A program made the position numbers and the translations under genes. The notes beneath the pieces are model-generated. The model ran no database searches, had not been told where the DNA came from, and saw only the letters and a program-made list of their open reading frames with translations. Of a DNA stretch of 64,000 nt, positions 1 to 64,000 are shown one piece after another; position 1 is the stretch's first letter; every line of letters begins with the position of its first letter. Source of the stretch: Steroidobacter gossypii (lineage in GTDB: Bacteria; Pseudomonadota; Gammaproteobacteria; Steroidobacterales; Steroidobacteraceae); assembly GCF_016801985.1 (NCBI RefSeq), contig NZ_JAEVLS010000005.1, positions 620,001 through 684,000 on the forward strand. The letters run 5' to 3'.

Positions 1-2
1 AG

Positions 3-452
3 AATTACGTGATCACCAACGGGCCGACCACCAGCCCCGACGGCCGCACGCTGTATCACGTCGATACTTTGCAACGAGTGATCTACGCCTTCGACTTGAA
101 CGACGGCGAGATCGGCAATCGTCGCGTGTTCGCTCGCATTGAAAAGTCCGGCGCCTATCCGGATGGTCCCGCTACCGATTCCGCTGGCTGTGTGTGGATC
201 GGTTTGTTCGGCGGCTGGGCCGTGCAACGCTATTCGCCCGGGGGTGAGTTGCTGCAGACCATCGACATGCCGGTCGCGAACTGCACCAAGGTCACCTTCG
301 GCGGCAGCGATCTGCGCACCCTGTATATCACTACCGCGTGGAAGGGCTTGTCCAAAGAGCAGCTCGCCACGCAGCCGCTGGCAGGTGGATTGTTCTCGAC
401 CCGCGTCGACACCGCCGGCGTGTCTCCGAATGAGGTTCGTTATGACGGCTAA
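3..452 (+). CDS. SMP-30/gluconolactonase-family protein, C-terminal part
   Basis: The reading frame is open from the first bases, so the gene starts before the window and only its last ~150 codons are here. The visible part is a beta-propeller-like C-terminal half typical of the SMP-30/gluconolactonase/LRE family: NGPTTSPDGRTLYHVDT, then a D-x-D-x-G type repeat (DLNDGEIGNRR), then the blade with PDGPATDSAGCVW. Family members hydrolyse sugar lactones to aldonic acids. The stop codon overlaps the start of the downstream sugar-acid dehydratase by 11 bases, so the two are translationally coupled. That pairing (lactonase, then dehydratase) fits a non-phosphorylative aldose oxidation route; the pathway assignment is inference. 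Confidence 0.85.
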   Translation, partial: NYVITNGPTTSPDGRTLYHVDTLQRVIYAFDLNDGEIGNRRVFARIEKSGAYPDGPATDSAGCVWIGLFGGWAVQRYSPGGELLQTIDMPVANCTKVTFGGSDLRTLYITTAWKGLSKEQLATQPLAGGLFSTRVDTAGVSPNEVRYDG

Positions 453-2214
453 GCGCCGCTTCCGCTCGCAGGATTGGTTCGACGCCCGCGATCACATCGA
501 CATGATGGCGCTCTACCTCGAGCGCTTCATGAACTACGGCCTGACGCCCAAGGAGCTGATGAGCGGCAAGCCCATCATCGGCATCGCGCAGAGCGGCAGC
601 GACCTCACGCCGTGCAATCGCATCCATGTCGATCTGGCCACGCGCGTAAAAGAAGGCATTCGCGATGCCGGCGGCATTCCGATGGAATTCCCCACGCATC
701 CGATCTTCGAGAACTGCCGTCGCCCGACGGCGGCGCTGGATCGCAACCTCGCCTATCTCGGCCTGGTGGAGATCCTGCACGGTTATCCGCTCGATGCCGT
801 GGTGCTCACCACCGGCTGCGACAAGACTACACCCGCCGCGGTCATGGCCGCGTCGACCGTGGATATCCCCGCGATCGTTTTGTCAGGCGGCCCGATGCTG
901 GACGGCTGGTTCGAAGACGAGTTGGTCGGCTCGGGCACAGTGATTTGGAAGAGCCGGCGACGCCTCGCCGCCGGGCAAATCACAGAGCAGGAATTTCTCG
1001 ATGCCGCCGCGGCCTCGGCGCCCTCGCCCGGCCACTGCAACAGCATGGGCACGGCGTCGACCATGAATGCGGTCGCCGAGGTTCTTGGCCTGTCGCTGCC
1101 GGGCTGTTCCGCCATTCCCGCGCCGTATCGCGAGCGTGGCCAGATGGCTTATGAAACAGGCCGTCGCGCTGTCGAGATGGCGTTCGAAGATCTGCGTCCT
1201 TCCAAGATTCTGTCGCGCGAATCGTTTCTTAACGCGATTGCCGCGATCGCCGCGCTTGGCGGCTCGACCAACGCGCAACCGCACCTCACTGCGATGGCTC
1301 GGCACGCGGGCCTCGAGCTGCACCCGCAGGATTGGATGAAGTACGGCCACGATATTCCGCTGCTGCTCAACATGCAGCCGGCGGGCAAATATCTGGGCGA
1401 ACGTTTCCATCGCGCGGGCGGCGTGCCCGCCGTGTTGTGCGAGCTGATCTCGGCCGGAAGATTCCATCCCAACACGATGACGGTCACCGGTCGCACCATC
1501 GGCGAGAATGTCAAAGGCCGTGAGAGCCGCGATCGCGAAATGATCACCACTTTCGACAAGCCGCTGCGTGAGCGCGCCGGCTTCGTAGTGCTGAGCGGCA
1601 ATCTGTTCGATTTCGCCATTCTGAAAGCGAGCGTGATCACCGAGGATTTCCGCCGCCGTTACCTGTGCGCTTCGGGCGAAGACAACGTCTTTGAAGGTCG
1701 CGCGGTCGTGTTCGACGGCTCCGATGACTATCGGGCCCGCATCAACGATCCCTCGCTCAACATCGACGAGCGCAGCGTGCTGGTGATTCGCGGCGCAGGT
1801 CCGCTCGGCTGGCCCGGCTCCGCCGAGGTGGTGAACATGCAGCCCCCCGATGCATTGCTGAAGCGTGGCATCGCGAGTCTGCCCACCATTGGCGACGGCC
1901 GGCAGTCCGGCACGTCCGATAGCCCATCCATTCTGAATGCTTCGCCGGAAAGCGCCGCTGGCGGCGGCCTGGCCTGGCTGCGGACGGGTGACACTATTCG
2001 CATCGATCTGAACCAGGCTCGTTGCGACATGCTGGTGTCCGACGAAGAGATCGAACGCCGCAAGAAGGACGGCATCCCGCCCGTGCCGGAGAGCGCCACG
2101 CCGTGGCAGGAGCTGTATCGCTCCACGGTCGGTCAACTCGATCAGGGCGGCGTGATGGAGATGGCGCTGAAGTATCGGCAGGTGGCCAAGAAAACCCCGC
2201 GCCACAATCACTGA
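442..2214 (+). CDS. IlvD/AraD-type sugar-acid dehydratase
   Basis: The 590-residue product has the full length of the pentonate dehydratase branch of the IlvD/Edd family. These enzymes dehydrate aldonic acids such as L-arabinonate or D-xylonate to 2-keto-3-deoxy acids. The [2Fe-2S] ligand cysteines are visible at C58 (SDLTPCNRIH), C126 (TTGCDKTTP) and C199 (GHCNSMG); K128 next to C126 is the expected Mg-binding lysine. This spacing matches characterised L-arabinonate dehydratases and is why I prefer a sugar-acid substrate to dihydroxy-isovalerate. The ATG at 442 is chosen because it overlaps the stop of the upstream lactonase-like gene, and the conserved N-terminus begins right after it. Exact substrate is not determinable from sequence. 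Confidence 0.9.
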   Translation: MTAKRRFRSQDWFDARDHIDMMALYLERFMNYGLTPKELMSGKPIIGIAQSGSDLTPCNRIHVDLATRVKEGIRDAGGIPMEFPTHPIFENCRRPTAALDRNLAYLGLVEILHGYPLDAVVLTTGCDKTTPAAVMAASTVDIPAIVLSGGPMLDGWFEDELVGSGTVIWKSRRRLAAGQITEQEFLDAAAASAPSPGHCNSMGTASTMNAVAEVLGLSLPGCSAIPAPYRERGQMAYETGRRAVEMAFEDLRPSKILSRESFLNAIAAIAALGGSTNAQPHLTAMARHAGLELHPQDWMKYGHDIPLLLNMQPAGKYLGERFHRAGGVPAVLCELISAGRFHPNTMTVTGRTIGENVKGRESRDREMITTFDKPLRERAGFVVLSGNLFDFAILKASVITEDFRRRYLCASGEDNVFEGRAVVFDGSDDYRARINDPSLNIDERSVLVIRGAGPLGWPGSAEVVNMQPPDALLKRGIASLPTIGDGRQSGTSDSPSILNASPESAAGGGLAWLRTGDTIRIDLNQARCDMLVSDEEIERRKKDGIPPVPESATPWQELYRSTVGQLDQGGVMEMALKYRQVAKKTPRHNH

Positions 2215-2251
2215 AATCTTCTTAACCTCGGCAGCACACAAATCGGTCAAA

Positions 2252-2286
2252 CTAGGCGGTCGACGTCACTTCAGATCGCCGCCTAG
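2252..2286 (+). promoter_or_regulatory. Inverted repeat just upstream of phosphatase start
   Basis: CTAGGCGG at 2252-2259 is perfectly repeated in inverted orientation as CCGCCTAG at 2279-2286, three bases before the ATG at 2290. In RNA it would form an 8-bp stem enclosing the ribosome-binding region. It could be an operator or a translation-controlling hairpin; neither can be decided from sequence. Confidence 0.4.
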
Positions 2287-2289
2287 CTC

Positions 2290-3945
2290 ATGAGCTCTAC
2301 GCCACGCCGCGCAATTGCACGTTGCCTGTCCACTTGCCTGTTGTTCGGAGCGCTCGCGCCGCTGCAGGCCGCGGAATCTCCTCAGCCCAAGCTCGTCGTC
2401 GCCATCGCGGTCGACCAGCTTTCCTCCGATGTCTTTACGGAATATCGGCCTCTGTACCAGGCTGGATTGAAGCGCTTGGCGGGCGGCGTGGTGTTTCCGC
2501 GCGGCCATCAGAGTCACGCGGCAACGGAAACCTGTCCGGGGCATTCGACCATCCTCACGGGGACGCGCCCCGCACGCAGCGGCATCATCGCAAACGACTG
2601 GGTGGTTCCTTCGCTGCCCCGGACCATCAATGGCCGCCAGACTTTCTCCGTTTACTGCGTCGAGAAGCCGGGCCCTGCCGGCAGCTCCACCGACGAATCG
2701 ACTCTCACCCCAGACACGTTGCTGGTGCCGACCTTAGGCGATCGCATGAAAGCTCGCGATCCGGCCACCCGCGTGGTCTCGGTGGCAGGTAAAGATCGTG
2801 CGGCCGTGATGCTCGGAGGTCACAACGCCGATCTCACTTTGTGGTGGACGAGCGAGGGGTTCAGAACCTACGACGGCAGGCAAGCGAGCATTCCAAAGAG
2901 CATCGCCGAGACGCTGAACGCGGACATGCGCAAGTCTTATAGCCAGCCGACCGTTCCCAAGCTGCCGGCCGCCTGCGCTTCCAGATCGCGTGAGCTCAAG
3001 CTCAGTGAAGGTGTCTCGATCGGCACGCTGCAACGTCTCCCCGGAAATTCTCGGCGCTGGCGCGCGACGCCAGCGATGGACGCGTTCACCGTGGACGCCG
3101 CACTTGCCGCGGCAAAAAGCTTCAATCTCGGACGCAACGAGTCGATCGACCTGCTCGCCGTCAGCCTCTCTGGAACCGACTACACCGGCCACTATTACGG
3201 CACCGAAGGCGCCGAGATGTGCACACAGCAGCTCGCGCTCGATCAGTCGCTTGGCCGCTTGCTGGCCGGGCTGGACAAGATGAAGGTTCCCTACGTCGTC
3301 GCCATGACTGCCGACCATGGCGGAGCGGACGCAACTGAACGCAATCGCGCGCGGGGCGTCGTCGCCGTCGAGCGTATCGATCCCAGCTTGCAACCGGTGA
3401 GAATCAATGCGGCGCTCGCAGCCGATTTCCCCGATTTGCCCAAGCCCCTGGTGATCAACGAAAACTACTTCGCCAACGATATCTATCTGAATGCCAACCT
3501 CCCAGCCGAGCGACGCGCCGCAGTGCTGGAGGCCACCGCGCAGATGTATCGACGGCATCCGCAGGTCGCGGCGGTGTTCACGAAGAACGAGCTGATCGCT
3601 GCCGAGCCCCCTTCCGGACCCGTCGACGAATGGACGTTGCTCGATCGCGCCAAGGCCAGCTTCAATGCGCAGCGCTCGGGCGACTTGATCGTGCTGCTCA
3701 AGCCGTACGTCTCGCTCTACTACACGCCCGAGAATCCCGAGACCGACTATTCGTCGTCGCACGGCTCGGCCTGGGGCTACGATCGGCGCGTCCCCATCGT
3801 ATTCTGGTGGCACGGCGTGAACGGCTTCCAGCAGCCCGCCGCGGTGGAGACGGTCGATATCGCCCCGACCTTGGCGAAACTCATCGGCCTGGACGTTCCC
3901 GCCGCCGAGTTCGACGGACGCGCCCTGCCAGTAGTGCAGCCCTGA
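2290..3945 (+). CDS. Secreted PafA/SPAP-type alkaline phosphatase
   Basis: The 551-residue protein begins with a Sec signal peptide (cleavage expected near LQAAES, residues 26-30). It belongs to the alkaline phosphatase superfamily, in the branch that uses threonine as nucleophile: the motif ATETCPGHST lies at residues 78-87. Metal ligands expected for the fold are visible as VDQ near residue 42, SGTDYTGHYYG near 295-305, TADHGG near 340 and SSHGS near 490. Length and motifs match the Sphingomonas SPAP and Flavobacterium PafA phosphomonoesterases, which act in the periplasm on a broad range of phosphate esters. It appears to be a single gene, preceded by an inverted repeat and followed by a hairpin. 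A nucleotide pyrophosphatase activity is the main alternative. Confidence 0.85.
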   Translation: MSSTPRRAIARCLSTCLLFGALAPLQAAESPQPKLVVAIAVDQLSSDVFTEYRPLYQAGLKRLAGGVVFPRGHQSHAATETCPGHSTILTGTRPARSGIIANDWVVPSLPRTINGRQTFSVYCVEKPGPAGSSTDESTLTPDTLLVPTLGDRMKARDPATRVVSVAGKDRAAVMLGGHNADLTLWWTSEGFRTYDGRQASIPKSIAETLNADMRKSYSQPTVPKLPAACASRSRELKLSEGVSIGTLQRLPGNSRRWRATPAMDAFTVDAALAAAKSFNLGRNESIDLLAVSLSGTDYTGHYYGTEGAEMCTQQLALDQSLGRLLAGLDKMKVPYVVAMTADHGGADATERNRARGVVAVERIDPSLQPVRINAALAADFPDLPKPLVINENYFANDIYLNANLPAERRAAVLEATAQMYRRHPQVAAVFTKNELIAAEPPSGPVDEWTLLDRAKASFNAQRSGDLIVLLKPYVSLYYTPENPETDYSSSHGSAWGYDRRVPIVFWWHGVNGFQQPAAVETVDIAPTLAKLIGLDVPAAEFDGRALPVVQP

Positions 3946-3969
3946 TTCGCGCGGCGCCTCGCATGTAAA

Positions 3970-3993
3970 AGGCGGCGCATTGCCGCGCCGCCT
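3970..3993 (+). terminator. GC-rich hairpin after phosphatase gene
   Basis: AGGCGGCGC and GCGCCGCCT form a perfect 9-bp stem with a 6-base loop 25 bases after the phosphatase stop codon. The following tract (ggattt) is only weakly T-rich, so it may be a moderate terminator or an mRNA-stabilising hairpin. Confidence 0.5.
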
Positions 3994-4061
3994 GGATTTG
4001 ATGTAGCGTTCCTCGTGCGGACGGCCATGAGGTTCCGACACTGAGGTCACAGCTGACATCC

Positions 4062-4706
4062 GTGTTTGTGGTGGTGCTGTTGGCGAGCCTGCTTGCCGGC
4101 TGTGCTTCCAACGATGCGTGCTATGAAGCGGGCACCTCACCGGAAGCGTTGCGCTCGGTCTATGTCATCAAGCGCGCGTGGCACACGGGAATCGCTATCC
4201 CCGCCGCCGATTGGCCCAATCAGAAGTGGTCGGTGCTAGCGGATTTTGCGGGCTCCAGGTATCTGGAGTTCGGCTGGGGCGACGCCCGTTTCTATCAAGC
4301 CGAAGAAGAAACGTGGTGGCTCGCTATCCGTGCTGCATTCTTTTCGACTTCCAGTGCCGTGCACGTCATTGGCTTCCAAGATCCGACGCCCGATGCGCTG
4401 CTTGCCGATGAGGTGATCGAAGTGCGCGTCTCAGCCGAAGGATTGAAACGACTGACGCAGTCCATCGAAAAGGAATTCGCGCAGAGTGAGCCGACGCCGA
4501 CGGGCACTTCGCTGGAGGCAGCCCCTGAACCGAACCGATTCTATCCGGGCAGGCGTCGCTTCTTCTTTCCCCGAATGTGCAATTGGTGGACGGCGAAACG
4601 ACTGAACCAGGGCGGCTGTCCAATCGCCGCGTGGTCGGTGATCTCAGCGAACAGAATCATACGCGAGGCGCGCGGCTTCGCCGCCGCGCCTCAAACGTCT
4701 CCTTGA
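4062..4706 (+). CDS. DUF2459 family lipoprotein
   Basis: A GTG start at 4062 gives a 214-residue protein with a short hydrophobic leader ending in the lipobox LAGC (residues 11-14), so it should be a lipoprotein. The rest resembles the DUF2459 family: IKRAWHTGIAIP near residue 36-47, YLEFGWGDARFYQ near 67-79, and a C-terminal NWWTAKRLNQGGCP. No enzymatic activity is established for this family. No better in-frame ATG exists upstream, and the lipobox distance supports the GTG start. It is convergent with the BON-domain gene, 21 bases apart. Confidence 0.75.
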   Translation: MFVVVLLASLLAGCASNDACYEAGTSPEALRSVYVIKRAWHTGIAIPAADWPNQKWSVLADFAGSRYLEFGWGDARFYQAEEETWWLAIRAAFFSTSSAVHVIGFQDPTPDALLADEVIEVRVSAEGLKRLTQSIEKEFAQSEPTPTGTSLEAAPEPNRFYPGRRRFFFPRMCNWWTAKRLNQGGCPIAAWSVISANRIIREARGFAAAPQTSP

Positions 4707-4727
4707 ATGCTTGAATCACCCTGGCGA

Positions 4728-5282
4728 TCACTCGTTCCGCTGCCGCTCATTTCCGTCCAGCAACGCGATGTGATTCTCCACATCTCGCACGCCCGCGACG
4801 GTCGCGGCGGCATCGCCGGCCTGAACTTTCTCTTCGTCGGTGGTCACGAAGCCGCTCAACTGCACCACGCCTTCACTGACTTCGACGTTCACGTCGCTGT
4901 CATCGGCCAGTTTCACGTTGCCCAGTTTGTCGCGCACACGCGCCGCGATCACGGTGTCAGACGCCGGCCCCTTCGCCGGCCGATCGTCCATACGTATGCT
5001 GAGATCGTTACGAACTTCGGCGACGCCACTGACAGAGCGGGCTCGCATCACCGCTGCAGTCCTCGTGTCTTCAGAATCCACGAAGCCACTCAACTGCACA
5101 ATGCCGTCGCGTGTCTCTACCTCGATGTCGCGCCCATTCACGGCGCGATCGCTGGCCAGCGCAGCTTTGACCTTGCTGGTCAGAGCGGAGTCGTCAGCAG
5201 CCTGTCCGGCAGGCTGAGCGGCCGCGACTTCGACGACGCAAAACATACACAAGATAAAAGCGAGTTCTCTGAGGTGTCGCAT
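4728..5282 (-). CDS. Periplasmic protein with two BON domains (OsmY-like)
   Basis: The 184-residue product has a signal peptide (residues 1-22, ending VAAA). Two BON repeats follow, each with the pattern of a mixed alpha/beta unit ending in GIVQLSGFV (about residues 60-68) and GVVQLSGFV (about 138-146). BON proteins such as OsmY sit in the periplasm and are thought to bind phospholipid membranes and help survival of osmotic or envelope stress. It appears monocistronic; its promoter must lie in the 122 bases between it and the MFS gene stop. Confidence 0.85.
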   Translation of the reverse strand: MRHLRELAFILCMFCVVEVAAAQPAGQAADDSALTSKVKAALASDRAVNGRDIEVETRDGIVQLSGFVDSEDTRTAAVMRARSVSGVAEVRNDLSIRMDDRPAKGPASDTVIAARVRDKLGNVKLADDSDVNVEVSEGVVQLSGFVTTDEEKVQAGDAAATVAGVRDVENHIALLDGNERQRNE

Positions 5283-5404
5283 GACTCATCTCCTGCTCGC
5301 AGCCGTGATGCACCATGCGGGCTGCGACTCTTTCGGAATGGGTCAGGCCAATCGAAGTTCCAAGTCCGCAAGGACATTGACCACGTCACGTAGGCCTCGC
5401 CCGT

Positions 5405-6787
5405 TCAGGGCGAATCGAGAGTGGGATTGGCAGCCGTCGCCGAACTCGGTGGCTCCCCGGTTCCAAGGCGGCGCTGAATGTCTTCGAGTCGCACGCCGCT
5501 CGTTTCGGGGAAGAACATCAGCACGGCGATGAACTGGAGCACCACCATGATCAAGAACAAAAAGAATGGGCCGGCCTGCGACTGAGTCGCCACCACGGGA
5601 AAGGCGGCAGACACAATGGCGTTCATGACCCAATGCGTGGAACTGCCCAGACTCTGGCCTTGCGCGCGGACGCGGTCTGGGAAAATTTCGCTCAGGTAGA
5701 CCCAGATCACCGCGCCCTGAGAGAATGCGAAGAAGGCAACGTAGCCGACCAGCAGCAATAACAACAGCTGCTGATACTGGCCGATCTGAAAGATGGTGGC
5801 GATGCCCGCAAGACACACAGCCAACCCGGCCGAACCGACCAGCAGCAACGTCCGACGCCCGAAGCGATCGATGAGGCTGAGCGCGATCAGCGTCGCGATC
5901 AACATGGTCGCACCCACCGCAACGGCTTGCGCATTCTGCGAAGTGCGATCGAAACCGGCCATGGCAAAGATATCGTTCAGGTAATACAGCACGGCGTTGA
6001 TGCCGATCAGCTGATTGAACATGGCCAGGGTGAGCGCCAGCACGATGGGCCGGCGATAACGCCACTGAAACAAACGATCCGCATTGGGACTGGCATCCGA
6101 TTCCAGCGAAGCCCGGATCGCCACCAGCTCGGCGAGCGGTTGCGACGAGCCCAACTTCGCCAGCACCTGTTTGGCTTCCTCCAATCGACCTTGCGCGGCG
6201 AGCCAGCGTGGGCTCTGCGGGATGCCGATGAGCATCAATAGAAACAAAGCAGCGGGCGCCGCCGCGATGCCCAACTGCCAACGCCATTCGAGCGCGCCGA
6301 GCTCGAACAGGCCGATCACATAGTTCGACAGATACGCCAGCAGGATGCCGCCAATGATGTTGATTTGGAACGCGCCTACCAGGCGGCCGCGCCACGCCGG
6401 CGGTGCGATCTCGGCGATGTACACCGGCGCGATCACGGAGGAGCCGCCCATCCCCAAGCCGCCGATGAAACGGAATATCAGCAGCCATGTCCACGAGGTC
6501 GAGAACGCGCAGCCCAGCGCCGAAATCAAGTAACAGGACGCGAGAATCAGCAGACTCGTGCGCCCACCCAATACCCGGCCGAAGGACCCGGCGGCCATCG
6601 CGCCGATCACCGTGCCCCATAACGCCGCCGACACCGTGAATCCAAGCTCGCTGGGCGTGAGCCCGAACACTTGCGTCAAGCCTTGCGTGGATCCCGCGAT
6701 CACCGCGGTGTCGAACCCCAGCAATGAGCCGCCGAGCGCCGCCACCAAAACCGTGCGAATCAATGTGCCGTTGAGTGTGTTAGTCAT
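5405..6787 (-). CDS. Sugar-porter family MFS transporter
   Basis: The 460-residue protein has twelve predicted membrane segments and sugar-porter (XylE/GLUT-type) signatures: GGLGMGGSSVIAPVYIAEI with PPAWRGRLVG in the first half, IPQSPRWLAAQGR before the central loop, and DRFGRRTLLLVG in the second half. It would import a monosaccharide by proton symport or facilitation. The frame stays open far upstream, but the ATG at 6787 is chosen because it overlaps the stop of the preceding gene by four bases (ATGA) and begins the family N-terminus (GGSLLGFDTAVIAGS). It is the last gene of the ten-gene sugar operon and presumably imports its substrate. Confidence 0.9.
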   Translation of the reverse strand: MTNTLNGTLIRTVLVAALGGSLLGFDTAVIAGSTQGLTQVFGLTPSELGFTVSAALWGTVIGAMAAGSFGRVLGGRTSLLILASCYLISALGCAFSTSWTWLLIFRFIGGLGMGGSSVIAPVYIAEIAPPAWRGRLVGAFQINIIGGILLAYLSNYVIGLFELGALEWRWQLGIAAAPAALFLLMLIGIPQSPRWLAAQGRLEEAKQVLAKLGSSQPLAELVAIRASLESDASPNADRLFQWRYRRPIVLALTLAMFNQLIGINAVLYYLNDIFAMAGFDRTSQNAQAVAVGATMLIATLIALSLIDRFGRRTLLLVGSAGLAVCLAGIATIFQIGQYQQLLLLLLVGYVAFFAFSQGAVIWVYLSEIFPDRVRAQGQSLGSSTHWVMNAIVSAAFPVVATQSQAGPFFLFLIMVVLQFIAVLMFFPETSGVRLEDIQRRLGTGEPPSSATAANPTLDSP

Positions 6788-7962
6788 TGAGGTACGAGTC
6801 CCGGCAGTGTGCCTCTGCGCAGAAAATCGAGCTGACAGCGGACCGCGACGGCCGCTCCCGATCGCGCACGTAGCACGATGTTGTTGTCTCTCCAGTGCCC
6901 TTCGATGTCGGCGACGCAGTCGAAGTCCGACGGAATGCGCGTCACGCCCTGGATGTAAAAGATCGACAGTCGCCCATGCATGTCCGGGCGCAGGCAGGTA
7001 CTGATCCCGCGCGCGTTCAAGAAATTCTCGCGGACCGACGCGGCCAGGCCGACATGGAAGAACGCAGTGACGTCCTCCAACCCCATGACATTCACATGCC
7101 GACCGTTCCAAGGCGGGAAGTGACGCCCACCGTTGGAAAACCAGAGCAGCGTTGAAGCGAGTTGTCTGGGATCGCGCAACGCGAACCATACAAATTGCTG
7201 ATCCGGGAATGTCACCGCGGTCCAGGCGAATTCCTGCGTCGGATCCGCGCACAGGATTGCGATGTCTTCGAAGCCGCGACGCGCGGGATACTGCGTCAGA
7301 TCGGTGGTCGAGCCATCGATGCACGGCACTGAGCACGGATCGCTGAACTGAACATCGGGCTTGAGCCAGGAGTAACCGCGATCTTCCGGCCGCGCCGTCG
7401 GTTCGAAATAGGTTTGCGCATGAGCCAGCGCGCTGAACGTCAGTCGCCCCGCTCCTTCGCGGTCCGGAAATCGCAACGTGGCGTGGTGTCCGGGATTCAC
7501 CGGACCGGTCAGGCCGTGCAGATCGTGACGCTGATAAATGACGGAATGATTGGCGAGCAAGGCCGTGGTCGCCTGGCACGAGCCACCCTGCAGCGGCATT
7601 TCCACGCCCAATCGCAGCCAACAACCGTAGCGCGTTTCACCGCGGCCCATCTCGACCCAATCGCGATTTGCGGTTTCGCCATGCGGCGGAAGCCGCTGGC
7701 CAGCAACCGCTTCAGAGTTTTCGCCGAAGGCCGAGCAGAACCAATCCCCGCGCAGCGCCTTCAGCATCGCCGGGGTATCGGGCTCAAGCGGTTCTTCCGC
7801 CCAAGGCGCGACGGCATAAGGCCGAATCGGATGCTCCGACTCGGGGAAGAATGTGACTGGCCCGAGCATGCCACCCGTACGCGTCACAGCCGCCTCGACG
7901 CTGCGCACCTTGAGCAGGAAAGACTCCTGCCCCTGGATTTTGGTGGTGGACCCGGACGACAT
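6784..7962 (-). CDS. Unrecognised 392-residue protein in sugar operon
   Basis: I do not recognise a family with certainty. The sequence has no signal peptide or membrane segment and is rich in aromatic residues and beta-strand-like stretches. Features that stand out are LPPHGETANRDW near residues 93-104, NPGHHATLRFP near 157-167, FSNGGRHFPPWNGRH near 275-290 and CLRPDMHGRLSIFY near 324-337. The HG...N..W segment and the overall look recall the galactose-mutarotase/aldose-epimerase-like fold, so a sugar-binding or epimerase role is a reasonable but weak guess. It lies between the D-lyxose-isomerase-like gene (19-base gap) and the sugar transporter (4-base overlap), so it is almost certainly co-expressed with the pathway. 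Confidence 0.75.
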   Translation of the reverse strand: MSSGSTTKIQGQESFLLKVRSVEAAVTRTGGMLGPVTFFPESEHPIRPYAVAPWAEEPLEPDTPAMLKALRGDWFCSAFGENSEAVAGQRLPPHGETANRDWVEMGRGETRYGCWLRLGVEMPLQGGSCQATTALLANHSVIYQRHDLHGLTGPVNPGHHATLRFPDREGAGRLTFSALAHAQTYFEPTARPEDRGYSWLKPDVQFSDPCSVPCIDGSTTDLTQYPARRGFEDIAILCADPTQEFAWTAVTFPDQQFVWFALRDPRQLASTLLWFSNGGRHFPPWNGRHVNVMGLEDVTAFFHVGLAASVRENFLNARGISTCLRPDMHGRLSIFYIQGVTRIPSDFDCVADIEGHWRDNNIVLRARSGAAVAVRCQLDFLRRGTLPGLVPQ

Positions 7963-7981
7963 GAACGCCCCGGCTAGACCG

Positions 7982-8653
7982 CTAATATTCCGTGCACAGC
8001 TTGTGCGTTACCGGCACGTCTTCTTCGATGGTCGGAAAGCGTCCCACCTTGGCGTAGAAGGCGTTGTCGGTTTCGTCGTCGTTCACCGAGGACACTTCGC
8101 CCACGATCGACGTGCCGGTGCCTTCCTCGGCCCAGAATTCGTGATACAGATAGGGTGTCAAAGTGATGGAATCGCCGGGCTTCAAACGGAAGGTGTGCCC
8201 CGCCTTCACGCGATGTCGCACTCCGTCCAGCGAGACCTCCACGTCCGAGTCGGCGAGCTTCCCATCTTCAGCGCGGTTGAACAGCCGGATCAGCAGATTG
8301 CCGCCGGACTTACAAATGATGTCTTCCGACTTCAGCATGTGGTGATGCATCGGCGTGTGCTGATTCTCGCGGATGACCAGGATCTTCTCCGCGTACGGCT
8401 TCTTGTTATAAGGCGCACGCTGGTGATGTCCGTTGCGCACCGTGAACACCACGAGCCCGACCTTGTCGAAGTCACCCGAGCCGAAGTCGGTGATATCCCA
8501 GCCGAGTTTGCAATGCCGGATTTCGTCGCACTCCGGTCCCTTGCTTTGCCATTCGGCCGGGCTCCAGTACGCGAACGGCGGCAGACGAATCTGATGCTCA
8601 TGCAGCAGCGTGATCGCATCGTCGATCAGCGCATTGATTTCGGACCGTCTCAT
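7982..8653 (-). CDS. D-lyxose ketol-isomerase family cupin
   Basis: The 223-residue length and sequence match the D-lyxose/D-mannose isomerase family, which interconverts aldose and ketose (for example D-lyxose and D-xylulose). The metal site is visible as QHTPMHHHMLKSEDII near residues 98-113 with a later histidine in LYHEFWAEEG near 168-177. The family uses a cupin barrel with a divalent metal such as Mn. A further conserved segment is KVGLVVFTVRNG. It lies fifth from the end of the regulated part of the operon, directly after the aldolase/SDR fusion (24-base gap). The true substrate here may be another C4-C6 aldose. Confidence 0.88.
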   Translation of the reverse strand: MRRSEINALIDDAITLLHEHQIRLPPFAYWSPAEWQSKGPECDEIRHCKLGWDITDFGSGDFDKVGLVVFTVRNGHHQRAPYNKKPYAEKILVIRENQHTPMHHHMLKSEDIICKSGGNLLIRLFNRAEDGKLADSDVEVSLDGVRHRVKAGHTFRLKPGDSITLTPYLYHEFWAEEGTGTSIVGEVSSVNDDETDNAFYAKVGRFPTIEEDVPVTHKLCTEY

Positions 8654-8677
8654 GTTCCCCCCGGACTATGACTTGAA

Positions 8678-10642
8678 TCAGATGACCCGCTCGTTGCCGC
8701 CGTCGACTGGAATCTGCGCCCCCGTGGTCTTGGCAAAGCGGGGCCCACACAAGTCGGCGGCAAGCTCGGCGACATCCCGGCTCGTGACCTCGGTCTTGAG
8801 CACGTTGTTGGTTTTATACTCCTGAACGCTCAAGTTATAAGAGGCGGCGCGCGCCGCCAGCACTTCCGGCGTCCAGATGCCTGTATCGAAAACGGCATTG
8901 GGGTGCAGGCAGTTCACCCGAATGCGCTCGCTGCCCCATTCCAGCGCGGCAACGCGCGCCAGTTGCTGGACCGCCGATTTCGAGGCCGAATACGCCGCGG
9001 CGCCCGGACCGGGGGCGGCGACGTTCTTCGAACCGATGATCGCGACCCGACCGCCGCGGGGCGAGAACTTGAGCAAAGGGAAGCAGTCGCGCATCAAGAT
9101 GAGATTGGCATCGAGATTGATGCTCATGGTCTTGCGCCATACCTCGGTAGGCATGGCGGCGATGGGCGTGCTCTTGGGAAAAATGCCAGCATTCAGCACC
9201 AACATATCGATCGAGCCGAACGCCCACACGCTCTGATCCAGCGCCGCGGCAATCTGTTCCTCGCTGGTCAGATCGCACTCGATCCCGAGATAGCTCTTGC
9301 GCTGGTAGAGCGTTTTGACGGCAGGCGATACATCCAGCCCCACGACAGCGGCGCCACGTTCGAGCAGCACATCGACGCAGGCTTTGCCGATGCCGGAGGC
9401 GGCGCCCGTCACCAACGCGACCTCGCCTAGAAACATCTGCGACGGATCCGGCTTGGCCAGCTTGGTGCGCTCCAGATCCCAGAACTCGACTTCGAAAAAG
9501 TCCTTCGCCGGCAGCGCGCGCCAGCCGCCCAGCCGCTCGGCGCTCATGATGATGTCGATGGTGTGTCGGTAGATGTCTTCGGCGATGGCGGCGTCCTCCG
9601 CGCTTCGCCCGAGCACACCCATGCCAAGTTGAGGATCGAGAATCACGCGTGGCGCCGGATCAACCATTGCCAATGCCCGATCGTTGGCGTGAAAGCGCAC
9701 GTATTCTTTGTAAGCTGCGGCGTAACCGGCGACGTCGCGGCCGACCATGGGAATGCGCTTGGTGCGAATCACATGATCTGGGGTGACTCCGCCACGGCCA
9801 GAAAGCTCGACGACATCCTCGCGTCTTGCAAATCCCAAAGCCTGCGCATCGGCGTGCACGGACAAGATCATCGGAGCACCCGCGACCTTGCTGATTTCTT
9901 GTCTGAGCGCCGCGATCTCGACGCGGGAAGGCCGAGGCGGATCTTGCGCTGGCCACTCCATGCGAGCTGCACCGTGCGCTTCCAGGTGCTGCTCGGCCCG
10001 TGAGACCAGCTCGATCATGCGATCGTAGGAAAGCTTCGCGGTATCACCGAATGTGAACAAGCCGTGATGCATGAGGATCACGCCGATGGTGTCGCGAGTC
10101 GCTTCTTTGGCCAGAATCTCGCGACACAGCCGCACCAGTTTAAAGCCCGGCATGGCATATGGGATGATCACGACCAGTCCGCCGTAGAGTTCCTGCAACC
10201 GCTCGAAGCCGTTGCGTGAGTTCATCACCGCAATGAGCGCATCGGAATGTGTGTGGTCGACAAATGCCTGAGGCAGCAGCGCGTGCAGCAGTGTCTCGAC
10301 CGAAGGCGCTGGGGCGGACGCGCGCGTCAACGAGAGCTTGAGCTCGCTCTCCATGTGCTCATCGGACAGTTCGGTTAGAGTGATCAGTCGCAGCAGGCGG
10401 CGCAGACGACAAGGAGCGAAGCCGCTGGCATCGATGGTCGCGAGGTCGGCGCCGCGCCCTTTGACGTAGAGCACTTCTTCCGGTTCGCCGAAAACATTTG
10501 TTTCGAGCAGCTTGACCGAGGTGTTGCCTCCGCCATGGAGCACCAGCGATGGATCACTCCCCAGCAATCGCGACGTATAAACCCGTTGGCCCAACGGCCC
10601 CTGAAATCGTGCCGCCTCCTGATCGTTCCACAGACTCTTCAT
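8678..10642 (-). CDS. Bifunctional class II aldolase / short-chain dehydrogenase
   Basis: This 654-residue protein is a known type of fusion. The N-terminal ~400 residues form a class II (Zn) aldolase/adducin domain with GGGNTSVK near 38-45, VDHTHSDA near 133-140 and MHHGLFTFG near 192-200, the histidines being the metal ligands. The C-terminal ~240 residues form an NAD(P)-dependent SDR with TGAASGIG (near 415) and the catalytic YSASK (near 560). Related fusions couple rhamnulose-1-phosphate-type aldol cleavage with oxidation of a lactaldehyde or polyol. The start codon lies inside the last unit of a 16-bp tandem repeat, and a mini-ORF ends one base before it. In this operon it could oxidise a phosphorylated ketose ahead of the LsrF-like thiolase, which is inference. 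Confidence 0.9.
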   Translation of the reverse strand: MKSLWNDQEAARFQGPLGQRVYTSRLLGSDPSLVLHGGGNTSVKLLETNVFGEPEEVLYVKGRGADLATIDASGFAPCRLRRLLRLITLTELSDEHMESELKLSLTRASAPAPSVETLLHALLPQAFVDHTHSDALIAVMNSRNGFERLQELYGGLVVIIPYAMPGFKLVRLCREILAKEATRDTIGVILMHHGLFTFGDTAKLSYDRMIELVSRAEQHLEAHGAARMEWPAQDPPRPSRVEIAALRQEISKVAGAPMILSVHADAQALGFARREDVVELSGRGGVTPDHVIRTKRIPMVGRDVAGYAAAYKEYVRFHANDRALAMVDPAPRVILDPQLGMGVLGRSAEDAAIAEDIYRHTIDIIMSAERLGGWRALPAKDFFEVEFWDLERTKLAKPDPSQMFLGEVALVTGAASGIGKACVDVLLERGAAVVGLDVSPAVKTLYQRKSYLGIECDLTSEEQIAAALDQSVWAFGSIDMLVLNAGIFPKSTPIAAMPTEVWRKTMSINLDANLILMRDCFPLLKFSPRGGRVAIIGSKNVAAPGPGAAAYSASKSAVQQLARVAALEWGSERIRVNCLHPNAVFDTGIWTPEVLAARAASYNLSVQEYKTNNVLKTEVTSRDVAELAADLCGPRFAKTTGAQIPVDGGNERVI

Positions 10643-10707
10643 CTCACAGACTCTTCATCCCACCGATTCTTGATCTCACGGATTCATCCCACTGATGCTT
10701 CATCTCA
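10631..10707 (-). repeat. Five-unit 16-bp tandem repeat at a gene junction
   Basis: Read on the minus strand the units are TGAGATGAAGCATCAG, TGGGATGAATCCG (3 bases short), TGAGATCAAGAATCGG, TGGGATGAAGAGTCTG and TGAGATGAAGAGTCTG. The first unit contains the stop codon of the epimerase gene and the last contains the start codon of the aldolase/SDR gene. The last two units differ by one base. The array looks like repeated duplication of an original ATGA-type junction. Confidence 0.9.
10644..10703 (-). CDS. Possible 19-codon mini-ORF bridging two operon genes
   Basis: Within the tandem repeat, an ATG at 10703 overlaps the epimerase stop (ATGA) and opens a 19-codon frame, MKHQWDESVRSRIGGMKSL. Its TGA at 10646-10644 ends one base before the ATG of the aldolase/SDR gene. 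A second in-frame ATG lies in the fourth repeat. Read-through of ribosomes could therefore keep the two large genes translationally coupled despite the 57-base insertion. No peptide function is implied. Confidence 0.35.
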   Translation of the reverse strand: MKHQWDESVRSRIGGMKSL

Positions 10708-11401
10708 GGGCATGCATCATGTGCTGCGCGTTTTCGAAAGGCGCCTTGCCGTCGAACACCGCGCTGCCAGTGACGATGATGTCGGCGCCGAGCCGCGCTA
10801 CGTTCGCGATGTTGTCTTGGGTAACGCCGCCGTCGACGCAGATCAGCGCCGTGTCGCGGACGATTTCCCGAACTCGTTTGACCCGCTCACAAGTGGACGC
10901 AATGAACTTCTGACCACCCCAACCTGGATTCACCGCGAGCAGCAGGACCATCTCGAACTCGCCAGCCAAAGGCTCGATGGCTTCCAGCGGCGTGCCCGGA
11001 TTCAACGCGATACCTCGGACGATGCCGCGATTCGGATCGTTCGCGTTGATCATCTTGCCCAACGCCTGAAGTACTCGATGCACATGGCGCGTGGATTCGA
11101 CGTGCACCGTGATGATGTCCGCGCCGGCGGCAACGAAGCCATCGAGCTTGCTCAATGGATCCTCGATCATCAGGTGCACGTCTTTGAGCAGTCGGGTCTT
11201 GAACCCGGCGACCACCGGCGCACCGAGCGTCAACATCGGGCAGAAGGCGCCATCCATCACATCGAAATGCAACAGCTCGACGCCCGCACGCTCCATCAGC
11301 TCCAACTGCGCGCCCAGCGTGAGCCAGTCGGCAGTGAGCACCCCCACGCTGATCTGAGGCGCGGATGCGCGCAGGCGATCAACGAGGGGCGGCCGCGTCA
11401 T
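10700..11401 (-). CDS. Ribulose-phosphate 3-epimerase family protein
   Basis: The 233-residue product has the (beta/alpha)8 Rpe signature: HFDVMDGAF near residue 46, DVHLMIEDP near 76, VNPGWGGQKF near 150 and CVDGGV near 184. These supply the His/Asp metal ligands and the two catalytic aspartates. The first signature is divergent (SVGVLTADW where Rpe has an APS-ILSADF-like start), and the housekeeping rpe is normally elsewhere. I therefore read this as a pathway-specific epimerase acting on a ketose phosphate, similar in logic to allulose-6-phosphate epimerase. It starts 1 base after the LsrF-like gene stop and ends inside the tandem repeat. Confidence 0.88.
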   Translation of the reverse strand: MTRPPLVDRLRASAPQISVGVLTADWLTLGAQLELMERAGVELLHFDVMDGAFCPMLTLGAPVVAGFKTRLLKDVHLMIEDPLSKLDGFVAAGADIITVHVESTRHVHRVLQALGKMINANDPNRGIVRGIALNPGTPLEAIEPLAGEFEMVLLLAVNPGWGGQKFIASTCERVKRVREIVRDTALICVDGGVTQDNIANVARLGADIIVTGSAVFDGKAPFENAQHMMHALR

Positions 11402-11402
11402 T

Positions 11403-12296
11403 TCAATGCACCTTCGACTCTTCGCCCTTCAGCGACAGGAACAGCTCGTGCGCTTCCTTGGGCTTGAAGCCGTTATGAACGACCTTGTGAATCGCCTGCA
11501 TCATGGCGCGCGGCGCATCGCTCTGGAAAATATTGCGGCCCATGTCCACGCCGGCCGCGCCTCGCTGTATGGCGTTGTAAGCCATGGTCAATGCATCGAG
11601 CTCCGGCAACTTCTTGCCGCCCGCCATGACGATGGGCACGGGGCATGAAGCGGTGACTGTTTCGAAGCCTTCGGCGCAGTAGTAGGTTTTGACGATCTGC
11701 GCGCCCAACTCGGCACAGATGCGACAGGCGAGCCGCAAGTATTGAGCGTCGCGAGTCAACTCCTTGCCCACTGCCGTGACCGCCATGGTCGGGATGCTGT
11801 AGCGCATGCCCATGTCGACCAACCGAGTCATGTTGTGCACGGAACGAGTTTCGAATTCGCCGCCGATGAATACCTGCAGCGTCAGGGCCGATACATTCAT
11901 GCGAATCGCATCTTCGATGTCGACCGCGAGCTCTTCGTTGGACAGCTCTTTGAGAATGCTCGGGCCGCCACTGCATCTCATCACGATTGGCTTGTTGATC
12001 GCTGGCGGCACGGTGGTGCGCAGAATCCCTCGCGTCAGCATCAATGCGTCCGCCATGGGCATGAGCGGCACAATATTCAGATCGACACGCTCCAGTCCCG
12101 TGGTCGGCCCCTGGAAATAACCGTGATCGATGGCAAGCATCACGGTGCGGGCGGTTTCCGGATTGAAGATGCGCGCCAGGCGATTCTTCATGCCCCAGTC
12201 GAGCGAACTGGCGCCGCGCAAAAAGAACCCCGGCGTTCGCACCGGCACGTGTTCGAAAAAGTTCTTGGCCTCTTTGAGTGCGTCTGTATCAGCCAT
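11403..12296 (-). CDS. LsrF-like class I aldolase/thiolase
   Basis: The 297-residue protein closely resembles E. coli LsrF along its whole length: [15 protein letters not shown] near 33-47, [19 protein letters not shown] near 54-72, GAQIVKTYY near 190-198 with the Schiff-base-type lysine, and MAGGKKLPE and [12 protein letters not shown] toward the C-terminus. LsrF moves an acetyl group from 3-hydroxy-5-phosphooxypentane-2,4-dione to CoA, giving DHAP and acetyl-CoA. No other lsr gene is present; the neighbours are sugar kinase, isomerase and epimerase. An analogous thiolytic cleavage of a different phosphorylated diketose is the likely role here. The start overlaps the E1 stop by eight bases. 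Confidence 0.9.
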
Positions 12297-14310
12297 GGCT
12301 CTCCTCCAGAATCTGTCGCACGCCCGTCAAGATGCGACGAGCGTCGGGTCGGTATGCGTTCTCCAGCACTGGCGTGAAAGGCACGGGCACGTCTGGCGAG
12401 GCCACGCGAGACACCCGCACCTGCGGCCAACGTTCGGCGATGCCGGCTGCGATCTCAGCGCCGACGCCGCCAGTGATCGGCCCTTCCTCGACGATCACCG
12501 CGCGACCGGTTTTGCGAACCGATGCGCCGATGGTGTCCCAGTCGATGGGCGACAGACTGCGCACATCGATGACTTCGGCATCGACATCCTCGGCAGCCTG
12601 CATGGCGTAATGGACCATCAGCAGCCAGGCGAGCACGGTCACGCGCTGGCCTTCACGCCGCACGGCTGCCTTGCCCAGCGGCACCACATAGTCTTCGTTG
12701 GGAATTTCGCTCGAAGCATCCACCGCGCCGCCTTCGGCGCGCGCGCCTTTCGAGCCATACAGCAGTTTGTGCTCGAACATCAGCACCGGGTTGCCATCGC
12801 GCAGCGCCGCTTTGAGCAGCCCCTTGGCGTCGTAAGCATTCGACGGCGCGACCACTTTGAGGCCCGGGACGCCGGTGAAGTAGCGTTCCATGTTCTGTGC
12901 ATGTTGCGATCCGCGGCCAGTCGCGCCCACCGGGGCACGCATGACCAGCGGCACGCTCGCCGTGCCGCCGGACATGTATCTCAGCTTGGCTGCGTTGTTG
13001 ATGATTTGATCGCTGGCCAGAAACAGGAAGTCGCCATACTGCACGTCGGCGATCGGGCGCATGCCCATCATGGCCGCGCCGGTGGCGAGCCCGAAAAAGC
13101 CCAGCTCCGCAATCGGCGTATTGACGAGGCGATCTGGAAATTTCTTTTCCAGCCCGAGCGTCACGGTGAACGCTCCGCCCCACCCTCCCGGCACTCCGAT
13201 GTCTTCGCCGATGCAGAACACGCGCGGATCGGCAGCCATCTCTTCGGCGATACCTTCCCGCAAAGCTTCGGCGATGCCGAGACGCCGCGTTTGTCCACCC
13301 GGACTCAAGACGGGGTTTGATTGTTCTACAAGCGCGGTTGGACGCGGCGGCGCCTCGGCAAAAACGTACTCGGTCAGACCGCTGACATCCGGATGGGGTG
13401 CGGCCTTGGCGCGCTCGACAGCTTCGGCCAGCTGCTTCTGAACGCGCGTACTGATGATCTCGTGTTCCTCGGCCGTGACACCGATCTTCGTGGCGAAACG
13501 TTCGATCGGATCACGCTGAGCCCAGGCCTCGCGCTCGTCCTTGGGCTGATAGTGACAAGGATCCCGGCGCGAATGACCGGTGCGACGATAGGTCAGCAGC
13601 TCCAGCAGCACCGGCCCCTTGCCCGCGCGGCAGTCGGCAACCGCCTTCTGCGCAGCTTCATACACGGCAAGCACGTCGTTGCCGTCGACCGTTTCTCCGC
13701 GGAAACCATACGAAGCCGCGCGATCCGAGATACGCGAATTCTTCATGACGAGATCCACGTGCGTGGATGCGCCATATAAATTGTTTTCGCACACCAGAAT
13801 CACCGGCAGATTCCAGATGGCCGCCATGTTGACGCCTTCATGGAATGCGCCTTCGGCGACCGCCCCGTCGCCGAAGAACGAGGCCACCACGTGTGGCTTG
13901 TTTTCCATCTTGAAGGACAAGGCCATCCCGGCCGCGAGCGGAATGCCCCCAGCCACGATGGCGATGCCCGGCACCATCCCCTTGCTCATGTTGCCGACGT
14001 GCATGGAGCCGCCGCGACCTTTGCAGCAGCCCGTCTCGGCGCCAAACAGTTCATCCATCAGCTCTTGTGGAGAGAGCCCTTTGGCCAACGCATGCCCGTG
14101 GCCACGAAATGTCGAGGTGATCCAATCGTCCGGCGCGAGCGCGGAGCACACGCCGACGGCGGTTGCTTCCTGGCCCTGGCACTGATGAATCGTGCCGGGC
14201 ATGGTGCCTTCCAGGAACAGAAACTTGACCGTGTCCTCGAACTCACGGACCAACACCATGCGCTCGTACAAATCGAGCAGGAACTTGCGCTCGTAAGTCG
14301 GGGTCGACAT
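12289..14310 (-). CDS. Fused E1 alpha-beta subunit of a 2-oxoacid/acyloin dehydrogenase
   Basis: One 673-residue polypeptide carries both halves of a thiamine-diphosphate E1 that are usually separate genes. The alpha half (about 1-330) has the ThDP motif [13 protein letters not shown] near 158 ending in CENN, plus GRGGSMH. The beta half (about 350-673) has [38 protein letters not shown] in two parts, and a C-terminal transketolase-C domain ([14 protein letters not shown]). Such E1s decarboxylate a 2-oxo acid, or cleave an acyloin as in acetoin dehydrogenase, and pass the acyl group to lipoyl-lysine. The adjacent upstream gene is a lone lipoyl domain (1-base overlap); no E2 catalytic domain or E3 is present nearby. 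The frame is open further upstream but the ATG at 14310 begins the family N-terminus. Confidence 0.92.
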
Positions 14311-14552
14311 CAGCTCACCTTGATCGTTGCGATGATGGTGCCGACCGCAACCTTCTGCCCGGACTGCACATGAATGGTCTTGAGGGTGCCGTTGGCGATG
14401 CATTCCACTTCCTGCACGGCCTTGTCGGTTTCGACCTCGAGCAGCGCCTGACCGCGCTTGACTGCATCGCCCTCGGTGACCAGCCAGCGGGTGATGCCCA
14501 GCTCCACGCCCTCGTTGGTGGCGAGATCGGGCATCTTCATATTCAAATCCAT
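14310..14552 (-). CDS. Free-standing lipoyl-carrier domain protein
   Basis: The 80-residue protein is a single biotinyl/lipoyl domain: MPDLATNEG at the start, then EVETDKAVQEV with the modifiable Lys44 at the beta-hairpin turn, and a second half ending VAVGTIIATIKVS. It matches the N-terminal lipoyl domain of E2 acyltransferases but stops there, with no peripheral-subunit-binding or catalytic domain. Its gene lies 2 bases after the PfkB gene and overlaps the E1 start by one base, so it very probably receives the acyl group from that E1. The ATG at 14552 is preferred over longer in-frame starts, which would add an Arg-rich antisense-like extension. Confidence 0.88.
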   Translation of the reverse strand: MDLNMKMPDLATNEGVELGITRWLVTEGDAVKRGQALLEVETDKAVQEVECIANGTLKTIHVQSGQKVAVGTIIATIKVS

Positions 14553-14554
14553 CG

Positions 14555-15508
14555 TCAGCGGCCCTCGGTGACAGTCAGTGGATGAGCGATCAGAAAGGCT
14601 TCTGCCTCGGCGGCGGAAAACACGGAATCGGTGGTGCCCGCGGCGCGCGTGGCCGACGCGCCGACGGCGCTTGCGTAGCGAAGTGTTTTGGGCAGATCCC
14701 AGCCTTGCAGCAGGCTGCGAATCACGCCGGACGTGAATGCGTCGCCCGAGCCGGACGGATCGACCACATCCATGCTGTAGGCGCCGCAGGTCCACATCTT
14801 TCCGTCGCGACCGGCCACCGATCCTTGACCGCCGCGCGTAACGATCACGGTATTGGCGCCGGCGTCGGTGAATGCACGCAGCTGATCGAAGGGATCGACC
14901 AGCCCGGTAAAGGCGCGAGCTTCATCGTCGTTGGGCAGGAACACGTCGATGAGCGGCAGCAGCGGCTTGAGCTGAGCCATGCCGACCTGGCCTTGCGGAA
15001 CGACCACGTCGACCACGGTCTTGACCTTGGCTTCACGACAGCAGGTCAACAGCGCCGCGAGTTTCCCAAAGTCGATGCCGGGCAGAGCAAACAATCCGCC
15101 CAGATAGAACACTTTGAGCGACGCCAGCCATTGAGGAGCAATCTGCTCGACGGCAAAGGCGCGATTCGCACCGAACACGTGCAGGTAACGCCGGTCCTGC
15201 CCTTCAATCAATAAAACAATGGTGCGACTGGTGGGATATTGCTCGACTCGCACGATGCCCGACGTGCCGATGTCATGACGGGCGAAACTTTTGACCAGAG
15301 CATCGGCGGCGCCATCGCGCCCGACACAGCCAGCGAGGTCGACCGTCACTCCTTGCTTGGCGAGATCGATGGCGACGTTGGCTGCACAGCCGCCGGCGCG
15401 CACCGGCAGATCGTCCAGGGCCAGCAAGGAGCCGGCCGGCGGCAAGGCGGCCAGCGGTCCGCAGAATGTGTCCTCAACCAACAGCCCCGCACACCCGACA
15501 TCTGGCAT
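14555..15508 (-). CDS. PfkB-family sugar kinase
   Basis: The 317-residue protein is a ribokinase-fold kinase. The N-terminal signature is present as RAGGCAANVAIDLAKQG near 37-53. The C-terminal signature DPSGSGDAFTSG near 250-261 has the catalytic aspartate and anion hole. It would phosphorylate a sugar or ketose using ATP. In the operon it follows the class II aldolase-like gene (3-base gap) and precedes the lipoyl gene. Its likely job is to phosphorylate the ketose made by the isomerase before epimerisation and cleavage. Substrate cannot be named from sequence. Confidence 0.9.
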   Translation of the reverse strand: MPDVGCAGLLVEDTFCGPLAALPPAGSLLALDDLPVRAGGCAANVAIDLAKQGVTVDLAGCVGRDGAADALVKSFARHDIGTSGIVRVEQYPTSRTIVLLIEGQDRRYLHVFGANRAFAVEQIAPQWLASLKVFYLGGLFALPGIDFGKLAALLTCCREAKVKTVVDVVVPQGQVGMAQLKPLLPLIDVFLPNDDEARAFTGLVDPFDQLRAFTDAGANTVIVTRGGQGSVAGRDGKMWTCGAYSMDVVDPSGSGDAFTSGVIRSLLQGWDLPKTLRYASAVGASATRAAGTTDSVFSAAEAEAFLIAHPLTVTEGR

Positions 15509-15511
15509 GGG

Positions 15512-16372
15512 TCACACCTTGCCGCAGCAGCCGAGAAGCTCGATGCGTTCGAGAACCGCGTCTCTCACCACGCGTCGACCCACGACCATCAGATCCGTGT
15601 TGCTGCCATCGCCCAGCAGCGCATGCGGATTCGGTTCGTCCGTGGCCAGCGCGCCGCGAATCACTTCAAGATACTTCTGTTTCATATAGGTGCCATAGTT
15701 GATCTTCCTGACACCCAGATGGATCGCCGCCCGGATCGAGTCGTCTTCGATGCCGGTGCCGCCATGGAGCACCAGCGGCACATCGAGCCGCCGGCCGACG
15801 GCCTCGAGCCGATTCAGATCGAGCGGCGCTCGACCCTGCAGCTTGATCTCTTCGTTTCCTACGCTCACCGCGAGCAGATCGACGCCGGTTTCGGCCACGA
15901 ACCGGGCCGCGCCGTCGGCGTAGGCGATCGGGTCCAGCTCGTCGGCCTCGAAGTCCGCTTCGACCGCGACCTGGTGACTGTGCGCCAGCGTCGCGAGGCG
16001 CTTCACGCGGCGCATGTAATCGTCCAGCGGCGCCTCGGGATCGGCGGGCATGACCAGATTGAAGCCGGCGCCGATGGCATGCTCGACCCAGGCGTCGTTG
16101 GGACATTCGTTGAAGATCAATCCGACCGGTACATCCGCATCCATGGCGGCGGCCTTGCCCAACGCTGCATACAACCGCAGCTCCTGAGTCGACGCCCCCT
16201 GCCGTTCCGCCAGCCACTCGCCGTTGAATCCGATGATGACGGGCGAGCGCGTGGCCTGGGCCGCATCGATCACGCCCTGCACGGATTCGAAGCTCCAGCT
16301 CTCGAAATACCCGACCGCATAGTCGTGGTGACGGGCGTGTTGCATCAGACGATTGATCGGTTCGAGGGACAT
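15512..16372 (-). CDS. Class II fructose-bisphosphate-aldolase-like protein with altered metal ligands
   Basis: The 286-residue protein aligns by eye along its length with GatY/KbaY/FbaA aldolases: HHDYAVGYFESWSFESVQGV near the start, PLVLHGGTGIEDDSIRAAI near 205-223 and GVRKINYGTYMKQ near 226-238. The family catalytic/zinc motif HLDHH is here LIFNECPN (near residues 103-110), so the catalytic Asp is replaced by Asn and the first zinc His by Glu. The second zinc His (GTAHG in GatY) is also Glu (GNEEI). Only the histidine in LHGGTG remains. It is therefore either an aldolase with a different metal site or a repurposed TIM barrel. It is the first gene of the operon, directly behind the palindromic control region. 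Confidence 0.8.
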   Translation of the reverse strand: MSLEPINRLMQHARHHDYAVGYFESWSFESVQGVIDAAQATRSPVIIGFNGEWLAERQGASTQELRLYAALGKAAAMDADVPVGLIFNECPNDAWVEHAIGAGFNLVMPADPEAPLDDYMRRVKRLATLAHSHQVAVEADFEADELDPIAYADGAARFVAETGVDLLAVSVGNEEIKLQGRAPLDLNRLEAVGRRLDVPLVLHGGTGIEDDSIRAAIHLGVRKINYGTYMKQKYLEVIRGALATDEPNPHALLGDGSNTDLMVVGRRVVRDAVLERIELLGCCGKV

Positions 16373-16452
16373 GGAAGAACTCGCGGTTGGGCGATGTCGA
16401 TGAGCTCCCGGACGGATCTGCCGGGGCCGCTGACTGACGTTCGCTTATTGAA

Positions 16453-16493
16453 TGAAGTTCACTTGGCCTGTAATGTTTGTGAACGTAGTTCAC
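16453..16493. promoter_or_regulatory. Palindromic operator candidates between RpiR gene and sugar operon
   Basis: Two related palindromes lie between the divergent genes: TGAAGTTCA at 16453-16461 and GTGAACGTAGTTCAC at 16479-16493. Both contain the half-sites TGAA and TTCA, with centres 29 bases apart (about three helical turns). The position, midway between the aldolase-like gene start (16372) and the regulator start (16536), is right for binding by the RpiR-type regulator. Binding is inferred. Confidence 0.6.
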
Positions 16494-16535
16494 GGTACGC
16501 GGGCGCTGGTGCGATGTCAAGGCTGCCCATAGAAT

Positions 16536-17432
16536 GTGCAAGTGCGACGCAAGAATTCACTGACGAGAAAAGCGGGGGAGCTGCCGGAGACGGACGGCCG
16601 TCGGGCGCTGCTCACCTATATCAAAGGCATCCTCGCCTCTCTCAATCCGACAGACCGGTTGATCGCGGACTGTGTGCTGGCCGATCCGGAGAAAGTGATC
16701 AGTTCTTCCATCGCGCAGCTCAAGGACGATTGCGGAGCCAGCGTCGGCGCCATCGTCGCGTTCTGTCGGCGCATGGGCCTCACCGGTTTCGCCGAGTTCA
16801 AGATCGCGCTGGCGCGCGATCTGGCGCAGTCCGGCCTGCCGGGCGGCCAGGCGCAGGAGAACGGCTCGCTGCTCGAGAAGGTGTTTCAGGTCCACTCGCA
16901 AAGCCTGATCGAAACGTTGCAGATCAATCCGACCGCGCAGTTCGAGCGGATTGCGCAGGTGATCGACAAGAGCCGGCGCGTGGAGTTGTTTTCCATCGGG
17001 CTGTCCTACCCGGTGGCGCACACCGCCTACTGCAAGTTTCTATTGCTGGGGCTGCAGGCCTCGGCCCACTTCGATTCGCACATTCAGCTGATCGCCGCCA
17101 CCCAGCTCGAGAAGGGCGATGTCGCCATCGGCATTTCGCTGTCTGGCACCACTCGTGAAACCGTGGAGTGCCTGGAGGTCGCCAAGGCCAAGGGCGCCAC
17201 CACGATCTGCCTGACCAACGCGGTGAAGTCGCCCATCACCGCGCATAGCGATTACTCCTTGTATGCGACGCCGAGCGAGATCAAATATTTCCAGGCGCCG
17301 TTGGCCTCGCGTGTCACACAGCTCGCGCTGATCGATGCGTTGTTCGTTTTCCTGGCGCTGAAACACAAGACGCGGACCGCGGCCAAGCTGCAGCAGTCCG
17401 GAGAAGAATTGATCAAGCGGCGATTGGAATAG
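16536..17432 (+). CDS. RpiR-family transcriptional regulator (HTH + SIS)
   Basis: The 298-residue protein has an N-terminal HTH_6 domain (about 25-100; SSSIAQLKDDCGASVGAIVA with RRMGLTGFAEFKIALARDL) and a C-terminal SIS phosphosugar-binding domain (about 130-270; FSIGLSYPVAHTAY and ISLSGTTRETVE). RpiR regulators sense phosphosugars and control sugar catabolism genes. It is transcribed divergently from the ten-gene sugar operon with palindromes between them, so it is the likely regulator of that operon. The chosen start is a GTG; a second in-frame GTG two codons later is equally possible. Confidence 0.9.
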   Translation: MQVRRKNSLTRKAGELPETDGRRALLTYIKGILASLNPTDRLIADCVLADPEKVISSSIAQLKDDCGASVGAIVAFCRRMGLTGFAEFKIALARDLAQSGLPGGQAQENGSLLEKVFQVHSQSLIETLQINPTAQFERIAQVIDKSRRVELFSIGLSYPVAHTAYCKFLLLGLQASAHFDSHIQLIAATQLEKGDVAIGISLSGTTRETVECLEVAKAKGATTICLTNAVKSPITAHSDYSLYATPSEIKYFQAPLASRVTQLALIDALFVFLALKHKTRTAAKLQQSGEELIKRRLE

Positions 17433-17439
17433 CGCCCCA

Positions 17440-18858
17440 CTAGCGTGGTTTGGGCAGCCGCACTCGAGCCACAAGGCCGGTCGGCTGGTTGGCCTCAAGC
17501 GTGATCGAGCCGCCATGACCGTGAACCACATCTCGCGCAATGGATAAGCCCAGGCCGACGCCGCCGCTTTCCCGGTTGCGTGAGCCCTCCAGGCGCCTGA
17601 AAGGGGCGAACGCAAGCTCGACCTGCTCCGACGGAATGCCCGGGCCGCGGTCGGCGATCGTGACTTCGATCGCGTCCGCGTGCTCGGTCAGCCGCACGCG
17701 CGCCTGCTCTCCATACTTGCATGCGTTGTCGATCAGATTCGAGAACGCGCGGCGGATCGCGACCGGCTGACAAGGCAACTCCGCATGGTTCGGGCCTTCA
17801 TACCAAACCTGTCCGCCCGCATCGGCGACGGTATCGCAAAGGCTGATGAGCAACGCGGCGACATCCACTCGGCTGTGCGCTTCATGTCGGGCCTCATCGC
17901 TGGCGAAAGCCAAAGATTCGCGCAGCATCTGCTCCATCTCTTCGATGTCGTTCAGCACCTGCGCCCGCTGCTGTCGATCTTTCACGAACTCGGCAAACAG
18001 TCGCAATCGTGTCAGCGGCGTGCGCAGGTCATGCGAGATTGCCGCCAGCATGTGCGTGCGATCGTCGACGAAGCGTTTCAGCCGCCGTTGCATTTCATTG
18101 AAGCTGTCCGCGATGGCATCCAACTCGGGCACTTCGGGCTTGCGGACCGGCGTCAGCTCGCGCTCTCGACCGAGCCGATCGGCAGCGGCCGCGAGATGTT
18201 GCAGCGGACGGATGATCATGCCCGCCCCCAGCACGGAAAGCGCTGCGATCAGACCCAGGCCGATCATCAGAACACCGAGGTTGCGCAGGCGTCGCATATT
18301 CGCGAGCTCGCGGCCAGGCTCGATCACCGCCATCCAGGTCCCATCCGGCAGTTCCAGCGCAATCTCCATCCGGCCGATGATCATGGCTTCTTCGTTGAAA
18401 TCGTCGCGAACGACATCTGCCAGCAGCGGCAGCGATTTGATCATCACCGACGCACCGCTGATTGCCTGCGAAGGATCTTCCAATGGAGTCGCGAACACCG
18501 ACACCTGACGCACCGTATCCCCGAGCTTGTTTTCCAGCAGGGTGCGTAACGACGCCAGGGGCGCCGGAGGATTCGCATCGACCGCAGCCGGGCCCGCCAG
18601 CGGCGTGAACGCGATCCACTCCGAATTCAAGGCTTTTAGAACTTCGGCTCGCCGTTGCGGTTCGGTCGCCTGCGCGATACGGACGGCTTCCAAGGTCCGC
18701 TCCGCCAGCCAATCGCGGGTATACAGGCCGATCTGCGGCGGGGGGACGAATCGGACCATCACCTCGTCTTTCAACAGGTGCATTGCAATCAGCGCCAGCA
18801 CGATCACGATGCCGAAGCGCGGAATCAGACCGACGCGCGACCACAACCGGCGCATCAT
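17440..18858 (-). CDS. EnvZ-type sensor histidine kinase
   Basis: The 472-residue protein has an N-terminal membrane segment (about 10-30), a periplasmic sensor region of ~150 residues, a second membrane segment (LGVLMIGLGLIAALSVLGAG, about 195-215) and HAMP. The kinase core shows the H-box ISHDLRTPLTRLR, N-box NLIDNACKYGE, G1 DRGPGIP and G2 GVGLGLSI. It would autophosphorylate on the H-box histidine and pass the phosphate to the response regulator, whose gene ends inside its start codon (ATGA overlap). The longer open frame upstream is antisense-like and rejected. The pair is divergent from the MipA-RND operon, which is the obvious candidate target. Confidence 0.93.
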   Translation of the reverse strand: MMRRLWSRVGLIPRFGIVIVLALIAMHLLKDEVMVRFVPPPQIGLYTRDWLAERTLEAVRIAQATEPQRRAEVLKALNSEWIAFTPLAGPAAVDANPPAPLASLRTLLENKLGDTVRQVSVFATPLEDPSQAISGASVMIKSLPLLADVVRDDFNEEAMIIGRMEIALELPDGTWMAVIEPGRELANMRRLRNLGVLMIGLGLIAALSVLGAGMIIRPLQHLAAAADRLGRERELTPVRKPEVPELDAIADSFNEMQRRLKRFVDDRTHMLAAISHDLRTPLTRLRLFAEFVKDRQQRAQVLNDIEEMEQMLRESLAFASDEARHEAHSRVDVAALLISLCDTVADAGGQVWYEGPNHAELPCQPVAIRRAFSNLIDNACKYGEQARVRLTEHADAIEVTIADRGPGIPSEQVELAFAPFRRLEGSRNRESGGVGLGLSIARDVVHGHGGSITLEANQPTGLVARVRLPKPR

Positions 18859-19601
18859 GAGCCCCGCTCCGGCGACTCGAGACTCACATCGGCAGTAAAG
18901 ATGTAGCCCTCGCTGCGCACCGTCTTGATCAACTGCGGCTCGGCCGGATCGATTTCGATCTTGCGTCTCAGGCGACTGATCTGCACATCGACGCTGCGAT
19001 CGAAGGCTTGATTGGTTCGACCGCGCGCCAGATCGAGCAGCCGGTCCCGATGCAGGATCTGCTGAGGATACTCGACGAACGCCAGCAGCAGATCGAACTC
19101 GCCGCTGGTGAGATCGACCAGCACATTGTCCCTGGTTCGCAGCGTGCGCCGGCGCGGATCGAGAGCCCATCCATTGAACGTATAGATCGCCTGCTCGCGA
19201 GTGACCACCGCCGCGCCACCGATTCGACGCATTACCGCCCGAATTCTTGCCAGCAGTTCGCGAGGGTCGAAGGGCTTGGCGACATAATCGTCCGCGCCCA
19301 GCTCCAGTCCGGCGATTCGGTCCGACGCTTCGTTGATGGCCGTCAACAAGATGACCGGCACCGTGCTCTCCAGGCGCAGCCGGCGGCACAGCGAGAAGCC
19401 GTCCTCACCGGGCAACATCACATCCAGCACGATCACGTCGATGCGCGTGCTCTTCAGTAGCGAGAACATCCGCTTGCCGTCCGGCGCTTCATAAACGATC
19501 AAGCCGCGCTCGGTCAGGAACTGGCCGAGCATGTCACGAATGCGTCGATCGTCGTCGACGATCAGGACGCTGGAGCTGTTTGGCGACACCATGGTCGTCA
19601 C
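18855..19601 (-). CDS. OmpR-family response regulator
   Basis: The 248-residue protein has a receiver domain with acidic pocket VDDD near residue 15-18, phosphorylatable Asp in VLDVMLPGEDG near 59-69 and the conserved lysine in AKPFDPRELLARIRA. A winged-helix DNA-binding domain follows (about 145-240; LTSGEFDLLLAFVEYP and VDVQISRLRRKIE). It is translated just ahead of the histidine kinase with a 4-base overlap. The 139-bp region to the divergent mipA-like gene would hold its own promoter and possibly its operator for the efflux operon. Confidence 0.93.
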   Translation of the reverse strand: MTTMVSPNSSSVLIVDDDRRIRDMLGQFLTERGLIVYEAPDGKRMFSLLKSTRIDVIVLDVMLPGEDGFSLCRRLRLESTVPVILLTAINEASDRIAGLELGADDYVAKPFDPRELLARIRAVMRRIGGAAVVTREQAIYTFNGWALDPRRRTLRTRDNVLVDLTSGEFDLLLAFVEYPQQILHRDRLLDLARGRTNQAFDRSVDVQISRLRRKIEIDPAEPQLIKTVRSEGYIFTADVSLESPERGS

Positions 19602-19740
19602 GTTACCTCAGCGCGGCGTCGCTGTCCGGCGCCTGAAATAAAACGTAACACTTCGAAGTCGTCCTGCAATCGAACCGGCTGCGGCCCGGCCTACAGTGAC
19701 CACCGCGGCCATCGCGCCGTCCACAGCAACGGACTATTGC

Positions 19741-20553
19741 ATGAATCGCTTCAACGGCAGCCAGGCCGCGATCCTCGCGGCTGCTCTTGTCACATTCGCC
19801 ACTACGGCCCACTCCCAATCTCGAGAGGATCGGCAGGACGAAGATGTCTGGTCGGTCACCCTGGGCGCAGGCGCCATCTACCGCCCGGACTACCAAGGCT
19901 CCGACGACTATGTCACCAATGGCCTGCCGATGCTCGCCATCAGCTATCGTGACATCGTCGTGCTGCGCGGACCGTCCCTGATGATCGACGTGTTCGAATT
20001 GAGCGACACACCGCTGGCCGACTCTCTGAGTTTCGGCCCGCTGGTGAAGTTCGACATGGGGCGCGAGGCCGACGACAACCGGGTTCTGCGTGACCTGGGC
20101 GATATCGATGAAGGCGCGCTCGCCGGCGTGTTTGTCAACTACGAGCTCGGACCCGTCGAACTCGAGCTGGAAGTGGCGCAGGACGTGACCAGCCGTCACG
20201 AAGGATTGCTCGCGGAGATCAAGGCCGGCTACGGCTTCATGCTGGCGCAGCGTTTGCGGGCTCAACTCGAACTCTCCGGCACGTGGAGCGATGAGGATTA
20301 CACGCAGGCCTACTTCGGCATCACGCCCGCACAGGCGCGAGCGAGCGGTCTGCGCGAATTCGCCGCCGGCAGCGGTATGAAGGACGCCGAAGCCGCTCTT
20401 TCCTTGCACTACATGCTGACGGAGCACTGGCGCGTGACTGGCCGGCTTGCTTACAAGCGCCTGCTGGGCGATGCGGCCGACAGTCCCCTGGTCGAAGATG
20501 AAGGATCGCAGAACCAGGTCAACACCGGGCTGCTGGTGAGCTATCAGTTCTGA
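19741..20553 (+). CDS. MipA/OmpV-family outer-membrane protein
   Basis: From the ATG at 19741 the 270-residue product has a signal peptide (residues 1-27, ending TAHSQS). A beta-barrel protein of the MipA/OmpV family follows: SVTLGAGAIYRPDYQGSDDY near 37-56, VEDEGSQNQVN near the end and a C-terminal aromatic (LLVSYQF). A longer frame from a GTG at 19696 is open but would put 15 residues ahead of the signal peptide. Family members are outer-membrane proteins linked to MltA scaffolding, porin function or antibiotic and salt stress. It is 3 bases upstream of the membrane-fusion gene, so it may serve as the outer-membrane part of this RND system, which has no TolC-type gene. Confidence 0.85.
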   Translation: MNRFNGSQAAILAAALVTFATTAHSQSREDRQDEDVWSVTLGAGAIYRPDYQGSDDYVTNGLPMLAISYRDIVVLRGPSLMIDVFELSDTPLADSLSFGPLVKFDMGREADDNRVLRDLGDIDEGALAGVFVNYELGPVELELEVAQDVTSRHEGLLAEIKAGYGFMLAQRLRAQLELSGTWSDEDYTQAYFGITPAQARASGLREFAAGSGMKDAEAALSLHYMLTEHWRVTGRLAYKRLLGDAADSPLVEDEGSQNQVNTGLLVSYQF

Positions 20554-20556
20554 GCC

Positions 20557-21669
20557 ATGCGCATGCGTCCTGCTATTTATGTTGGCGTGGCGTCGGCGTT
20601 GGTCGCCGCCATCGTCATGATCACAGGGGCTGGCGAGGCTGACGATGCAGAGCCGGCGACGGATCAATCAGTCCTCACTGTGCAGACGACTTCGCCACAG
20701 CTCGCGGAATGGCGGGACGAAGTCGTCGCTCATGGCAGCATCGTCGCGTGGCACGAGGCTACCATCGGCACAGAACTGGGTGGCCTGCGACTGATCGAGG
20801 TCCACGTCGACGTCGGCAGCCGTGTCTTAGCCGGCGAGTTGCTGGCTCGCTTCGATCCAGCGTCCATCGAAGCGGAGCTGCGCGAAAGGAATGCCGCTCT
20901 TGCCGAGGCCGAAGCCGCGATGAGTGAGGCAGAAGAAAATGCGAAGCGCGCCGAATCGTTACGGAACACCGGCGCGCTCAGCAGCCAGGAGGTCACTCAA
21001 TACCTGACTCGCGCGCAAACAGCACGGGCGCAGCTCGACTCCGCTCGTGCGCGAGTCGAATCGACTCGACTGCGCCTTCGGCAGACGCGTGTTCTTGCAC
21101 CAGACGCGGGTGTGATCTCTGCTCGCACGGCCACATTGGGCAGCGTGGCTGGCGCAGGTGACGAGCTGTTTCGCCTGGTTCGCCAGAATCGATTGGAGTG
21201 GCAGGCGCAGATTGCAGCGGCGGATCTTGGTCGAGTTCAACCCGGCCAGAAAGCGACGGCTACCCTTCCCGACGGCTCGATGATCGAAGGCACGGTTCGA
21301 CAGGTCGCACCGTTGTTGACCCAAAACCTGACCGCCATTGCTTTCGTCGAGTTTCCGCCCGAGGTGCAGCTGTCCTCTCGAGCCGGCATGTTCGTCAGTG
21401 GCAGGATCGTCACAGGCGCATCCACCGGCCTGTCGCTGCCGAGCACGAGCATCGTCGTTCGTGACGGGCGCGAGTACGCGTTCGTGCTCGACAACAACTT
21501 GGTCGCCACCCAGGTGCCAGTCCGCACCGGACGGCGCATCGGTGAGCACGTCGAGGTGCTCAGCGGGATCACGCCAACACAGTCCGTCGTGCTCACCGGC
21601 GGCGGCTTTCTTCATGACGGCGATCGCGTTCGAGTGACTGCCGCCGCCGAACAGCGAGCGGCGCGATGA
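20557..21669 (+). CDS. RND efflux membrane fusion protein
   Basis: The 370-residue protein is an HlyD/AcrA-like periplasmic adaptor. An N-terminal hydrophobic anchor (about 5-25) is followed by a barrel-sandwich half (GSIVAWHEATIGTELGGLR near 65-83), a short alpha-hairpin rich in Ala/Glu (about 105-165) and beta-barrel segments (FVSGRIVTG; VRTGRRIGEHVEVLSGI). It links the inner-membrane pump to an outer-membrane channel. Its stop overlaps the start of the RND permease by four bases (ATGA). Confidence 0.92.
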   Translation: MRMRPAIYVGVASALVAAIVMITGAGEADDAEPATDQSVLTVQTTSPQLAEWRDEVVAHGSIVAWHEATIGTELGGLRLIEVHVDVGSRVLAGELLARFDPASIEAELRERNAALAEAEAAMSEAEENAKRAESLRNTGALSSQEVTQYLTRAQTARAQLDSARARVESTRLRLRQTRVLAPDAGVISARTATLGSVAGAGDELFRLVRQNRLEWQAQIAAADLGRVQPGQKATATLPDGSMIEGTVRQVAPLLTQNLTAIAFVEFPPEVQLSSRAGMFVSGRIVTGASTGLSLPSTSIVVRDGREYAFVLDNNLVATQVPVRTGRRIGEHVEVLSGITPTQSVVLTGGGFLHDGDRVRVTAAAEQRAAR

Positions 21670-24600
21670 ATTTCGCCACCTGGTCCATCCGTCGCCCGAT
21701 TCCAGTCATCGTCGGCTTCACGATTGCCGCGCTGGCCGGCATGTTCGCCTTTGCGCGCCTGCCGATACAGGACATGCCGGATATCACCCTGCCCGGCGTC
21801 ATTGTGACTGCACAGCTCGAGTCCGCCGCGCCTTCTCAGCTGGAAACCGAGGTGACTCGCAAGATCGAGGACGCGGTCGCGAGCGTACCCGAAGTTCGGC
21901 ACATCTCCTCTGTGATTCGCACTGGCAGTTCCGTCACCAGTATCGAGTTCGAGCTGAGCAAGGATACCAGCGACGCCGTCAACGAAGTGCGGGACGCCAT
22001 CGCCCGCGTGCGCAGCGATCTGCCTCAGAATCTGCGTGAGCCGATCATCGAAAAGATCACGACCGCAGGAGCCATTCGAACCTACTCGGTGCACGCCGCC
22101 GGCATGGACGAGGAACGATTGTCCTGGTTCGTCGATAACGTGATTGCGCGACGTTTGATGGGTGTCAGCGGAGTCGGCGCCGTGCCTCGAGTGGGCGGCG
22201 TGGATCGCGAGATTCACATCGACCTCGATCCAGCGCAGCTGGCCGCCTTCAATGTCACCGCAGCGGATGTATCGCGTGCGTTGCGCCGTGTTCAGCAGGA
22301 GTCGTCCGGCGGCATCGCGAAGGTCGGCTCGATGCGCCAATCGGTGCGCACCGTCGGCACGCTGTCGAACATCGACGACTTGCAGAATCTCGAGCTGCCG
22401 CTGAGCGAGCGTCACACGGTTCGGCTCGGGCGCATCGCCGACGTGAAGGACACGATTCGCGAGCGCAGCCAGTTGGCGCTGCTCGATGGTCGACCGGTCG
22501 TTGCCTTTCAGATCGTTCGGGCGCGCGGCGCCAGCGAAGTCAGCGTGGCGCGCGAGGCGGAAGAAGCGCTCGAGGAAATCAGGCAGGCGCATCGAGGCGT
22601 CGAGATCGAACTGGTCGAAGACAACGTCGCCGTCATCGAACAGCAGTATGACGGCTCCATGCAGATGCTCATCGAAGGCGCGCTGCTGGCCATGGTCGTG
22701 GTCGCGCTGTTCCTGCGCAATTGGTCGGCTACCTGGATCGCCGCGGTGGCTTTGCCGCTGTCGGTGCTGCCCGCGTTCGCGGCCATGTATTGGATGGGCT
22801 TTTCGCTCAACACGGTGACCCTCCTCGCATTGACGCTGGTGATCGGCGTGTTGGTCGACGATGCAATCGTCGAGGTCGAGAACATCGAGCGTCATTTGCG
22901 GCCCGGCGTATCGATCGAGCAAGCGGCCATGTCGGCGGTGAACGAGATCGGGCTCGCGGTCATCGCCACGACGCTAACATTGGTAGCGGTGTTCCTGCCC
23001 ACGGCCTTCATGGGAGGCGTTCCAGGGAAGTTCTTTGTGCACTTCGGCTGGACGGCCACTGCAGCTGTGCTCGCTTCCCTAGCGGTCGCGCGTCTGCTGA
23101 CGCCGATGCTGGCGGCGCGGTATTTGAAGCCCGCGCCGGCCGAGCGTAGCCGGAGCGGCCCGTGGTTGCAGCGTTATTTGGACCTGGTCGCGTACAGTCT
23201 TCAACATCGCCGACTCACGCTGCTCGTAGCGGCGATCTTGTTCTTCGCTTCACTCGCGCTGATTCCGCTGCTCCCCGGGAATTTCATGCCGCCCACCGAT
23301 CGCGGGCAGACACAGATCGCTATGGAGCTGCCGCCGGGTGCGAAGTTGGAGCAGGTTCACGATCTGGCGTTGCAGGTCACGCAAGTGGCGCGTGGGCTTC
23401 CGCAGATCGACAGCGTGTTCGCCGCGATTGGCTCGCAGAACAACGATCAAGGGCCGGGCGAACGAACCGGCGTGGCGGATCTTCGCAGGACGACGTTCAG
23501 CGTGAAGCTGGCGCCGCGCGATCAGCGCGAAGAGTCACAAATGGAAGTCGAGAATCTGTTGCGTCAGGCATTGGCCGCAATTCCCGGTGCACGCTTCACA
23601 GTTCGCGGTGAGGACTCAGGAGACAAACTCACATTCGCACTGGCGAGCGCCGATGGCGAGTTGCTCGAGACCACCGCGCTGAGCATCGAGCGCGAGTTGC
23701 GCACGTTGCCTGGCCTCGTGAACGTTCGATCCACTGCCAGCCTGCAGCAGCCGCAACTGATCGTGACTCCCTCGTTCGCTCGCGCGGCTCAACTCGGTGT
23801 CGACGCCGAGAGCATCGGTGAAACGCTGCGTGTTGCTTCAGGTGGCGACTTTTCCTGGTCGCTCGCCAAGTTCACACTGCCGGAGCGTCAGCTGGACGTG
23901 CGCGTGCAGTTGCCGGAGGAGTACAGCACTGACTTGCGCGCGTTGGCGGCTCTTCATGTGCCCGGCAAGCTGGGCCTGGCGCCGCTGGCCAGCGTCGCCG
24001 ATCTTGCTCTGCGCAGCGGTCCGGATGAGATTCATCGGTTCGATCGTCAGCGCAGCGTCACCATTGAAGCTGAACTGCATGGCGTCGCCCTGGCACAGGT
24101 CATGAGCGACATCTCGCGACTGCCCTCCGTGCAGACCTTGCCTGCCGCAGTTCACAAGCTCGACACCGGGGACGCCGAACAGATGGCGGAGATCCTCGGC
24201 GGCTTCGGCTTTGCCATACTCACCGGGATCGTTTGTATCTATCTGATCCTGGTGGTGCTGTTTCATGACTTCCTGCAGCCGCTCACCATCCTGTCGGCGT
24301 TGCCCTTCGCGCTCGGCGGCGCTTTCGTGGCCCTGCTGGTGACGGGCCACGGGTTTTCGCTGCCATCGCTGCTGGGTCTGCTCATGCTGATGGGCGTGGT
24401 GACCAAGAACTCGATCTTGCTGGTCGATTACGCGCTCACCGCCATGCGTCGCGATCACTTACCTCGCGCCGAAGCGCTCCTGGTCGCTTGTCGCTTGCGT
24501 GCTCGACCCATCCTGATGACCACATTGGCGATGGCGGCGGGCATGCTGCCGGTCGCGATCGGCGTCGGCGATCTGGGCTTTAGAACTCCCATGGCCGTGG

Positions 24601-24695
24601 CTGTGATCGGCGGGCTTATTACCTCGACTCTGCTGAGTTTGGTCCTGGTGCCCGTCGTATTCAGTTACGTCGACGATTTGCGAGGCGGATCCTGA
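21666..24695 (+). CDS. RND efflux permease
   Basis: The 1009-residue inner-membrane pump has the standard RND architecture, with two sets of six membrane segments and two large periplasmic loops. Proton-relay residues are present: paired aspartates in IGVLVDDAIVEVENIERH near residue 400 and the lysine in MGVVTKNSILLVDY near 915. The hydrophobic start (RPIPVIVGFTIAALAGMFAF) and IQDMPDITLPGVIV are typical of the HAE1-like group, which exports hydrophobic drugs by proton antiport, so metal efflux is less likely. The 3-prime end overlaps the convergent YicG-type gene by 31 bases. Confidence 0.93.
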   Translation: MNFATWSIRRPIPVIVGFTIAALAGMFAFARLPIQDMPDITLPGVIVTAQLESAAPSQLETEVTRKIEDAVASVPEVRHISSVIRTGSSVTSIEFELSKDTSDAVNEVRDAIARVRSDLPQNLREPIIEKITTAGAIRTYSVHAAGMDEERLSWFVDNVIARRLMGVSGVGAVPRVGGVDREIHIDLDPAQLAAFNVTAADVSRALRRVQQESSGGIAKVGSMRQSVRTVGTLSNIDDLQNLELPLSERHTVRLGRIADVKDTIRERSQLALLDGRPVVAFQIVRARGASEVSVAREAEEALEEIRQAHRGVEIELVEDNVAVIEQQYDGSMQMLIEGALLAMVVVALFLRNWSATWIAAVALPLSVLPAFAAMYWMGFSLNTVTLLALTLVIGVLVDDAIVEVENIERHLRPGVSIEQAAMSAVNEIGLAVIATTLTLVAVFLPTAFMGGVPGKFFVHFGWTATAAVLASLAVARLLTPMLAARYLKPAPAERSRSGPWLQRYLDLVAYSLQHRRLTLLVAAILFFASLALIPLLPGNFMPPTDRGQTQIAMELPPGAKLEQVHDLALQVTQVARGLPQIDSVFAAIGSQNNDQGPGERTGVADLRRTTFSVKLAPRDQREESQMEVENLLRQALAAIPGARFTVRGEDSGDKLTFALASADGELLETTALSIERELRTLPGLVNVRSTASLQQPQLIVTPSFARAAQLGVDAESIGETLRVASGGDFSWSLAKFTLPERQLDVRVQLPEEYSTDLRALAALHVPGKLGLAPLASVADLALRSGPDEIHRFDRQRSVTIEAELHGVALAQVMSDISRLPSVQTLPAAVHKLDTGDAEQMAEILGGFGFAILTGIVCIYLILVVLFHDFLQPLTILSALPFALGGAFVALLVTGHGFSLPSLLGLLMLMGVVTKNSILLVDYALTAMRRDHLPRAEALLVACRLRARPILMTTLAMAAGMLPVAIGVGDLGFRTPMAVAVIGGLITSTLLSLVLVPVVFSYVDDLRGGS

Positions 24696-25297
24696 AATGC
24701 TTTGGGCAGGTGCCAGCCGTACCTGATTGCCATCACTCGCAGCGTGAAACAAAGCGCTGCTCCAACGAGCGCCGCCCACAACGGCGGCGCTCCCACCAGA
24801 TCGCCGATGACGACGACTGCCGCGCCACCGAGCGCGGCCACTGCATATAAATCCGAGCGCAGCACTGTCGGGATCTGAGCCAGCAGCAGGTCCCTCACCA
24901 CTCCGCCTCCGATGCCCGTCAGCATACCGAGCAGCGCCGCCATCACCGGACTTAGCTCATATGCCAGCGCCTTCTGCGCACCCGCCACTGCGAATAGCGC
25001 CAGACCCGCGGCATCAAACATCCGCACCGGATTCGCCATGCGCTCGATGCCCGCGTGCCACCTGAATGCGATGATCCCGGCCATCGCCGAGGTCGCAAGA
25101 TATCGCCAGTCACTAATCGCCGCCGGCGGCGTCGCTCCAATCAACAGATCTCGCGTGATTCCTCCTGCACACGCCGCCGCGAACGCCAGCACGAGGATGC
25201 CAAAGACATCCAAATGACGCCTCGCCCCCGCCGTCGCCCCGGCGAGCGCGAAGACGAATGTGCCAAGGAGGTCGAGGATGAGGACGAGGGTGCGCAT
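24665..25297 (-). CDS. YicG/UPF0126-type (TRIC-like) membrane protein
   Basis: The 210-residue protein has about seven membrane segments in two similar halves, each with a glycine-rich kink: ACAGGITRDLLIG near residue 42-54 and GIGGGVVRDLLLAQIP near 127-142. This duplicated GG-RDLL pattern defines the UPF0126 family, related to trimeric intracellular cation (TRIC) channels. A role in cation or glycine transport has been suggested for relatives; nothing here narrows it. It is 3 bases downstream of hipA in the same direction, so it may be read through from the hipBA promoter, and it overlaps the convergent pump gene. Confidence 0.85.
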   Translation of the reverse strand: MRTLVLILDLLGTFVFALAGATAGARRHLDVFGILVLAFAAACAGGITRDLLIGATPPAAISDWRYLATSAMAGIIAFRWHAGIERMANPVRMFDAAGLALFAVAGAQKALAYELSPVMAALLGMLTGIGGGVVRDLLLAQIPTVLRSDLYAVAALGGAAVVVIGDLVGAPPLWAALVGAALCFTLRVMAIRYGWHLPKAFQDPPRKSST

Positions 25298-25300
25298 GGT

Positions 25301-26665
25301 TCAAACCTTTACGTGCTCGAGCCCGTCCAGGAATTGTTGCGCGTGTCGCTCGATGCCCTTGCTAATAGCCAGATATACGTTTTCGGGAAAGTCCTTGGGC
25401 AATTTGCGCTCGAGCCCTTTGATCACAGAGGTTGCGCGCTCAACTGCCGCAATCATCCGGGGCCACAATCCCTCGACGCCCACCATACGCGCAAGTTCGA
25501 ACCAGTGCCGTGTATATATCGAATTCAGGCGGTAATGAGCGTTCTTGCCGCGCAAAGCCATCGCCAGCGACACCTTCTCATACTGCATCAGCTTCGGGCC
25601 TCGGCCGATCAACGGCCAGGCGGATAGGACATCGTAAAGGGGCGTCAAGTGATAACGACCGCCAACGCTGTGCTGAATGGAAAAATTCTTGGCATGCCCG
25701 TCCGGGGCGGCGAGTAGCCAGAATAGCAACTGGGTGAGCGCGAAGTGACTGCGGTCGGCCTCCATCTGCTCACCCCCGGCCAGCAGTTGCAGGCCCTGAG
25801 CGATCGAAGGCCCACCGTCCTTCTCATACTTACGCTCGACGGGCACCCCGAGCGCCTGGCAGAAGTCTTCTTGTGGCAACCTCACCAAGTACACGCGCTT
25901 GCCAGGGACGAAGCTGCGATCATTCACCGACGCGGGCTCGACGTTGATCCACCGTCTGTCGAAGCGCTCGACGATGAGCACGGTAAGATCCTCGAAACGT
26001 CCCATGCTCGTATTCGCCACATTCAACCCCATCGCCGCGAGGAATTGGGCGCATAGCCACTCGTTCTCGACCGAAAGCGCGAAGTCGAGGCCGCCTGCGA
26101 TGGTTCCCATTGGCAGCTTCACTATATGAGTGGTCGGAGTGGCACCCTCCGGACGAAACCATCTACCACCCATTCGCAGGAACGCTGATTTCTCCTGCGC
26201 GCCTGCCAGTGAAATACGAAATCCGTCCAGCTCTTCGTCGACAGCGAACCGACTTGCCGGCGCTACGACGTTTCGCAGATGAGCGGCCATGTCAGCGTCG
26301 CTGAGCTCAGCACCCTGAACCTTGTTCCAACCCTCGGGCGTAGCATTCAGTGGAAGTAGTTGCACGGCGCCTGCGCAGTCGCGCCCGATTGCCTGAAGCA
26401 ACTCGAACGTTTCGGCGCGCACCTTGAAGCGCCTGCCTATGCGCTGACGAATCGCCGGACTATCGGGCAGAAGGTTGTCGAAGTAGTTCGTAACTGTCGG
26501 GCCGCGCACCGCTAGATCCGCGCTGACCGGGATCGACAGCGACAGCGCGCGAAAGAACTCCGAGGTGATCCAGGCCTGCTCGTAAGTGAACTCGGACGTC
26601 CCGGACCTGCTGATGGACCAGGTGCCCACTCTCTGCCCATTCATCCACACGGCAAGCGACGGCAT
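25301..26665 (-). CDS. hipA: HipA-family toxin kinase
   Basis: The 454-residue protein matches full-length HipA serine/threonine kinases. The N-terminal HipA domain includes NYFDNLLPDSPAIRQRIG near residue 60-77. The core has SLAGAQEKSAF near 150-160 (ATP-binding loop) and the catalytic segment APDGHAKNFS near 318-327 with PLYDVLSAWP near 342-351 supplying the Mg-binding aspartate. E. coli HipA phosphorylates glutamyl-tRNA synthetase and drives persistence. All key residues appear intact, so the toxin is probably functional. It starts 2 bases after hipB in the standard antitoxin-first order. Confidence 0.93.
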   Translation of the reverse strand: MPSLAVWMNGQRVGTWSISRSGTSEFTYEQAWITSEFFRALSLSIPVSADLAVRGPTVTNYFDNLLPDSPAIRQRIGRRFKVRAETFELLQAIGRDCAGAVQLLPLNATPEGWNKVQGAELSDADMAAHLRNVVAPASRFAVDEELDGFRISLAGAQEKSAFLRMGGRWFRPEGATPTTHIVKLPMGTIAGGLDFALSVENEWLCAQFLAAMGLNVANTSMGRFEDLTVLIVERFDRRWINVEPASVNDRSFVPGKRVYLVRLPQEDFCQALGVPVERKYEKDGGPSIAQGLQLLAGGEQMEADRSHFALTQLLFWLLAAPDGHAKNFSIQHSVGGRYHLTPLYDVLSAWPLIGRGPKLMQYEKVSLAMALRGKNAHYRLNSIYTRHWFELARMVGVEGLWPRMIAAVERATSVIKGLERKLPKDFPENVYLAISKGIERHAQQFLDGLEHVKV

Positions 26666-26667
26666 GA

Positions 26668-26931
26668 TTACCAGACCGGTTTGCGTGTCGCAGTCGCTCG
26701 AGCCTTGGTGGCTTTGGCTCGAACCAGCAACTCGGACTCGAGGGCGGTCAAAAGCTGCAGCAGCTGCTCCACACTGATGCTCCCCGGATTGCGCTCGATC
26801 TTACCGACCCGCGCCTGCGCGACGCCGAGGCGAGTACCAAGCTCGGCCTGGGTGAGGGCCAGACGTCTGCGCAGCGAGCGCAGATGGATCGAAAGCTGCT
26901 GGGCCGTCTGAATCGGAAACTCATGCACCAC
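26668..26931 (-). CDS. hipB: HipB-type Xre antitoxin
   Basis: The 87-residue protein is a single Xre helix-turn-helix domain: LALTQAELGTRLGVAQARVG near residues 24-43 and PGSISVEQLLQLLTAL near 49-64, with a basic C-terminal tail (KATKARATATRKPVW). It would neutralise HipA by binding it and repress the hip promoter. Palindromic ATAGTCC elements lie 30-76 bases upstream of its start, consistent with autoregulation. Confidence 0.9.
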   Translation of the reverse strand: MVHEFPIQTAQQLSIHLRSLRRRLALTQAELGTRLGVAQARVGKIERNPGSISVEQLLQLLTALESELLVRAKATKARATATRKPVW

Positions 26932-26960
26932 AAATATTCCTCATCTGGACTGATGGCACT

Positions 26961-27007
26961 ATAGTCCTGATCTGGAATAAATGCCATATAGTCCCTTTGA
27001 GGACTAT
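26961..27007 (-). promoter_or_regulatory. Likely HipB operators
   Basis: ATAGTCC at 26988-26994 and GGACTAT at 27001-27007 form a perfect 7-bp inverted repeat with a 6-base spacer. A further ATAGTCC half-site lies at 26961-26967. The arrangement resembles the inverted TATCC-GGATA operators of E. coli hipBA. Position upstream of hipB supports HipB/HipAB binding. Confidence 0.65.
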
Positions 27008-27025
27008 CGTGGTGGCAGCTCGACA

Positions 27026-27055
27026 AATAAAAACGCCCCGCTGGACGGCGGGGCG
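27026..27055 (-). terminator. Rho-independent terminator of the nrdJ operon
   Basis: CGCCCCGC (27034-27041) and GCGGGGCG (27048-27055) form an 8-bp stem with a 6-base loop. Read on the minus strand it is followed by a T-rich run (the A-rich 27026-27033). It lies about 50 bases after the stop of nrdJb and separates it from the hip region. Confidence 0.85.
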
Positions 27056-27106
27056 CAGGTGGTCGGCGAGGGTTAGTCCCCAAGGCCGTCAATCGAATCT
27101 ATAAGG

Positions 27107-27823
27107 TCATCCGCACTTCGAATCGCCGCAGTTCAAACAGGTCATGCAGCCATCCATCAGCACCACGGCGGTGGTGCTGCACTTGGCGCACAGCTGAGCG
27201 CCCTCGGGGAAGTGGCTCTTGGCGAAGGCGTCGACTTGCCTGTTGCGCGCTTCGTACTCGGCCTTCTTTTCCTCGATGAGCTTCTTGCGCTCTTCTTCCA
27301 TCTCCGGCTTCTTCAGCAGGCCGATGGTCTGCAGGTGCTTTTCGACCACGTAGCCCAGCTCCGCGATGATCGAGGGCATGAACTTGCCGCCGCTCTGCCA
27401 GTAGCCGCCGCGAGGGTCGAACACGGCTTTCATTTCGTCGACCAGGAAGGTCACGTCGCCGCCCTTGCGGAACACGGCCGAGAGAATACGCGTCAACGCC
27501 ACGATCCACTGGAAATGATCCAGGTTCTTGGAGTTGATGAAAATCTCGAACGGCCGGCGCTGCTCGTGGCGGGTGCCTTCGTTCAGGATGATGTCGTTGA
27601 TGGTCACGTACATGGCGTGATCCGACACCGGCGTCTTGATCTTGTAGGTCGAGCCGATCAGCACGTCGGGACGCTCGACTTTCTCGTGCATCCAGACGAC
27701 GTTCGATTCCTTATCGCGCTCCTTGGCCTGCGCGGCCTCGCTCGCGGCTTTTTCCGCCGCGGCCCTGTCCTCGGGCTTCTCGACCCGGTACTTGACGATC
27801 TTCTTGTCGATCTTGGCGGTCAT
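27107..27823 (-). CDS. nrdJb: Class II ribonucleotide reductase small C-terminal protein NrdJb
   Basis: The 238-residue protein corresponds to the C-terminal part of class II RNR that is encoded separately in Pseudomonas-type NrdJa/NrdJb systems. It has DVLIGSTYKIKTP near 54-66, GGDVTFLVDEMKAVFDPRGG near 122-141 and a C-terminal zinc-ribbon-like cysteine cluster (CAKCSTT then CMTCLNCGDSKCG). The C-terminal cysteines are expected to reduce the active-site disulfide of NrdJa or to bind metal. The ATG at 27823 is 2 bases past the nrdJa stop. A longer in-frame extension overlapping nrdJa is an artefact. Confidence 0.9.
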   Translation of the reverse strand: MTAKIDKKIVKYRVEKPEDRAAAEKAASEAAQAKERDKESNVVWMHEKVERPDVLIGSTYKIKTPVSDHAMYVTINDIILNEGTRHEQRRPFEIFINSKNLDHFQWIVALTRILSAVFRKGGDVTFLVDEMKAVFDPRGGYWQSGGKFMPSIIAELGYVVEKHLQTIGLLKKPEMEEERKKLIEEKKAEYEARNRQVDAFAKSHFPEGAQLCAKCSTTAVVLMDGCMTCLNCGDSKCG

Positions 27824-27825
27824 GC

Positions 27826-29970
27826 TCAGAACTTCCCGTAGTAGCCTTCTTTGAGCGCGTCGAAGAGATTGGCGGCGGTGTGCTTCTCGCCGTCGTACTC
27901 GATCTCTTCGTCGCCGCGCACCTTCATTTCCGTGCCGTCTTCCAAAGTGAACACGTAAGTCGTGTTCTTCAAGTCCTCTTCCTTGACCAGCACGCCCTGG
28001 AACGCTTCTGGATTGAAGCGGAAGGTGGTGCAGCCCTTCAGTCCCTGCTCGTAGGCGTACAGATATATGTTCTTGAAATCCTCGTACGGATAATCCGTCG
28101 GCACGTTGGCCGTCTTGGAGATGGAGGAGTCGACCCACAGCTGCGCAGCCGCCTGGATATCGACATGCTCCTTCGGCGTGATGCTATCCGCGGTGGTGAA
28201 GTAGTCGGGCAGCTTCTCGCCAGGATTCGAAGAATTCGGCATGGCGCGCGGATTGATCAGCTCGCGATACGCCAGCAGCTCGAACGAGAACACGTCGACT
28301 TTCTCCTTGGTCTTCTTGCCTTCGCGGATCACGTTGCGGAAGTAGTGATGCGCGAACGACGGCTCGATGCCGTTGGACGCATTGTTCGCCAGCGACAGCG
28401 AAATCGTGCCGGTGGGTGCGATCGAGCTGTGATGAGTGAAGCGCGCGCCGACTTCGGCGAGCTCATCCACCAGCTCCGGCGCTGCTTCGGCAACGCGCTG
28501 CATGTAGCGGCTGTACTTCGCGTGCAGCGTGCGGCCGTGAATCTTCTGGCCCACGCGCCAGCCGTCCTTCACCATTTCGGGACGCTTGCGGAGCATCTCC
28601 TGCGTGACTTCGAACTCTTCCAGCATGATCGGCGCCGGGCCTTTCTCGCGCGCCAGCTCGAGGCCCGCTTCCCAGCCCGCAATCGCCATTTCGCGCGACA
28701 CATTCTGAGTGAAGGCAACCGACTTCTTGGAGCCATACTTCATGCATTGCATGGTGATGGCCGAGCCGAGGCCCAGGAAGCCCATGCCGTGGCGACGCTT
28801 GCGAGTGATCTCGTCGCGCTGCTGGCCGAGCGGCAGACCGTTGATCTCGACCACGTTGTCGAGCATGCGCGTGAACACCTTCACGACCTTGCGGAACTCT
28901 TCCCAATCGAAGCGTGCGTTCTCGGTGAACGGATCGAGCACGAAGCGCGTCAGGTTCACGGAGCCCAGCAGGCACGAGCCATACGGCGGCAGGGGCTGTT
29001 CGCCGCAGGGATTGGTGGCGCGGATGTTTTCGCACCACCAGTTGTTGTTCATCTCGTTGACGCGATCGATCAGCACGAACCCCGGCTCGGCGAAATCGTA
29101 GGTGGACGTCATGATCACGTCCCACATGCGCTTGGCCGGCAACGTCTTATAGATCTTGCAGCAGACCAGGCCGGCGTCGTTGACGACGTAGCCGTCCTTG
29201 GTCGGCCACTCGCGCCACACATACTTGCTGCGGTCCTGGAAGTTCTCGTCGTCGCCGGCTTCGCTCAGGCGCACCGGGAAGGCGAGCTGCCAGTCCTCAT
29301 CGTTCTTCACCGCCTGCATGAACTCGTCGGTGATCAGCAGCGACAGGTTGAACTGACGCAGCCGACCGGCCTCGCGCTTGGCGCGGATGAAATCCATTGC
29401 GTCGGGATGACCGATATCGAATGTGCCCATCTGCGCGCCACGCCGGCCGCCGGCCGAAGAGACGGTGAAACACATCTTGTCGTAGATATCCATGAACGAC
29501 AGCGGGCCAGACGTGTACGCGCCGGCGCCGGACACATACGCCCCCTTCGGGCGCATGGTCGAGAATTCGTAGCCGATGCCGCAGCCGGCCTTCAGCGTCA
29601 GGCCCGCTTCGTGGACTTTGGCGAGGATGTCATCCATCGAGTCCAGAATCGTGCCGGACACGGTGCAGTTAATGGTCGAGGTGGCCGGCTTGTGTTCCTG
29701 CGCGCCGGCGTTCGAAGTCACGCGACCGGCGGGAATCGAGCCCTTGCGCAAGGCCCACAGAAACTGTTCGTACCAGTGCTCGCGCACTTCCTCTTTTTCA
29801 ACGTCCGCGAGGGCGCGGGCGACACGCTTGTAGGTGTCGTCCATGGTGCGATCGATGGCCGTGCCGTCTTTCGCGGTGAGTCGGTATTTTTTGTCCCAGA
29901 TATCCAGCGAGGCTTCCTGGAACGGAATGCTGTTGACATCCATGGGCTCAAGTTTGATTGCGGTCTTCAT
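27826..29970 (-). CDS. nrdJa: Adenosylcobalamin-dependent class II ribonucleotide reductase NrdJa
   Basis: The 714-residue catalytic subunit reduces ribonucleotides to deoxyribonucleotides using a B12-generated thiyl radical. Visible signatures are TSTINCTVSGT (first redox cysteine), AGCGIGYEFSTMRP, the active-site NPCGEQPLPPYGSC with thiyl Cys and catalytic Glu, and APTGTISL near the substrate loop. The start at 29970 (MKTAIKLEPMDVN) is preferred to an in-frame start 29 codons upstream. This gene needs B12 but not oxygen, so it allows DNA synthesis without oxygen. Two NrdR-type boxes and a DnaA box lie upstream. Confidence 0.94.
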   Translation of the reverse strand: MKTAIKLEPMDVNSIPFQEASLDIWDKKYRLTAKDGTAIDRTMDDTYKRVARALADVEKEEVREHWYEQFLWALRKGSIPAGRVTSNAGAQEHKPATSTINCTVSGTILDSMDDILAKVHEAGLTLKAGCGIGYEFSTMRPKGAYVSGAGAYTSGPLSFMDIYDKMCFTVSSAGGRRGAQMGTFDIGHPDAMDFIRAKREAGRLRQFNLSLLITDEFMQAVKNDEDWQLAFPVRLSEAGDDENFQDRSKYVWREWPTKDGYVVNDAGLVCCKIYKTLPAKRMWDVIMTSTYDFAEPGFVLIDRVNEMNNNWWCENIRATNPCGEQPLPPYGSCLLGSVNLTRFVLDPFTENARFDWEEFRKVVKVFTRMLDNVVEINGLPLGQQRDEITRKRRHGMGFLGLGSAITMQCMKYGSKKSVAFTQNVSREMAIAGWEAGLELAREKGPAPIMLEEFEVTQEMLRKRPEMVKDGWRVGQKIHGRTLHAKYSRYMQRVAEAAPELVDELAEVGARFTHHSSIAPTGTISLSLANNASNGIEPSFAHHYFRNVIREGKKTKEKVDVFSFELLAYRELINPRAMPNSSNPGEKLPDYFTTADSITPKEHVDIQAAAQLWVDSSISKTANVPTDYPYEDFKNIYLYAYEQGLKGCTTFRFNPEAFQGVLVKEEDLKNTTYVFTLEDGTEMKVRGDEEIEYDGEKHTAANLFDALKEGYYGKF

Positions 29971-30126
29971 GCCGGCAAAGAACTCCGGATTGCGAGCGGG
30001 TACGACAACTGTCCCCAACTGACGTCCCAAAACTCCCACCGGATCGGGCCCCTTCAAGCCTTTGCCGGCAGTCCATCTGACCCGCAGCTATCCCGCGCGG
30101 GTGGTGCTTTTTCTTTCCGCAGCGAG

Positions 30127-30142
30127 ACACTACATATTGTGT
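30127..30142. promoter_or_regulatory. NrdR box 1
   Basis: ACACTACATATTGTGT matches the palindromic NrdR consensus acaCwAtATaTwGtgt at 15 of 16 positions. It lies 157 bases upstream of nrdJa. NrdR is the nucleotide-sensing repressor of RNR operons. On the minus strand TTGACG (30181-30176) and a weak TAGGCT 17 bases later could form a promoter whose start would fall on this box. Confidence 0.85.
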
Positions 30143-30302
30143 CAGGGGCACAAGCCTAGACCCCGCCTGTGAAGCCGTCAAGAAACCCTCCTTCGAAAAA
30201 TAGACTCTGAAACCCATTGCTAAACAGTGGGTTGTGAGCTTTCGCAGGTGGATTTCGGCGCTGCCGAAAAGAGGTCGCCAGTATCTACGCAGCTGCGGCA
30301 AA

Positions 30303-30318
30303 CCACAATATCTTGTGT
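30303..30318. promoter_or_regulatory. NrdR box 2
   Basis: CCACAATATCTTGTGT matches the NrdR consensus at 14 of 16 positions. It is 176 bases from box 1, much more than the usual ~31-42 bases between paired boxes. On the minus strand a weak promoter (TTGATC, 16-base spacer, TATTGT) would overlap it, so each box may control its own promoter, or looping may be needed. Confidence 0.7.
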
Positions 30319-30347
30319 CCACCCGCGATCAACTGTATGCGCACAAG

Positions 30348-30356
30348 TTATCCACA
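30348..30356 (+). promoter_or_regulatory. Perfect DnaA box upstream of nrdJ
   Basis: TTATCCACA is the exact high-affinity DnaA 9-mer. A second, two-mismatch copy CTGTCCACA is at 30383-30391. DnaA is known to regulate nrdAB in E. coli, so the position in the nrdJ/degQ-type control region suggests coupling of RNR expression to replication initiation. No DnaA-box cluster or AT-rich unwinding region is seen, so this is not an origin. Confidence 0.65.
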
Positions 30357-30563
30357 TCCTGCCCACCGCCCTCTGCACAGCTCTGTCCACAGTGCCTGCG
30401 TGCAACGCTTCGGCCCACTGCGGCGTTCATCCCCGCAGGATTACGGACTTGAAATGCCAATCGCGCCGGATTGCCCATAGAATCACCCGCTGGAATTTCA
30501 AACCATAACCATCATTGTCTTGGCTCGGGCGGCGCCCGCCGCTTTTCAACGTAGGATCGTTTC

Positions 30564-31937
30564 ATGAGACAGGTCTGGTTCTCGCGCCACTTCAAGGTGG
30601 CGGCGCTGCTAGCTGCAGCACTGCTCTACAACACGGGAGTCGCCGCGCAGCTGCCGGAGAAAGTGGGTGATGCACCGGTGCCGTCGATGGCGCCCATCGT
30701 TAAAAAGGCTTCGCCGGCAGTCGTCAACATCGCGACGCGTGGCACGGTGCGCGAACAGCGCCCTCGCAATCCGTTGCTGGAGGATCCATTTTTCCGCCGC
30801 TTTTTCGATGCCCCTGAACTGGGGCCGCGCGAGCGACAATTCCAGAGCGCGGGCTCGGGCGTCATCGTCGATGCGAAGAATGGTTACATCATCACCAACG
30901 CGCACGTGATCGAAAACGCCGACGAGATCACCGTGACGTTGCTCGACGATCGGCAGGTCAAGGCCGAAATCGTCGGTCGCGACAAGCCTTCCGATGTGGC
31001 CGTGCTGAAAGTGCCGGCGAAGAACCTCACCGAGATGCCGCTGGCCGATTCCTCGAAGGCGGAAGTGGGCGATTTCGTGCTGGCAATCGGCAATCCGTTC
31101 GCGCTCAATCACACCGTGACCTCGGGCATCATCAGCGCGCTTGGCCGCTCCGATAACAATCCCGAGTCGTACCAGGATTTCATCCAGACCGACGCGCCCA
31201 TCAACCCCGGCAACTCCGGCGGCGCGCTGGTGGACCTTAAAGGTCAGCTGGTCGGCATCAACACCGCTATCTTCTCCGGCAGCGGCGGCAACATCGGCAT
31301 CGGCTTCGCCATTCCTTCCAACATGGTGAAGGCCGTGATGTCGCAGCTCGTCCAATACGGCGAAGTGAAGCGCGGCATGCTGGGCGTGCAGCTGTCGAAC
31401 AACTTCACCCCGGGCATCGCCGAGAACCTCGGATTGGAAAATGCCCGCGGCGCGCTGGTGTCGCAGGTCATCGAAGGTTCTCCCGCGGATAAGGCCGGCA
31501 TCAAGGCCGGCGACGTCATCACCTCTATCAACGGCCGCAACGTGGCCAATGCGGGCGAGCTTCGTAACACCATCGGCCTGCTGCGCATCGGTGAGAAGGT
31601 CGAGCTTGGTTTGATCCGCGACGGCAAGCCGCGCCGAGTGAGCGCTGTGATCGGTGAGCGCGATAGCGCCAACGGGGAAGGCGCTGCGCAGATCCATCCC
31701 GCGCTGGAAGGCGCCGCGCTGACCAACGCTGCGAACAATGCCGGCGTGCTCGTGGAAAACGTCGCCGACGGCAGCCCGGCTCAGCTCTCCGGCCTGCGTG
31801 CCAACGACATCATTCTGGCCGTTGGCCGCGTTCGCGTGACGGGCGTCGATCAGCTTCGACAGGCGGTGAATGGCGCGACGGCGTTCGCGCTGACCATCCG
31901 TCGTGGCAACTCGACGCTGGTGTTCACGATTCAATGA
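30564..31937 (+). CDS. DegP/DegQ-type periplasmic serine protease
   Basis: The 457-residue protein has a signal peptide (about 1-29, ending GVAAQ), a trypsin-like domain with the triad His in ITNAHVIE near 107-114, Asp in SDVAVLKV near 146-153 and Ser in NPGNSGGALV near 213-222. Two PDZ domains follow (RGMLGVQLSNNF onward, and GVLVENVADGSPAQ onward). It degrades or refolds damaged envelope proteins. Length and the short LA loop favour DegQ over DegP. The start has TAGGA about 9 bases upstream. It is transcribed alone between the nrdJ control region and a strong hairpin. Confidence 0.93.
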   Translation: MRQVWFSRHFKVAALLAAALLYNTGVAAQLPEKVGDAPVPSMAPIVKKASPAVVNIATRGTVREQRPRNPLLEDPFFRRFFDAPELGPRERQFQSAGSGVIVDAKNGYIITNAHVIENADEITVTLLDDRQVKAEIVGRDKPSDVAVLKVPAKNLTEMPLADSSKAEVGDFVLAIGNPFALNHTVTSGIISALGRSDNNPESYQDFIQTDAPINPGNSGGALVDLKGQLVGINTAIFSGSGGNIGIGFAIPSNMVKAVMSQLVQYGEVKRGMLGVQLSNNFTPGIAENLGLENARGALVSQVIEGSPADKAGIKAGDVITSINGRNVANAGELRNTIGLLRIGEKVELGLIRDGKPRRVSAVIGERDSANGEGAAQIHPALEGAALTNAANNAGVLVENVADGSPAQLSGLRANDIILAVGRVRVTGVDQLRQAVNGATAFALTIRRGNSTLVFTIQ

Positions 31938-31945
31938 TGTCTCAT

Positions 31946-31993
31946 GTCCGACGCCTCCGTTCTGGAGGCGTCGGACCGCCCTAGCGGGCGTTT
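31946..31993 (+). terminator. Tandem hairpins ending the protease gene
   Basis: A perfect 13-bp stem (GTCCGACGCCTCC with GGAGGCGTCGGAC, 5-base loop, 31946-31976) is followed at once by a second hairpin CGCCC-TAGC-GGGCG (31977-31990) and TTT. Together they look like a transcription terminator nine bases after the stop codon. Confidence 0.8.
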
Positions 31994-32013
31994 ACCTACT
32001 CCATGTTTCCTGC

Positions 32014-32044
32014 TTGACCTTGCCATCGTGGCAAGGTCCATCAT
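32014..32044 (+). promoter_or_regulatory. CueR-type promoter and operator
   Basis: TTGACC (-35, 32014-32019), a 19-base spacer and CATCAT (32039-32044) form the stretched promoter typical of MerR-family targets. The spacer region contains the palindrome ACCTTGCC-5-GGCAAGGT (32017-32037), which matches CueR operators. It lies directly upstream of the MerR-type gene and copper ATPase, indicating copper-induced, autoregulated expression of the pair. Confidence 0.85.
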
Positions 32045-32074
32045 GCCGCCATGTCCATTCAGGCGAGCATGCTC

Positions 32075-32530
32075 ATGTCTGCACTGAAAGCCCCTGCAGA
32101 GTTGTCCGAAGCCAGGCAGCGAGGCTATTACAGCATCGGCAAAGCAGCCGAGCTGTCCGGCGTCACGCCGAAGATGATTCGGTACTACGAATCGTTGGAG
32201 CTGATTCCGAGGGCCTCGCGTACCGTCGGCGACTATCGCGTCTACACCGCAGCTGACATCCACACGCTGCGTTTCATCCGCCGCGCGCGGTCGCTCGGCT
32301 TTTCGATGGACGAGATCGGCACGTTGTTGAGCCTCTGGCGCAATCAACGCCGCGCTAGCGAGCAGGTGAAGCGCATCGCCCAAAAACATGTCGCCGATCT
32401 CGATCACAAGATCGCCGAGCTGCAATCCATGCGCGCCGCGCTGGCGGAGCTCGCCGAGCATTGTCATGGCGATTCCCGCCCCGATTGTCCCATTCTGGCC
32501 GACCTGGCCGGCTTGCCACCGCCGCAGTGA
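32075..32530 (+). CDS. cueR: CueR-type MerR-family copper regulator
   Basis: The protein has the MerR winged helix ([20 protein letters not shown]), a dimerisation helix and a C-terminal metal loop with two cysteines seven residues apart (C130 and C138, in [13 protein letters not shown]), the CueR spacing for Cu(I)/Ag(I). An in-frame ATG at 32051 exists, but the promoter places the transcript start at about that base. The ATG at 32075 has AGGCGAG seven bases upstream, so I take 151 residues from 32075. It activates its own promoter and the adjacent copper ATPase gene, which starts eight bases after its stop. Confidence 0.9.
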
Positions 32531-32538
32531 GATCGCTC

Positions 32539-34926
32539 ATGGCCAAACATCATCATTCCGATTCGAAGTCCGGCCCGGCTGTGGTCAAGTCCTGCTGCTC
32601 TACCGCCAGCAAACATGCTCCTGTGCAGGCAACGTCGACTACAGAGTTGCAACCCAAGGCGCATGGCTGCTGCTCGAGCAACGCTGAGCGGCCCGTGCCT
32701 GAGATGACACCGCATGCGCCTCATTCGGAGCATGCGAAGGTGGCTCATTCCTGCTGCTCTGGTACGAGCCATCATGGCCATCACGGTCATGGCAGGGCGG
32801 CGGCGCAGGTCGGAGAGGTACCTCCGGGCACTATTTATACATGCCCGATGCATCCTGAGATTCGACAGGTCGGGCCGGGCAGCTGCCCGAAGTGCGGCAT
32901 GGCGCTCGAGCCCGAACTGCCCACCGAGCACGTCGACGACAGCGAATTGCGCGGCGTGCGGCGGAAATTCTGGATCTCACTGGCGCTGACGGTGCCCGTG
33001 GTCGCGCTGGCCATGGGTGCGCATTTGTTTGATCTCGGATTGTCACATGCGACGATGCGCACTTTGCGCTGGTTCGAGCTGCTACTCAGCGCACCCGTCG
33101 CGGCGTGGGCTGCGGCCGATTACTATAAACGCGGCTGGCTCGGCGTCGTGCATCGAGCCCCGAACATGTACACGTTGATCGGGCTCGGCGTCTGCATCGC
33201 GTTCGGTTACAGCCTGGTCGCAACATTCCTACCGCAGATCTTCCCTGCCGAACTGCATGACGAGCACGGCATGGTTGGCGTGTACTACGAGGTTGCCGCT
33301 GCCATCATTACCCTCGTGCTACTCGGCGAATGGCTGGAGCTGCGAGCTCGAGGCCGCACCAGCGCGGCCATCCGTCAACTTCTCGGCCTCGCGCCAAAGA
33401 CCGCGCGCCGCATCGAAGCGGACGGAACAGAAAACGACGTACCGCTCGAACACGTGCACGCAGGCGACCGACTTCGCGTCCGCCCGGGTGAAAAGATTCC
33501 GGTCGATGGCCGCGTGGCAGACGGCCATTCTAGCGTGGACGAATCCATGCTCACGGGCGAACCCATGCCCGTGGAGAAATCGGCGGGCGATCGCGTCACC
33601 GGCGCCACCGTAAATCAAACCGGCACACTGATCGTGGTGGCCGAGCGCGTCGGCGCAGAGAGCCTGCTGTCTCAGATCGTGACTCTCGTCGCGCAGGCTC
33701 AGCGTTCTCGCGCTCCGCTGCAGCGGCTTGCCGATCAGGTCGCCGCTTGGTTCGTTCCCGCAGTGATCGTGATCGCCATTGTCACATTCGTTGTGTGGTG
33801 GTTCGTTGGGCCCGAGCCTCGGCTCGCTTACGCTTTGGTGAACGCAGTGGCCGTGCTGATCATCGCGTGTCCCTGTGCGTTGGGATTGGCGACGCCGATA
33901 TCCATCATGGTCGCAAGCGGACGCGGCGCGCAGCTTGGCGTGTTGTTTAGAGACGCTCAGGCCATAGAGAATCTGCGTAACGTCGACACGCTCGTGCTGG
34001 ACAAGACCGGCACGATCACTGTCGGCCGTCCCAGCTTGGAACGCGTCATCGCACTCAATGGCTACACGGAGTCACAAGTACTCGGCTGGGCCGCCGGCCT
34101 CGATGTTGCCAGTGAACATCCGTTGGCGCGCGCGATCGTCACCGGCGCGGAACAGCGCGGCGTCCGGCCTGGCAGCGTGACTGGCTTCAAGTCGGTCACC
34201 GGTCAAGGCGTCCGCGGCAGCGCCGATAACCATGAACTCGCGCTAGGAAACAAAGCACTCATGGGCGCAGTCGGCGCGTCGACTGATTCAGTCGACGATC
34301 AAGCCGAAAGCCTTCGCCGTGAAGGCCGCACCGTGGTGTTCCTGGCCGTCGACGGCCAACTCGCCGGCGCGCTCGCCGTCGGCGATTCCGTAAAAGAAAC
34401 TACGCCGCGCGCTCTGCAGGAACTCAAACAAGACGGCTTGCGCCTCGTCATGCTCACCGGCGACAACGCAGCCACGGCTCGCGCCGTCGCTCAACACCTG
34501 CCCATCGACGAAGTGATCGCCGAAGTGCAACCCAAGGACAAGGCCGACGTAATCGCCAAACTTCAATCGCAAGGCCGCCGCGTCGCCATGGCCGGCGACG
34601 GTATCAACGACGCCCCCGCCCTCGCGAAAGCCGATGTCGGCATCGCCATGGGCACCGGCACCGACATCGCGATGGAAAGCGCCCAAGTCACCTTGGTGAA
34701 GGGCGACCTAACCGGCATCGTTCGCGCTCGTCACTTGAGCCGCGCCACCGTAAGAAACATCCGCCAGAACCTGCTCTTCGCGTTCGGCTACAACGCCCTC
34801 GGCATCCCCATCGCCGCCGGCCTGCTCTACCCCTTCACCGGCTGGCTGCTCAGCCCCATGCTGGCCGCGCTGGCCATGAGCCTGTCGTCGGTGTCTGTTA
34901 TCAGCAATGCGCTACGGCTGCGCTGA
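32539..34926 (+). CDS. Copper-exporting P1B-type ATPase with His/Cys-rich N-terminus
   Basis: The 795-residue pump shows all P-type ATPase signatures: TGEP in the actuator domain, [10 protein letters not shown] in the metal-transport helix, DKTGTIT with the phosphorylated Asp, SEHPLA and [13 protein letters not shown] marks a Cu(I)-type pump. Instead of an HMA domain, the N-terminus (1-95) has Cys-Cys pairs at 19-20, 44-45 and 72-73 with His clusters (HHGHHGHG). A small heavy-metal-binding domain YTCPMHPEI...GSCPKCGM (about 98-123) follows. It exports Cu(I) from the cytoplasm. It is co-transcribed with the upstream CueR-type gene. Confidence 0.93.
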
Positions 34927-34933
34927 GCGGCTC

Positions 34934-35220
34934 TCACGACTGAATCAACTCGAAGCTCGTTTCTAGCTCGCCGATGAGTGAACTTATGCCAAAACTCGTC
35001 GGCCACCTGGAGGGCCACGTCCCTGATGTCCAGCGCCTGCCGTTTCGTCTGCAGCTTTTCGAACATGCCGCGCATAAAGTTATAGTCATGAAATGAACGC
35101 GGCGCGGGACGCCAGCTGCCATCGCGCCCAGTGATAGAACGCGAGGAGCGCCATTCCGACTGCGAACATCCACCCAATCACGCGATTCCTTCGCTGCCGA
35201 GCGAACTGGCTGAGATGTTA
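34934..35220 (-). other. Possible decayed small gene(s) in a 503-bp gap
   Basis: The 34927-35429 gap has no convincing intact gene. On the minus strand protein-like stretches lie in different frames: a membrane-segment peptide containing WMFAVGMALLAFYHWARW (about 35180-35100, ending at a TGA), then MFEKLQTKRQALDIRDVALQ with VADEFWHKF (about 35070-34990), then SLIGELETSFELIQS with a stop at 34934-34936. This could be a frameshifted relic or two overlapping micro-genes. I see nothing else in the rest of the gap. Confidence 0.25.
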
Positions 35221-35429
35221 TTCGACTGCCCTGTTTTCGACTGTGACCGACGGCGAAACGTCGATGCCGCCCGTCATGCAGGCCTGCACGGACCGCTCCC
35301 GGTATCACGCATTCGACCCGCCGTTCTCTCTAGTTTCTGGCGGATCAGCACATTATTCCTGGTTTGTGGACCCATCTCATCGCCACACTAGACCTCAGGC
35401 GGCGTAATCCAGCTGGTCGCGGAGCAAGG

Positions 35430-35981
35430 ATGAGCAGGAAAGCCACTCCCATCGTGCCGGTGGAGCACATCACGCACTCGATCATCATCGTGCGCGGGCA
35501 GCGAGTATTGATCGACAGCGAGCTCGCGGCCCTCTATGACGTGAATACCAAAGCACTGAACCAAGCCGTCAAACGAAACGCCAAGCGCTTCCCGGAAGAT
35601 TTCATGTTCCGGCTATCCCGTACCGAAGCCGAGGCTTTGAACCGGTCACAATCTGTGACCGGTTCCCACAAGCATCGCGATCCTCGCTTTCCACCGTGCG
35701 CCTTCACCGAGCACGGCGCCATCATGGCGGCCACCATCCTGAACAGCAAACGCGCGGTCGATATGAGCATCTTTGTCGTGCGCGCCTTCGTGCAGTTGCG
35801 CGACCTGCTGGCCTCGAACAAGGAACTCGCCAAGCGCATCGATGACCTCGAATCGCGCATCACTCGTAAACTCGCCACCCACGATCAAGTGATCACCGGC
35901 ATGCTCAAGACAATCCGCGAACTGATGAACCCGCCGCAGCCCAAGCGCCGTGGTATCGGCTTCACCGCGAATTTCGACTAG
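35430..35981 (+). CDS. ORF6N-domain protein
   Basis: The 183-residue protein has the ORF6N domain in its N-terminal half: RGQRVLIDSELAALYDVNTK near 22-41, RNAKRFPEDFMFRL near 48-61 and FTEHGAIMAATILNS near 91-105. Its C-terminal part is helical and coiled-coil-like (LASNKELAKRIDDLESRI). ORF6N is a DNA-binding module first described in phage and large DNA virus proteins; chromosomal copies are common and of unknown role. No other phage gene is nearby. The ATG at 35430 follows AGCAAGG. Confidence 0.85.
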   Translation: MSRKATPIVPVEHITHSIIIVRGQRVLIDSELAALYDVNTKALNQAVKRNAKRFPEDFMFRLSRTEAEALNRSQSVTGSHKHRDPRFPPCAFTEHGAIMAATILNSKRAVDMSIFVVRAFVQLRDLLASNKELAKRIDDLESRITRKLATHDQVITGMLKTIRELMNPPQPKRRGIGFTANFD

Positions 35982-36006
35982 AAGTGACGTGTCTACGAGT
36001 TGGCGG

Positions 36007-37119
36007 TTATTCCGACGCTGCCGACCGACCATCGGCAGTCATCGATTGCGATCTTTCCTCGCAGACCGCCGCGGCGCGAGCCTCGCGTGTTTGCTTCGCT
36101 AACTCGCGAGCTGCCGCGTAAAACGCAGGCAGATCCCCACCCACCGACCGCAACAACTCCCGCAGCCCCGGCACGCAACCGTAGTACGTCGCTGCGGATA
36201 CCAGATGCGCATTGTTCAGAGTGCGGCTGAACCAGGCGTCGTAGCCGCGGTAGCCGTTCCATTTCTCTTTGAGCTCGGAGTACTGCAGCTTGAGTACGCC
36301 GAACTCATATTGTTTGCGGTCGCGCTTTTCCTCTTCAGAAACATCGGAGCGGTAGAGAGCGGAGAGGCGTTCGCGGGTTTGTAGAAGGAGGCCGACGAAC
36401 TGGGCGTTGCGTTGACGCTGGTCGTTCCAGGCGTTGAGGTCTTCCAGGCGGCCGCGAGAGGCGAGCCAGCGTTGCAGGCCGGCTTCTTCGACGACGGTGG
36501 CGAAGGCTTCGTTGAATTCGGAATCGCCGGGGACGTAGACGACCTGATGGGCGAGTTCGTGGAACAGAGTCGCAGCGAGTTGTACGTCGCTCCAGCCGAG
36601 CATGGTGTTCAGCACTGGATCTTTGAAGTGACCGAGCGTGGAGTAAGCGGCGACGCCGCCGACGGCGGTGTCCATGCCTTTCAGGCGAAGACGACGCGCG
36701 TAGGCTTGTGCGTTGTTCTCGTCGAAGTAGCCGCGGTAGACCACGCAGCCGGCGATGGGAAAGCACCAACGCCGCGGCTCGACGGAAAACTCTTCGGTGG
36801 CGAAAACATTCCACACGACGTACGGTCGGCCGAGATCTGCATAGCTGCGATAGCTCTCGTTATCTGGCAGCCCCAGCTCCTGCGATGCGAACGTCCGCGC
36901 GGCGGAAACGTACTCCAGACGAGAGCGCAACTTCTCGGGAGTGCGCTCATCGGAGAGTAGCTTGGCGATAGGCTGGCGTTTGGTGGTGAGCTCCATCTGC
37001 CCGGTCGCGGCCTGGATGAAGTAGCAGCCGCTGACGGACAGCGCGGCTGCGGCGACGAGAAGCATGCGAGCGAGGCGGCCAATGCCGGCGCGGTAAATAA
37101 AGCTCAATGCGTCATCCAT
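36007..37119 (-). CDS. Predicted zinc aminopeptidase lipoprotein (pfam10023 type)
   Basis: The ~370-residue protein has an N-terminal membrane leader ending in SVSGC (lipobox). The metal motif LFHELAHQVVYV has HExxH-type zinc ligands, and a downstream glutamate lies in NEAFATVVEE. This combination marks the family of putative aminopeptidases (DUF2265). Other conserved pieces are WCFPIAGCVVYRGYF and GGVAAYSTLGHFKDPVL. It should be an outer-membrane or periplasmic lipoprotein peptidase. The start is uncertain: in-frame alternatives are an ATG at 37128 and a TTG at 37140. It is divergent from cca. Confidence 0.85.
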   Translation of the reverse strand: MDDALSFIYRAGIGRLARMLLVAAAALSVSGCYFIQAATGQMELTTKRQPIAKLLSDERTPEKLRSRLEYVSAARTFASQELGLPDNESYRSYADLGRPYVVWNVFATEEFSVEPRRWCFPIAGCVVYRGYFDENNAQAYARRLRLKGMDTAVGGVAAYSTLGHFKDPVLNTMLGWSDVQLAATLFHELAHQVVYVPGDSEFNEAFATVVEEAGLQRWLASRGRLEDLNAWNDQRQRNAQFVGLLLQTRERLSALYRSDVSEEEKRDRKQYEFGVLKLQYSELKEKWNGYRGYDAWFSRTLNNAHLVSAATYYGCVPGLRELLRSVGGDLPAFYAAARELAKQTREARAAAVCEERSQSMTADGRSAASE

Positions 37120-37208
37120 TCGGGGCATCGCAGGTCGCAAGCGGAACCTTCATTCGTCAACGGGCATCGATCTATTCGTCGGCGGCAACTGCGGCCGCCG
37201 TCGCAGGA

Positions 37209-37242
37209 CATTTTGTCCCAGGTCGCGAACTGAGACAAAATG
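37209..37242. promoter_or_regulatory. Inverted repeat between aminopeptidase gene and cca
   Basis: CATTTTGTC (37209-37217) and GACAAAATG (37234-37242) are a perfect 9-bp inverted repeat with a 16-base spacer, centred between the divergent starts at 37119 and 37271. The size fits an operator for a dimeric regulator with two half-sites, or a hairpin in the cca leader. The regulator is unknown. Confidence 0.5.
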
Positions 37243-37270
37243 CGCCGCACTGAAGTTCTTGTTGCTGAGT

Positions 37271-38557
37271 ATGAACATTTATCTGGTCGGCGGCGCGGTC
37301 CGTGATGAGCTGCTCGGCCTGGTCGTGCGCGAGCGCGATTGGGTCGTAGTGGGCGCACGCCCGGAGGAATTGCTGGCGCAAGGCTTCAAGCCAGTCGGTA
37401 AAGACTTCCCGGTGTTCCTGCACCCGAAGACTGGCGAGGAATACGCACTAGCGCGCACAGAGCGCAAGACCGGGCCCGGCTACCGCGGCTTCGACACCAT
37501 GTTCTCGCCCGACGTGACGCTGGAGCAAGACCTGGAGCGTCGCGACCTGACCATCAACGCCATCGCGCGGGACGAAGCGACCGGTCAGCTCGTCGATCCA
37601 TTCAACGGCCAGCGTGATCTGCAGGAGCGCTGGCTTCGGCACGTATCACCCGCGTTCGTGGAAGATCCGGTTCGCGTGCTCCGCCTGGCACGATTCGCGG
37701 CTCGTTTCGCGCCGCTTGGATTTCGGGTTGCGCCTGAGACTATGGAACTGGTGCGCGACATCGCGGCTCGCGGCGAGCTCGACGCACTCGTACCCGAACG
37801 CGTGTGGCAGGAAACCCAGCGCGCGCTTGAAATGCCGGCGCCGAGGCAATTCTTCGAGGTACTGCGCGAGGGCAATGCGCTACAGGTGATTTTCCCTGAA
37901 GTGCATGCGCTGTACGGAGTGCCGCAGCCAGCACAGTGGCATCCCGAGATCGACACGGGCCTGCACACGATGATGGTGCTCGATCAAGCCACACAATTGA
38001 GCAGCGACCCCGTCGTGCGCTTCGCCGCACTCACTCACGATCTGGGTAAGGCGACGACGCCGACGCACGAGCTGCCTCGTCACATCGCGCACGAGGAACG
38101 AGGCGTCGGTATCGTCGAGGACATGTGCGATCGCCTGCGCATTCCCAACGCCTACCGTGAACTCGGCGTGCTGGTGTCGAGATATCACTTGCACATGCAC
38201 AAGGTCACGGAGCTGCGACCCAAGACCGTGGTCGAGTTGCTCGAGAGCCTGGACGCATTCAGGCGCCCGGCTCGCTTCGAACAATTCCTGCTCGCTTGCG
38301 AAGCGGATGCGCGCGGGCGCAAGGGCCTTGAACAACGCGATTACCCGCAACCGGAATATTTGCGCCGAGCGCGTGAGATCGCGGCCGGCGTGACATTGAG
38401 CGAGGAAGAACGGGCGGGGCTGCAGGGATTCGAGATTGCGAAGCGCCTGCACGACAAGCGCAAGCGCGCGCTAAAACATTTCAAGGAAGAATATCTCTCC
38501 GCACCCGCAGGCTCGGCAGAATCGTCCGAAACATCGGAAAAAGAAGACGACGACTGA
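37271..38557 (+). CDS. cca: CCA-adding tRNA nucleotidyltransferase with HD domain
   Basis: The 428-residue protein builds and repairs the 3-prime CCA of tRNAs. The class II nucleotidyltransferase core shows MNIYLVGGAVRDELL at the N-terminus, the paired carboxylates in VRERDWVVVG, then DLERRDLTINAIA and the neck/body motif FVEDPVRVLRLARFAARF. The C-terminal HD phosphohydrolase domain has ALTHDLGKATTP near 257-268, as in the multifunctional gammaproteobacterial type. The ATG at 37271 is preferred over a TTG four codons earlier because the family N-terminus begins there. The acidic tail (SSETSEKEDDD) is not conserved. Confidence 0.95.
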   Translation: MNIYLVGGAVRDELLGLVVRERDWVVVGARPEELLAQGFKPVGKDFPVFLHPKTGEEYALARTERKTGPGYRGFDTMFSPDVTLEQDLERRDLTINAIARDEATGQLVDPFNGQRDLQERWLRHVSPAFVEDPVRVLRLARFAARFAPLGFRVAPETMELVRDIAARGELDALVPERVWQETQRALEMPAPRQFFEVLREGNALQVIFPEVHALYGVPQPAQWHPEIDTGLHTMMVLDQATQLSSDPVVRFAALTHDLGKATTPTHELPRHIAHEERGVGIVEDMCDRLRIPNAYRELGVLVSRYHLHMHKVTELRPKTVVELLESLDAFRRPARFEQFLLACEADARGRKGLEQRDYPQPEYLRRAREIAAGVTLSEEERAGLQGFEIAKRLHDKRKRALKHFKEEYLSAPAGSAESSETSEKEDDD

Positions 38558-38678
38558 TCCAGCGCCGCGAGTTGACAATCAGGCCTCAGCATTGTGCGTA
38601 CGAACGACGGGACCGGCGCTTGATCCGCTCTACGAGCCGCCAGCGCCGACGCCGTCGTCCCGAGGATTCGCGCCTACG

Positions 38679-39857
38679 CTATAGCGAAGCTGCGAGATCC
38701 CGCACGCCAAACCCGCGCAGCGGCAGCTCCAACCCTTTCGACAGGCCGATGACCTTAAAGCGCTCGCCCATCTCACCCGGCAGCGTCAACAGCATCGCCT
38801 GTCGAGCCATCTGCAATCGACCTGCCAGATCTTCATCGTCCTTCGGCGCCAGGAACTGCTCGATGCCAGTGCCGATCAGGAAATGCGCTTGTGTGGTGTA
38901 ACCAGCCACACTCATCCCAGCAGCAACAGCAGATTCGGCGACCGCGGTGAAGTCCACCCAAGAGCCGATGTCCTGCACGCCGACATTGATCAGCGGATCA
39001 TCGTGAAAGCGATGTCGGAAGTGACAAAGCATCGTGCCCTGGCTGCGATTAGGCGCGTAGTACTGACGCCGCGGCAAACCATAATCGATGAACAGTGCCG
39101 CGCCTTCGCGCATCGAAGCGCCAATCCCTGCAATCCAGGGCTGCAGACGAAGATTGATTTCCGACGTGTAGCCGTCGGCGAACGGCTCGCCCAAGTTGAA
39201 CTCGATTTCGCGAACTGCGGATTCGAGAGCCGCGTCGGCGTGTACTTCAGACCACTCGAGTCGGCCGAACTGCCATGTCACGCCCAGTTGATTGACCTGC
39301 AGACCGCGAATGCGAAACCGCTGCACCGGCAACGCATCGAGCACTTCGTTCGCGATCAGGACGCCGCGAAACTCTTCCGGCAAGCTGTCCAGCCACTCGA
39401 TGCGTTCGATCAAGTGAGGCACCCGGTGTTGTAACAACGAGCGCTGGCGCTCGCGCAAATCCGCGCTGACTTCGAGAATGAGATAGCGCGACGGCGCCTT
39501 ACCCTGTTGATCGAGCTCGCTCAACACGTCGGCAGCCATCACGCCGGAGCCGGCGCCCAATTCCAGAACCTGGCCGCCCGCGACCGCATCGAGCACTTGC
39601 ACGCATTGATTGGCGAGGCAGCGACTGAACAGTGGAGAAATTTCCGGCGCGGTCACGAAGTCGCCTTCGCTGCCCAGCTTGGTGGCGCCGGCGCTGTAAT
39701 AACCGAGGCCGGGCTCGTACAGCGCCATTTCCATGAAGCGCTCGAAGCTGATCCAGCCGCCAGCCGCCTCGATAGCCGCGCCGATACGCTGGACCAGCCG
39801 CTCGCTGTGGGCCGATTCGTCCGGCGATAGCGCCGGCAGCGGCAACGGAACGTTCAA
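38679..39857 (-). CDS. MidA/NDUFAF7-type SAM-dependent methyltransferase
   Basis: The 392-residue protein belongs to the DUF185 (Methyltransf_28) family. Signatures are GWISFERFMEMALYEPGLGYY near 34-54, DFVTAPEISPLFSRCLA near 66-82, the SAM-binding VLELGAGSGVMAADVL near 97-112 and LIANEVLDALPVQRF near 167-181. The mitochondrial relative NDUFAF7 methylates an arginine of complex I subunit NDUFS2; the bacterial substrate is not established. It is divergent from the pteridine reductase gene 86 bases away. The 121 bases between cca and this gene hold nothing I can name. Confidence 0.88.
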   Translation of the reverse strand: MNVPLPLPALSPDESAHSERLVQRIGAAIEAAGGWISFERFMEMALYEPGLGYYSAGATKLGSEGDFVTAPEISPLFSRCLANQCVQVLDAVAGGQVLELGAGSGVMAADVLSELDQQGKAPSRYLILEVSADLRERQRSLLQHRVPHLIERIEWLDSLPEEFRGVLIANEVLDALPVQRFRIRGLQVNQLGVTWQFGRLEWSEVHADAALESAVREIEFNLGEPFADGYTSEINLRLQPWIAGIGASMREGAALFIDYGLPRRQYYAPNRSQGTMLCHFRHRFHDDPLINVGVQDIGSWVDFTAVAESAVAAGMSVAGYTTQAHFLIGTGIEQFLAPKDDEDLAGRLQMARQAMLLTLPGEMGERFKVIGLSKGLELPLRGFGVRDLAASL

Positions 39858-39943
39858 GCGCCACGCCCTGTTGCAAAGGGCAGGGTTCGCATCCGAAGCT
39901 CAGCCGGGCTTGCAGCCATCATCCGTTCGTTCACCATACCTGC

Positions 39944-40696
39944 ATGGACACTCGCAACGCACTCGCCGGACAGTCGGTGCTGATCACCGGCGCGGCACGC
40001 CGCATTGGCGCAGCGTTGGTGCGCGGCTTTCACGCCGAGGGCGCCAACGTCTGCATCCATTTTCACCGTTCGGCCAGCGAAGCGGAACAGCTGCGCGATG
40101 AGCTGAACGCCGCGCGGCCCGAGTCCGCCATCGCTGTAGGCGCCGATCTGCTCGATCTGGACTGCCTGCCGGCGATGGTGGACCGAGTCGTGCGCGTATT
40201 TGGCCGACTCGACGTGCTGATCAACAACGCGTCGACCTTTTATCCCACTCCGCTGGGCAGTGTCACGGCCCGGCATTGGGAAGATTTGCTGGGCACCAAC
40301 CTGCGCGCACCGCTGTTTCTGTCGCAGGCAGCGGCGCCTGCGCTGAAAAACGCGCACGGTCTTATCTTGAACATGATCGATATCCATGCGCAGCGGCCCT
40401 TGCCCCAACATCCGGTTTATTCCAGCGCCAAAGCCGGGCTCATGATGCTGACCCGCTCGTTGGCGCGTGAACTCGGGCCTGAAGTGCGCGTCAACGGCAT
40501 CGCGCCCGGGCCGATCCTGTGGCCCGATGGCGGCATCGACGAAACGGTGAAGCAGGAAATCATCGACAAGACTTTGCTCAAGCGCAGCGGCTCGCCGCCG
40601 GACATCGTGCGCACCGCGCTGTTCTTTGCGAAGGATGCGCCGTTCGTCACCGGCCAGATTCTGGCGGTGGACGGCGGTCGGAGTGTGGGCTGGTAG
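39944..40696 (+). CDS. Pteridine reductase-type SDR
   Basis: The 250-residue short-chain dehydrogenase has TGAARRIGAALVR at the nucleotide site; the arginine (ARRIG instead of the usual GIG) is the mark of pteridine reductases such as FolM/PTR1, which are NADPH-specific. NNASTFYPTPLG and the catalytic YSSAKAG are present, as is GAP-like PGPILWPDGG. It would reduce dihydropterins or dihydrofolate. The neighbouring folK and folB support a role in folate/pterin metabolism. Its 3-prime end overlaps the convergent folK gene by 50 bases. Confidence 0.88.
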   Translation: MDTRNALAGQSVLITGAARRIGAALVRGFHAEGANVCIHFHRSASEAEQLRDELNAARPESAIAVGADLLDLDCLPAMVDRVVRVFGRLDVLINNASTFYPTPLGSVTARHWEDLLGTNLRAPLFLSQAAAPALKNAHGLILNMIDIHAQRPLPQHPVYSSAKAGLMMLTRSLARELGPEVRVNGIAPGPILWPDGGIDETVKQEIIDKTLLKRSGSPPDIVRTALFFAKDAPFVTGQILAVDGGRSVGW

Positions 40697-41186
40697 GTTC
40701 AACGTCGAGCGGCACTTCGATCATCGAGTGTTCGCCGCCGCTGAAGCTTACCCATAGCTCGCGCATGGTTTTACCGAGCGTCGGATGCATGACGTCGGCT
40801 GCGATGACGGCCATCGGCTTGAGCATGTAGGGCCTCTTTACCAGATCAGGCCTGGGGATCACGAGGCCCGGCTCGTTACTCACCAGGTCGCCGAACAACA
40901 GAATGTCGAGGTCCATGGTCCGGGGCGCCCACTTCGGCGCGCCCGGCGGCCGATCGCAGGCCGCTTCGATGGCCTGCAACTGCTGGCGCACCTTGGTCAC
41001 GTCTTGGTCAGTGTTGAAGCCGACCACCAGATTGATGAAATCCGCGCCCTCGAAGCCCACGGCTTTGTTTCGATAAGCCGGTGACGACGTGAGCGGCCCA
41101 TGAGCCGCCGCCAGAAGGCTCAACGCGAGAGACAGGTATTTCTCGGGCTCGACGTTACTGCCAGCCGCGACGTAGACGGCGGTCAT
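40647..41186 (-). CDS. folK: 6-hydroxymethyl-7,8-dihydropterin pyrophosphokinase
   Basis: The 179-residue enzyme transfers pyrophosphate from ATP to hydroxymethyl-dihydropterin in folate synthesis. Motifs are VYVAAGSNVEPEKYL at the N-terminus, GADFINLVVGFNT near 47-59, and RTMDLDILLFGD near 89-100 with the two Mg-binding aspartates, then IPRPDLVKRPYML. The start at 41186 overlaps the folB stop by four bases, so translation is coupled. A short non-conserved tail (PTSPHSDRRPPPESGR) lies in the overlap with the convergent pteridine reductase gene. Confidence 0.95.
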   Translation of the reverse strand: MTAVYVAAGSNVEPEKYLSLALSLLAAAHGPLTSSPAYRNKAVGFEGADFINLVVGFNTDQDVTKVRQQLQAIEAACDRPPGAPKWAPRTMDLDILLFGDLVSNEPGLVIPRPDLVKRPYMLKPMAVIAADVMHPTLGKTMRELWVSFSGGEHSMIEVPLDVEPTSPHSDRRPPPESGR

Positions 41187-41575
41187 GGCTGAGACTGCAT
41201 CGTCGGCGACACGCCGGCGTAGTCCTCCGTCCGGCGCTCGATCTCGATGCCCACATCGCGCGCGCCGCGAATGGCGCCACGCTTGTTGAGCCGAACCTTC
41301 ACCCACGAGACGCCGAACTCCGTGACGATTACCCGCGCGATGGCTTCAGTCAGCGTCTCGACCAACTGATATTGGGACTCGCCAACGAACGCGAGCAGTC
41401 GCTTGGCGACACGCTTGTAATCGATGGTGTCGTCGATGTGATCCGTCAGCGCGGCGCGCCGGATGTCGGCCGCCATTTCCACGTCGATGATGACGGTCTG
41501 TTTGACGCGCCGTTCCCAATCCCAAATGCCCACGATGCATTCGACGCTGAGCTGGGAAAGAAAAATCTTATCCAT
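41183..41575 (-). CDS. folB: Dihydroneopterin aldolase
   Basis: The 130-residue protein converts dihydroneopterin to 6-hydroxymethyl-dihydropterin and glycolaldehyde. Family features are the start MDKIFLSQLSVECIVGIWDWE, the strand VKQTVIIDVEMAADIRRAA, DTIDYKRVAKRL and the substrate-binding glutamate in LVETLTEAIARV; KVRLNKRGAIRGARDVGIEIER closes the domain. It precedes folK with a 4-base overlap and lies 23 bases after tsaD on the same strand, suggesting one tsaD-folB-folK transcript. Confidence 0.94.
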   Translation of the reverse strand: MDKIFLSQLSVECIVGIWDWERRVKQTVIIDVEMAADIRRAALTDHIDDTIDYKRVAKRLLAFVGESQYQLVETLTEAIARVIVTEFGVSWVKVRLNKRGAIRGARDVGIEIERRTEDYAGVSPTMQSQP

Positions 41576-41598
41576 GTGCGAGGAGTAGCTAGAGAACC

Positions 41599-42648
41599 TT
41601 AAATAGGAGACGGGGCGGACGCGGGACCGCGCAGCGTGTCGAGCGGCCAACGCGCCGTAGCGCGAATCTTCAGATCGTCGTGCTCGCCGGCCGCCAGCCG
41701 GCGATATCCAGCGTACGCGATCATCGCCGCATTGTCGGTACAAAACTCCGGCCGCGGATATAACACGCGCAGCCCGCGACGTTCGCCGAGTGTCTGCAGT
41801 TCAGCCCGCAAGCGACGATTCGCCCCGACCCCGCCAGCGACCACCAGCGTCTTCAATCCGGTCTGTTTCGCGGCGCGCGCGCACTTGGCAACCAACGTCT
41901 CGACCACGGCTTGTTGAAACTCATAGGCCACATCGGCGCGGGTCTGCTCATCCAGGGTTCGGCCGCGAATCGCGACCACCACGGCCGTCTTCAGTCCGCT
42001 GAAACTGAAATCCAATCCCGGCCGGTCGAGCATGGGGCGCGGGAACTCGAAGCCACCCGGTTTACCGTTGTCCGCGAGCCGGGCCAGCGCCGGCCCGCCG
42101 GGATAAGGCAGCCCGAGCATTTTGGCGGTTTTGTCGAAAGCCTCGCCGGCCGCATCGTCCAGCGACGAACCAATGATCCGGTAGTCGCCCAGGCCGCGCA
42201 CTTCCGCCAGCAAGGTATGCCCGCCGGACACCAGCAGTGCCAGGAATGGAAATTCGGGCGCGGTCGCCTCCAGCATGGGCGCGAGTAGATGCCCTTCCAA
42301 ATGATGAACGCCGACCGCTGGCTTGCCCCACGCAAACGCCAGGCTGCGAGCCACGGATGCACCGACCAGCAGCGCCCCCACCAGGCCGGGGCCTGCGGTA
42401 TATGCCACCCCGTCCAGCTCCTTCGGCGCCACTTTCGCCTCGGTCAAGGCCTGCTGAACCAGCGGCAGCAGCTTCTTCACATGATCCCGCGAGGCCAGCT
42501 CGGGAACCACGCCGCCATACACGGCGTGCAGCTTCACCTGACTGTACAGAGCATGGGACAGCAGGCCGCGTTCACCGTCATAAACCGCGGCGGCGGTCTC
42601 GTCGCAGGAGGTTTCGATACCGAGGACTTTCAAGGCAGGCAACGTCAT
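41599..42648 (-). CDS. tsaD: tRNA threonylcarbamoyltransferase TsaD
   Basis: The 349-residue protein is the catalytic subunit for N6-threonylcarbamoyl-adenosine (t6A37) of ANN-decoding tRNAs. Signatures are [18 protein letters not shown] at the N-terminus, the metal-binding HHLEGH near 114-119, [10 protein letters not shown], and the ATP-binding [12 protein letters not shown] near 280-291 with [12 protein letters not shown]. Partners TsaB, TsaC and TsaE are not in the window. As in many gammaproteobacteria it is divergent from rpsU. Confidence 0.96.
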
Positions 42649-42696
42649 AAGCCGGATTTGGGGGCACGAAGCTTAAACTCACCGGGCCTCGGGCAC

Positions 42697-42816
42697 CCGG
42701 TAGAAGTGGCTGGGCGGCCCCATCGGGGACCGGCCCGCAGCCGGGTTATTACCGTCAGACCTTTCGGAACGGGCCGCAAGCCAGGGCCGGGCGGGCCTGC
42801 TCCATGGTTCTACCGG
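42697..42816. ncRNA. Possible structured RNA in the tsaD-rpsU intergenic region
   Basis: The 332-bp gap 42649-42980 contains a perfect 9-bp inverted repeat, CCGGTAGAA (42697-42705) and TTCTACCGG (42808-42816), enclosing 102 bases rich in internal stems (for example GGCTG...CAGCC at 42708-42742 with an inner CCCC-ATC-GGGG hairpin, and CCGT...ACGG near 42752-42772). This could be a leader or small RNA on either strand, or an accident of high GC. I recognise no known RNA family. Confidence 0.3.
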
Positions 42817-42980
42817 CAAATTTCCCCGGGGATTTTGCTTTTCGATGCGGGCCCGATTAGACTGCCGCGCTCTCAACCGTCCCCGTACCGTTTCGCCTCG
42901 ACCCGACGCCAGCACATCGGCGCCCGTCGTCGGCCCGAATCGATCGGCGGAGGCGGCCTGTGCAACATTCAGAGGTCCTA

Positions 42981-43208
42981 ATGCCGAGCGTTCGCGTCCG
43001 AGAAAACGAGTACTTCGATGCCGCCTTGCGGCGCTTCAAGCGCGCCTGCGAAAAGGCCGGGGTCCTGACGGAACTGCGCCGCCGGGAATTCTACGAGAAG
43101 CCCACTCAGGAACGTAAACGCAAGAAGGCCGCCGCCGTGAAGCGCCACATGAAGCGCGTCACCCGTGACGGCAGCCGCGGTGGCGCCCGCGCCGCCCGCG
43201 CTTACTGA
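42981..43208 (+). CDS. rpsU: 30S ribosomal protein S21
   Basis: The 75-residue basic protein matches S21: [19 protein letters not shown] at the start, [20 protein letters not shown] in the middle and an Arg/Ala-rich C-terminus. It is needed for translation initiation. The ATG at 42981 is the conserved start; an in-frame start seven codons upstream is not conserved. It is the first gene of the classical rpsU-(yqeY)-dnaG-rpoD operon. Confidence 0.97.
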
Positions 43209-43222
43209 TAGATCTTGTTTCC

Positions 43223-43247
43223 GGGACGGGGCTCGCGGCCCCGTCCC
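43223..43247 (+). terminator. Strong hairpin between rpsU and yqeY
   Basis: GGGACGGGGC and GCCCCGTCCC form a perfect 10-bp stem with a 5-base loop 14 bases after the rpsU stop. There is no T-run, so it is probably an attenuator or an RNA-stability or processing hairpin that lets rpsU be made in excess of dnaG and rpoD. Confidence 0.55.
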
Positions 43248-43285
43248 CGTCGATTCTCCCTCCGTCGATCCCAGCTCCCATAGTC

Positions 43286-43735
43286 ATGTCCTCACTCAAA
43301 GACCGCATCACCGAAGACATGAAGGCCGCGATGAAGGCCAAGGACAGCGAGCGCCTGGGCACCATCCGGATGATCACTTCCGCCATCAAGCAGCGCGAAG
43401 TGGACGAGCGCATTCAGCTCGACGACGCCCAGGTCCTGGCCGTGGTCGAGAAGATGATCAAGACCCGCAAGGAATCCATCGCCCAGTTTCAAAGCGGCGG
43501 TCGCGACGACCTGGTCGCCAAGGAACAGAAGGAAATCGACCTGCTGCAGACCTATATGCCGCAGCAACTCGGTGACGCCGAAGTCGACGCCCTGATCGCC
43601 GAGGCCATCGCCGAATCCGGCGCCTCCTCCATCAAGGAAATGGGCAAGGCCATGGCGTTGCTCAAACAGAAGGCGCAGGGCCGTACCGACATGGCAACCG
43701 CCAGCGCCAAGCTGAAGGCCAAGCTCGGCGGCTGA
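43286..43735 (+). CDS. GatB/YqeY-family protein
   Basis: The 149-residue helical protein matches the YqeY family: MSSLKDRITEDMKAAMKAKD, RLGTIRMITSAIKQREVDER and ETYMP-like LLQTYMPQQLGDAEVDALI, then MGKAMALLKQKAQGRTDMAT. The fold resembles the tRNA-binding tail of GatB amidotransferase, but the stand-alone protein has no amidotransferase site and its role is unclear. It commonly lies between rpsU and dnaG in proteobacteria, as here. Confidence 0.92.
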   Translation: MSSLKDRITEDMKAAMKAKDSERLGTIRMITSAIKQREVDERIQLDDAQVLAVVEKMIKTRKESIAQFQSGGRDDLVAKEQKEIDLLQTYMPQQLGDAEVDALIAEAIAESGASSIKEMGKAMALLKQKAQGRTDMATASAKLKAKLGG

Positions 43736-43784
43736 TCCGTCGGGCCTCTATGCCGGCGGGGTCGCCGCGCATACTCTTGCGTTC

Positions 43785-45551
43785 GTGTCCGGCCTCATCC
43801 CCAAACATTTCATCGAAGAGCTGATCGCTCGGGTCGACCTGGTCGAGCTGATCGGCAGCCGTGTGCCGCTGAAAAAGGCCGGCAAGGAATATAAGGGCTG
43901 CTGCCCGTTCCACGGCGAGAAGACGCCGTCGTTCACGGTGGTCCCGGACAAGAACTTCTATCACTGCTTCGGCTGCGGCGAGCACGGCAACGCGCTCGGC
44001 TTTCTGATGAAGCACGACAATCTCGGCTTCATCGACGCGGTCGAGGATCTCGCCGACCGGGTCGGCGTGGAAGTGCCGCGCGAGCAAACTCCGGGCCAAC
44101 GCCCGCCGCCCTCCGACGCGCTGTTCGCCACGCTGGAGAAGGCGGCCGGTTATTACCGCCACGAGTTGATGAACACGGCTCGGGGTAAGGATTACTTCAA
44201 GTCGCGTGGTATCACCGGCGAGACCGCGGTGGCCTTCGGCCTGGGTTACGCGCCCGATGCGTGGGACTCGATCCTGAAACTGCTGGGCAGCAGCGACGCC
44301 GAGCGCGCACGTTTGTTGCAAGTGGGGCTGATCATCGAGCGGGATAACCGGTCTGGTCATTACGACCGTTTCCGCGATCGAGTCATGTTCCCGATTCGGG
44401 ATGCGCGCGGGCGCACTATCGGTTTTGGCGGGCGAGTGCTCGATAAGGGCGAGCCGAAATACATGAACTCGCCGGAAACGGAACTGTTTCACAAAGGCCG
44501 GGAGCTTTATGGCTTATATGAGGCCCGGCAGGCGACGCGAACCCTGTCGCGGCTGCTGATCGTTGAAGGTTACATGGACGTGGTCCGGCTGCATCAGGCT
44601 GGCATCACGTATGCAGTGGCGACCTTGGGCACCGCCACCACGCCGGAGCATCTGGCACGCGTGTTTCGCATCTGTAACGAGGTGACGTTTTGTTTCGACG
44701 GCGACCGGGCCGGCCGCGCGGCTGCCTGGAAGGCGCTGGAGAACTCCCTGAGCCAGGTGCGCGAGGGTCGGCAGATCCGGTTTTTGTTTCTTCCCGAGGG
44801 CCACGACCCGGATTCTCTGGTGGGCGCCGAAGGCCGTGAAGCGTTCGAGGCCCGGATCAAACAGGCGCTGCCGTTGTCCGAATATTTCATTCAGCAGCTC
44901 AGCTCCCAGGTGGATACACGCACCATCGACGGTCGCGCTCGCCTCGGCGAGTTGGCACGGCCATTGCTCGAGCGCATCCCCACTGGGATCTTCCGCGAGC
45001 TGCTGACAGATGAAGTGGCCAAGGTTGTGGGATTGAAGCGCGACCACATTTCGCTGGTGGCGGGCACGCCGGTCAGCGGGGTCGAAACACGCGAGCCACC
45101 CCGTCATGCGATCAATCGGGGCCCAAGAGTTCAGGCGGGCCGGCGCAATCTGGTGCGCCAGGCGATTCACCTGTTGGTTCACTATCCGGAAATTGCCGAC
45201 AAAGTGGTGCTGAATCCGGCTCTGGCGACGCTCGAGCGGCCCGGAGTCGGCTTGCTGATCGAATTAATCGAGGAACTCGGCCGTCGGCCGTGCGCTAACA
45301 CTGGTGCGCTGCTTGAACGCTGGCGGGACCGCCCCGATGTTGAGCACCTGGCGAAATTGGCCGCACAGGAGTGCCTGGTCGACGCCGCCGGCGCCGCCAA
45401 GGAATTGGCCGGCGCCGTTCAGCAACTGGGCGAGGAAGCGGCCCGGCTGCGCACCGACCTTTTGCTGAAGAAGGCCGGCCTGAGCGAGGCCGAAAAGGTC
45501 GAGCTGCAGGGCCTGCTGGGCCGGAAAACTCCGGTCGATCACGGAGTGTGA
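43785..45551 (+). CDS. dnaG: DNA primase
   Basis: The 588-residue enzyme lays RNA primers for replication. The N-terminal CHC2 zinc finger is seen in GCCPFHGEKTPSF and CFGCGEHGNALGF (about 38-75). The catalytic core has GFGGRVLDKGEPKYMNSPET near 215-234 and the TOPRIM acidic motif LIVEGYMDVVRL near 258-269 with DGDRAGRAA-like FDGDRAGRAAAWK. The C-terminal third is the helicase-binding domain. It uses a GTG start at 43785, 49 bases after yqeY; no in-frame ATG fits upstream. Confidence 0.96.
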   Translation: MSGLIPKHFIEELIARVDLVELIGSRVPLKKAGKEYKGCCPFHGEKTPSFTVVPDKNFYHCFGCGEHGNALGFLMKHDNLGFIDAVEDLADRVGVEVPREQTPGQRPPPSDALFATLEKAAGYYRHELMNTARGKDYFKSRGITGETAVAFGLGYAPDAWDSILKLLGSSDAERARLLQVGLIIERDNRSGHYDRFRDRVMFPIRDARGRTIGFGGRVLDKGEPKYMNSPETELFHKGRELYGLYEARQATRTLSRLLIVEGYMDVVRLHQAGITYAVATLGTATTPEHLARVFRICNEVTFCFDGDRAGRAAAWKALENSLSQVREGRQIRFLFLPEGHDPDSLVGAEGREAFEARIKQALPLSEYFIQQLSSQVDTRTIDGRARLGELARPLLERIPTGIFRELLTDEVAKVVGLKRDHISLVAGTPVSGVETREPPRHAINRGPRVQAGRRNLVRQAIHLLVHYPEIADKVVLNPALATLERPGVGLLIELIEELGRRPCANTGALLERWRDRPDVEHLAKLAAQECLVDAAGAAKELAGAVQQLGEEAARLRTDLLLKKAGLSEAEKVELQGLLGRKTPVDHGV

Positions 45552-45638
45552 CGCGAACCTAGCGCCGGCAAACCGATCCAAGTAAACTGCGCGGTCTTTT
45601 TAAGCCCGCCCATCCCGACAGCACGTGAGGGCCACCAC

Positions 45639-47528
<1,890 letters not shown>

Positions 47529-47537
47529 GCCGAAGAA

Positions 47538-47561
47538 CCCCCTCCCGTGCACGGGAGGGGG
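47538..47561. repeat. GC-rich perfect palindrome, copy 1
   Basis: A 24-bp perfect palindrome (half-site CCCCCTCCCGTG) begins nine bases after the rpoD stop. A related copy sharing the 15-base core CCCCTCCCGTGCACG lies at 52832-52854. Together they suggest a REP-like intergenic palindrome family in this genome. Confidence 0.6.
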
Positions 47562-47578
47562 AACCAAAAATAAATATT

Positions 47579-47612
47579 GTTTCGGGCCCCTGACGGGGCC
47601 CGAAACGTTTTT
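47579..47612 (+). terminator. rpoD rho-independent terminator
   Basis: GTTTCGGGCCCC (47579-47590) and GGGGCCCGAAAC (47595-47606) form a perfect 12-bp stem with a TGAC loop, followed by GTTTTT. This is a textbook intrinsic terminator for the rpsU-dnaG-rpoD operon. Confidence 0.95.
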
Positions 47613-47763
47613 GACATCCGAGTTGATATGGCCCTTGTTCCAACCGGCCGCCGAGCTTGAACTTGGCCGTCCATCCGAGCGGGCGTAAGCGTTGCGCTTG
47701 AGTTCCTGGTTCCGGGTCGGCGACGGAGTGAACAAACAATGCGGTCGCCACAGCGCTCCGTCG

Positions 47764-47831
47764 CTTGAAAACGACATTGCCATCCGCAGTTTCTACAACG
47801 GGAACCGACCACGCGGTCTTGCGTTTTCAAG
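47764..47831 (+). promoter_or_regulatory. Long-range inverted repeat upstream of a micro-ORF
   Basis: CTTGAAAACG (47764-47773) and CGTTTTCAAG (47822-47831) are a perfect 10-bp inverted repeat enclosing 48 bases with an inner CCG...CGG hairpin. It ends 30 bases before a small ORF with a good ribosome-binding site, so it may be a structured leader. The rest of the 47613-47861 gap shows nothing I can name. Confidence 0.35.
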
Positions 47832-47861
47832 TACAGGAAGGATGTTTCGGAGGCTGCTGCA

Positions 47862-47936
47862 ATGAGCCTATTGTTTTATCTGACCTTGTTCATCGTGATG
47901 TGCGTGTTCGGCTGGTCGGTCAAAGGCGCCGGCTGA
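47862..47936 (+). CDS. Candidate 24-residue membrane micro-protein
   Basis: An ATG at 47862 preceded by GGAGG (47849-47853, 8-base spacing) opens a 24-codon frame ending at TGA 47934-47936. The peptide starts MSLLFYLTLFIVMCVFGW and ends SVKGAG, that is, one hydrophobic membrane helix with a short basic tail. The strong ribosome-binding site, membrane-peptide composition and upstream inverted repeat make it a credible small protein. It overlaps the 3-prime end of the convergent YcaQ-type gene by 17 bases. I know no family for it. Confidence 0.5.
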   Translation: MSLLFYLTLFIVMCVFGWSVKGAG

Positions 47937-49146
47937 CCGCCGCCCGCAAGGCTCGCATGAGCTCGCCTTTGCGGCTCGTTACGGTGTAACGCTCCAGTCC
48001 CAACCAACGAGCCAATTCCGTCAGCTGCCGCGCGAGCGGCTCGAGCACCAGCGTCACAGGCACGCCCTGCTCGACGGTTCCGCCCTTGACCTGCAGCACG
48101 CCGCTCTGACGTTCCGATTTCAAGTCGACACGCCCCACGATGCGTTCGCCGAGTAACAGTGGCAGCACGTAATAGCCGTGAGTGCGCTTGTGAATCGGCG
48201 TGTAGATCTCCAGGCGAAAATGGAAGTCGAACAAGCGCTCGGTGCGCTGTCGCTCCCAGATCAACGAATCGAACGGTGATAACAACGCCGCCACATCGGC
48301 GACTGCGGTCGCGCGCGGGATTTTCGCTTCGTGATGCAGATATCCCTGCTGCTTCCAGCCCTCCACGCTGACTGGCACGAGCTTACCGTCCTCGACCAGC
48401 TCACTCAGCCGCGCTGTGGCTTCTTTCGCAGGAAGCCGAAAGTAATCGCGGAGGTCGCGCGCGCTTGCCACGCCCATGGCTCGGGCTCCAATCAACATCA
48501 GCTCGCGCTGTGCCTGCTCTCGTGAAGGCTCAGGCGCATTTCTTATCGATTCTGGAACCACGCGCTCGGTGAGATCGTACAGGCGCTCGAAATTGCGGCG
48601 CCGGGCGGTGGTGACCGCGCCGATCCAGAACAACCATTCCAGGATTTCCTTGCCCTGGCTCCAGCCCCACCAGCTCCCCTTGGATTTGCCAGCGTCCGTC
48701 AACTCGCTCGCGCCCAGCGGTCCGCGTTCACGGATCTGATCCAAGGCGGCGCGCACCAGGTCTTGATGACTGGTGGCGTAGCGCCTGAGTCGGCCCCACG
48801 TACCAACACCCTTGCTGGCGTCATCCATGCGCCAACGAAACAGCGGATACGATTCGATGGGTAACAACGAGGCCTCATGGCCCCAATATTCGAACAGCAG
48901 GCGCTCGTCGTAGGCGGCGCGTTCCAGCAATGTGCTTTTGTAAGGGCCGCGACGCGAGAAGATCGGCAGGTAGTGAGAGCGCACCAGCACGTTGACCGAG
49001 TCGATCTGTACGACGCCCAGACGCCGCACCATATCTGCAAACGCCCGTGCACTGCGCGGCGCGCCGCCTGCGCCAAGAAACTGCTGTGCGGCCAGTGCCG
49101 CCCGTCGCGCTTCGCCGATCGAGAGTGAATCCTTCGCCACACCCAT
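47920..49146 (-). CDS. YcaQ/AlkX-type winged-helix DNA glycosylase
   Basis: The 408-residue protein matches the HTH_42 (YcaQ) family: RRLGVVQIDSVNVLVRSHYL near 41-60 with the conserved Q-D-S, RAAYDERLLFEYWGHEASLL near 76-95, SPFDSLIWERQRTERLFDF near 295-313 and the HKRTHGYYVLPLLLG segment near 324-338. E. coli YcaQ unhooks DNA interstrand crosslinks and removes bulky alkylated bases. The ATG at 49146 is chosen because the conserved part begins just after it; an in-frame extension of 15 codons is possible. It appears monocistronic. Confidence 0.88.
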   Translation of the reverse strand: MGVAKDSLSIGEARRAALAAQQFLGAGGAPRSARAFADMVRRLGVVQIDSVNVLVRSHYLPIFSRRGPYKSTLLERAAYDERLLFEYWGHEASLLPIESYPLFRWRMDDASKGVGTWGRLRRYATSHQDLVRAALDQIRERGPLGASELTDAGKSKGSWWGWSQGKEILEWLFWIGAVTTARRRNFERLYDLTERVVPESIRNAPEPSREQAQRELMLIGARAMGVASARDLRDYFRLPAKEATARLSELVEDGKLVPVSVEGWKQQGYLHHEAKIPRATAVADVAALLSPFDSLIWERQRTERLFDFHFRLEIYTPIHKRTHGYYVLPLLLGERIVGRVDLKSERQSGVLQVKGGTVEQGVPVTLVLEPLARQLTELARWLGLERYTVTSRKGELMRALRAAVSRRL

Positions 49147-49244
49147 GAAGCCAGCATCCCGACAGTCAGGAAGCACGCAGTGTAGCCGCAAACCCTGACC
49201 GCGCCCGCCGACTTTAGGCGCGCCTCACTGTTACATCGCGTGGC

Positions 49245-50348
49245 TTACATGGCGTTCGATGTCGCAGTGACTGACGTGTCGGCGTGCCGCGGCTGTTTCA
49301 ATCGCCACCATGGCTGAGCCGCCTGATATCGATCCAATCGCACCGCCTCGCCAATGCGCGGCATGGTGAGACGAACGCCATGTTGAGCCGACAGCGCCAG
49401 CATCTTCTCCATGGGCTCGTCCCACGAATGGAACGCGAGGTCGAAGGTCGCGTTGTGAATCGGCAGCAGCCAATCGCCCCCCAGATCGCGATGCGCCTGT
49501 ATGACCTGTTCGGGCAGCATGTGCACACCCGCCCAGCGCTCGTCGTATGCGCCCGCTTCCAGCAATGTGAGATCGAAGGGCCCGTGCCGCCGGCCGATTT
49601 CGGCGAAGCCGTCGAAATAGCCGGTGTCGCCACTGAAAAACAAACGATGGTTGCCGGTGTAGATGACCCATGACACCCACAAAGTCGGGTTCTTCTCGAA
49701 AAAGCTCCGACCGGAAAAATGTTGCGCCGGGGTGGCGGTGAACTGCAGTCCGTCCACCTCGACAGTCTGCCACCAGTCGAGCTGCCGGACGCGCTCGGCG
49801 CCGATGCCCCAGCCAATCAAACGATCGCCCACGCCCAGCGGCGCGAGGAACACATCGGTCTTGGCGGCGAGTTTGACGACGGTGTCGCGGTCGAGATGAT
49901 CGAAGTGGTCGTGCGACAGGATCACTGCCGCGATCGGTGGCAGGTCCTCGAGCGCGATCGGCGTCGGCGTAAAACGTTTCGGCCCGGCCCATTGCACCGG
50001 CGAGGCGCGCTCGGAAAAGACCGGATCGGTCATCCAGAACTTGCCATTCAGCTTCATCAGCACGGTCGAGTGACCGAGCCGATAGATCGTGCCATCCGCC
50101 GCCCTGCGCAACTGATCCTGGGTCAACGGCGTCACCGACAAGGCCTCCGGCGGCTCGGTCCGGCTGGAATCCTTGAACATGAACTGCCACCACAGTTTCA
50201 TCAGCTGCCAGCCGCCCGGCTGTTTCGGCGCCGTGGCATTGTGAAATTGACCGTCGCGAAACCGGGCCGATCGATACCTGGGCTCATCGCCGTAAGCCGT
50301 GCTCATAGCCACAACTCCCAATAACAACACCCAACCATGAAGGCGCAT
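49245..50348 (-). CDS. Metallo-beta-lactamase-fold hydrolase (NAPE-PLD/RomA-like)
   Basis: The 367-residue protein has a signal peptide (about 1-20, ending AYGD) and then an MBL fold. The zinc motif AVILSHDHFDHLD near residue 142-154 supplies HxHxDH; further ligands are in TPAQHFSG near 202-209, FFSGDTGYFDGF near 232-243 and IHNATFDLAFHSWD near 290-303. The sequence resembles the NAPE-hydrolysing phospholipase D / outer-membrane RomA group, and beta-lactamase activity is unlikely. A phospholipid-type substrate is inferred from the family. Confidence 0.85.
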   Translation of the reverse strand: MRLHGWVLLLGVVAMSTAYGDEPRYRSARFRDGQFHNATAPKQPGGWQLMKLWWQFMFKDSSRTEPPEALSVTPLTQDQLRRAADGTIYRLGHSTVLMKLNGKFWMTDPVFSERASPVQWAGPKRFTPTPIALEDLPPIAAVILSHDHFDHLDRDTVVKLAAKTDVFLAPLGVGDRLIGWGIGAERVRQLDWWQTVEVDGLQFTATPAQHFSGRSFFEKNPTLWVSWVIYTGNHRLFFSGDTGYFDGFAEIGRRHGPFDLTLLEAGAYDERWAGVHMLPEQVIQAHRDLGGDWLLPIHNATFDLAFHSWDEPMEKMLALSAQHGVRLTMPRIGEAVRLDRYQAAQPWWRLKQPRHADTSVTATSNAM

Positions 50349-50435
50349 GGGTGGATATGTTGCACCGAGAGACTTAGCTGGGCGTTAGGCGAAGCTGGCG
50401 GATCCTTGCCTGTTCCTCCACAGGTGCGGGGCGCA

Positions 50436-52274
50436 TCAACCCAGCGGATAAAACTGCGGCAGCACCCAGCTCAGCGCCAGCCACATGATGATGGTGAGCG
50501 GCAAGCCGACGCGCACGAAGTCGCCGAAACTATAACCGCCCGCGCTGTACACCAGCAGATTGCAATTGTCCGCCATGGGCGTCGAATAACCCATGTTCAC
50601 ACCGAACATCACCGCCAGCACGAACGGTTCCGGCGGCAGTCCCAACTGACGCGCAAGCTCGATCGCAATGGGCGTGCCGATGACGGCCGCGGCGCTGTTG
50701 GAAATCACGCTGCTCATGATGGCCATGAACAGCATGGTGCTGCTCAAGACAGCCACCGGCGGCAGCGACTTGGCCACTACCGCACCGACCTGCGCAACGA
50801 AGGCCGCGCCACCCGTAGAAACAAGCGCGAGGCTCAGCGCCAAGCTCGCCACGGTGAGGCAGATCATCGACGAGTCCAACGCGCGCGTGGCATTCCGCCA
50901 TTTCAGGCAACCTGTCGCCACCATCACCAACACACCGCAGATCGCGGCAATCGCGACCGGAGCGATCCGCAAGGACGCGACCAGAACGATGCCCGCCATG
51001 ATGGCCAACGCGAGCGGCGCCTTGGCGGTGAGCGGCACATTGCTGGTCGCATCGAGCACCAGCAACTCGCTGCGCCGCTTGAGCGCCTCGATCTGCTCGG
51101 CCGGGCCCTGCACGAGCAGCACGTCGCCGACACCGAGCCGCACATCGCGCAGCGGCGTCTGGTGACTCAGCGATTCGTCTTCGCCCGGCCGATGCACGGC
51201 GAGCGGAATCAGTTGGTAGTGCCAGTCGAAGTTGGCCTGCGCCAGGGTTCGATCGCGCAATGGCGACGCTGGGGTCAGCACCAACTCGGCGGTCTGTTGA
51301 TCCGGCGCGGTCAACGGATGTTCCGCGTCCACCCGCACATCGCCCGAAAACAAGGTCGCGCCCAACACGCGCGAATATTCCATCAAGCGTTCGGATGTAT
51401 CGCGCACCACCAGCTGGTCGCCGGGCCGGAGCGACATGTCCGGCAGCGGCGTGATCACCAGCTCGGGCGGACGCCGCACCGACAGCACGTGCATTTCGCC
51501 CTGGGTGAGCTTCTTGGCATCGGCCAGCGTCTTGCCGATGACGGGACTGGCCTCGCTCAGATGCAGCTGGGCATCGAAAATGCGCGGCGACGCATTCACG
51601 AACGAAGGCGCCTTGTCCGGCAGCAGGCGCGGCGCGATCAACCACAGGAACAGCAAGCCTGGGATCGCCGCCAACGCGGCCGGCGCAATGAAGTCGAACA
51701 TATGGAAACGCTCGATGCCGAGACTCGCGGCGCTGCCGATGACCAGCAGGTTCAGCGAGGTGCCGATCGGCGTGCCCATGCCCCCGATCTGCGAGGCGAA
51801 GGTCATGGGCATGAGCAGCTTGGACGGCGACATGTTCGAACGCATGGCCACCGCCGTCAGGATGGGGATCATCAACACGACCTGCGGCGTGTTGTTCATG
51901 AACGCGCTGATGAAGGCCGTGACGAACAGCACCACGCCCATCGCGAGCAGCGGACTGAGCTGCCAGACCCGATGCACCACCCGGCCGATCGGCTGCAGCG
52001 CGCCGGTGCTCACCAGCCCCTGACTGGCCATCATCAGGGCGCAGATGGCGATCAGCGCCTCGTTGCCGAAGCCGGCGAAAAACCGCGTCGGGTCGAGCGC
52101 CTCGCCCTCCGGGCCGGGAAACGGGAACAGGCTGAAGCCGATGGCGAGCACCGCCACCACCAGCAGACTGGAGGTCTCAATAGGAATCGAGTCGCGCGAG
52201 AACAGGTACAGCGCGACTAGGGTGAGGAGCATGACGGCGATCGCGTGCGGTTCGGGCATGGGGATCGGGGTCAT
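50436..52274 (-). CDS. SLC13/DASS-family anion transporter with two RCK_C domains
   Basis: The 612-residue membrane protein has a divalent-anion:Na symporter (CitMHS/ArsB superfamily) scaffold. Helix-rich halves (FAGFGNEALIAICALMMASQG; FISAFMNNTPQVVLMIPI and, in the second half, SVISNSAAAVIGTPIAI) each contain the SNT-like helical-hairpin motif. Between them lie two TrkA-C/RCK_C regulatory domains (about 215-295 and 310-385). Such SLC13-RCK proteins (YfbS, SdcS-like) move sulfate, dicarboxylates or other anions; the substrate is not clear. It is transcribed alone. Confidence 0.88.
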   Translation of the reverse strand: MTPIPMPEPHAIAVMLLTLVALYLFSRDSIPIETSSLLVVAVLAIGFSLFPFPGPEGEALDPTRFFAGFGNEALIAICALMMASQGLVSTGALQPIGRVVHRVWQLSPLLAMGVVLFVTAFISAFMNNTPQVVLMIPILTAVAMRSNMSPSKLLMPMTFASQIGGMGTPIGTSLNLLVIGSAASLGIERFHMFDFIAPAALAAIPGLLFLWLIAPRLLPDKAPSFVNASPRIFDAQLHLSEASPVIGKTLADAKKLTQGEMHVLSVRRPPELVITPLPDMSLRPGDQLVVRDTSERLMEYSRVLGATLFSGDVRVDAEHPLTAPDQQTAELVLTPASPLRDRTLAQANFDWHYQLIPLAVHRPGEDESLSHQTPLRDVRLGVGDVLLVQGPAEQIEALKRRSELLVLDATSNVPLTAKAPLALAIMAGIVLVASLRIAPVAIAAICGVLVMVATGCLKWRNATRALDSSMICLTVASLALSLALVSTGGAAFVAQVGAVVAKSLPPVAVLSSTMLFMAIMSSVISNSAAAVIGTPIAIELARQLGLPPEPFVLAVMFGVNMGYSTPMADNCNLLVYSAGGYSFGDFVRVGLPLTIIMWLALSWVLPQFYPLG

Positions 52275-52488
52275 CGCCGTCCAATGGTCGGCGCTGTGCG
52301 ACGGTTCCAGGTGGGTAACAGGGGTCGGGTAGAATACCCTACTGGCGCGCCCTTACCCGGGCCCGCATTACGGTTAAGTCGCGAGAATTCAGAACCCTCG
52401 CTACCGCGCTATGTGAACTGCGTTGCATGTGGAGCAGCGCAGCTCTGGCAGCATCCACTGGTCGAAGCTGAACGAGGGCCCGAGCATC

Positions 52489-52752
52489 ATGAATCCCAAC
52501 GCCGAGATCTGTATCGATCTCACGGCCCAGGAGCTGACCGATCCCTCGACCGTGGCCCCCATCGAAGTCGACGACATCTGCGAATTCGACCCCCTGCTGC
52601 AGCCCGTGCCCGCCGCCAACAACGACGGCGCGGTGCTCTCTCCCGGCGACCCAAAAGCCGACCCCGCGCTCGACGACGACACCATCGAAGTGGAAATCGA
52701 ACTAAGCGCCGACCAGATCGACGCCGTCCTGAGCGGACTCGACATCAAATAG
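52489..52752 (+). CDS. Small highly acidic protein of unknown function
   Basis: From the ATG at 52489 the product is 87 residues with 21 Asp/Glu, two Lys and no Arg or His, so it is strongly negative. It contains ICIDLTAQELTDPSTVAPIE near the start and a C-terminal IEVEIELSADQIDAVLSGLD. GAGGG lies about 10 bases upstream. I recognise no domain. It could be an acidic chaperone-like or modifier peptide, or a precursor, but nothing nearby indicates a role. A longer in-frame start at 52423 exists and is less likely because its extra residues are basic and unlike the rest. Confidence 0.6.
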   Translation: MNPNAEICIDLTAQELTDPSTVAPIEVDDICEFDPLLQPVPAANNDGAVLSPGDPKADPALDDDTIEVEIELSADQIDAVLSGLDIK

Positions 52753-52831
52753 ATTGGCGGCCCCGCCATCCGAATGGCAGGCCGCGCCGCAGGGTAGGGC
52801 TGACCCTGCTCTGCTTCCAAGAAATTGAGCT

Positions 52832-52854
52832 CCCCTCCCGTGCACGAAAGGGGG
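52832..52854. repeat. GC-rich palindrome, copy 2 (imperfect)
   Basis: The core CCCCTCCCGTGCACG is identical to that of the palindrome after rpoD (47538-47561), but the right arm is AAAGGGGG where copy 1 has GGAGGGGG. It lies between the acidic small gene and the DUF4136 gene. Confidence 0.55.
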
Positions 52855-52885
52855 CCATTGGCAGGCTTCCGGTCGAAACGGAACC

Positions 52886-53485
52886 TTACATGTTGGGCTT
52901 GCCGGGATACTGCCGCATCAACTCGGTCACCACCGCGTTGATGGCCACCTTCGGGTTCTGCAGCTCCTCTTCAGAGACGCGACCCTCGGCTACGCCCTCC
53001 CACACCAGCTGCTTCTTTTCCGCATCGACGATGTCGATGTTCAGCGTGCCGACCTTGTATGTGACGGTCCGATCGTCGTCATACAGCGGCCACGCGTTGT
53101 ACAGACCATAGCGATAGCCGTAGTACCCATAGCCCAGCGAGGCGTTGGCCGACGGGCGGATCTCGGTCCGCTCGCGGGTGTTCATGTAGAAGTTCACCAG
53201 CAGGTCCGGACGCTCCTCGCTGTACTTGTAGCCGCGCGCTTCCATCTGCGCCGACATCGCGCTCTTCAGATAACTGGTGACCAGGGTCGAATAACCGCCG
53301 CGATCGGTGCCGGTCTCCTTGGGAAATCCATAGGTCCGGTACACGGAAAAATCCGCTGACTTGTCGTAGTCGATCCGCGTCTTCGGCCCACTGGTGGTGG
53401 CGCAGCCGGCGGCGAACAACGCCGCGCCCAGCGCGAAAGCTGCCGCCACGCGCGCCAGATGTGACTTGAATGGCTTGAATGACAT
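52886..53485 (-). CDS. DUF4136 lipoprotein
   Basis: The 199-residue protein has a leader with lipobox ALFAAGC (about residues 22-28) and then a DUF4136 domain: DYDKSADFSVYRTYGFPKE near 39-57, a central TSYLKSAMSAQMEARGYKYS, DLLVNFYMNT and a Gly/Tyr-rich loop (ASLGYGYYGYRYG). It ends with VKVGTLNIDIVDAEKKQLVWEG-like strand and a helix ending ELMRQYP. It is an envelope lipoprotein of unknown function. Confidence 0.85.
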   Translation of the reverse strand: MSFKPFKSHLARVAAAFALGAALFAAGCATTSGPKTRIDYDKSADFSVYRTYGFPKETGTDRGGYSTLVTSYLKSAMSAQMEARGYKYSEERPDLLVNFYMNTRERTEIRPSANASLGYGYYGYRYGLYNAWPLYDDDRTVTYKVGTLNIDIVDAEKKQLVWEGVAEGRVSEEELQNPKVAINAVVTELMRQYPGKPNM

Positions 53486-53661
53486 GATGAGGGACCTCGT
53501 GCCCGAGCGCTTACTTGTTTAGTCGGATGGTACCCCTGCGAGTTCCAGCGCGCAGGGTGACCAAATGTTCATGACCGGCTGTGCGGCCCAATCTCCTATA
53601 CGACGCCTATATGGCGCCTGAATCCAGGCCCACAAGAGGATTCAGCCGCCGTACAGCTTTC

Positions 53662-54183
53662 TTACCAGGGCAGCGTGCCCTGGCCGCGCTCCAGATCCAG
53701 CAACATCCGCTTGCGCCACAATCCGCCGCCGTAGCCGCCGTCACCGCCGTCCGCGTTGATGACCCTGTGACAAGGGATGACGATGGCGATCGGATTTGCA
53801 CCGTTTGCATAGCCGACCGCGCGTGTCGCCAAAGCGTCCCCGATGCGGACGGCGAGTTGCAGATACGACCAGGTCTCGCCATACGGGATCTCGCACAATG
53901 CGGCCCACACGCGTTCCTGAAACGGGCTGCCCGCCGCACTCAGCGGCACCGTGAACTGTCGGCGCTGACTCGCGAAATATTCCTGCAGTTGCGTTCGCAG
54001 CTCGGCGAGCAATGGATTGCTGCCCTGGAGCAGGGTCGCATGATGCTGCTCCCGCAGTGCCTGCAATCGCTCCTGCAGCCGATCGGCATCGCAAAACGAC
54101 AATCCGCACAGCGCACTGTCGGTAGCGCACGCGATCAGCGGCCCCACGGGCGATTCGTACCAGTCGACATATCGAACGTTCAC
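53662..54183 (-). CDS. ogt: Methylated-DNA-protein cysteine methyltransferase
   Basis: The protein has the Ada/Ogt C-terminal domain: SPFQERVWAALCEIPYGETW near 98-117, RAVGYANGANP near 132-142, and the alkyl-acceptor cysteine in IVIPCHRVINADGG near 145-158. It repairs O6-methylguanine by accepting the alkyl group irreversibly. The start is uncertain: a GTG at 54183 gives 173 residues beginning just before the conserved N-terminal strand; a TTG at 54228 directly after the MgtC-type gene stop would add 15. It follows that gene on the same strand. Confidence 0.9.
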   Translation of the reverse strand: MNVRYVDWYESPVGPLIACATDSALCGLSFCDADRLQERLQALREQHHATLLQGSNPLLAELRTQLQEYFASQRRQFTVPLSAAGSPFQERVWAALCEIPYGETWSYLQLAVRIGDALATRAVGYANGANPIAIVIPCHRVINADGGDGGYGGGLWRKRMLLDLERGQGTLPW

Positions 54184-54228
54184 GGCCGCGACGTTACACG
54201 AGCGGCACAGCGACCAATAGAGGGGCAA

Positions 54229-54804
54229 CTAGAGTTGTTTCTTGTTGGACAGGCGCCGCTCGGAACGCTGATCGCCCGCCATGGGCCGCTTGGCGGATGG
54301 CGGGTCTTCATCCGGCGACTTGCCGTTCAACCTCGCCTCCAGCTTAGCCAGCACCACGAGCACGAGCACCGCAAACGCAGTGCCGAGGGTGGCGATGAAG
54401 TAATACCCCGCGCCGCACGCGACGCCGAGCGCGCCTGCCAGCCACATGTTCGCGCCGGTCGTGAGCCCGTAAACACTGCCGCGACTCTGAATGATCGCTC
54501 CGGCCGCGAGAAACGCGACGCCGGCGGTGACGGCTTCGATGATGCGCACGGGATCGGCTGTTTCCGTGCCGTCCTCACCCGTGAACTGATGATGCAGCTC
54601 GAACGTGATCAAGGTGAATATCGCCGCCGCGAGCGAAATCAGAATATGCGTGCGCAGGCCGGCCGGCTTGTTGCGCAGCTCGCGATCGAGCCCGATCAGG
54701 CTGCCCACGACCACGGCCATCAACACGCGCAGCGTGGTCTCGAGCCACGGCAGTATCGTATGGTGTCCGCCGAGAGCGACGAACAGGTCCTCGGCCCCGC
54801 TCAT
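54229..54804 (-). CDS. MgtC/SapB-family membrane protein
   Basis: The 191-residue protein has about five membrane segments and the MgtC signature: VVVGSLIGLDRELRNKPAGLRTH near 32-54 in two conserved halves, GVAFLAAGAIIQSRGSVYGL near 95-114 and TTGANMWLAGALGVACG. MgtC in pathogens inhibits the F1Fo ATPase and supports growth at low Mg; environmental homologues are less understood. The C-terminal tail is charged (EDPPSAKRPMAGDQRSERR) and non-conserved. It is transcribed with the ogt-type gene. Confidence 0.88.
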   Translation of the reverse strand: MSGAEDLFVALGGHHTILPWLETTLRVLMAVVVGSLIGLDRELRNKPAGLRTHILISLAAAIFTLITFELHHQFTGEDGTETADPVRIIEAVTAGVAFLAAGAIIQSRGSVYGLTTGANMWLAGALGVACGAGYYFIATLGTAFAVLVLVVLAKLEARLNGKSPDEDPPSAKRPMAGDQRSERRLSNKKQL

Positions 54805-54965
54805 GACCGTACCTCGATGGCGAATGGAAACATCGGCAGCCCAGGACGCCGCGCGACCTGGCAGAAACGTCGCGCCCCGCCGTAGGGTTCCTGCCGATAG
54901 GAATGTCCGCCATGTCGGGCACTACCGCGATGGCGAGGCGCGCCATTTGCCATTACTCTGGACCC

Positions 54966-56972
54966 ATGAACTCCCGGTCCACGAATTGCCTTCAGAAAAC
55001 GAAGCCCTGGCTGCTGGTGCTGACACTGCTGTCGTTTGGCAACACTCTGGCGCTCGCTGCGGCGGATCCTTTCAAGAACGCGCGACAGGTTTTCAAGGAG
55101 ACTTACGCTCGAGCGACCACTGTCGTCACCGACGAGAAAGACGACAGCGAGGCGCTACGCAGCTATCCCTTGTACCCGTACTTGCAAGCTGCGCGGATCA
55201 AACGCGCGTTGGGTGAAGCAACCAACGAGCTTGGCCCGGCCGATCAGCGCGCCGAAACGTTCGTCACCTACTATGAACGTGAACCGGTGGGCCGCGATCT
55301 GCGCGGCACCTGGCTGGCAAGTCTGGCGCAGCGCAAGCAATGGCAGCCGTTCCTCCAGCACTATCGCGACGAATGGGCCGGCGACTCGTTGCGCTGTCAC
55401 AGCTTTACCGCCCGCATCGCCACCGGACAAACCCAAGACCTCGAGCTGGATATCGCGCGTCAATGGTTGACGCCCAGCAGGCTGCCGGACTGCGAGCAAG
55501 CATTCGAATGGATGCGCGCCCGGAACTCATTGACGCCGGCGCTGATCGAGCAACGCGTGCGGCGCGCGCTCGACAACAACAATCCCAGCTTCGCCAAAGA
55601 AATCGCCGTATCGTTGCCGCCGGACCGGGCGGCGCCGCTGCTGCGCTGGGCCGCGCTGCTGGAAAATCCGCAAAAGCAGATCGATGCCCTGATTGCGTCT
55701 TCCTCATTGGAGATCGAGCCCAAGGCTCAGCTCGCCGGCTGGACGCGGCTCGCGCGTGTCGATCGCGATGGCGCGCTACGTCGTTACGAAAGTTTTGTCC
55801 GCGCTCGCGGCCTTACTGCAGAAACCGCCAGTCCTTACGCGTTGGCGTTGGCGCTCGCGCTGTCCTGGGATCGGCGACCCGAGGCACTCACTTATTTCAA
55901 GCGCGTCGCGCCGGGTGATTTCGACGATTCGGCGCGCGAGTGGTACGCACGCGCGGCGCTGTGGGCTGGGGACTGGAAGCTCGTTAGTAACATCATCGCA
56001 GCCATGCCGGATGAGCAGCGCTCGCTGGCACGCTGGCGTTACTGGGCGGCGCGCGCCACCGAAAAGAACGGCGATCGCAAGATAGCGCGACAGTTGTATG
56101 AATCTGTGCTGCCCGATGACAACTTCTATTCCATCATGTCGAGCGCGCGACTCGACCGTCCGGTTGCGCCCCATCAGCAACAACTGCCGCTCGATCAGTC
56201 CGAGGTCGAGCGTATCGAACAATTGCCGCCGATGGTCCGCGCACGCGAGCTGTTGTTAGTCGACATGCAATCTCAGGCTGCGAGCGAATGGCGCTTTGGT
56301 TTCGCGCAGTTAGCGGAGCCGGCCCGCAGTCAGGCCATCCATCTGGCCGCCCGTTGGGGTTGGTACGATCAAGCGATAGCCACCGCCAGCCAGCAGCGCG
56401 TGTTCTACGATTATCAGCTGTTGTATCCGCAGCCGTACGATGCCGAAGTGCTGTCGGCGGCCAAGCTGACCGGGCTCAAGCCGCAGCTGATCTACAGCGT
56501 CATGCGGCAGGAAAGCCTGTATCGGCCTGACGCGCTCTCCTCGGCCGGCGCGCGTGGTCTGCTACAAATGTTGCCCGAGACCGCTCGGCGCACTGCTCGC
56601 AAGTGGAATCGTCCGCGACCTTCCCCCACCGATCTGTTCAATCCGGTGATCAACGTGCCGCTGGGCGCTGCCAATCTGCGCTCGCTGGTCGATCGCTTCA
56701 GCGGCCAGACGCTGGTCGCGCTCGCCGGCTACAACGCGGGCCCGAACGCAGCGGCGCGCTGGCTACCGTCGGAATCGCTCGATCCAGACATCTGGGTGGA
56801 AAATATTCCGTATAACGAGACCCGCAATTACGTGCAGCGCATTCTGTGGCACAACGTGGTGTTCTCGTGGCTCAAGACCGGCGAGCCGCAAAAAGTGGAT
56901 GCCTGGCTGGCGCGCATCGCGCCGTTGGGCGAAGCGGCCGCCATGCTTGGCGCCAAGGAAGACGGAACCTGA
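54966..56972 (+). CDS. slt: Soluble lytic murein transglycosylase
   Basis: The 668-residue protein has a signal peptide (about 1-32, ending LALAAAD), a long alpha-superhelical U domain with repeated helix pairs (about 40-470) and a C-terminal lysozyme-like domain. The catalytic Glu is in VMRQESLYRPDALSSAGARG near 513-532, followed by LLQMLP, GAANLRSLVDRF and ALAGYNAGPNAAARWL. Slt70-type enzymes cleave peptidoglycan glycan strands to 1,6-anhydromuropeptides in the periplasm. It ends 7 bases before the convergent AI-2E-family gene. Confidence 0.94.
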   Translation: MNSRSTNCLQKTKPWLLVLTLLSFGNTLALAAADPFKNARQVFKETYARATTVVTDEKDDSEALRSYPLYPYLQAARIKRALGEATNELGPADQRAETFVTYYEREPVGRDLRGTWLASLAQRKQWQPFLQHYRDEWAGDSLRCHSFTARIATGQTQDLELDIARQWLTPSRLPDCEQAFEWMRARNSLTPALIEQRVRRALDNNNPSFAKEIAVSLPPDRAAPLLRWAALLENPQKQIDALIASSSLEIEPKAQLAGWTRLARVDRDGALRRYESFVRARGLTAETASPYALALALALSWDRRPEALTYFKRVAPGDFDDSAREWYARAALWAGDWKLVSNIIAAMPDEQRSLARWRYWAARATEKNGDRKIARQLYESVLPDDNFYSIMSSARLDRPVAPHQQQLPLDQSEVERIEQLPPMVRARELLLVDMQSQAASEWRFGFAQLAEPARSQAIHLAARWGWYDQAIATASQQRVFYDYQLLYPQPYDAEVLSAAKLTGLKPQLIYSVMRQESLYRPDALSSAGARGLLQMLPETARRTARKWNRPRPSPTDLFNPVINVPLGAANLRSLVDRFSGQTLVALAGYNAGPNAAARWLPSESLDPDIWVENIPYNETRNYVQRILWHNVVFSWLKTGEPQKVDAWLARIAPLGEAAAMLGAKEDGT

Positions 56973-56979
56973 GATCGAA

Positions 56980-58746
56980 TCAGGCGCTTGCGGCAACAGG
57001 CTGCGGCCGGGCTTCGTTGGTCGCTGGCAAGTTCCTGTCGATAGCGACGACCGCATCCTTGGCGCCCAGCACCAGGCAGTCCGCACCCGCTTCCCGGAAC
57101 CGTTCGGTGGCCAACGGTGTCGCTACTTCGGTGAGCTGCGGACGCATCACAATGATCTTGGTATCAGGCAGCGCTGCCTTGATGCGGCGACAGTAATTCC
57201 GCATCTCCGAGCCCCGCGTCGAGGCCGCGGCGGCGATACAGAACACCGCAGGCGCCTGACGAATCGCCGTGCGCAGCGCTTCTTCGGCAGTCAGCTCCGG
57301 CGACATCACTGCGATCCGCTCACGCCCATAGGCCGTTCGTAACATCTCCAGAACGATCTCGTCGCCCGGTGCGCGCACCGTCAATCCAACAATGCTGGCG
57401 GCCGGCGCCGTCGGATCCACCGTACTGGGCAGCTGCTCCAGGGTTTCAGCGATGACATCCATAACGAAGTCGGCATCGTCCGCGCCGATTTCATTCTGTT
57501 CGCGATGATGCTGGACCAGCGTCACGGTCGGCAGCAGGACCTGATCGATGACGCCAACCGGACCGACCTCCTCCAACTTGCGATTCACCAGCACGCTGGC
57601 TTCATCTTCGTCACGGGCCAGCAGTCGTTGATAGAAACGCACGTGCGGGCTCAACGCCGGTTCATCCGCGAAAATCACCGCCAGAAAACGCAGCGAGCGC
57701 ACGTGCCGTCCCAATACGGCGATACAGACGGTGAGCGGCGTGGCCAGCAACAATCCGACCGGGCCCCACACCCAGATCCAGAACAGCGCCGAGATCAACA
57801 ACGCGAACGAGGACACGCCGGTGCGGTAACCGAACACCACCGGCTCGACAAAATAAGCCGTGACCACATCCAGCGTGAGGAATAGCGCCAGCGTCTGCAA
57901 TGTCTCGGTCCAACCAGGAAAGGTCGCGAATGCCAACGCCGCCGGCATCAGCACCGAGAGCACCGTACCGACGTACGGCACGAAACGCAGCAGCGCCGTG
58001 ATCCCGCCCCACAGAGCCGCATACGGAACGCCGATCCAATACAGGCCGAGCGCCACCAAGGTGCCGAAAGCAACATTGATGAGCGTCTGCCAGACCAGGA
58101 ACTGGCTGACCCGGTACGCCGCTTCGTTCATGAGCCGCGTGGTCATGGTGACATTGCCGGCGCCGATCAAACGAATGAAGCGATCGCGCAGATCCTCGCG
58201 CTGCCCCAGCAGAAATGCGACCAGCACCAGCACGATGAACGCGCTGGCCAAAGGTTCGAAGACCGCCGTGAATGTGTCCCTCAAGCGTTGCGTCGGCGGG
58301 AGCTTCTGCGGCACGACTCGCACCGGCTGCGCGTTGCGTTGATCGGGATCGTTGTAGAACTGCTCGGTCACGCGGTCCATGGTGCGCGTGAACTGGCGAA
58401 TGGCCGCGTCGTTGCCGAGACGCAGCTGGCTGACCTTCTTGCGCATCGAGCTGGTGTACTGGCTGATCTCGCTGGACAGCTCGGCGAACTGGTCGTAAAC
58501 CACGTAGCTGACACCGCCCACGGCGCCAAGCGCCAACACCATCGTCAAGGCGACCCCGGCGAAGCGCGGCAGACGCATGCGATCGAACACCCGGACCAGC
58601 GGCGTCAGCACGAAGGCCAGTACCACGCCCAACGCCATGGGCAGCAGCACTTCCTTGCCGGTGTACAAAATCACAACGACCAGGACCAGCGTGAGCAGCG
58701 TTACCCATGGGCCATTCAATCTTGTGGGTAATGGGTTCTGCGGCAC
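56980..58746 (-). CDS. AI-2E family transporter with extra C-terminal domain
   Basis: The first ~360 of 588 residues are a PerM/YdiK (AI-2E) transporter with about eight membrane segments: VLLPMALGVVLAFVLTPLV, GITALLRFVPYVGTVLSVL and FVEPVVFGYRTGVSSFALL. The usual family protein ends near residue 360. Here a ~220-residue cytosolic extension follows, with alternating strands and helices (GVIDQVLLPTVTL; ERIAVMSPELTAEEALRTAI; FREAGADCLVLG) resembling a B12-binding/Rossmann-like domain without the DxHxxG cobalamin motif. Substrate is unknown; AI-2 should not be assumed. Confidence 0.85.
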   Translation of the reverse strand: MPQNPLPTRLNGPWVTLLTLVLVVVILYTGKEVLLPMALGVVLAFVLTPLVRVFDRMRLPRFAGVALTMVLALGAVGGVSYVVYDQFAELSSEISQYTSSMRKKVSQLRLGNDAAIRQFTRTMDRVTEQFYNDPDQRNAQPVRVVPQKLPPTQRLRDTFTAVFEPLASAFIVLVLVAFLLGQREDLRDRFIRLIGAGNVTMTTRLMNEAAYRVSQFLVWQTLINVAFGTLVALGLYWIGVPYAALWGGITALLRFVPYVGTVLSVLMPAALAFATFPGWTETLQTLALFLTLDVVTAYFVEPVVFGYRTGVSSFALLISALFWIWVWGPVGLLLATPLTVCIAVLGRHVRSLRFLAVIFADEPALSPHVRFYQRLLARDEDEASVLVNRKLEEVGPVGVIDQVLLPTVTLVQHHREQNEIGADDADFVMDVIAETLEQLPSTVDPTAPAASIVGLTVRAPGDEIVLEMLRTAYGRERIAVMSPELTAEEALRTAIRQAPAVFCIAAAASTRGSEMRNYCRRIKAALPDTKIIVMRPQLTEVATPLATERFREAGADCLVLGAKDAVVAIDRNLPATNEARPQPVAASA

Positions 58747-58824
58747 CTGAGCTTGCCCCTGCGCTGGCGGTGGGCTTATTGAAAGACGACGGTGCAGAAA
58801 CTCCGCACCGGCGGCGCCGGTTCC

Positions 58825-61464
58825 TCACTTCTCGTCGGCGGGAGTCCGGGCGGCGCGGGCGCCGCGCCCAGTCGCGGCTCGCAGAGTGCGCAGGCGAGTG
58901 GTGTTCGTATCGCCCTCCGGGAGCGGCGGCGGCGCCGCGATCATCAGCTGCTCCAAATGCGCTCGGCCCTCGGCGATAAACACCGGAACAGTGGCCGCAT
59001 TGATCGGTCGAGACACCAGATATCCCTGGACCTGAACGCCGCGGTCGGTCAACAGCACGCCCAGCTGCGTCGGCCGTTCCACGCCTTCGGCGGTGACCTG
59101 CAAACCCAGGCTATGACACAGGCCGATGATGGAGCGCACGATGGCCGGCGAGCGTCCACCGGTATCGATGGTGGTGACCAGGCTCCGATCGATTTTGACG
59201 CGTGTCAGCGGCAGGCGTTCCAACGAGGTCAGCGAGGAATAGCCGGTGCCGAAATCGTCCAGGGCAATGCTGATGCCGAGCTCGCGCAAGCGCTTCAGGG
59301 CGGCGACGGTATTCGCGCCCGTCTGCAAGACATTCTCGGTCAGCTCGATTTCCAGGCACTGCGCCGGCAACTCATATTGCTGTAGCAATGACTGCAGCCG
59401 CGTTACAAAACTCGAACTGATCAACTGCTGCGAAGAAATGTTCACCGCGACACGCGCTTTCGGCCACGGCCCCTTGTGCCAGAGCGCCGCCGTCTGAATG
59501 GCCGTGCGCAGCGCCCAATCGCTGATATCGGCGATCAAGCCGGTCTGTTCGGCGACAGCGAAGAAATCGGCGGGTGACACCACGTTGCCATCCGGTTGCC
59601 GCCAGCGCAGCAGCGCCTCGACGGTGTGCGTCTCCAGGCTTTCGAAACAAACCTCGGGCTGATACAACAGCTCGAACTCGTTGCGCTCCACGGCTCGTCG
59701 CAGCGCCTGCTCGACCTTGAAGCGCGACGCCGCTGCTTCCAGCAGCCGCGGCGCGTACAGGCTCCAGCAATTGCGGCCGAGCTCTTTGGCGCTGAACAGC
59801 GCCGAGTCGGCAGCGCGAAGTAAAGCATGAGAGTCGGACGCGTGATCCGGGAAGACGCACGCGCCGACGCTGACGCTGATCCTTAGCTCGCGACCGTGCA
59901 CGCTCAGCGAGCGCTGGAATTCCTCCAGCACCGAGCGGCTCAGCCTCTCGACATCCCCTAGCTGATTTACTTCTTCGCAAACAACCGTGAATTCGTCGCC
60001 ACCCAAACGCGCGCAGAACGAGCGCGAGAACAGGCTGTTCATGCGCAGCCGCTCGCTCACTGCCTGCAGCACGCGGTCGCCGAAAGCATGACCCATGCTG
60101 TCGTTGATGGTCTTGAAGTTGTCCAGATCGATGAACAGCAGCGCGATGCGGCTGTTGCGCAGGCGCGCGCGATCGATGGCGTCTTCCAGGTGCGCCAGCA
60201 GATGACGGCGATTTGGCAGATCGGTCAGCGGGTCATGATGCGCGAGATGATTCAGTTCCTGCGTGCGTTCGGCCACGCGCGCTTCCAACTCGAGCTGATG
60301 AGCGCGGACTGCGTTCTGCGCTTGCTGGAGCTGTTCTGCCATTTCATTGAATGCTTCGGCGAGCGTGTCCAACTCGCGAACGCCGCCGCGCAGAACTCGA
60401 GTTCGCACAGCTCCACCCGCCAGGCGACGCGTTGCTTCGGTCAGACGGCGCACTGGCGCAGTCACGCCTGTGACGGTGGCGAACGCGATGACCAGCAGTA
60501 GAGCCAACGTGATGCCACTAGCCCAGCTCAGCTGACTATCGGCACGATCCGAGGCTCGGACTGCAAGTCGATCGGCGTCAGCCAGTGCACGGCGCGCGGG
60601 TTCGACCAACTGAGTGACGACCTTGCCGGAAATCTCCGCGGACTGATCCCGGAACAGCATTGACTGCTCATTGAATGTCTCGATGCTTGCGAAGACGGCA
60701 CGCCGCCCGGCCACCACGGCATTGAAATTGTTTCTGACCTGATCGAGCCAGGGCTGCCCATGCAGCCTGGCCAGCTCCGCTGCGTTCTGCTGCAGGCGAG
60801 AACGGAAGGCATTTTCGCTGGCGATGATCGATTGCGCCGAGCGGGGCGAGGACACGCCCATTGCGGCGCTCACCTGTTCGCGAACCTCGGCCAGGTTGCG
60901 CGACAGGTCCATCAGCTTCTCACTCGCAAACACCGCGCCGGCGAAGCGTACTGCTTTGGCCTGCGGCGCATTCAAGCTGGTTTCAAGCGCGTCGAAACGC
61001 CTCCAGTAATCGCGCACTCGCGTGCGGCGAGCATTGCTACTGCGCAGAAGCTCATCGCCCGCGGCGACCAAGTCACTGAGTTCGGCGTTGAGTGGAGCAG
61101 GGCTGTCGAGCTCGGTGAAACGCGAGGCTGCCTGCTCATATTCCTTCGCGGCATCCGTCATCCGCTGGGCGGCCGCCTTGACTGTCTGCGGTCCGGCGAG
61201 GCTGCTCTCGCTTTGATCGATGACGGCGCGCTCGTACATAGACACCGCGGCAGCAAGCGATTCGGTGGCCCGCACCAATGGCTCGTGCTGAACCAGCAGC
61301 TCTCGAACTTTTTCACGCGCCTCACGAACGCTTTGCTGAGTGGAGAGATTGGCGATCACCACCGTCAGCGCCACGGCCGCGAAGCCAATTGCCACGCGCA
61401 GCGCCATGCCAGGCTGCCAACGTCGTGGGCGCGAGTCTTCGGTGTGGCTGGCCGGCAACTCCAT
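58825..61464 (-). CDS. Membrane GGDEF-EAL cyclic-di-GMP enzyme
   Basis: The 879-residue protein has a first membrane segment (about 23-43), a ~260-residue helical periplasmic sensor, a second membrane segment (SGITLALLLVIAFATVTGV near 315-333), HAMP (TEATRRLAGG near 340) and a coiled coil. A GGDEF domain with intact RLGGDEFTVV near 498 and an EAL domain with EALLRW near 638, DDFGTGYSSL near 760 and ENVLQ follow. Both catalytic motifs are intact, so it may make and break c-di-GMP. A 39-base hairpin lies just upstream of the start. Confidence 0.93.
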   Translation of the reverse strand: MELPASHTEDSRPRRWQPGMALRVAIGFAAVALTVVIANLSTQQSVREAREKVRELLVQHEPLVRATESLAAAVSMYERAVIDQSESSLAGPQTVKAAAQRMTDAAKEYEQAASRFTELDSPAPLNAELSDLVAAGDELLRSSNARRTRVRDYWRRFDALETSLNAPQAKAVRFAGAVFASEKLMDLSRNLAEVREQVSAAMGVSSPRSAQSIIASENAFRSRLQQNAAELARLHGQPWLDQVRNNFNAVVAGRRAVFASIETFNEQSMLFRDQSAEISGKVVTQLVEPARRALADADRLAVRASDRADSQLSWASGITLALLLVIAFATVTGVTAPVRRLTEATRRLAGGAVRTRVLRGGVRELDTLAEAFNEMAEQLQQAQNAVRAHQLELEARVAERTQELNHLAHHDPLTDLPNRRHLLAHLEDAIDRARLRNSRIALLFIDLDNFKTINDSMGHAFGDRVLQAVSERLRMNSLFSRSFCARLGGDEFTVVCEEVNQLGDVERLSRSVLEEFQRSLSVHGRELRISVSVGACVFPDHASDSHALLRAADSALFSAKELGRNCWSLYAPRLLEAAASRFKVEQALRRAVERNEFELLYQPEVCFESLETHTVEALLRWRQPDGNVVSPADFFAVAEQTGLIADISDWALRTAIQTAALWHKGPWPKARVAVNISSQQLISSSFVTRLQSLLQQYELPAQCLEIELTENVLQTGANTVAALKRLRELGISIALDDFGTGYSSLTSLERLPLTRVKIDRSLVTTIDTGGRSPAIVRSIIGLCHSLGLQVTAEGVERPTQLGVLLTDRGVQVQGYLVSRPINAATVPVFIAEGRAHLEQLMIAAPPPLPEGDTNTTRLRTLRAATGRGARAARTPADEK

Positions 61465-61477
61465 CCAGAATCACTAA

Positions 61478-61516
61478 GGCTGGGGAAGATGGCGGAATGT
61501 GCCATCACCCCCAGCC
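61478..61516 (-). promoter_or_regulatory. Hairpin in the leader of the GGDEF-EAL gene
   Basis: GGCTGGGG (61478-61485) pairs with CCCCAGCC (61509-61516), and inner ATGGC (61489-61493) with GCCAT (61501-61505), giving a near-continuous stem ending 14 bases before the start codon at 61464. It may affect translation. It does not resemble the conserved core of c-di-GMP riboswitches. Confidence 0.4.
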
Positions 61517-61619
61517 GCGGTCTGTAGTCAGACGATTGGATTGAGCAATGAGTCTCGCTTTGTCCGCGCACTTGAACCGAGTCTCATCGACGATTTAACT
61601 TATCGGCGTGAGGCTGCGC

Positions 61620-62660
61620 TTAGCGGACCGGCACCGGCGGCGGCGTCCGCTCCGTGAACTGGCCATTCCAGTACGGATAGTAAGGATACGGTGGAGTCAC
61701 AGCGCTTATCTCATCGAGCTTGCGCACTTGCTCTGGGGAAAGTTGCCAGCCTACGGCACCGAGATTTTCGCGCAGCTGTTGTTCGTCGCGAGCGCCGAAC
61801 ACAACGGTCGAAACGGTCGGTCGCTGTAGCAGCCAATTCAACGCAATCTGGGGAATGCTCTTGCCAGTTTCAGCCGCGATTTCATCGAGCGCATCCACCA
61901 CGCGATACAAGCGCTCGTCATCGACCTGCGGCCCCATGCTCGCGGTCTCATGCAGCCGGCTCGTTTTGGGCAGCGGCTGACCGCGACGAACGCGGCCCGT
62001 GAGCCGCCCCCAGCCCAGCGGACTCCACACGACGGCGCCGATACCTTGGTCGATGCCGACCGGCATGAGCTCCCACTCGTAGTCTCGACCGATGAGCGAG
62101 TAGTACGCCTGGTTGGCGACGAAGCGCGCGTAGCCGTAACGATCGGCGACGGCTTGCGACTTCATCAGCTGCCAGCCGGAGAAGTTGGACGCGCCGATGA
62201 ACCGGACCTTGCCGGCGCGCACCAGATCGTCGAGCGTGGACATCACCGACTCGACCGGCGTCATCGAATCGAAATGATGCAGCTGAAGCAAATCGATGTA
62301 GTCGGTGCCAAGACGTTGCAGTGCCCGATCCGTCGCCCGAATCAAGTGATGCTTCGACGCGCCGACGGCATTCGGATCATCGCCCACACGCAGCGTGAGT
62401 TTGGTTGAGATCACCACTTGGTCGCGGCGACCCTTGATTGCGGCGCCGAGAATGGATTCGGAAGCGCCGTCGGAATAGGCGTCCGCGGTATCGAAGAAGT
62501 TCAAGCCGGCATCGAGGCTGATGTCGATGAGACGCCGCGCCCCATCCACATCGGTGTTACCCCACGCGCTGAACAGCGGCCCTTTACCGCCGAAAGTACC
62601 CGCACCAAAACCCAGCGCCGAGACTCTGAAGCCCGACGCACCCAAGAATCGATATTCCAT
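61620..62660 (-). CDS. Aldo/keto reductase
   Basis: The 346-residue TIM-barrel oxidoreductase uses NADPH. Motifs are GASGFRVSALGFGAGTFGG at the start, LNFFDTADAYSDGASESILG near 53-72 with the catalytic Asp and Tyr, ISTKLTLR with the catalytic Lys and LLQLHHFDSMTP with the His. GASNFSGWQL and VVWSPLGWGRLTGR follow. This is the AKR12/YajO-like group acting on aldehydes or ketones. It is divergent from a LysR regulator, which likely controls it. An in-frame extension to 62789 overlaps that control region and is rejected. Confidence 0.92.
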   Translation of the reverse strand: MEYRFLGASGFRVSALGFGAGTFGGKGPLFSAWGNTDVDGARRLIDISLDAGLNFFDTADAYSDGASESILGAAIKGRRDQVVISTKLTLRVGDDPNAVGASKHHLIRATDRALQRLGTDYIDLLQLHHFDSMTPVESVMSTLDDLVRAGKVRFIGASNFSGWQLMKSQAVADRYGYARFVANQAYYSLIGRDYEWELMPVGIDQGIGAVVWSPLGWGRLTGRVRRGQPLPKTSRLHETASMGPQVDDERLYRVVDALDEIAAETGKSIPQIALNWLLQRPTVSTVVFGARDEQQLRENLGAVGWQLSPEQVRKLDEISAVTPPYPYYPYWNGQFTERTPPPVPVR

Positions 62661-62780
62661 GTTCGCTCTCCCGATCGATGACCGCTGCGACGAGCGGCCG
62701 ATGGAGCGCAGATTAGGCAGCCGGGCTTTGTGATAAAACCACGCGCGGCCAACAGCACTTTCTAGCTTTCGTTGAAAATC

Positions 62781-63716
62781 ATGGATCACCTGGGCGACTT
62801 GAACCTGTTTCTGCGCGTGCTCGACCTCGGCTCGATCAGCGCCGCCGCGCGGAGCCTGGACCTATCGGTGGCCGTTGCCAGTCAGCGGCTCAAGCGCCTC
62901 GAACGCGGCTTGGGCGTGAGACTGCTGCACCGGACGACGCGGCAGTTGCGCCCCACTCCGGAAGGCCTGGCGCTCGCCGAACAGGGGCGTCCGCTGGTGG
63001 AGGAACTGGACGTGTTGACCAGCAGCTTGCGTGGCACCGCGAAGAACGTTGCCGGCACGCTGCGCGTATCGCTGCCGGCGACGTTCGGAAAGCAATACAT
63101 CTCGCCGCTGTTGCCGCAATTCATGGCGCGACATCCTCGGCTGCGGCTGCATATCGATTTGTCGGATCAGATGCGCGATCTGGTCGGTGAAGGGCTGGAT
63201 CTGGCCATTCGTATCGGCACGCTCAAAGATTCGGAGCTGGTCGCGACGCGGCTCGCGTCGAACCGCAGAGTGTTGTGCGCCTCACCGGAGTATCTGCGAC
63301 GCCATGGCGTGCCGAAGAAGCCCGAGGACCTGGCCAAGCACGAATGTTTGTTGATGGCGGTCAGCCGGGACTCTTCCGACGTGTGGCATCTTCGCGGACC
63401 GAACGGTGAGGAGGCCGACGTTCGTGTGCAAAGCCGCCTGAAGAGCAATCTCGGCGAAGTCATTCGCGACGCTGCGCTCGGCGGGCTCGGCATTTCGCTG
63501 CACTCGACCTGGCACGTGTGTGAAGACCTCCGTGCCGGGCGCCTCAAGCTGGTGCTGCCCGATTATGATTTACCCGAGAGCGCCATCTACGCCGTCATGC
63601 CACAACGCCGCATGGTGCTACCTCGCGTGCGCGCGTTCGTCGACTTTCTCAGCCAACAGTTCGGCGACACACCGCCCTGGGAACGTTATCTGGCGGCTAA
63701 GCCTTCAAGGAAATGA
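62781..63716 (+). CDS. LysR-family transcriptional regulator
   Basis: The 311-residue protein has the LysR winged helix at 1-60 (LNLFLRVLDLGSISAAARSL; VAVASQRLKRLERGLGVRLL; RTTRQLRPTPEG). A periplasmic-binding-like effector domain follows (LRVSLPATFGKQYISPLL; DLAIRIGTLKDSELVATRL; GLGISLHSTW). The group with S-L-RG-T and LRVSLPA is the CrgA/DmlR-like subfamily. It is divergent from the aldo/keto reductase gene and upstream of a glutathione S-transferase gene, suggesting control of a detoxification set. The ATG at 62781 is preferred to a TTG three codons earlier. Confidence 0.92.
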   Translation: MDHLGDLNLFLRVLDLGSISAAARSLDLSVAVASQRLKRLERGLGVRLLHRTTRQLRPTPEGLALAEQGRPLVEELDVLTSSLRGTAKNVAGTLRVSLPATFGKQYISPLLPQFMARHPRLRLHIDLSDQMRDLVGEGLDLAIRIGTLKDSELVATRLASNRRVLCASPEYLRRHGVPKKPEDLAKHECLLMAVSRDSSDVWHLRGPNGEEADVRVQSRLKSNLGEVIRDAALGGLGISLHSTWHVCEDLRAGRLKLVLPDYDLPESAIYAVMPQRRMVLPRVRAFVDFLSQQFGDTPPWERYLAAKPSRK

Positions 63717-63784
63717 TGTCGCTGGCCGCAGCGCGCTGGAATGCGGCTATCGAGCCAGGTGGCGAGGCGTCATTGGAGGTCGTG

Positions 63785-64000
63785 ATGGTCTATGAGCTGT
63801 ATTACTGGCCGGGCATTCAGGGACGTGGCGAGTTCGTGCGCCTGGCGCTCGAAGAGGGCGGCGCGAAATACATCGATATCGCGTTGGAGCCTGATGGCGG
63901 CATCCCCGCCATGAACAAATTTCTCGAAGGCCCTCGCGTGCCGCGCCCGCCCTTCGCGCCTCCCTTCTTGAAGGCCGGCAAGCAGCTCATCGGCCAGACG
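63785..64000 (+). CDS. Glutathione S-transferase-like protein, N-terminal part
   Basis: An ATG at 63785 with GGAGG nine bases upstream opens a frame that runs off the window end (72 codons seen). The product begins MVYELYYWPGIQGRGEFVRL, a thioredoxin-fold N-terminus of the GST superfamily with Tyr early for glutathione activation, and continues ALEEGGAKYIDIAL. The rest of the protein is outside the window. It follows the LysR gene by 68 bases on the same strand. Confidence 0.75.
   Translation, partial: MVYELYYWPGIQGRGEFVRLALEEGGAKYIDIALEPDGGIPAMNKFLEGPRVPRPPFAPPFLKAGKQLIGQT

What the first reader, a model, noticed from the sequence alone, without database searches (positions are those of the whole stretch)
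5405..17432. Ten-gene sugar operon combining LsrF thiolase with lipoyl-linked E1: a candidate undescribed catabolic pathway
Seen: ten minus-strand genes with gaps from -8 to +57 bases, in the order class II aldolase-like, PfkB kinase, lipoyl domain, fused E1, LsrF-like, Rpe-like, aldolase/SDR, lyxose-isomerase-like, unknown, MFS, with a divergent RpiR regulator. Known: LsrF thiolytically splits a phosphorylated 2,4-diketone to DHAP and acetyl-CoA; E1 plus lipoyl proteins cleave 2-oxo acids or acyloins oxidatively. Inference: an imported aldose is isomerised, phosphorylated, epimerised and oxidised to a phospho-diketose. It is then split by LsrF to DHAP plus an acyl-CoA, with E1/lipoyl handling a second two-carbon unit. 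I know of no named pathway with this set.
Basis: partly seen in the sequence, partly recalled or inferred. Interest (0 to 1): 0.85.

Follow-up and report, generated by a model that had tools for sequence, protein, structure and literature searches.

The report
Sugar operon with pyruvate-dehydrogenase-like cleavage
A ten-gene soil-bacterium operon that seems to break down an unidentified sugar carries a gene set shared, in parts, with many unrelated bacteria and matched to no pathway in the papers I could search, and two very different enzymes (a disarmed aldolase and a relative of the CO2-fixing enzyme RuBisCO) appear to do the same job in it.

Summary
The operon is real. Ten tightly packed minus-strand genes keep their order in three Steroidobacter-type genomes, with a divergent RpiR gene and two conserved palindromes. 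A scan with its fused E1 kept 78 loci, mostly from uncultured bacteria: 54 also have the aldolase-like gene (FBA*), 69 a lipoyl domain, 34 a PfkB kinase, 11 LsrF. FBA* is no normal class II aldolase: its catalytic Asp-His is Asn-Glu in 54 of 54 sequences. Four of the loci without FBA*, and one further operon, carry a RuBisCO-like protein instead, with another kinase and/or isomerase but the same E1 type and, in three, LsrF and Rpe. One Opitutaceae genome holds both versions as separate operons. The window's lipoyl protein has no acyltransferase domain; of 35 long E2 proteins in the cluster, 34 lack the HxxxDG aspartate. I read it as a ketose-1-phosphate pathway: FBA* or the RuBisCO-like protein shifts the carbonyl, E1 plus lipoyl cuts the acyloin oxidatively, and SDR-Rpe-LsrF gives triose phosphate plus acyl thioester. 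Gene sets and residue changes are shown; substrate and reactions are inferred. The open-access papers I searched did not describe it.

The parts
15512..16372 (-). FBA*: class II fructose-bisphosphate-aldolase fold, catalytic Asp-His replaced by Asn88-Glu89; the next metal His is also Glu in the Steroidobacter type
   Evidence: PF01116 158.6 bits; below the cut-off of each of the 20 NCBIfam models listed; motif in 54 of 54 aligned sequences; roles of the residues recalled
14555..15508 (-). PfkB-family sugar kinase, probably acting on a ketose
   Evidence: PF00294 159.2 bits; best NCBIfam IolC-type 116.2 bits, cut-off 300
14310..14552 (-). free lipoyl-domain protein (80 aa) with ETDKA motif and no acyltransferase domain
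   Evidence: PF00364 72 bits and no PF00198; start
12289..14310 (-). fused E1 alpha-beta ThDP dehydrogenase with clade-typical arginines (R251, R252, R469 in the numbering of window:12292-14319)
   Evidence: PF00676 268.1 bits, PF02779 139.8 bits, PF02780 106.4 bits; residues; start
11403..12296 (-). LsrF-type thiolase/aldolase
   Evidence: NF006081 501.6 bits, cut-off 297; PDB 3gkf 384 bits; Lys203 in 12 of 12
10700..11401 (-). ribulose-phosphate 3-epimerase family protein
   Evidence: PF00834 182.5 bits; TIGR01163 197.7 bits, cut-off 212.6; subfamily NF004076 174.8 bits, cut-off 165
8678..10642 (-). class II aldolase (RhaD/FucA fold) fused to a short-chain dehydrogenase
   Evidence: NF006196 999.7 bits, cut-off 831; HTH and HHG motifs kept (role as metal ligands recalled)
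7982..8653 (-). D-lyxose/D-mannose isomerase family cupin
   Evidence: PF07385 319 bits; PDB 3kmh 216.8 bits
6784..7962 (-). protein of unassigned family; relatives beside carbohydrate genes on Rhizobium and Phaeobacter plasmids
   Evidence: no Pfam or NCBIfam match at E 0.001; relatives about 30% identical, contexts
5405..6787 (-). MFS sugar porter
   Evidence: PF00083 343.9 bits; TIGR00879 330.5 bits, cut-off 237.8; start ATG at 6787
16536..17432 (+). RpiR-type regulator with SIS domain (start codon uncertain)
16449..16492 (.). two TGAAC-N3-GTTCA palindromes, candidate regulator sites
   Evidence: conserved in five aligned Steroidobacter-type loci; pattern search

Best explanation
A peripheral sugar-catabolic operon for one unidentified aldose. 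The MFS porter brings in the aldose (inferred); the lyxose-isomerase-like cupin makes the ketose (inferred from family); PfkB makes the ketose-1-phosphate (inferred). FBA*, an aldolase-fold protein that kept most of the motifs of the phosphate end of its site but lost the Asp-His pair needed for C-C cleavage, enolises the ketose-1-phosphate and moves its carbonyl along the chain, the job that a RuBisCO-like protein does in the alternative operon (interchange shown by gene content, reaction inferred). The product is an acyloin, R-CO-CHOH-CHOH-CH2-OP; the Rpe homologue sets its stereochemistry and E1 plus the lipoyl protein cut it oxidatively to acyl-lipoyl and glyceraldehyde-3-phosphate (inferred). 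The SDR with LsrF offers a second oxidative cut: the C4 hydroxyl is oxidised to a 2,4-diketose-1-phosphate, which LsrF splits with CoA to DHAP and R-CO-S-CoA (inferred). Either way the sugar ends as triose phosphate plus an acyl thioester. The operon lacks an E2, so the acyl group must leave the lipoyl arm through an E2 encoded elsewhere, another thiol acceptor or hydrolysis (unknown). A 6-deoxyhexose is my first guess for the substrate class.
For: Operon order conserved. Related gene sets in 78 loci. FBA* has NE for DH in 54 of 54, while HGG is kept in all and NxGT in 48 (Cys for Asn in five, NLGR in L087). RuBisCO-like protein in L033, L083, L088, L092 and L099, none of which shows an FBA* match, beside the same lipoyl/E1 type, with LsrF and Rpe in L088, L092 and L099. 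Of ten genomes searched for both, four have only the RuBisCO-like protein, five only FBA*, one (G278) both, in separate operons. In the E1 tree L032 (FBA*) lies inside the subclade of the RuBisCO-like loci (support 0.986 for the subclade, 0.916 and 0.843 for the inner nodes), so the front end was probably swapped. The RuBisCO-like proteins keep KPK and CKDDE motifs, 5 of 5. E1 arginines 251/252/469: 79 of 79, 78 of 79, 72 of 72 in rows at least 52% identical to the window; 1 of 17, 0 of 17, 4 of 22 in the rest (a few in-group rows are duplicates, and the Arthrobacter L012 counts inside for alpha and outside for beta). PMC3424233 (passages): PDH E1 mutants, among them Q408R and L633R, raise DXP about 20-fold, so an E1 can come to make a sugar-phosphate acyloin. 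PMC3870299 (passages): RhaEW gave neither DHAP nor lactate without NAD+, which fits oxidation before cleavage. A rhamnulokinase-like kinase is in the alternative operon L092 (TIGR02627 343 bits, cut-off 528) and an alpha-L-fucosidase gene in L032.
Against: No substrate, activity or expression data. E1/lipoyl and SDR/LsrF would be two routes to the same kind of products, and I cannot say why both are kept in one operon. The E1s of L013-L015, at least one of which (L015, with DRL) should act on DXP, lack R252 and R469, so the arginines are not required for such a substrate; one of the host's own other E1s (L112) also has R at 469. The lyxose-isomerase family does not fit L-fucose or L-rhamnose stereochemistry (recalled), which weakens the 6-deoxyhexose guess for those two. 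Rpe and LsrF are absent from most loci with the E1 (9 and 11 of 78). Many loci are short MAG contigs, so absences are weak, and the completeness of the ten genomes is not given.
Confidence: 0.42

Rival explanations
1. The parts are parallel and ordinary: a sugar is cut by the aldolase/SDR to DHAP plus an acid, pyruvate forms from it, and E1/lipoyl is a local pyruvate dehydrogenase paralogue that feeds the housekeeping E2/E3. FBA* is just a diverged aldolase.
For: E1 is closest to PDH-type E1 models (TIGR03182 342 bits, PRK09212 301 bits); the genome has six E2 catalytic domains elsewhere that could serve in trans; the aldolase/SDR keeps the HTH motif in 15 of 16 sequences with letters there.
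Against: Both E1 scores are under the curated cut-offs (394, 321); the genome already has other E1s; FBA* lost the catalytic pair in 54 of 54 sequences; a RuBisCO-like protein takes its place; in the cluster E2 is altered (34 of 35 long ones) or missing.
Confidence: 0.22
2. A methionine-salvage-like chain: the class II aldolase domain dehydrates ketose-1-phosphate (as MtnB does), the RuBisCO-like protein or FBA* acts as enolase (as MtnW does), a dioxygenase makes a 2-oxo acid, and E1/lipoyl decarboxylates it.
For: The RuBisCO-like protein is nearest MtnW (PRK09549 268.6 bits, cut-off 409; PDB 2oek 199 bits); MtnB is of the class II aldolase fold (recalled); a PhyH dioxygenase gene sits between E1 alpha and beta in L060, and a similar ORF in L040.
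Against: No phosphatase or dioxygenase among the ten window genes (one of the ten is unassigned); it leaves LsrF and Rpe without a role; the RuBisCO-like protein has KPK where MtnW has FKG (alignment).
Confidence: 0.13
3. One reading: the sugar is oxidised to a phospho-diketose, LsrF gives DHAP plus acyl-CoA, and E1/lipoyl then handles a second two-carbon unit.
For: LsrF, Rpe and SDR lie together (8 and 10 of 11 LsrF loci); LsrF is a close relative of the E. coli enzyme.
Against: Nothing points to a second two-carbon unit; the E1 exists without LsrF nearby in 67 of 78 loci.
Confidence: 0.12
4. Degradation of an autoinducer-2-like signal.
For: LsrF belongs to the AI-2 pathway in enterobacteria (annotation).
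Against: None of the nine assigned genes is of LsrK, LsrG, LsrB or LsrR type; sugar isomerase and sugar porter present; glycoside hydrolase genes near some relatives.
Confidence: 0.03

Closest known systems
L-rhamnose route with bifunctional RhaEW (PMC3870299, passages read)
   Same: aldolase/SDR fusion of the same family, ketose-1-phosphate logic; rhamnulokinase-like kinase in the alternative operon L092
   Different: no rhamnose isomerase or rhamnulokinase among the ten window genes; adds FBA*, E1/lipoyl and LsrF
Enterobacterial Lsr operon (AI-2 processing)
   Same: LsrF-type thiolase, which in E. coli gives DHAP and acetyl-CoA (recalled)
   Different: none of LsrK, LsrG, LsrABCD, LsrR recognised; PfkB instead of FGGY kinase
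Acetoin/pyruvate dehydrogenase complexes
   Same: E1 alpha and beta domains, lipoyl domain
   Different: no E2 catalytic domain or E3 in the operon; clade-typical residues differ; sugar genes around
myo-Inositol IolC/IolJ pair (roles recalled)
   Same: PfkB kinase plus class II aldolase-fold partner acting on a keto-CH2OP end
   Different: FBA* lost the catalytic Asp-His pair; PfkB far under the IolC cut-off
Methionine salvage RuBisCO-like proteins (MtnW; isomerase of R. rubrum; roles recalled)
   Same: RuBisCO-like protein acting on a keto sugar phosphate derivative
   Different: the one here is below the NCBIfam cut-offs (L092 and L033 scanned) and lies beside E1/lipoyl genes; it is not in the window

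Membership tests
Class II fructose-bisphosphate aldolase | fold | tested here: met
   PF01116 158.6 bits; PDB aldolases up to 98.5 bits; by sequence only
Class II fructose-bisphosphate aldolase | catalytic Asp and metal-binding His (motif LDH) | tested here: not met
   FNE in window; NE in 54 of 54 sequences
2-oxoacid dehydrogenase complex | ThDP E1 alpha and beta | tested here: met
2-oxoacid dehydrogenase complex | E2 acyltransferase domain in the set | tested here: not met
   no PF00198 in the operon proteins; six PF00198 matches elsewhere in the genome, none in the window
2-oxoacid dehydrogenase complex | activity on a 2-oxo acid | not testable with these tools
   needs enzyme assay
LsrF (P-HPD thiolase) | curated model score and Schiff-base lysine | tested here: met
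   501.6 bits vs 297; K203 12 of 12; role of K203 recalled
LsrF (P-HPD thiolase) | thiolysis of a 2,4-diketone phosphate | not testable with these tools
   needs assay
Lsr (AI-2) operon | LsrK, LsrG, LsrB, LsrR partners | tested here: not met
   nine of ten genes assigned to other families, one unassigned
RhaEW aldolase/dehydrogenase | score over the rhamnulose-1-P-specific model | tested here: not met
   TIGR02632 423.4 bits, cut-off 567.75; the general model NF006196 is met
D-lyxose isomerase | family fold | tested here: met
   PF07385 319 bits; by sequence only
D-lyxose isomerase | curated equivalog cut-off | tested here: not met
   NF051472 273.7 vs 350 bits

The most novel reading that the evidence does not exclude
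A catabolic pathway type not yet described: an aldolase turned isomerase, or interchangeably a RuBisCO-like protein, moves the carbonyl of a ketose-1-phosphate, and an E2-less pyruvate-dehydrogenase-type E1 with a lipoyl carrier cuts the sugar phosphate oxidatively into a triose phosphate and an acyl thioester, with SDR-Rpe-LsrF as a second thioester-forming cut. As far as I know it would be the first shown use of an E1/lipoyl machine on a sugar phosphate, and a new role for a RuBisCO-like protein.
Probability: 0.3. Interest if true: 0.88.

Novelty: new variant of a known kind. Interest (0 to 1): 0.72.

Why it matters
If right, it adds an energy-saving way to cut sugars (thioester plus triose phosphate instead of aldehyde plus triose phosphate), gives functions to two enzyme groups of unknown role (FBA* and this RuBisCO-like protein), and explains a gene cluster present in many uncultured Verrucomicrobia, Planctomycetes and Chloroflexi. 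Named Steroidobacter-type strains that carry the full operon (L016, L017, L031) make it testable by growth and gene removal.

Tried and rejected
UNK (6784-7962): AlphaFold2 on four sequences gave mean pLDDT 29.7, so no fold search was run; the only PDB match was at E 0.73, and none at E <= 1 for the Phaeobacter relative; of four relatives scanned, one matched DUF4432 at E 0.042; a profile-to-sequence comparison with E. coli YphB, GalM and YphG gave probability 0.1 each, a weak test with single sequences. A galactose-mutarotase-like role is only a guess. Other scans with it found no convincing relative in 274 genomes of its class besides its own (two short matches, E 1.1e-5 and 4.3e-4, that lay in unrelated ORFs).

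The number of palindromes in the window alone is not significant. Other E1 genes of the host at G000:C1 and C2 lie beside genes that by eye are NRPS and others, without FBA*, LsrF or LyxI matches, and were set aside; the C11 stretch (L118) was fetched but its gene content not examined. Plasmid searches with FBA* (25 of 236 and 40 of 196 records listed) showed no hit over 40% identity except the Arthrobacter record itself; I did not check the Asn-Glu motif in those hits. The greedy gene caller mixes antisense ORFs into clusters in GC-rich loci, so its cluster counts are rough and not used as numbers. L-fucose as the substrate was considered because of GH29 genes (L032 by Pfam; L064 by clustering only) and not adopted: the isomerase family does not fit (recalled). 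Gene names such as DeoR in L047 are by eye.


Full report
WHAT IS THERE. The ten minus-strand genes and the divergent RpiR gene are as described. The window lies at G000:C27:620001-684000 of a 7.1 Mb genome. The nearest named relatives are Steroidobacter agaridevorans (L016), Peristeroidobacter soli (L017) and P. agariperforans (L031), which have all ten genes in the same order, and a Steroidobacter MAG fragment (L018) with the first five, the last of them cut by the contig end. Two TGAAC-N3-GTTCA palindromes and a TTGACA box between FBA* and the RpiR gene are conserved in the five aligned regions.

HOW WIDE. One scan of genome contigs with the fused E1 found 97 relatives; the best 80 were kept, 78 distinct loci. 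Of these 78, a protein match (E 1e-8) to FBA* was found in 54, PfkB in 34, lipoyl in 69, aldolase/SDR (either half) in 25, LyxI in 11, LsrF in 11, Rpe in 9, MFS in 10, UNK in 3 (many contigs are short, so these are lower bounds for the genomes). Record titles name Verrucomicrobia, Planctomycetes, Chloroflexi, Lentisphaerae, Spirochaetes, Gemmatimonadaceae, Armatimonadetes, Actinomycetota and Rhodospirillales, mostly MAGs. An Arthrobacter plasmid has FBA*, fused E1, lipoyl protein, FGGY kinases and an ABC sugar transporter. The cluster is patchy: FBA* at E <= 1e-60 in 4 of 288 genomes of the Opitutaceae genome's phylum, two of them already known to me (G278, G282), and at E <= 1e-50 in 1 of 274 sampled genomes of the window's class, its own. 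With the E1 tree, where the Steroidobacter type groups with two Verrucomicrobia-type MAG loci (L024, L042; support 0.917), this suggests lateral transfer.

ODD ENZYMES. (1) FBA*: the HMMER alignment to aldolases puts Asn-Glu on the Asp-His of the LDH motif; all 54 sequences aligned (window, 52 of the 78 loci and the Arthrobacter L012) have NE there. All keep HGG; 48 keep NxGT, five have Cys for Asn (L071, L073, L076, L086, L090) and L087 has NLGR; five (the Steroidobacter type) have Glu for the second His, the other 49 keep it. That Asp and His are the catalytic acid/base and zinc ligand of class II aldolases is recalled. (2) Lipoyl/E2: of 82 loci examined (L012-L093), 73 had a lipoyl match. 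By the best match 21 have a short lipoyl ORF (some may be cut or wrongly called), 13 a lipoyl domain in one ORF with E1, and 39 a long E2-like ORF. Four of the 39 (L013, L014, L015, L082) belong to other complexes. Of the other 35, the HxxxDG aspartate is N (19), S (13), A (1) or G (1) in 34 and not found by the pattern in one (L058); L015 and L082 keep D, and in L013 and L014 the pattern was not found. Whether such E2s are inactive is not known. (3) E1: clade-typical Q46, C98, R251, R252 and R469. R251-R252 follow the conserved GHS, R469 precedes QH. Their position near the active site rests on recalled PDH numbering, not on a structure.

THE SWAP. Four E1 loci without an FBA* match (L033, L083, L088, L092) carry a RuBisCO-like protein, 85-89% identical in the pairs compared, with Pfam RuBisCO domains (L083 and L092 scanned) and no NCBIfam cut-off reached (L092 and L033 scanned; best PRK09549 268.6 of 409). 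L033, L088 and L092 also have a TIM-barrel isomerase-like gene of about 325 aa; L092 and L083 have an FGGY kinase (rhamnulokinase model 343 bits, cut-off 528, for L092). L088 and L092 have LsrF, Rpe and an SDR. Searching ten genomes for both proteins: RuBisCO-like only in G274-G277, FBA* only in G279-G283, both in G278 (genome completeness not given). G278 holds two operons: L047 (a DeoR-type regulator by eye, FBA*, an unassigned 456-aa gene, PfkB, E2*, E1 alpha, E1 beta, LyxI, LsrF, Rpe, URO-D family, aldolase/SDR, and an MFS gene on the other strand) and L099 (RuBisCO-like, FGGY kinase, TIM isomerase, lipoyl, E1 alpha, E1 beta, LsrF, and Rpe cut by the contig end). In the E1 tree L032, with FBA*, PfkB and LyxI, falls inside the subclade of the RuBisCO-like loci (supports 0.986, 0.963, 0.916, 0.843 from outer to inner node), and its genome showed no such protein. 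So the front end (isomerase, kinase, FBA* or RuBisCO-like protein) changes while the back end stays. Other loci lack both in the stretch seen; most of those contigs are short or the genes lie elsewhere (for L072 the genome has FBA* on other contigs). The RuBisCO-like gene is rare: 1 of 288 phylum genomes at E <= 1e-100, the known one.

READING. Kinases of these types, LsrF and the aldolase/SDR all point to a ketose-1-phosphate (recalled roles). RuBisCO-fold and class II aldolase-fold enzymes share enolisation of a keto phosphate; an aldolase without its Asp may enolise but hardly cut. The simplest common job is a carbonyl shift, which would give an acyloin for E1. PDH E1 mutants can raise DXP, an acyloin phosphate, in cells (PMC3424233, passages), and a Rhizobium operon with PTS, DRL (PF21135 229 bits, PDB 3upl 722 bits) and E1/E2 looks like the reverse, DXP cleavage. 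For the LsrF branch, RhaEW data (PMC3870299, passages) show no DHAP without NAD+, which I read as oxidation preceding cleavage; the authors read it as dependence of the aldolase domain on the dehydrogenase domain. LsrF with SDR would save the acyl group as a thioester.

WHAT I CANNOT SAY. The sugar, the order of the E1 and LsrF steps, why both exist in one operon, and who takes the acyl group from the lipoyl arm in E2-less lineages. Genes for alpha-L-fucosidase (L032), GH38 (L035, L053, weaker in L036), GH31 (L092) and PhyH (L060) near some relatives suggest that different lineages feed different sugars in.

LITERATURE. Eight searches of the open-access library, two of them on the DRL side question, showed no paper on this set. 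Lists were capped: I saw 2 of 2, 0 of 0, 5 of 5, 20 of 53, 15 of 98, 10 of 1,967, 10 of 23 and 2 of 2 papers as titles with the start of the abstract. Subscription papers and preprints are mostly not held. Three papers were read in passages: PMC3870299, PMC3424233, and PMC3847144 (on DRL).

Noticed in passing
L015 552-11254 (NZ_CP072158.1); L014: L015: gut-type PTS, DRL (DXR-like oxidoreductase), E1 alpha, E1 beta and E2 close together on a Rhizobium plasmid, thiamine genes downstream. L014 has the same PTS and E1/E2 genes beside a gene annotated homoserine dehydrogenase, where DRL was not tested. Candidate route for 2-C-methyl-D-erythritol through DXP to acetyl-CoA and GAP.
   Followed up: partly
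L060 10969-11790; L040 about 10950-11787: A PhyH-type Fe/2-oxoglutarate dioxygenase gene sits between E1 alpha and E1 beta in L060 (Pfam) and by sequence likeness in L040 and other Opitutae loci, with GH38 and DUF4450 proteins in some.
   Followed up: partly
L029, L034, L042, L043, L045, L049, L052, L062, L067, L075, L078, L081, L083: Lipoyl domain in one ORF with E1 alpha and no E2 between them (13 loci).
   Followed up: partly
L124, L125: LsrF homologue directly after DhaK and DhaL genes in Aureibacter and Parabacteroides, without Lsr genes in the stretch shown.
   Followed up: no
L126 3752-9081: Sagittula gene run: FAD glycerol-3-phosphate-dehydrogenase-like oxidase, FGGY kinase, LsrF, class II aldolase with ABC sugar transporter: another LsrF use with an oxidase.
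   Followed up: no
window 6784-7962; L128-L131: Unnamed protein family with shared motifs (GDxFC, SNGGR, PWxGRH) beside carbohydrate genes (moc-like genes in R. etli, FAH and mandelate-racemase-type genes in Phaeobacter).
   Followed up: partly
L047 14467-15552; L072, L073, L074, L088: URO-D family (PF01208) genes near the cluster; L047 scanned, the others by clustering only.
   Followed up: no
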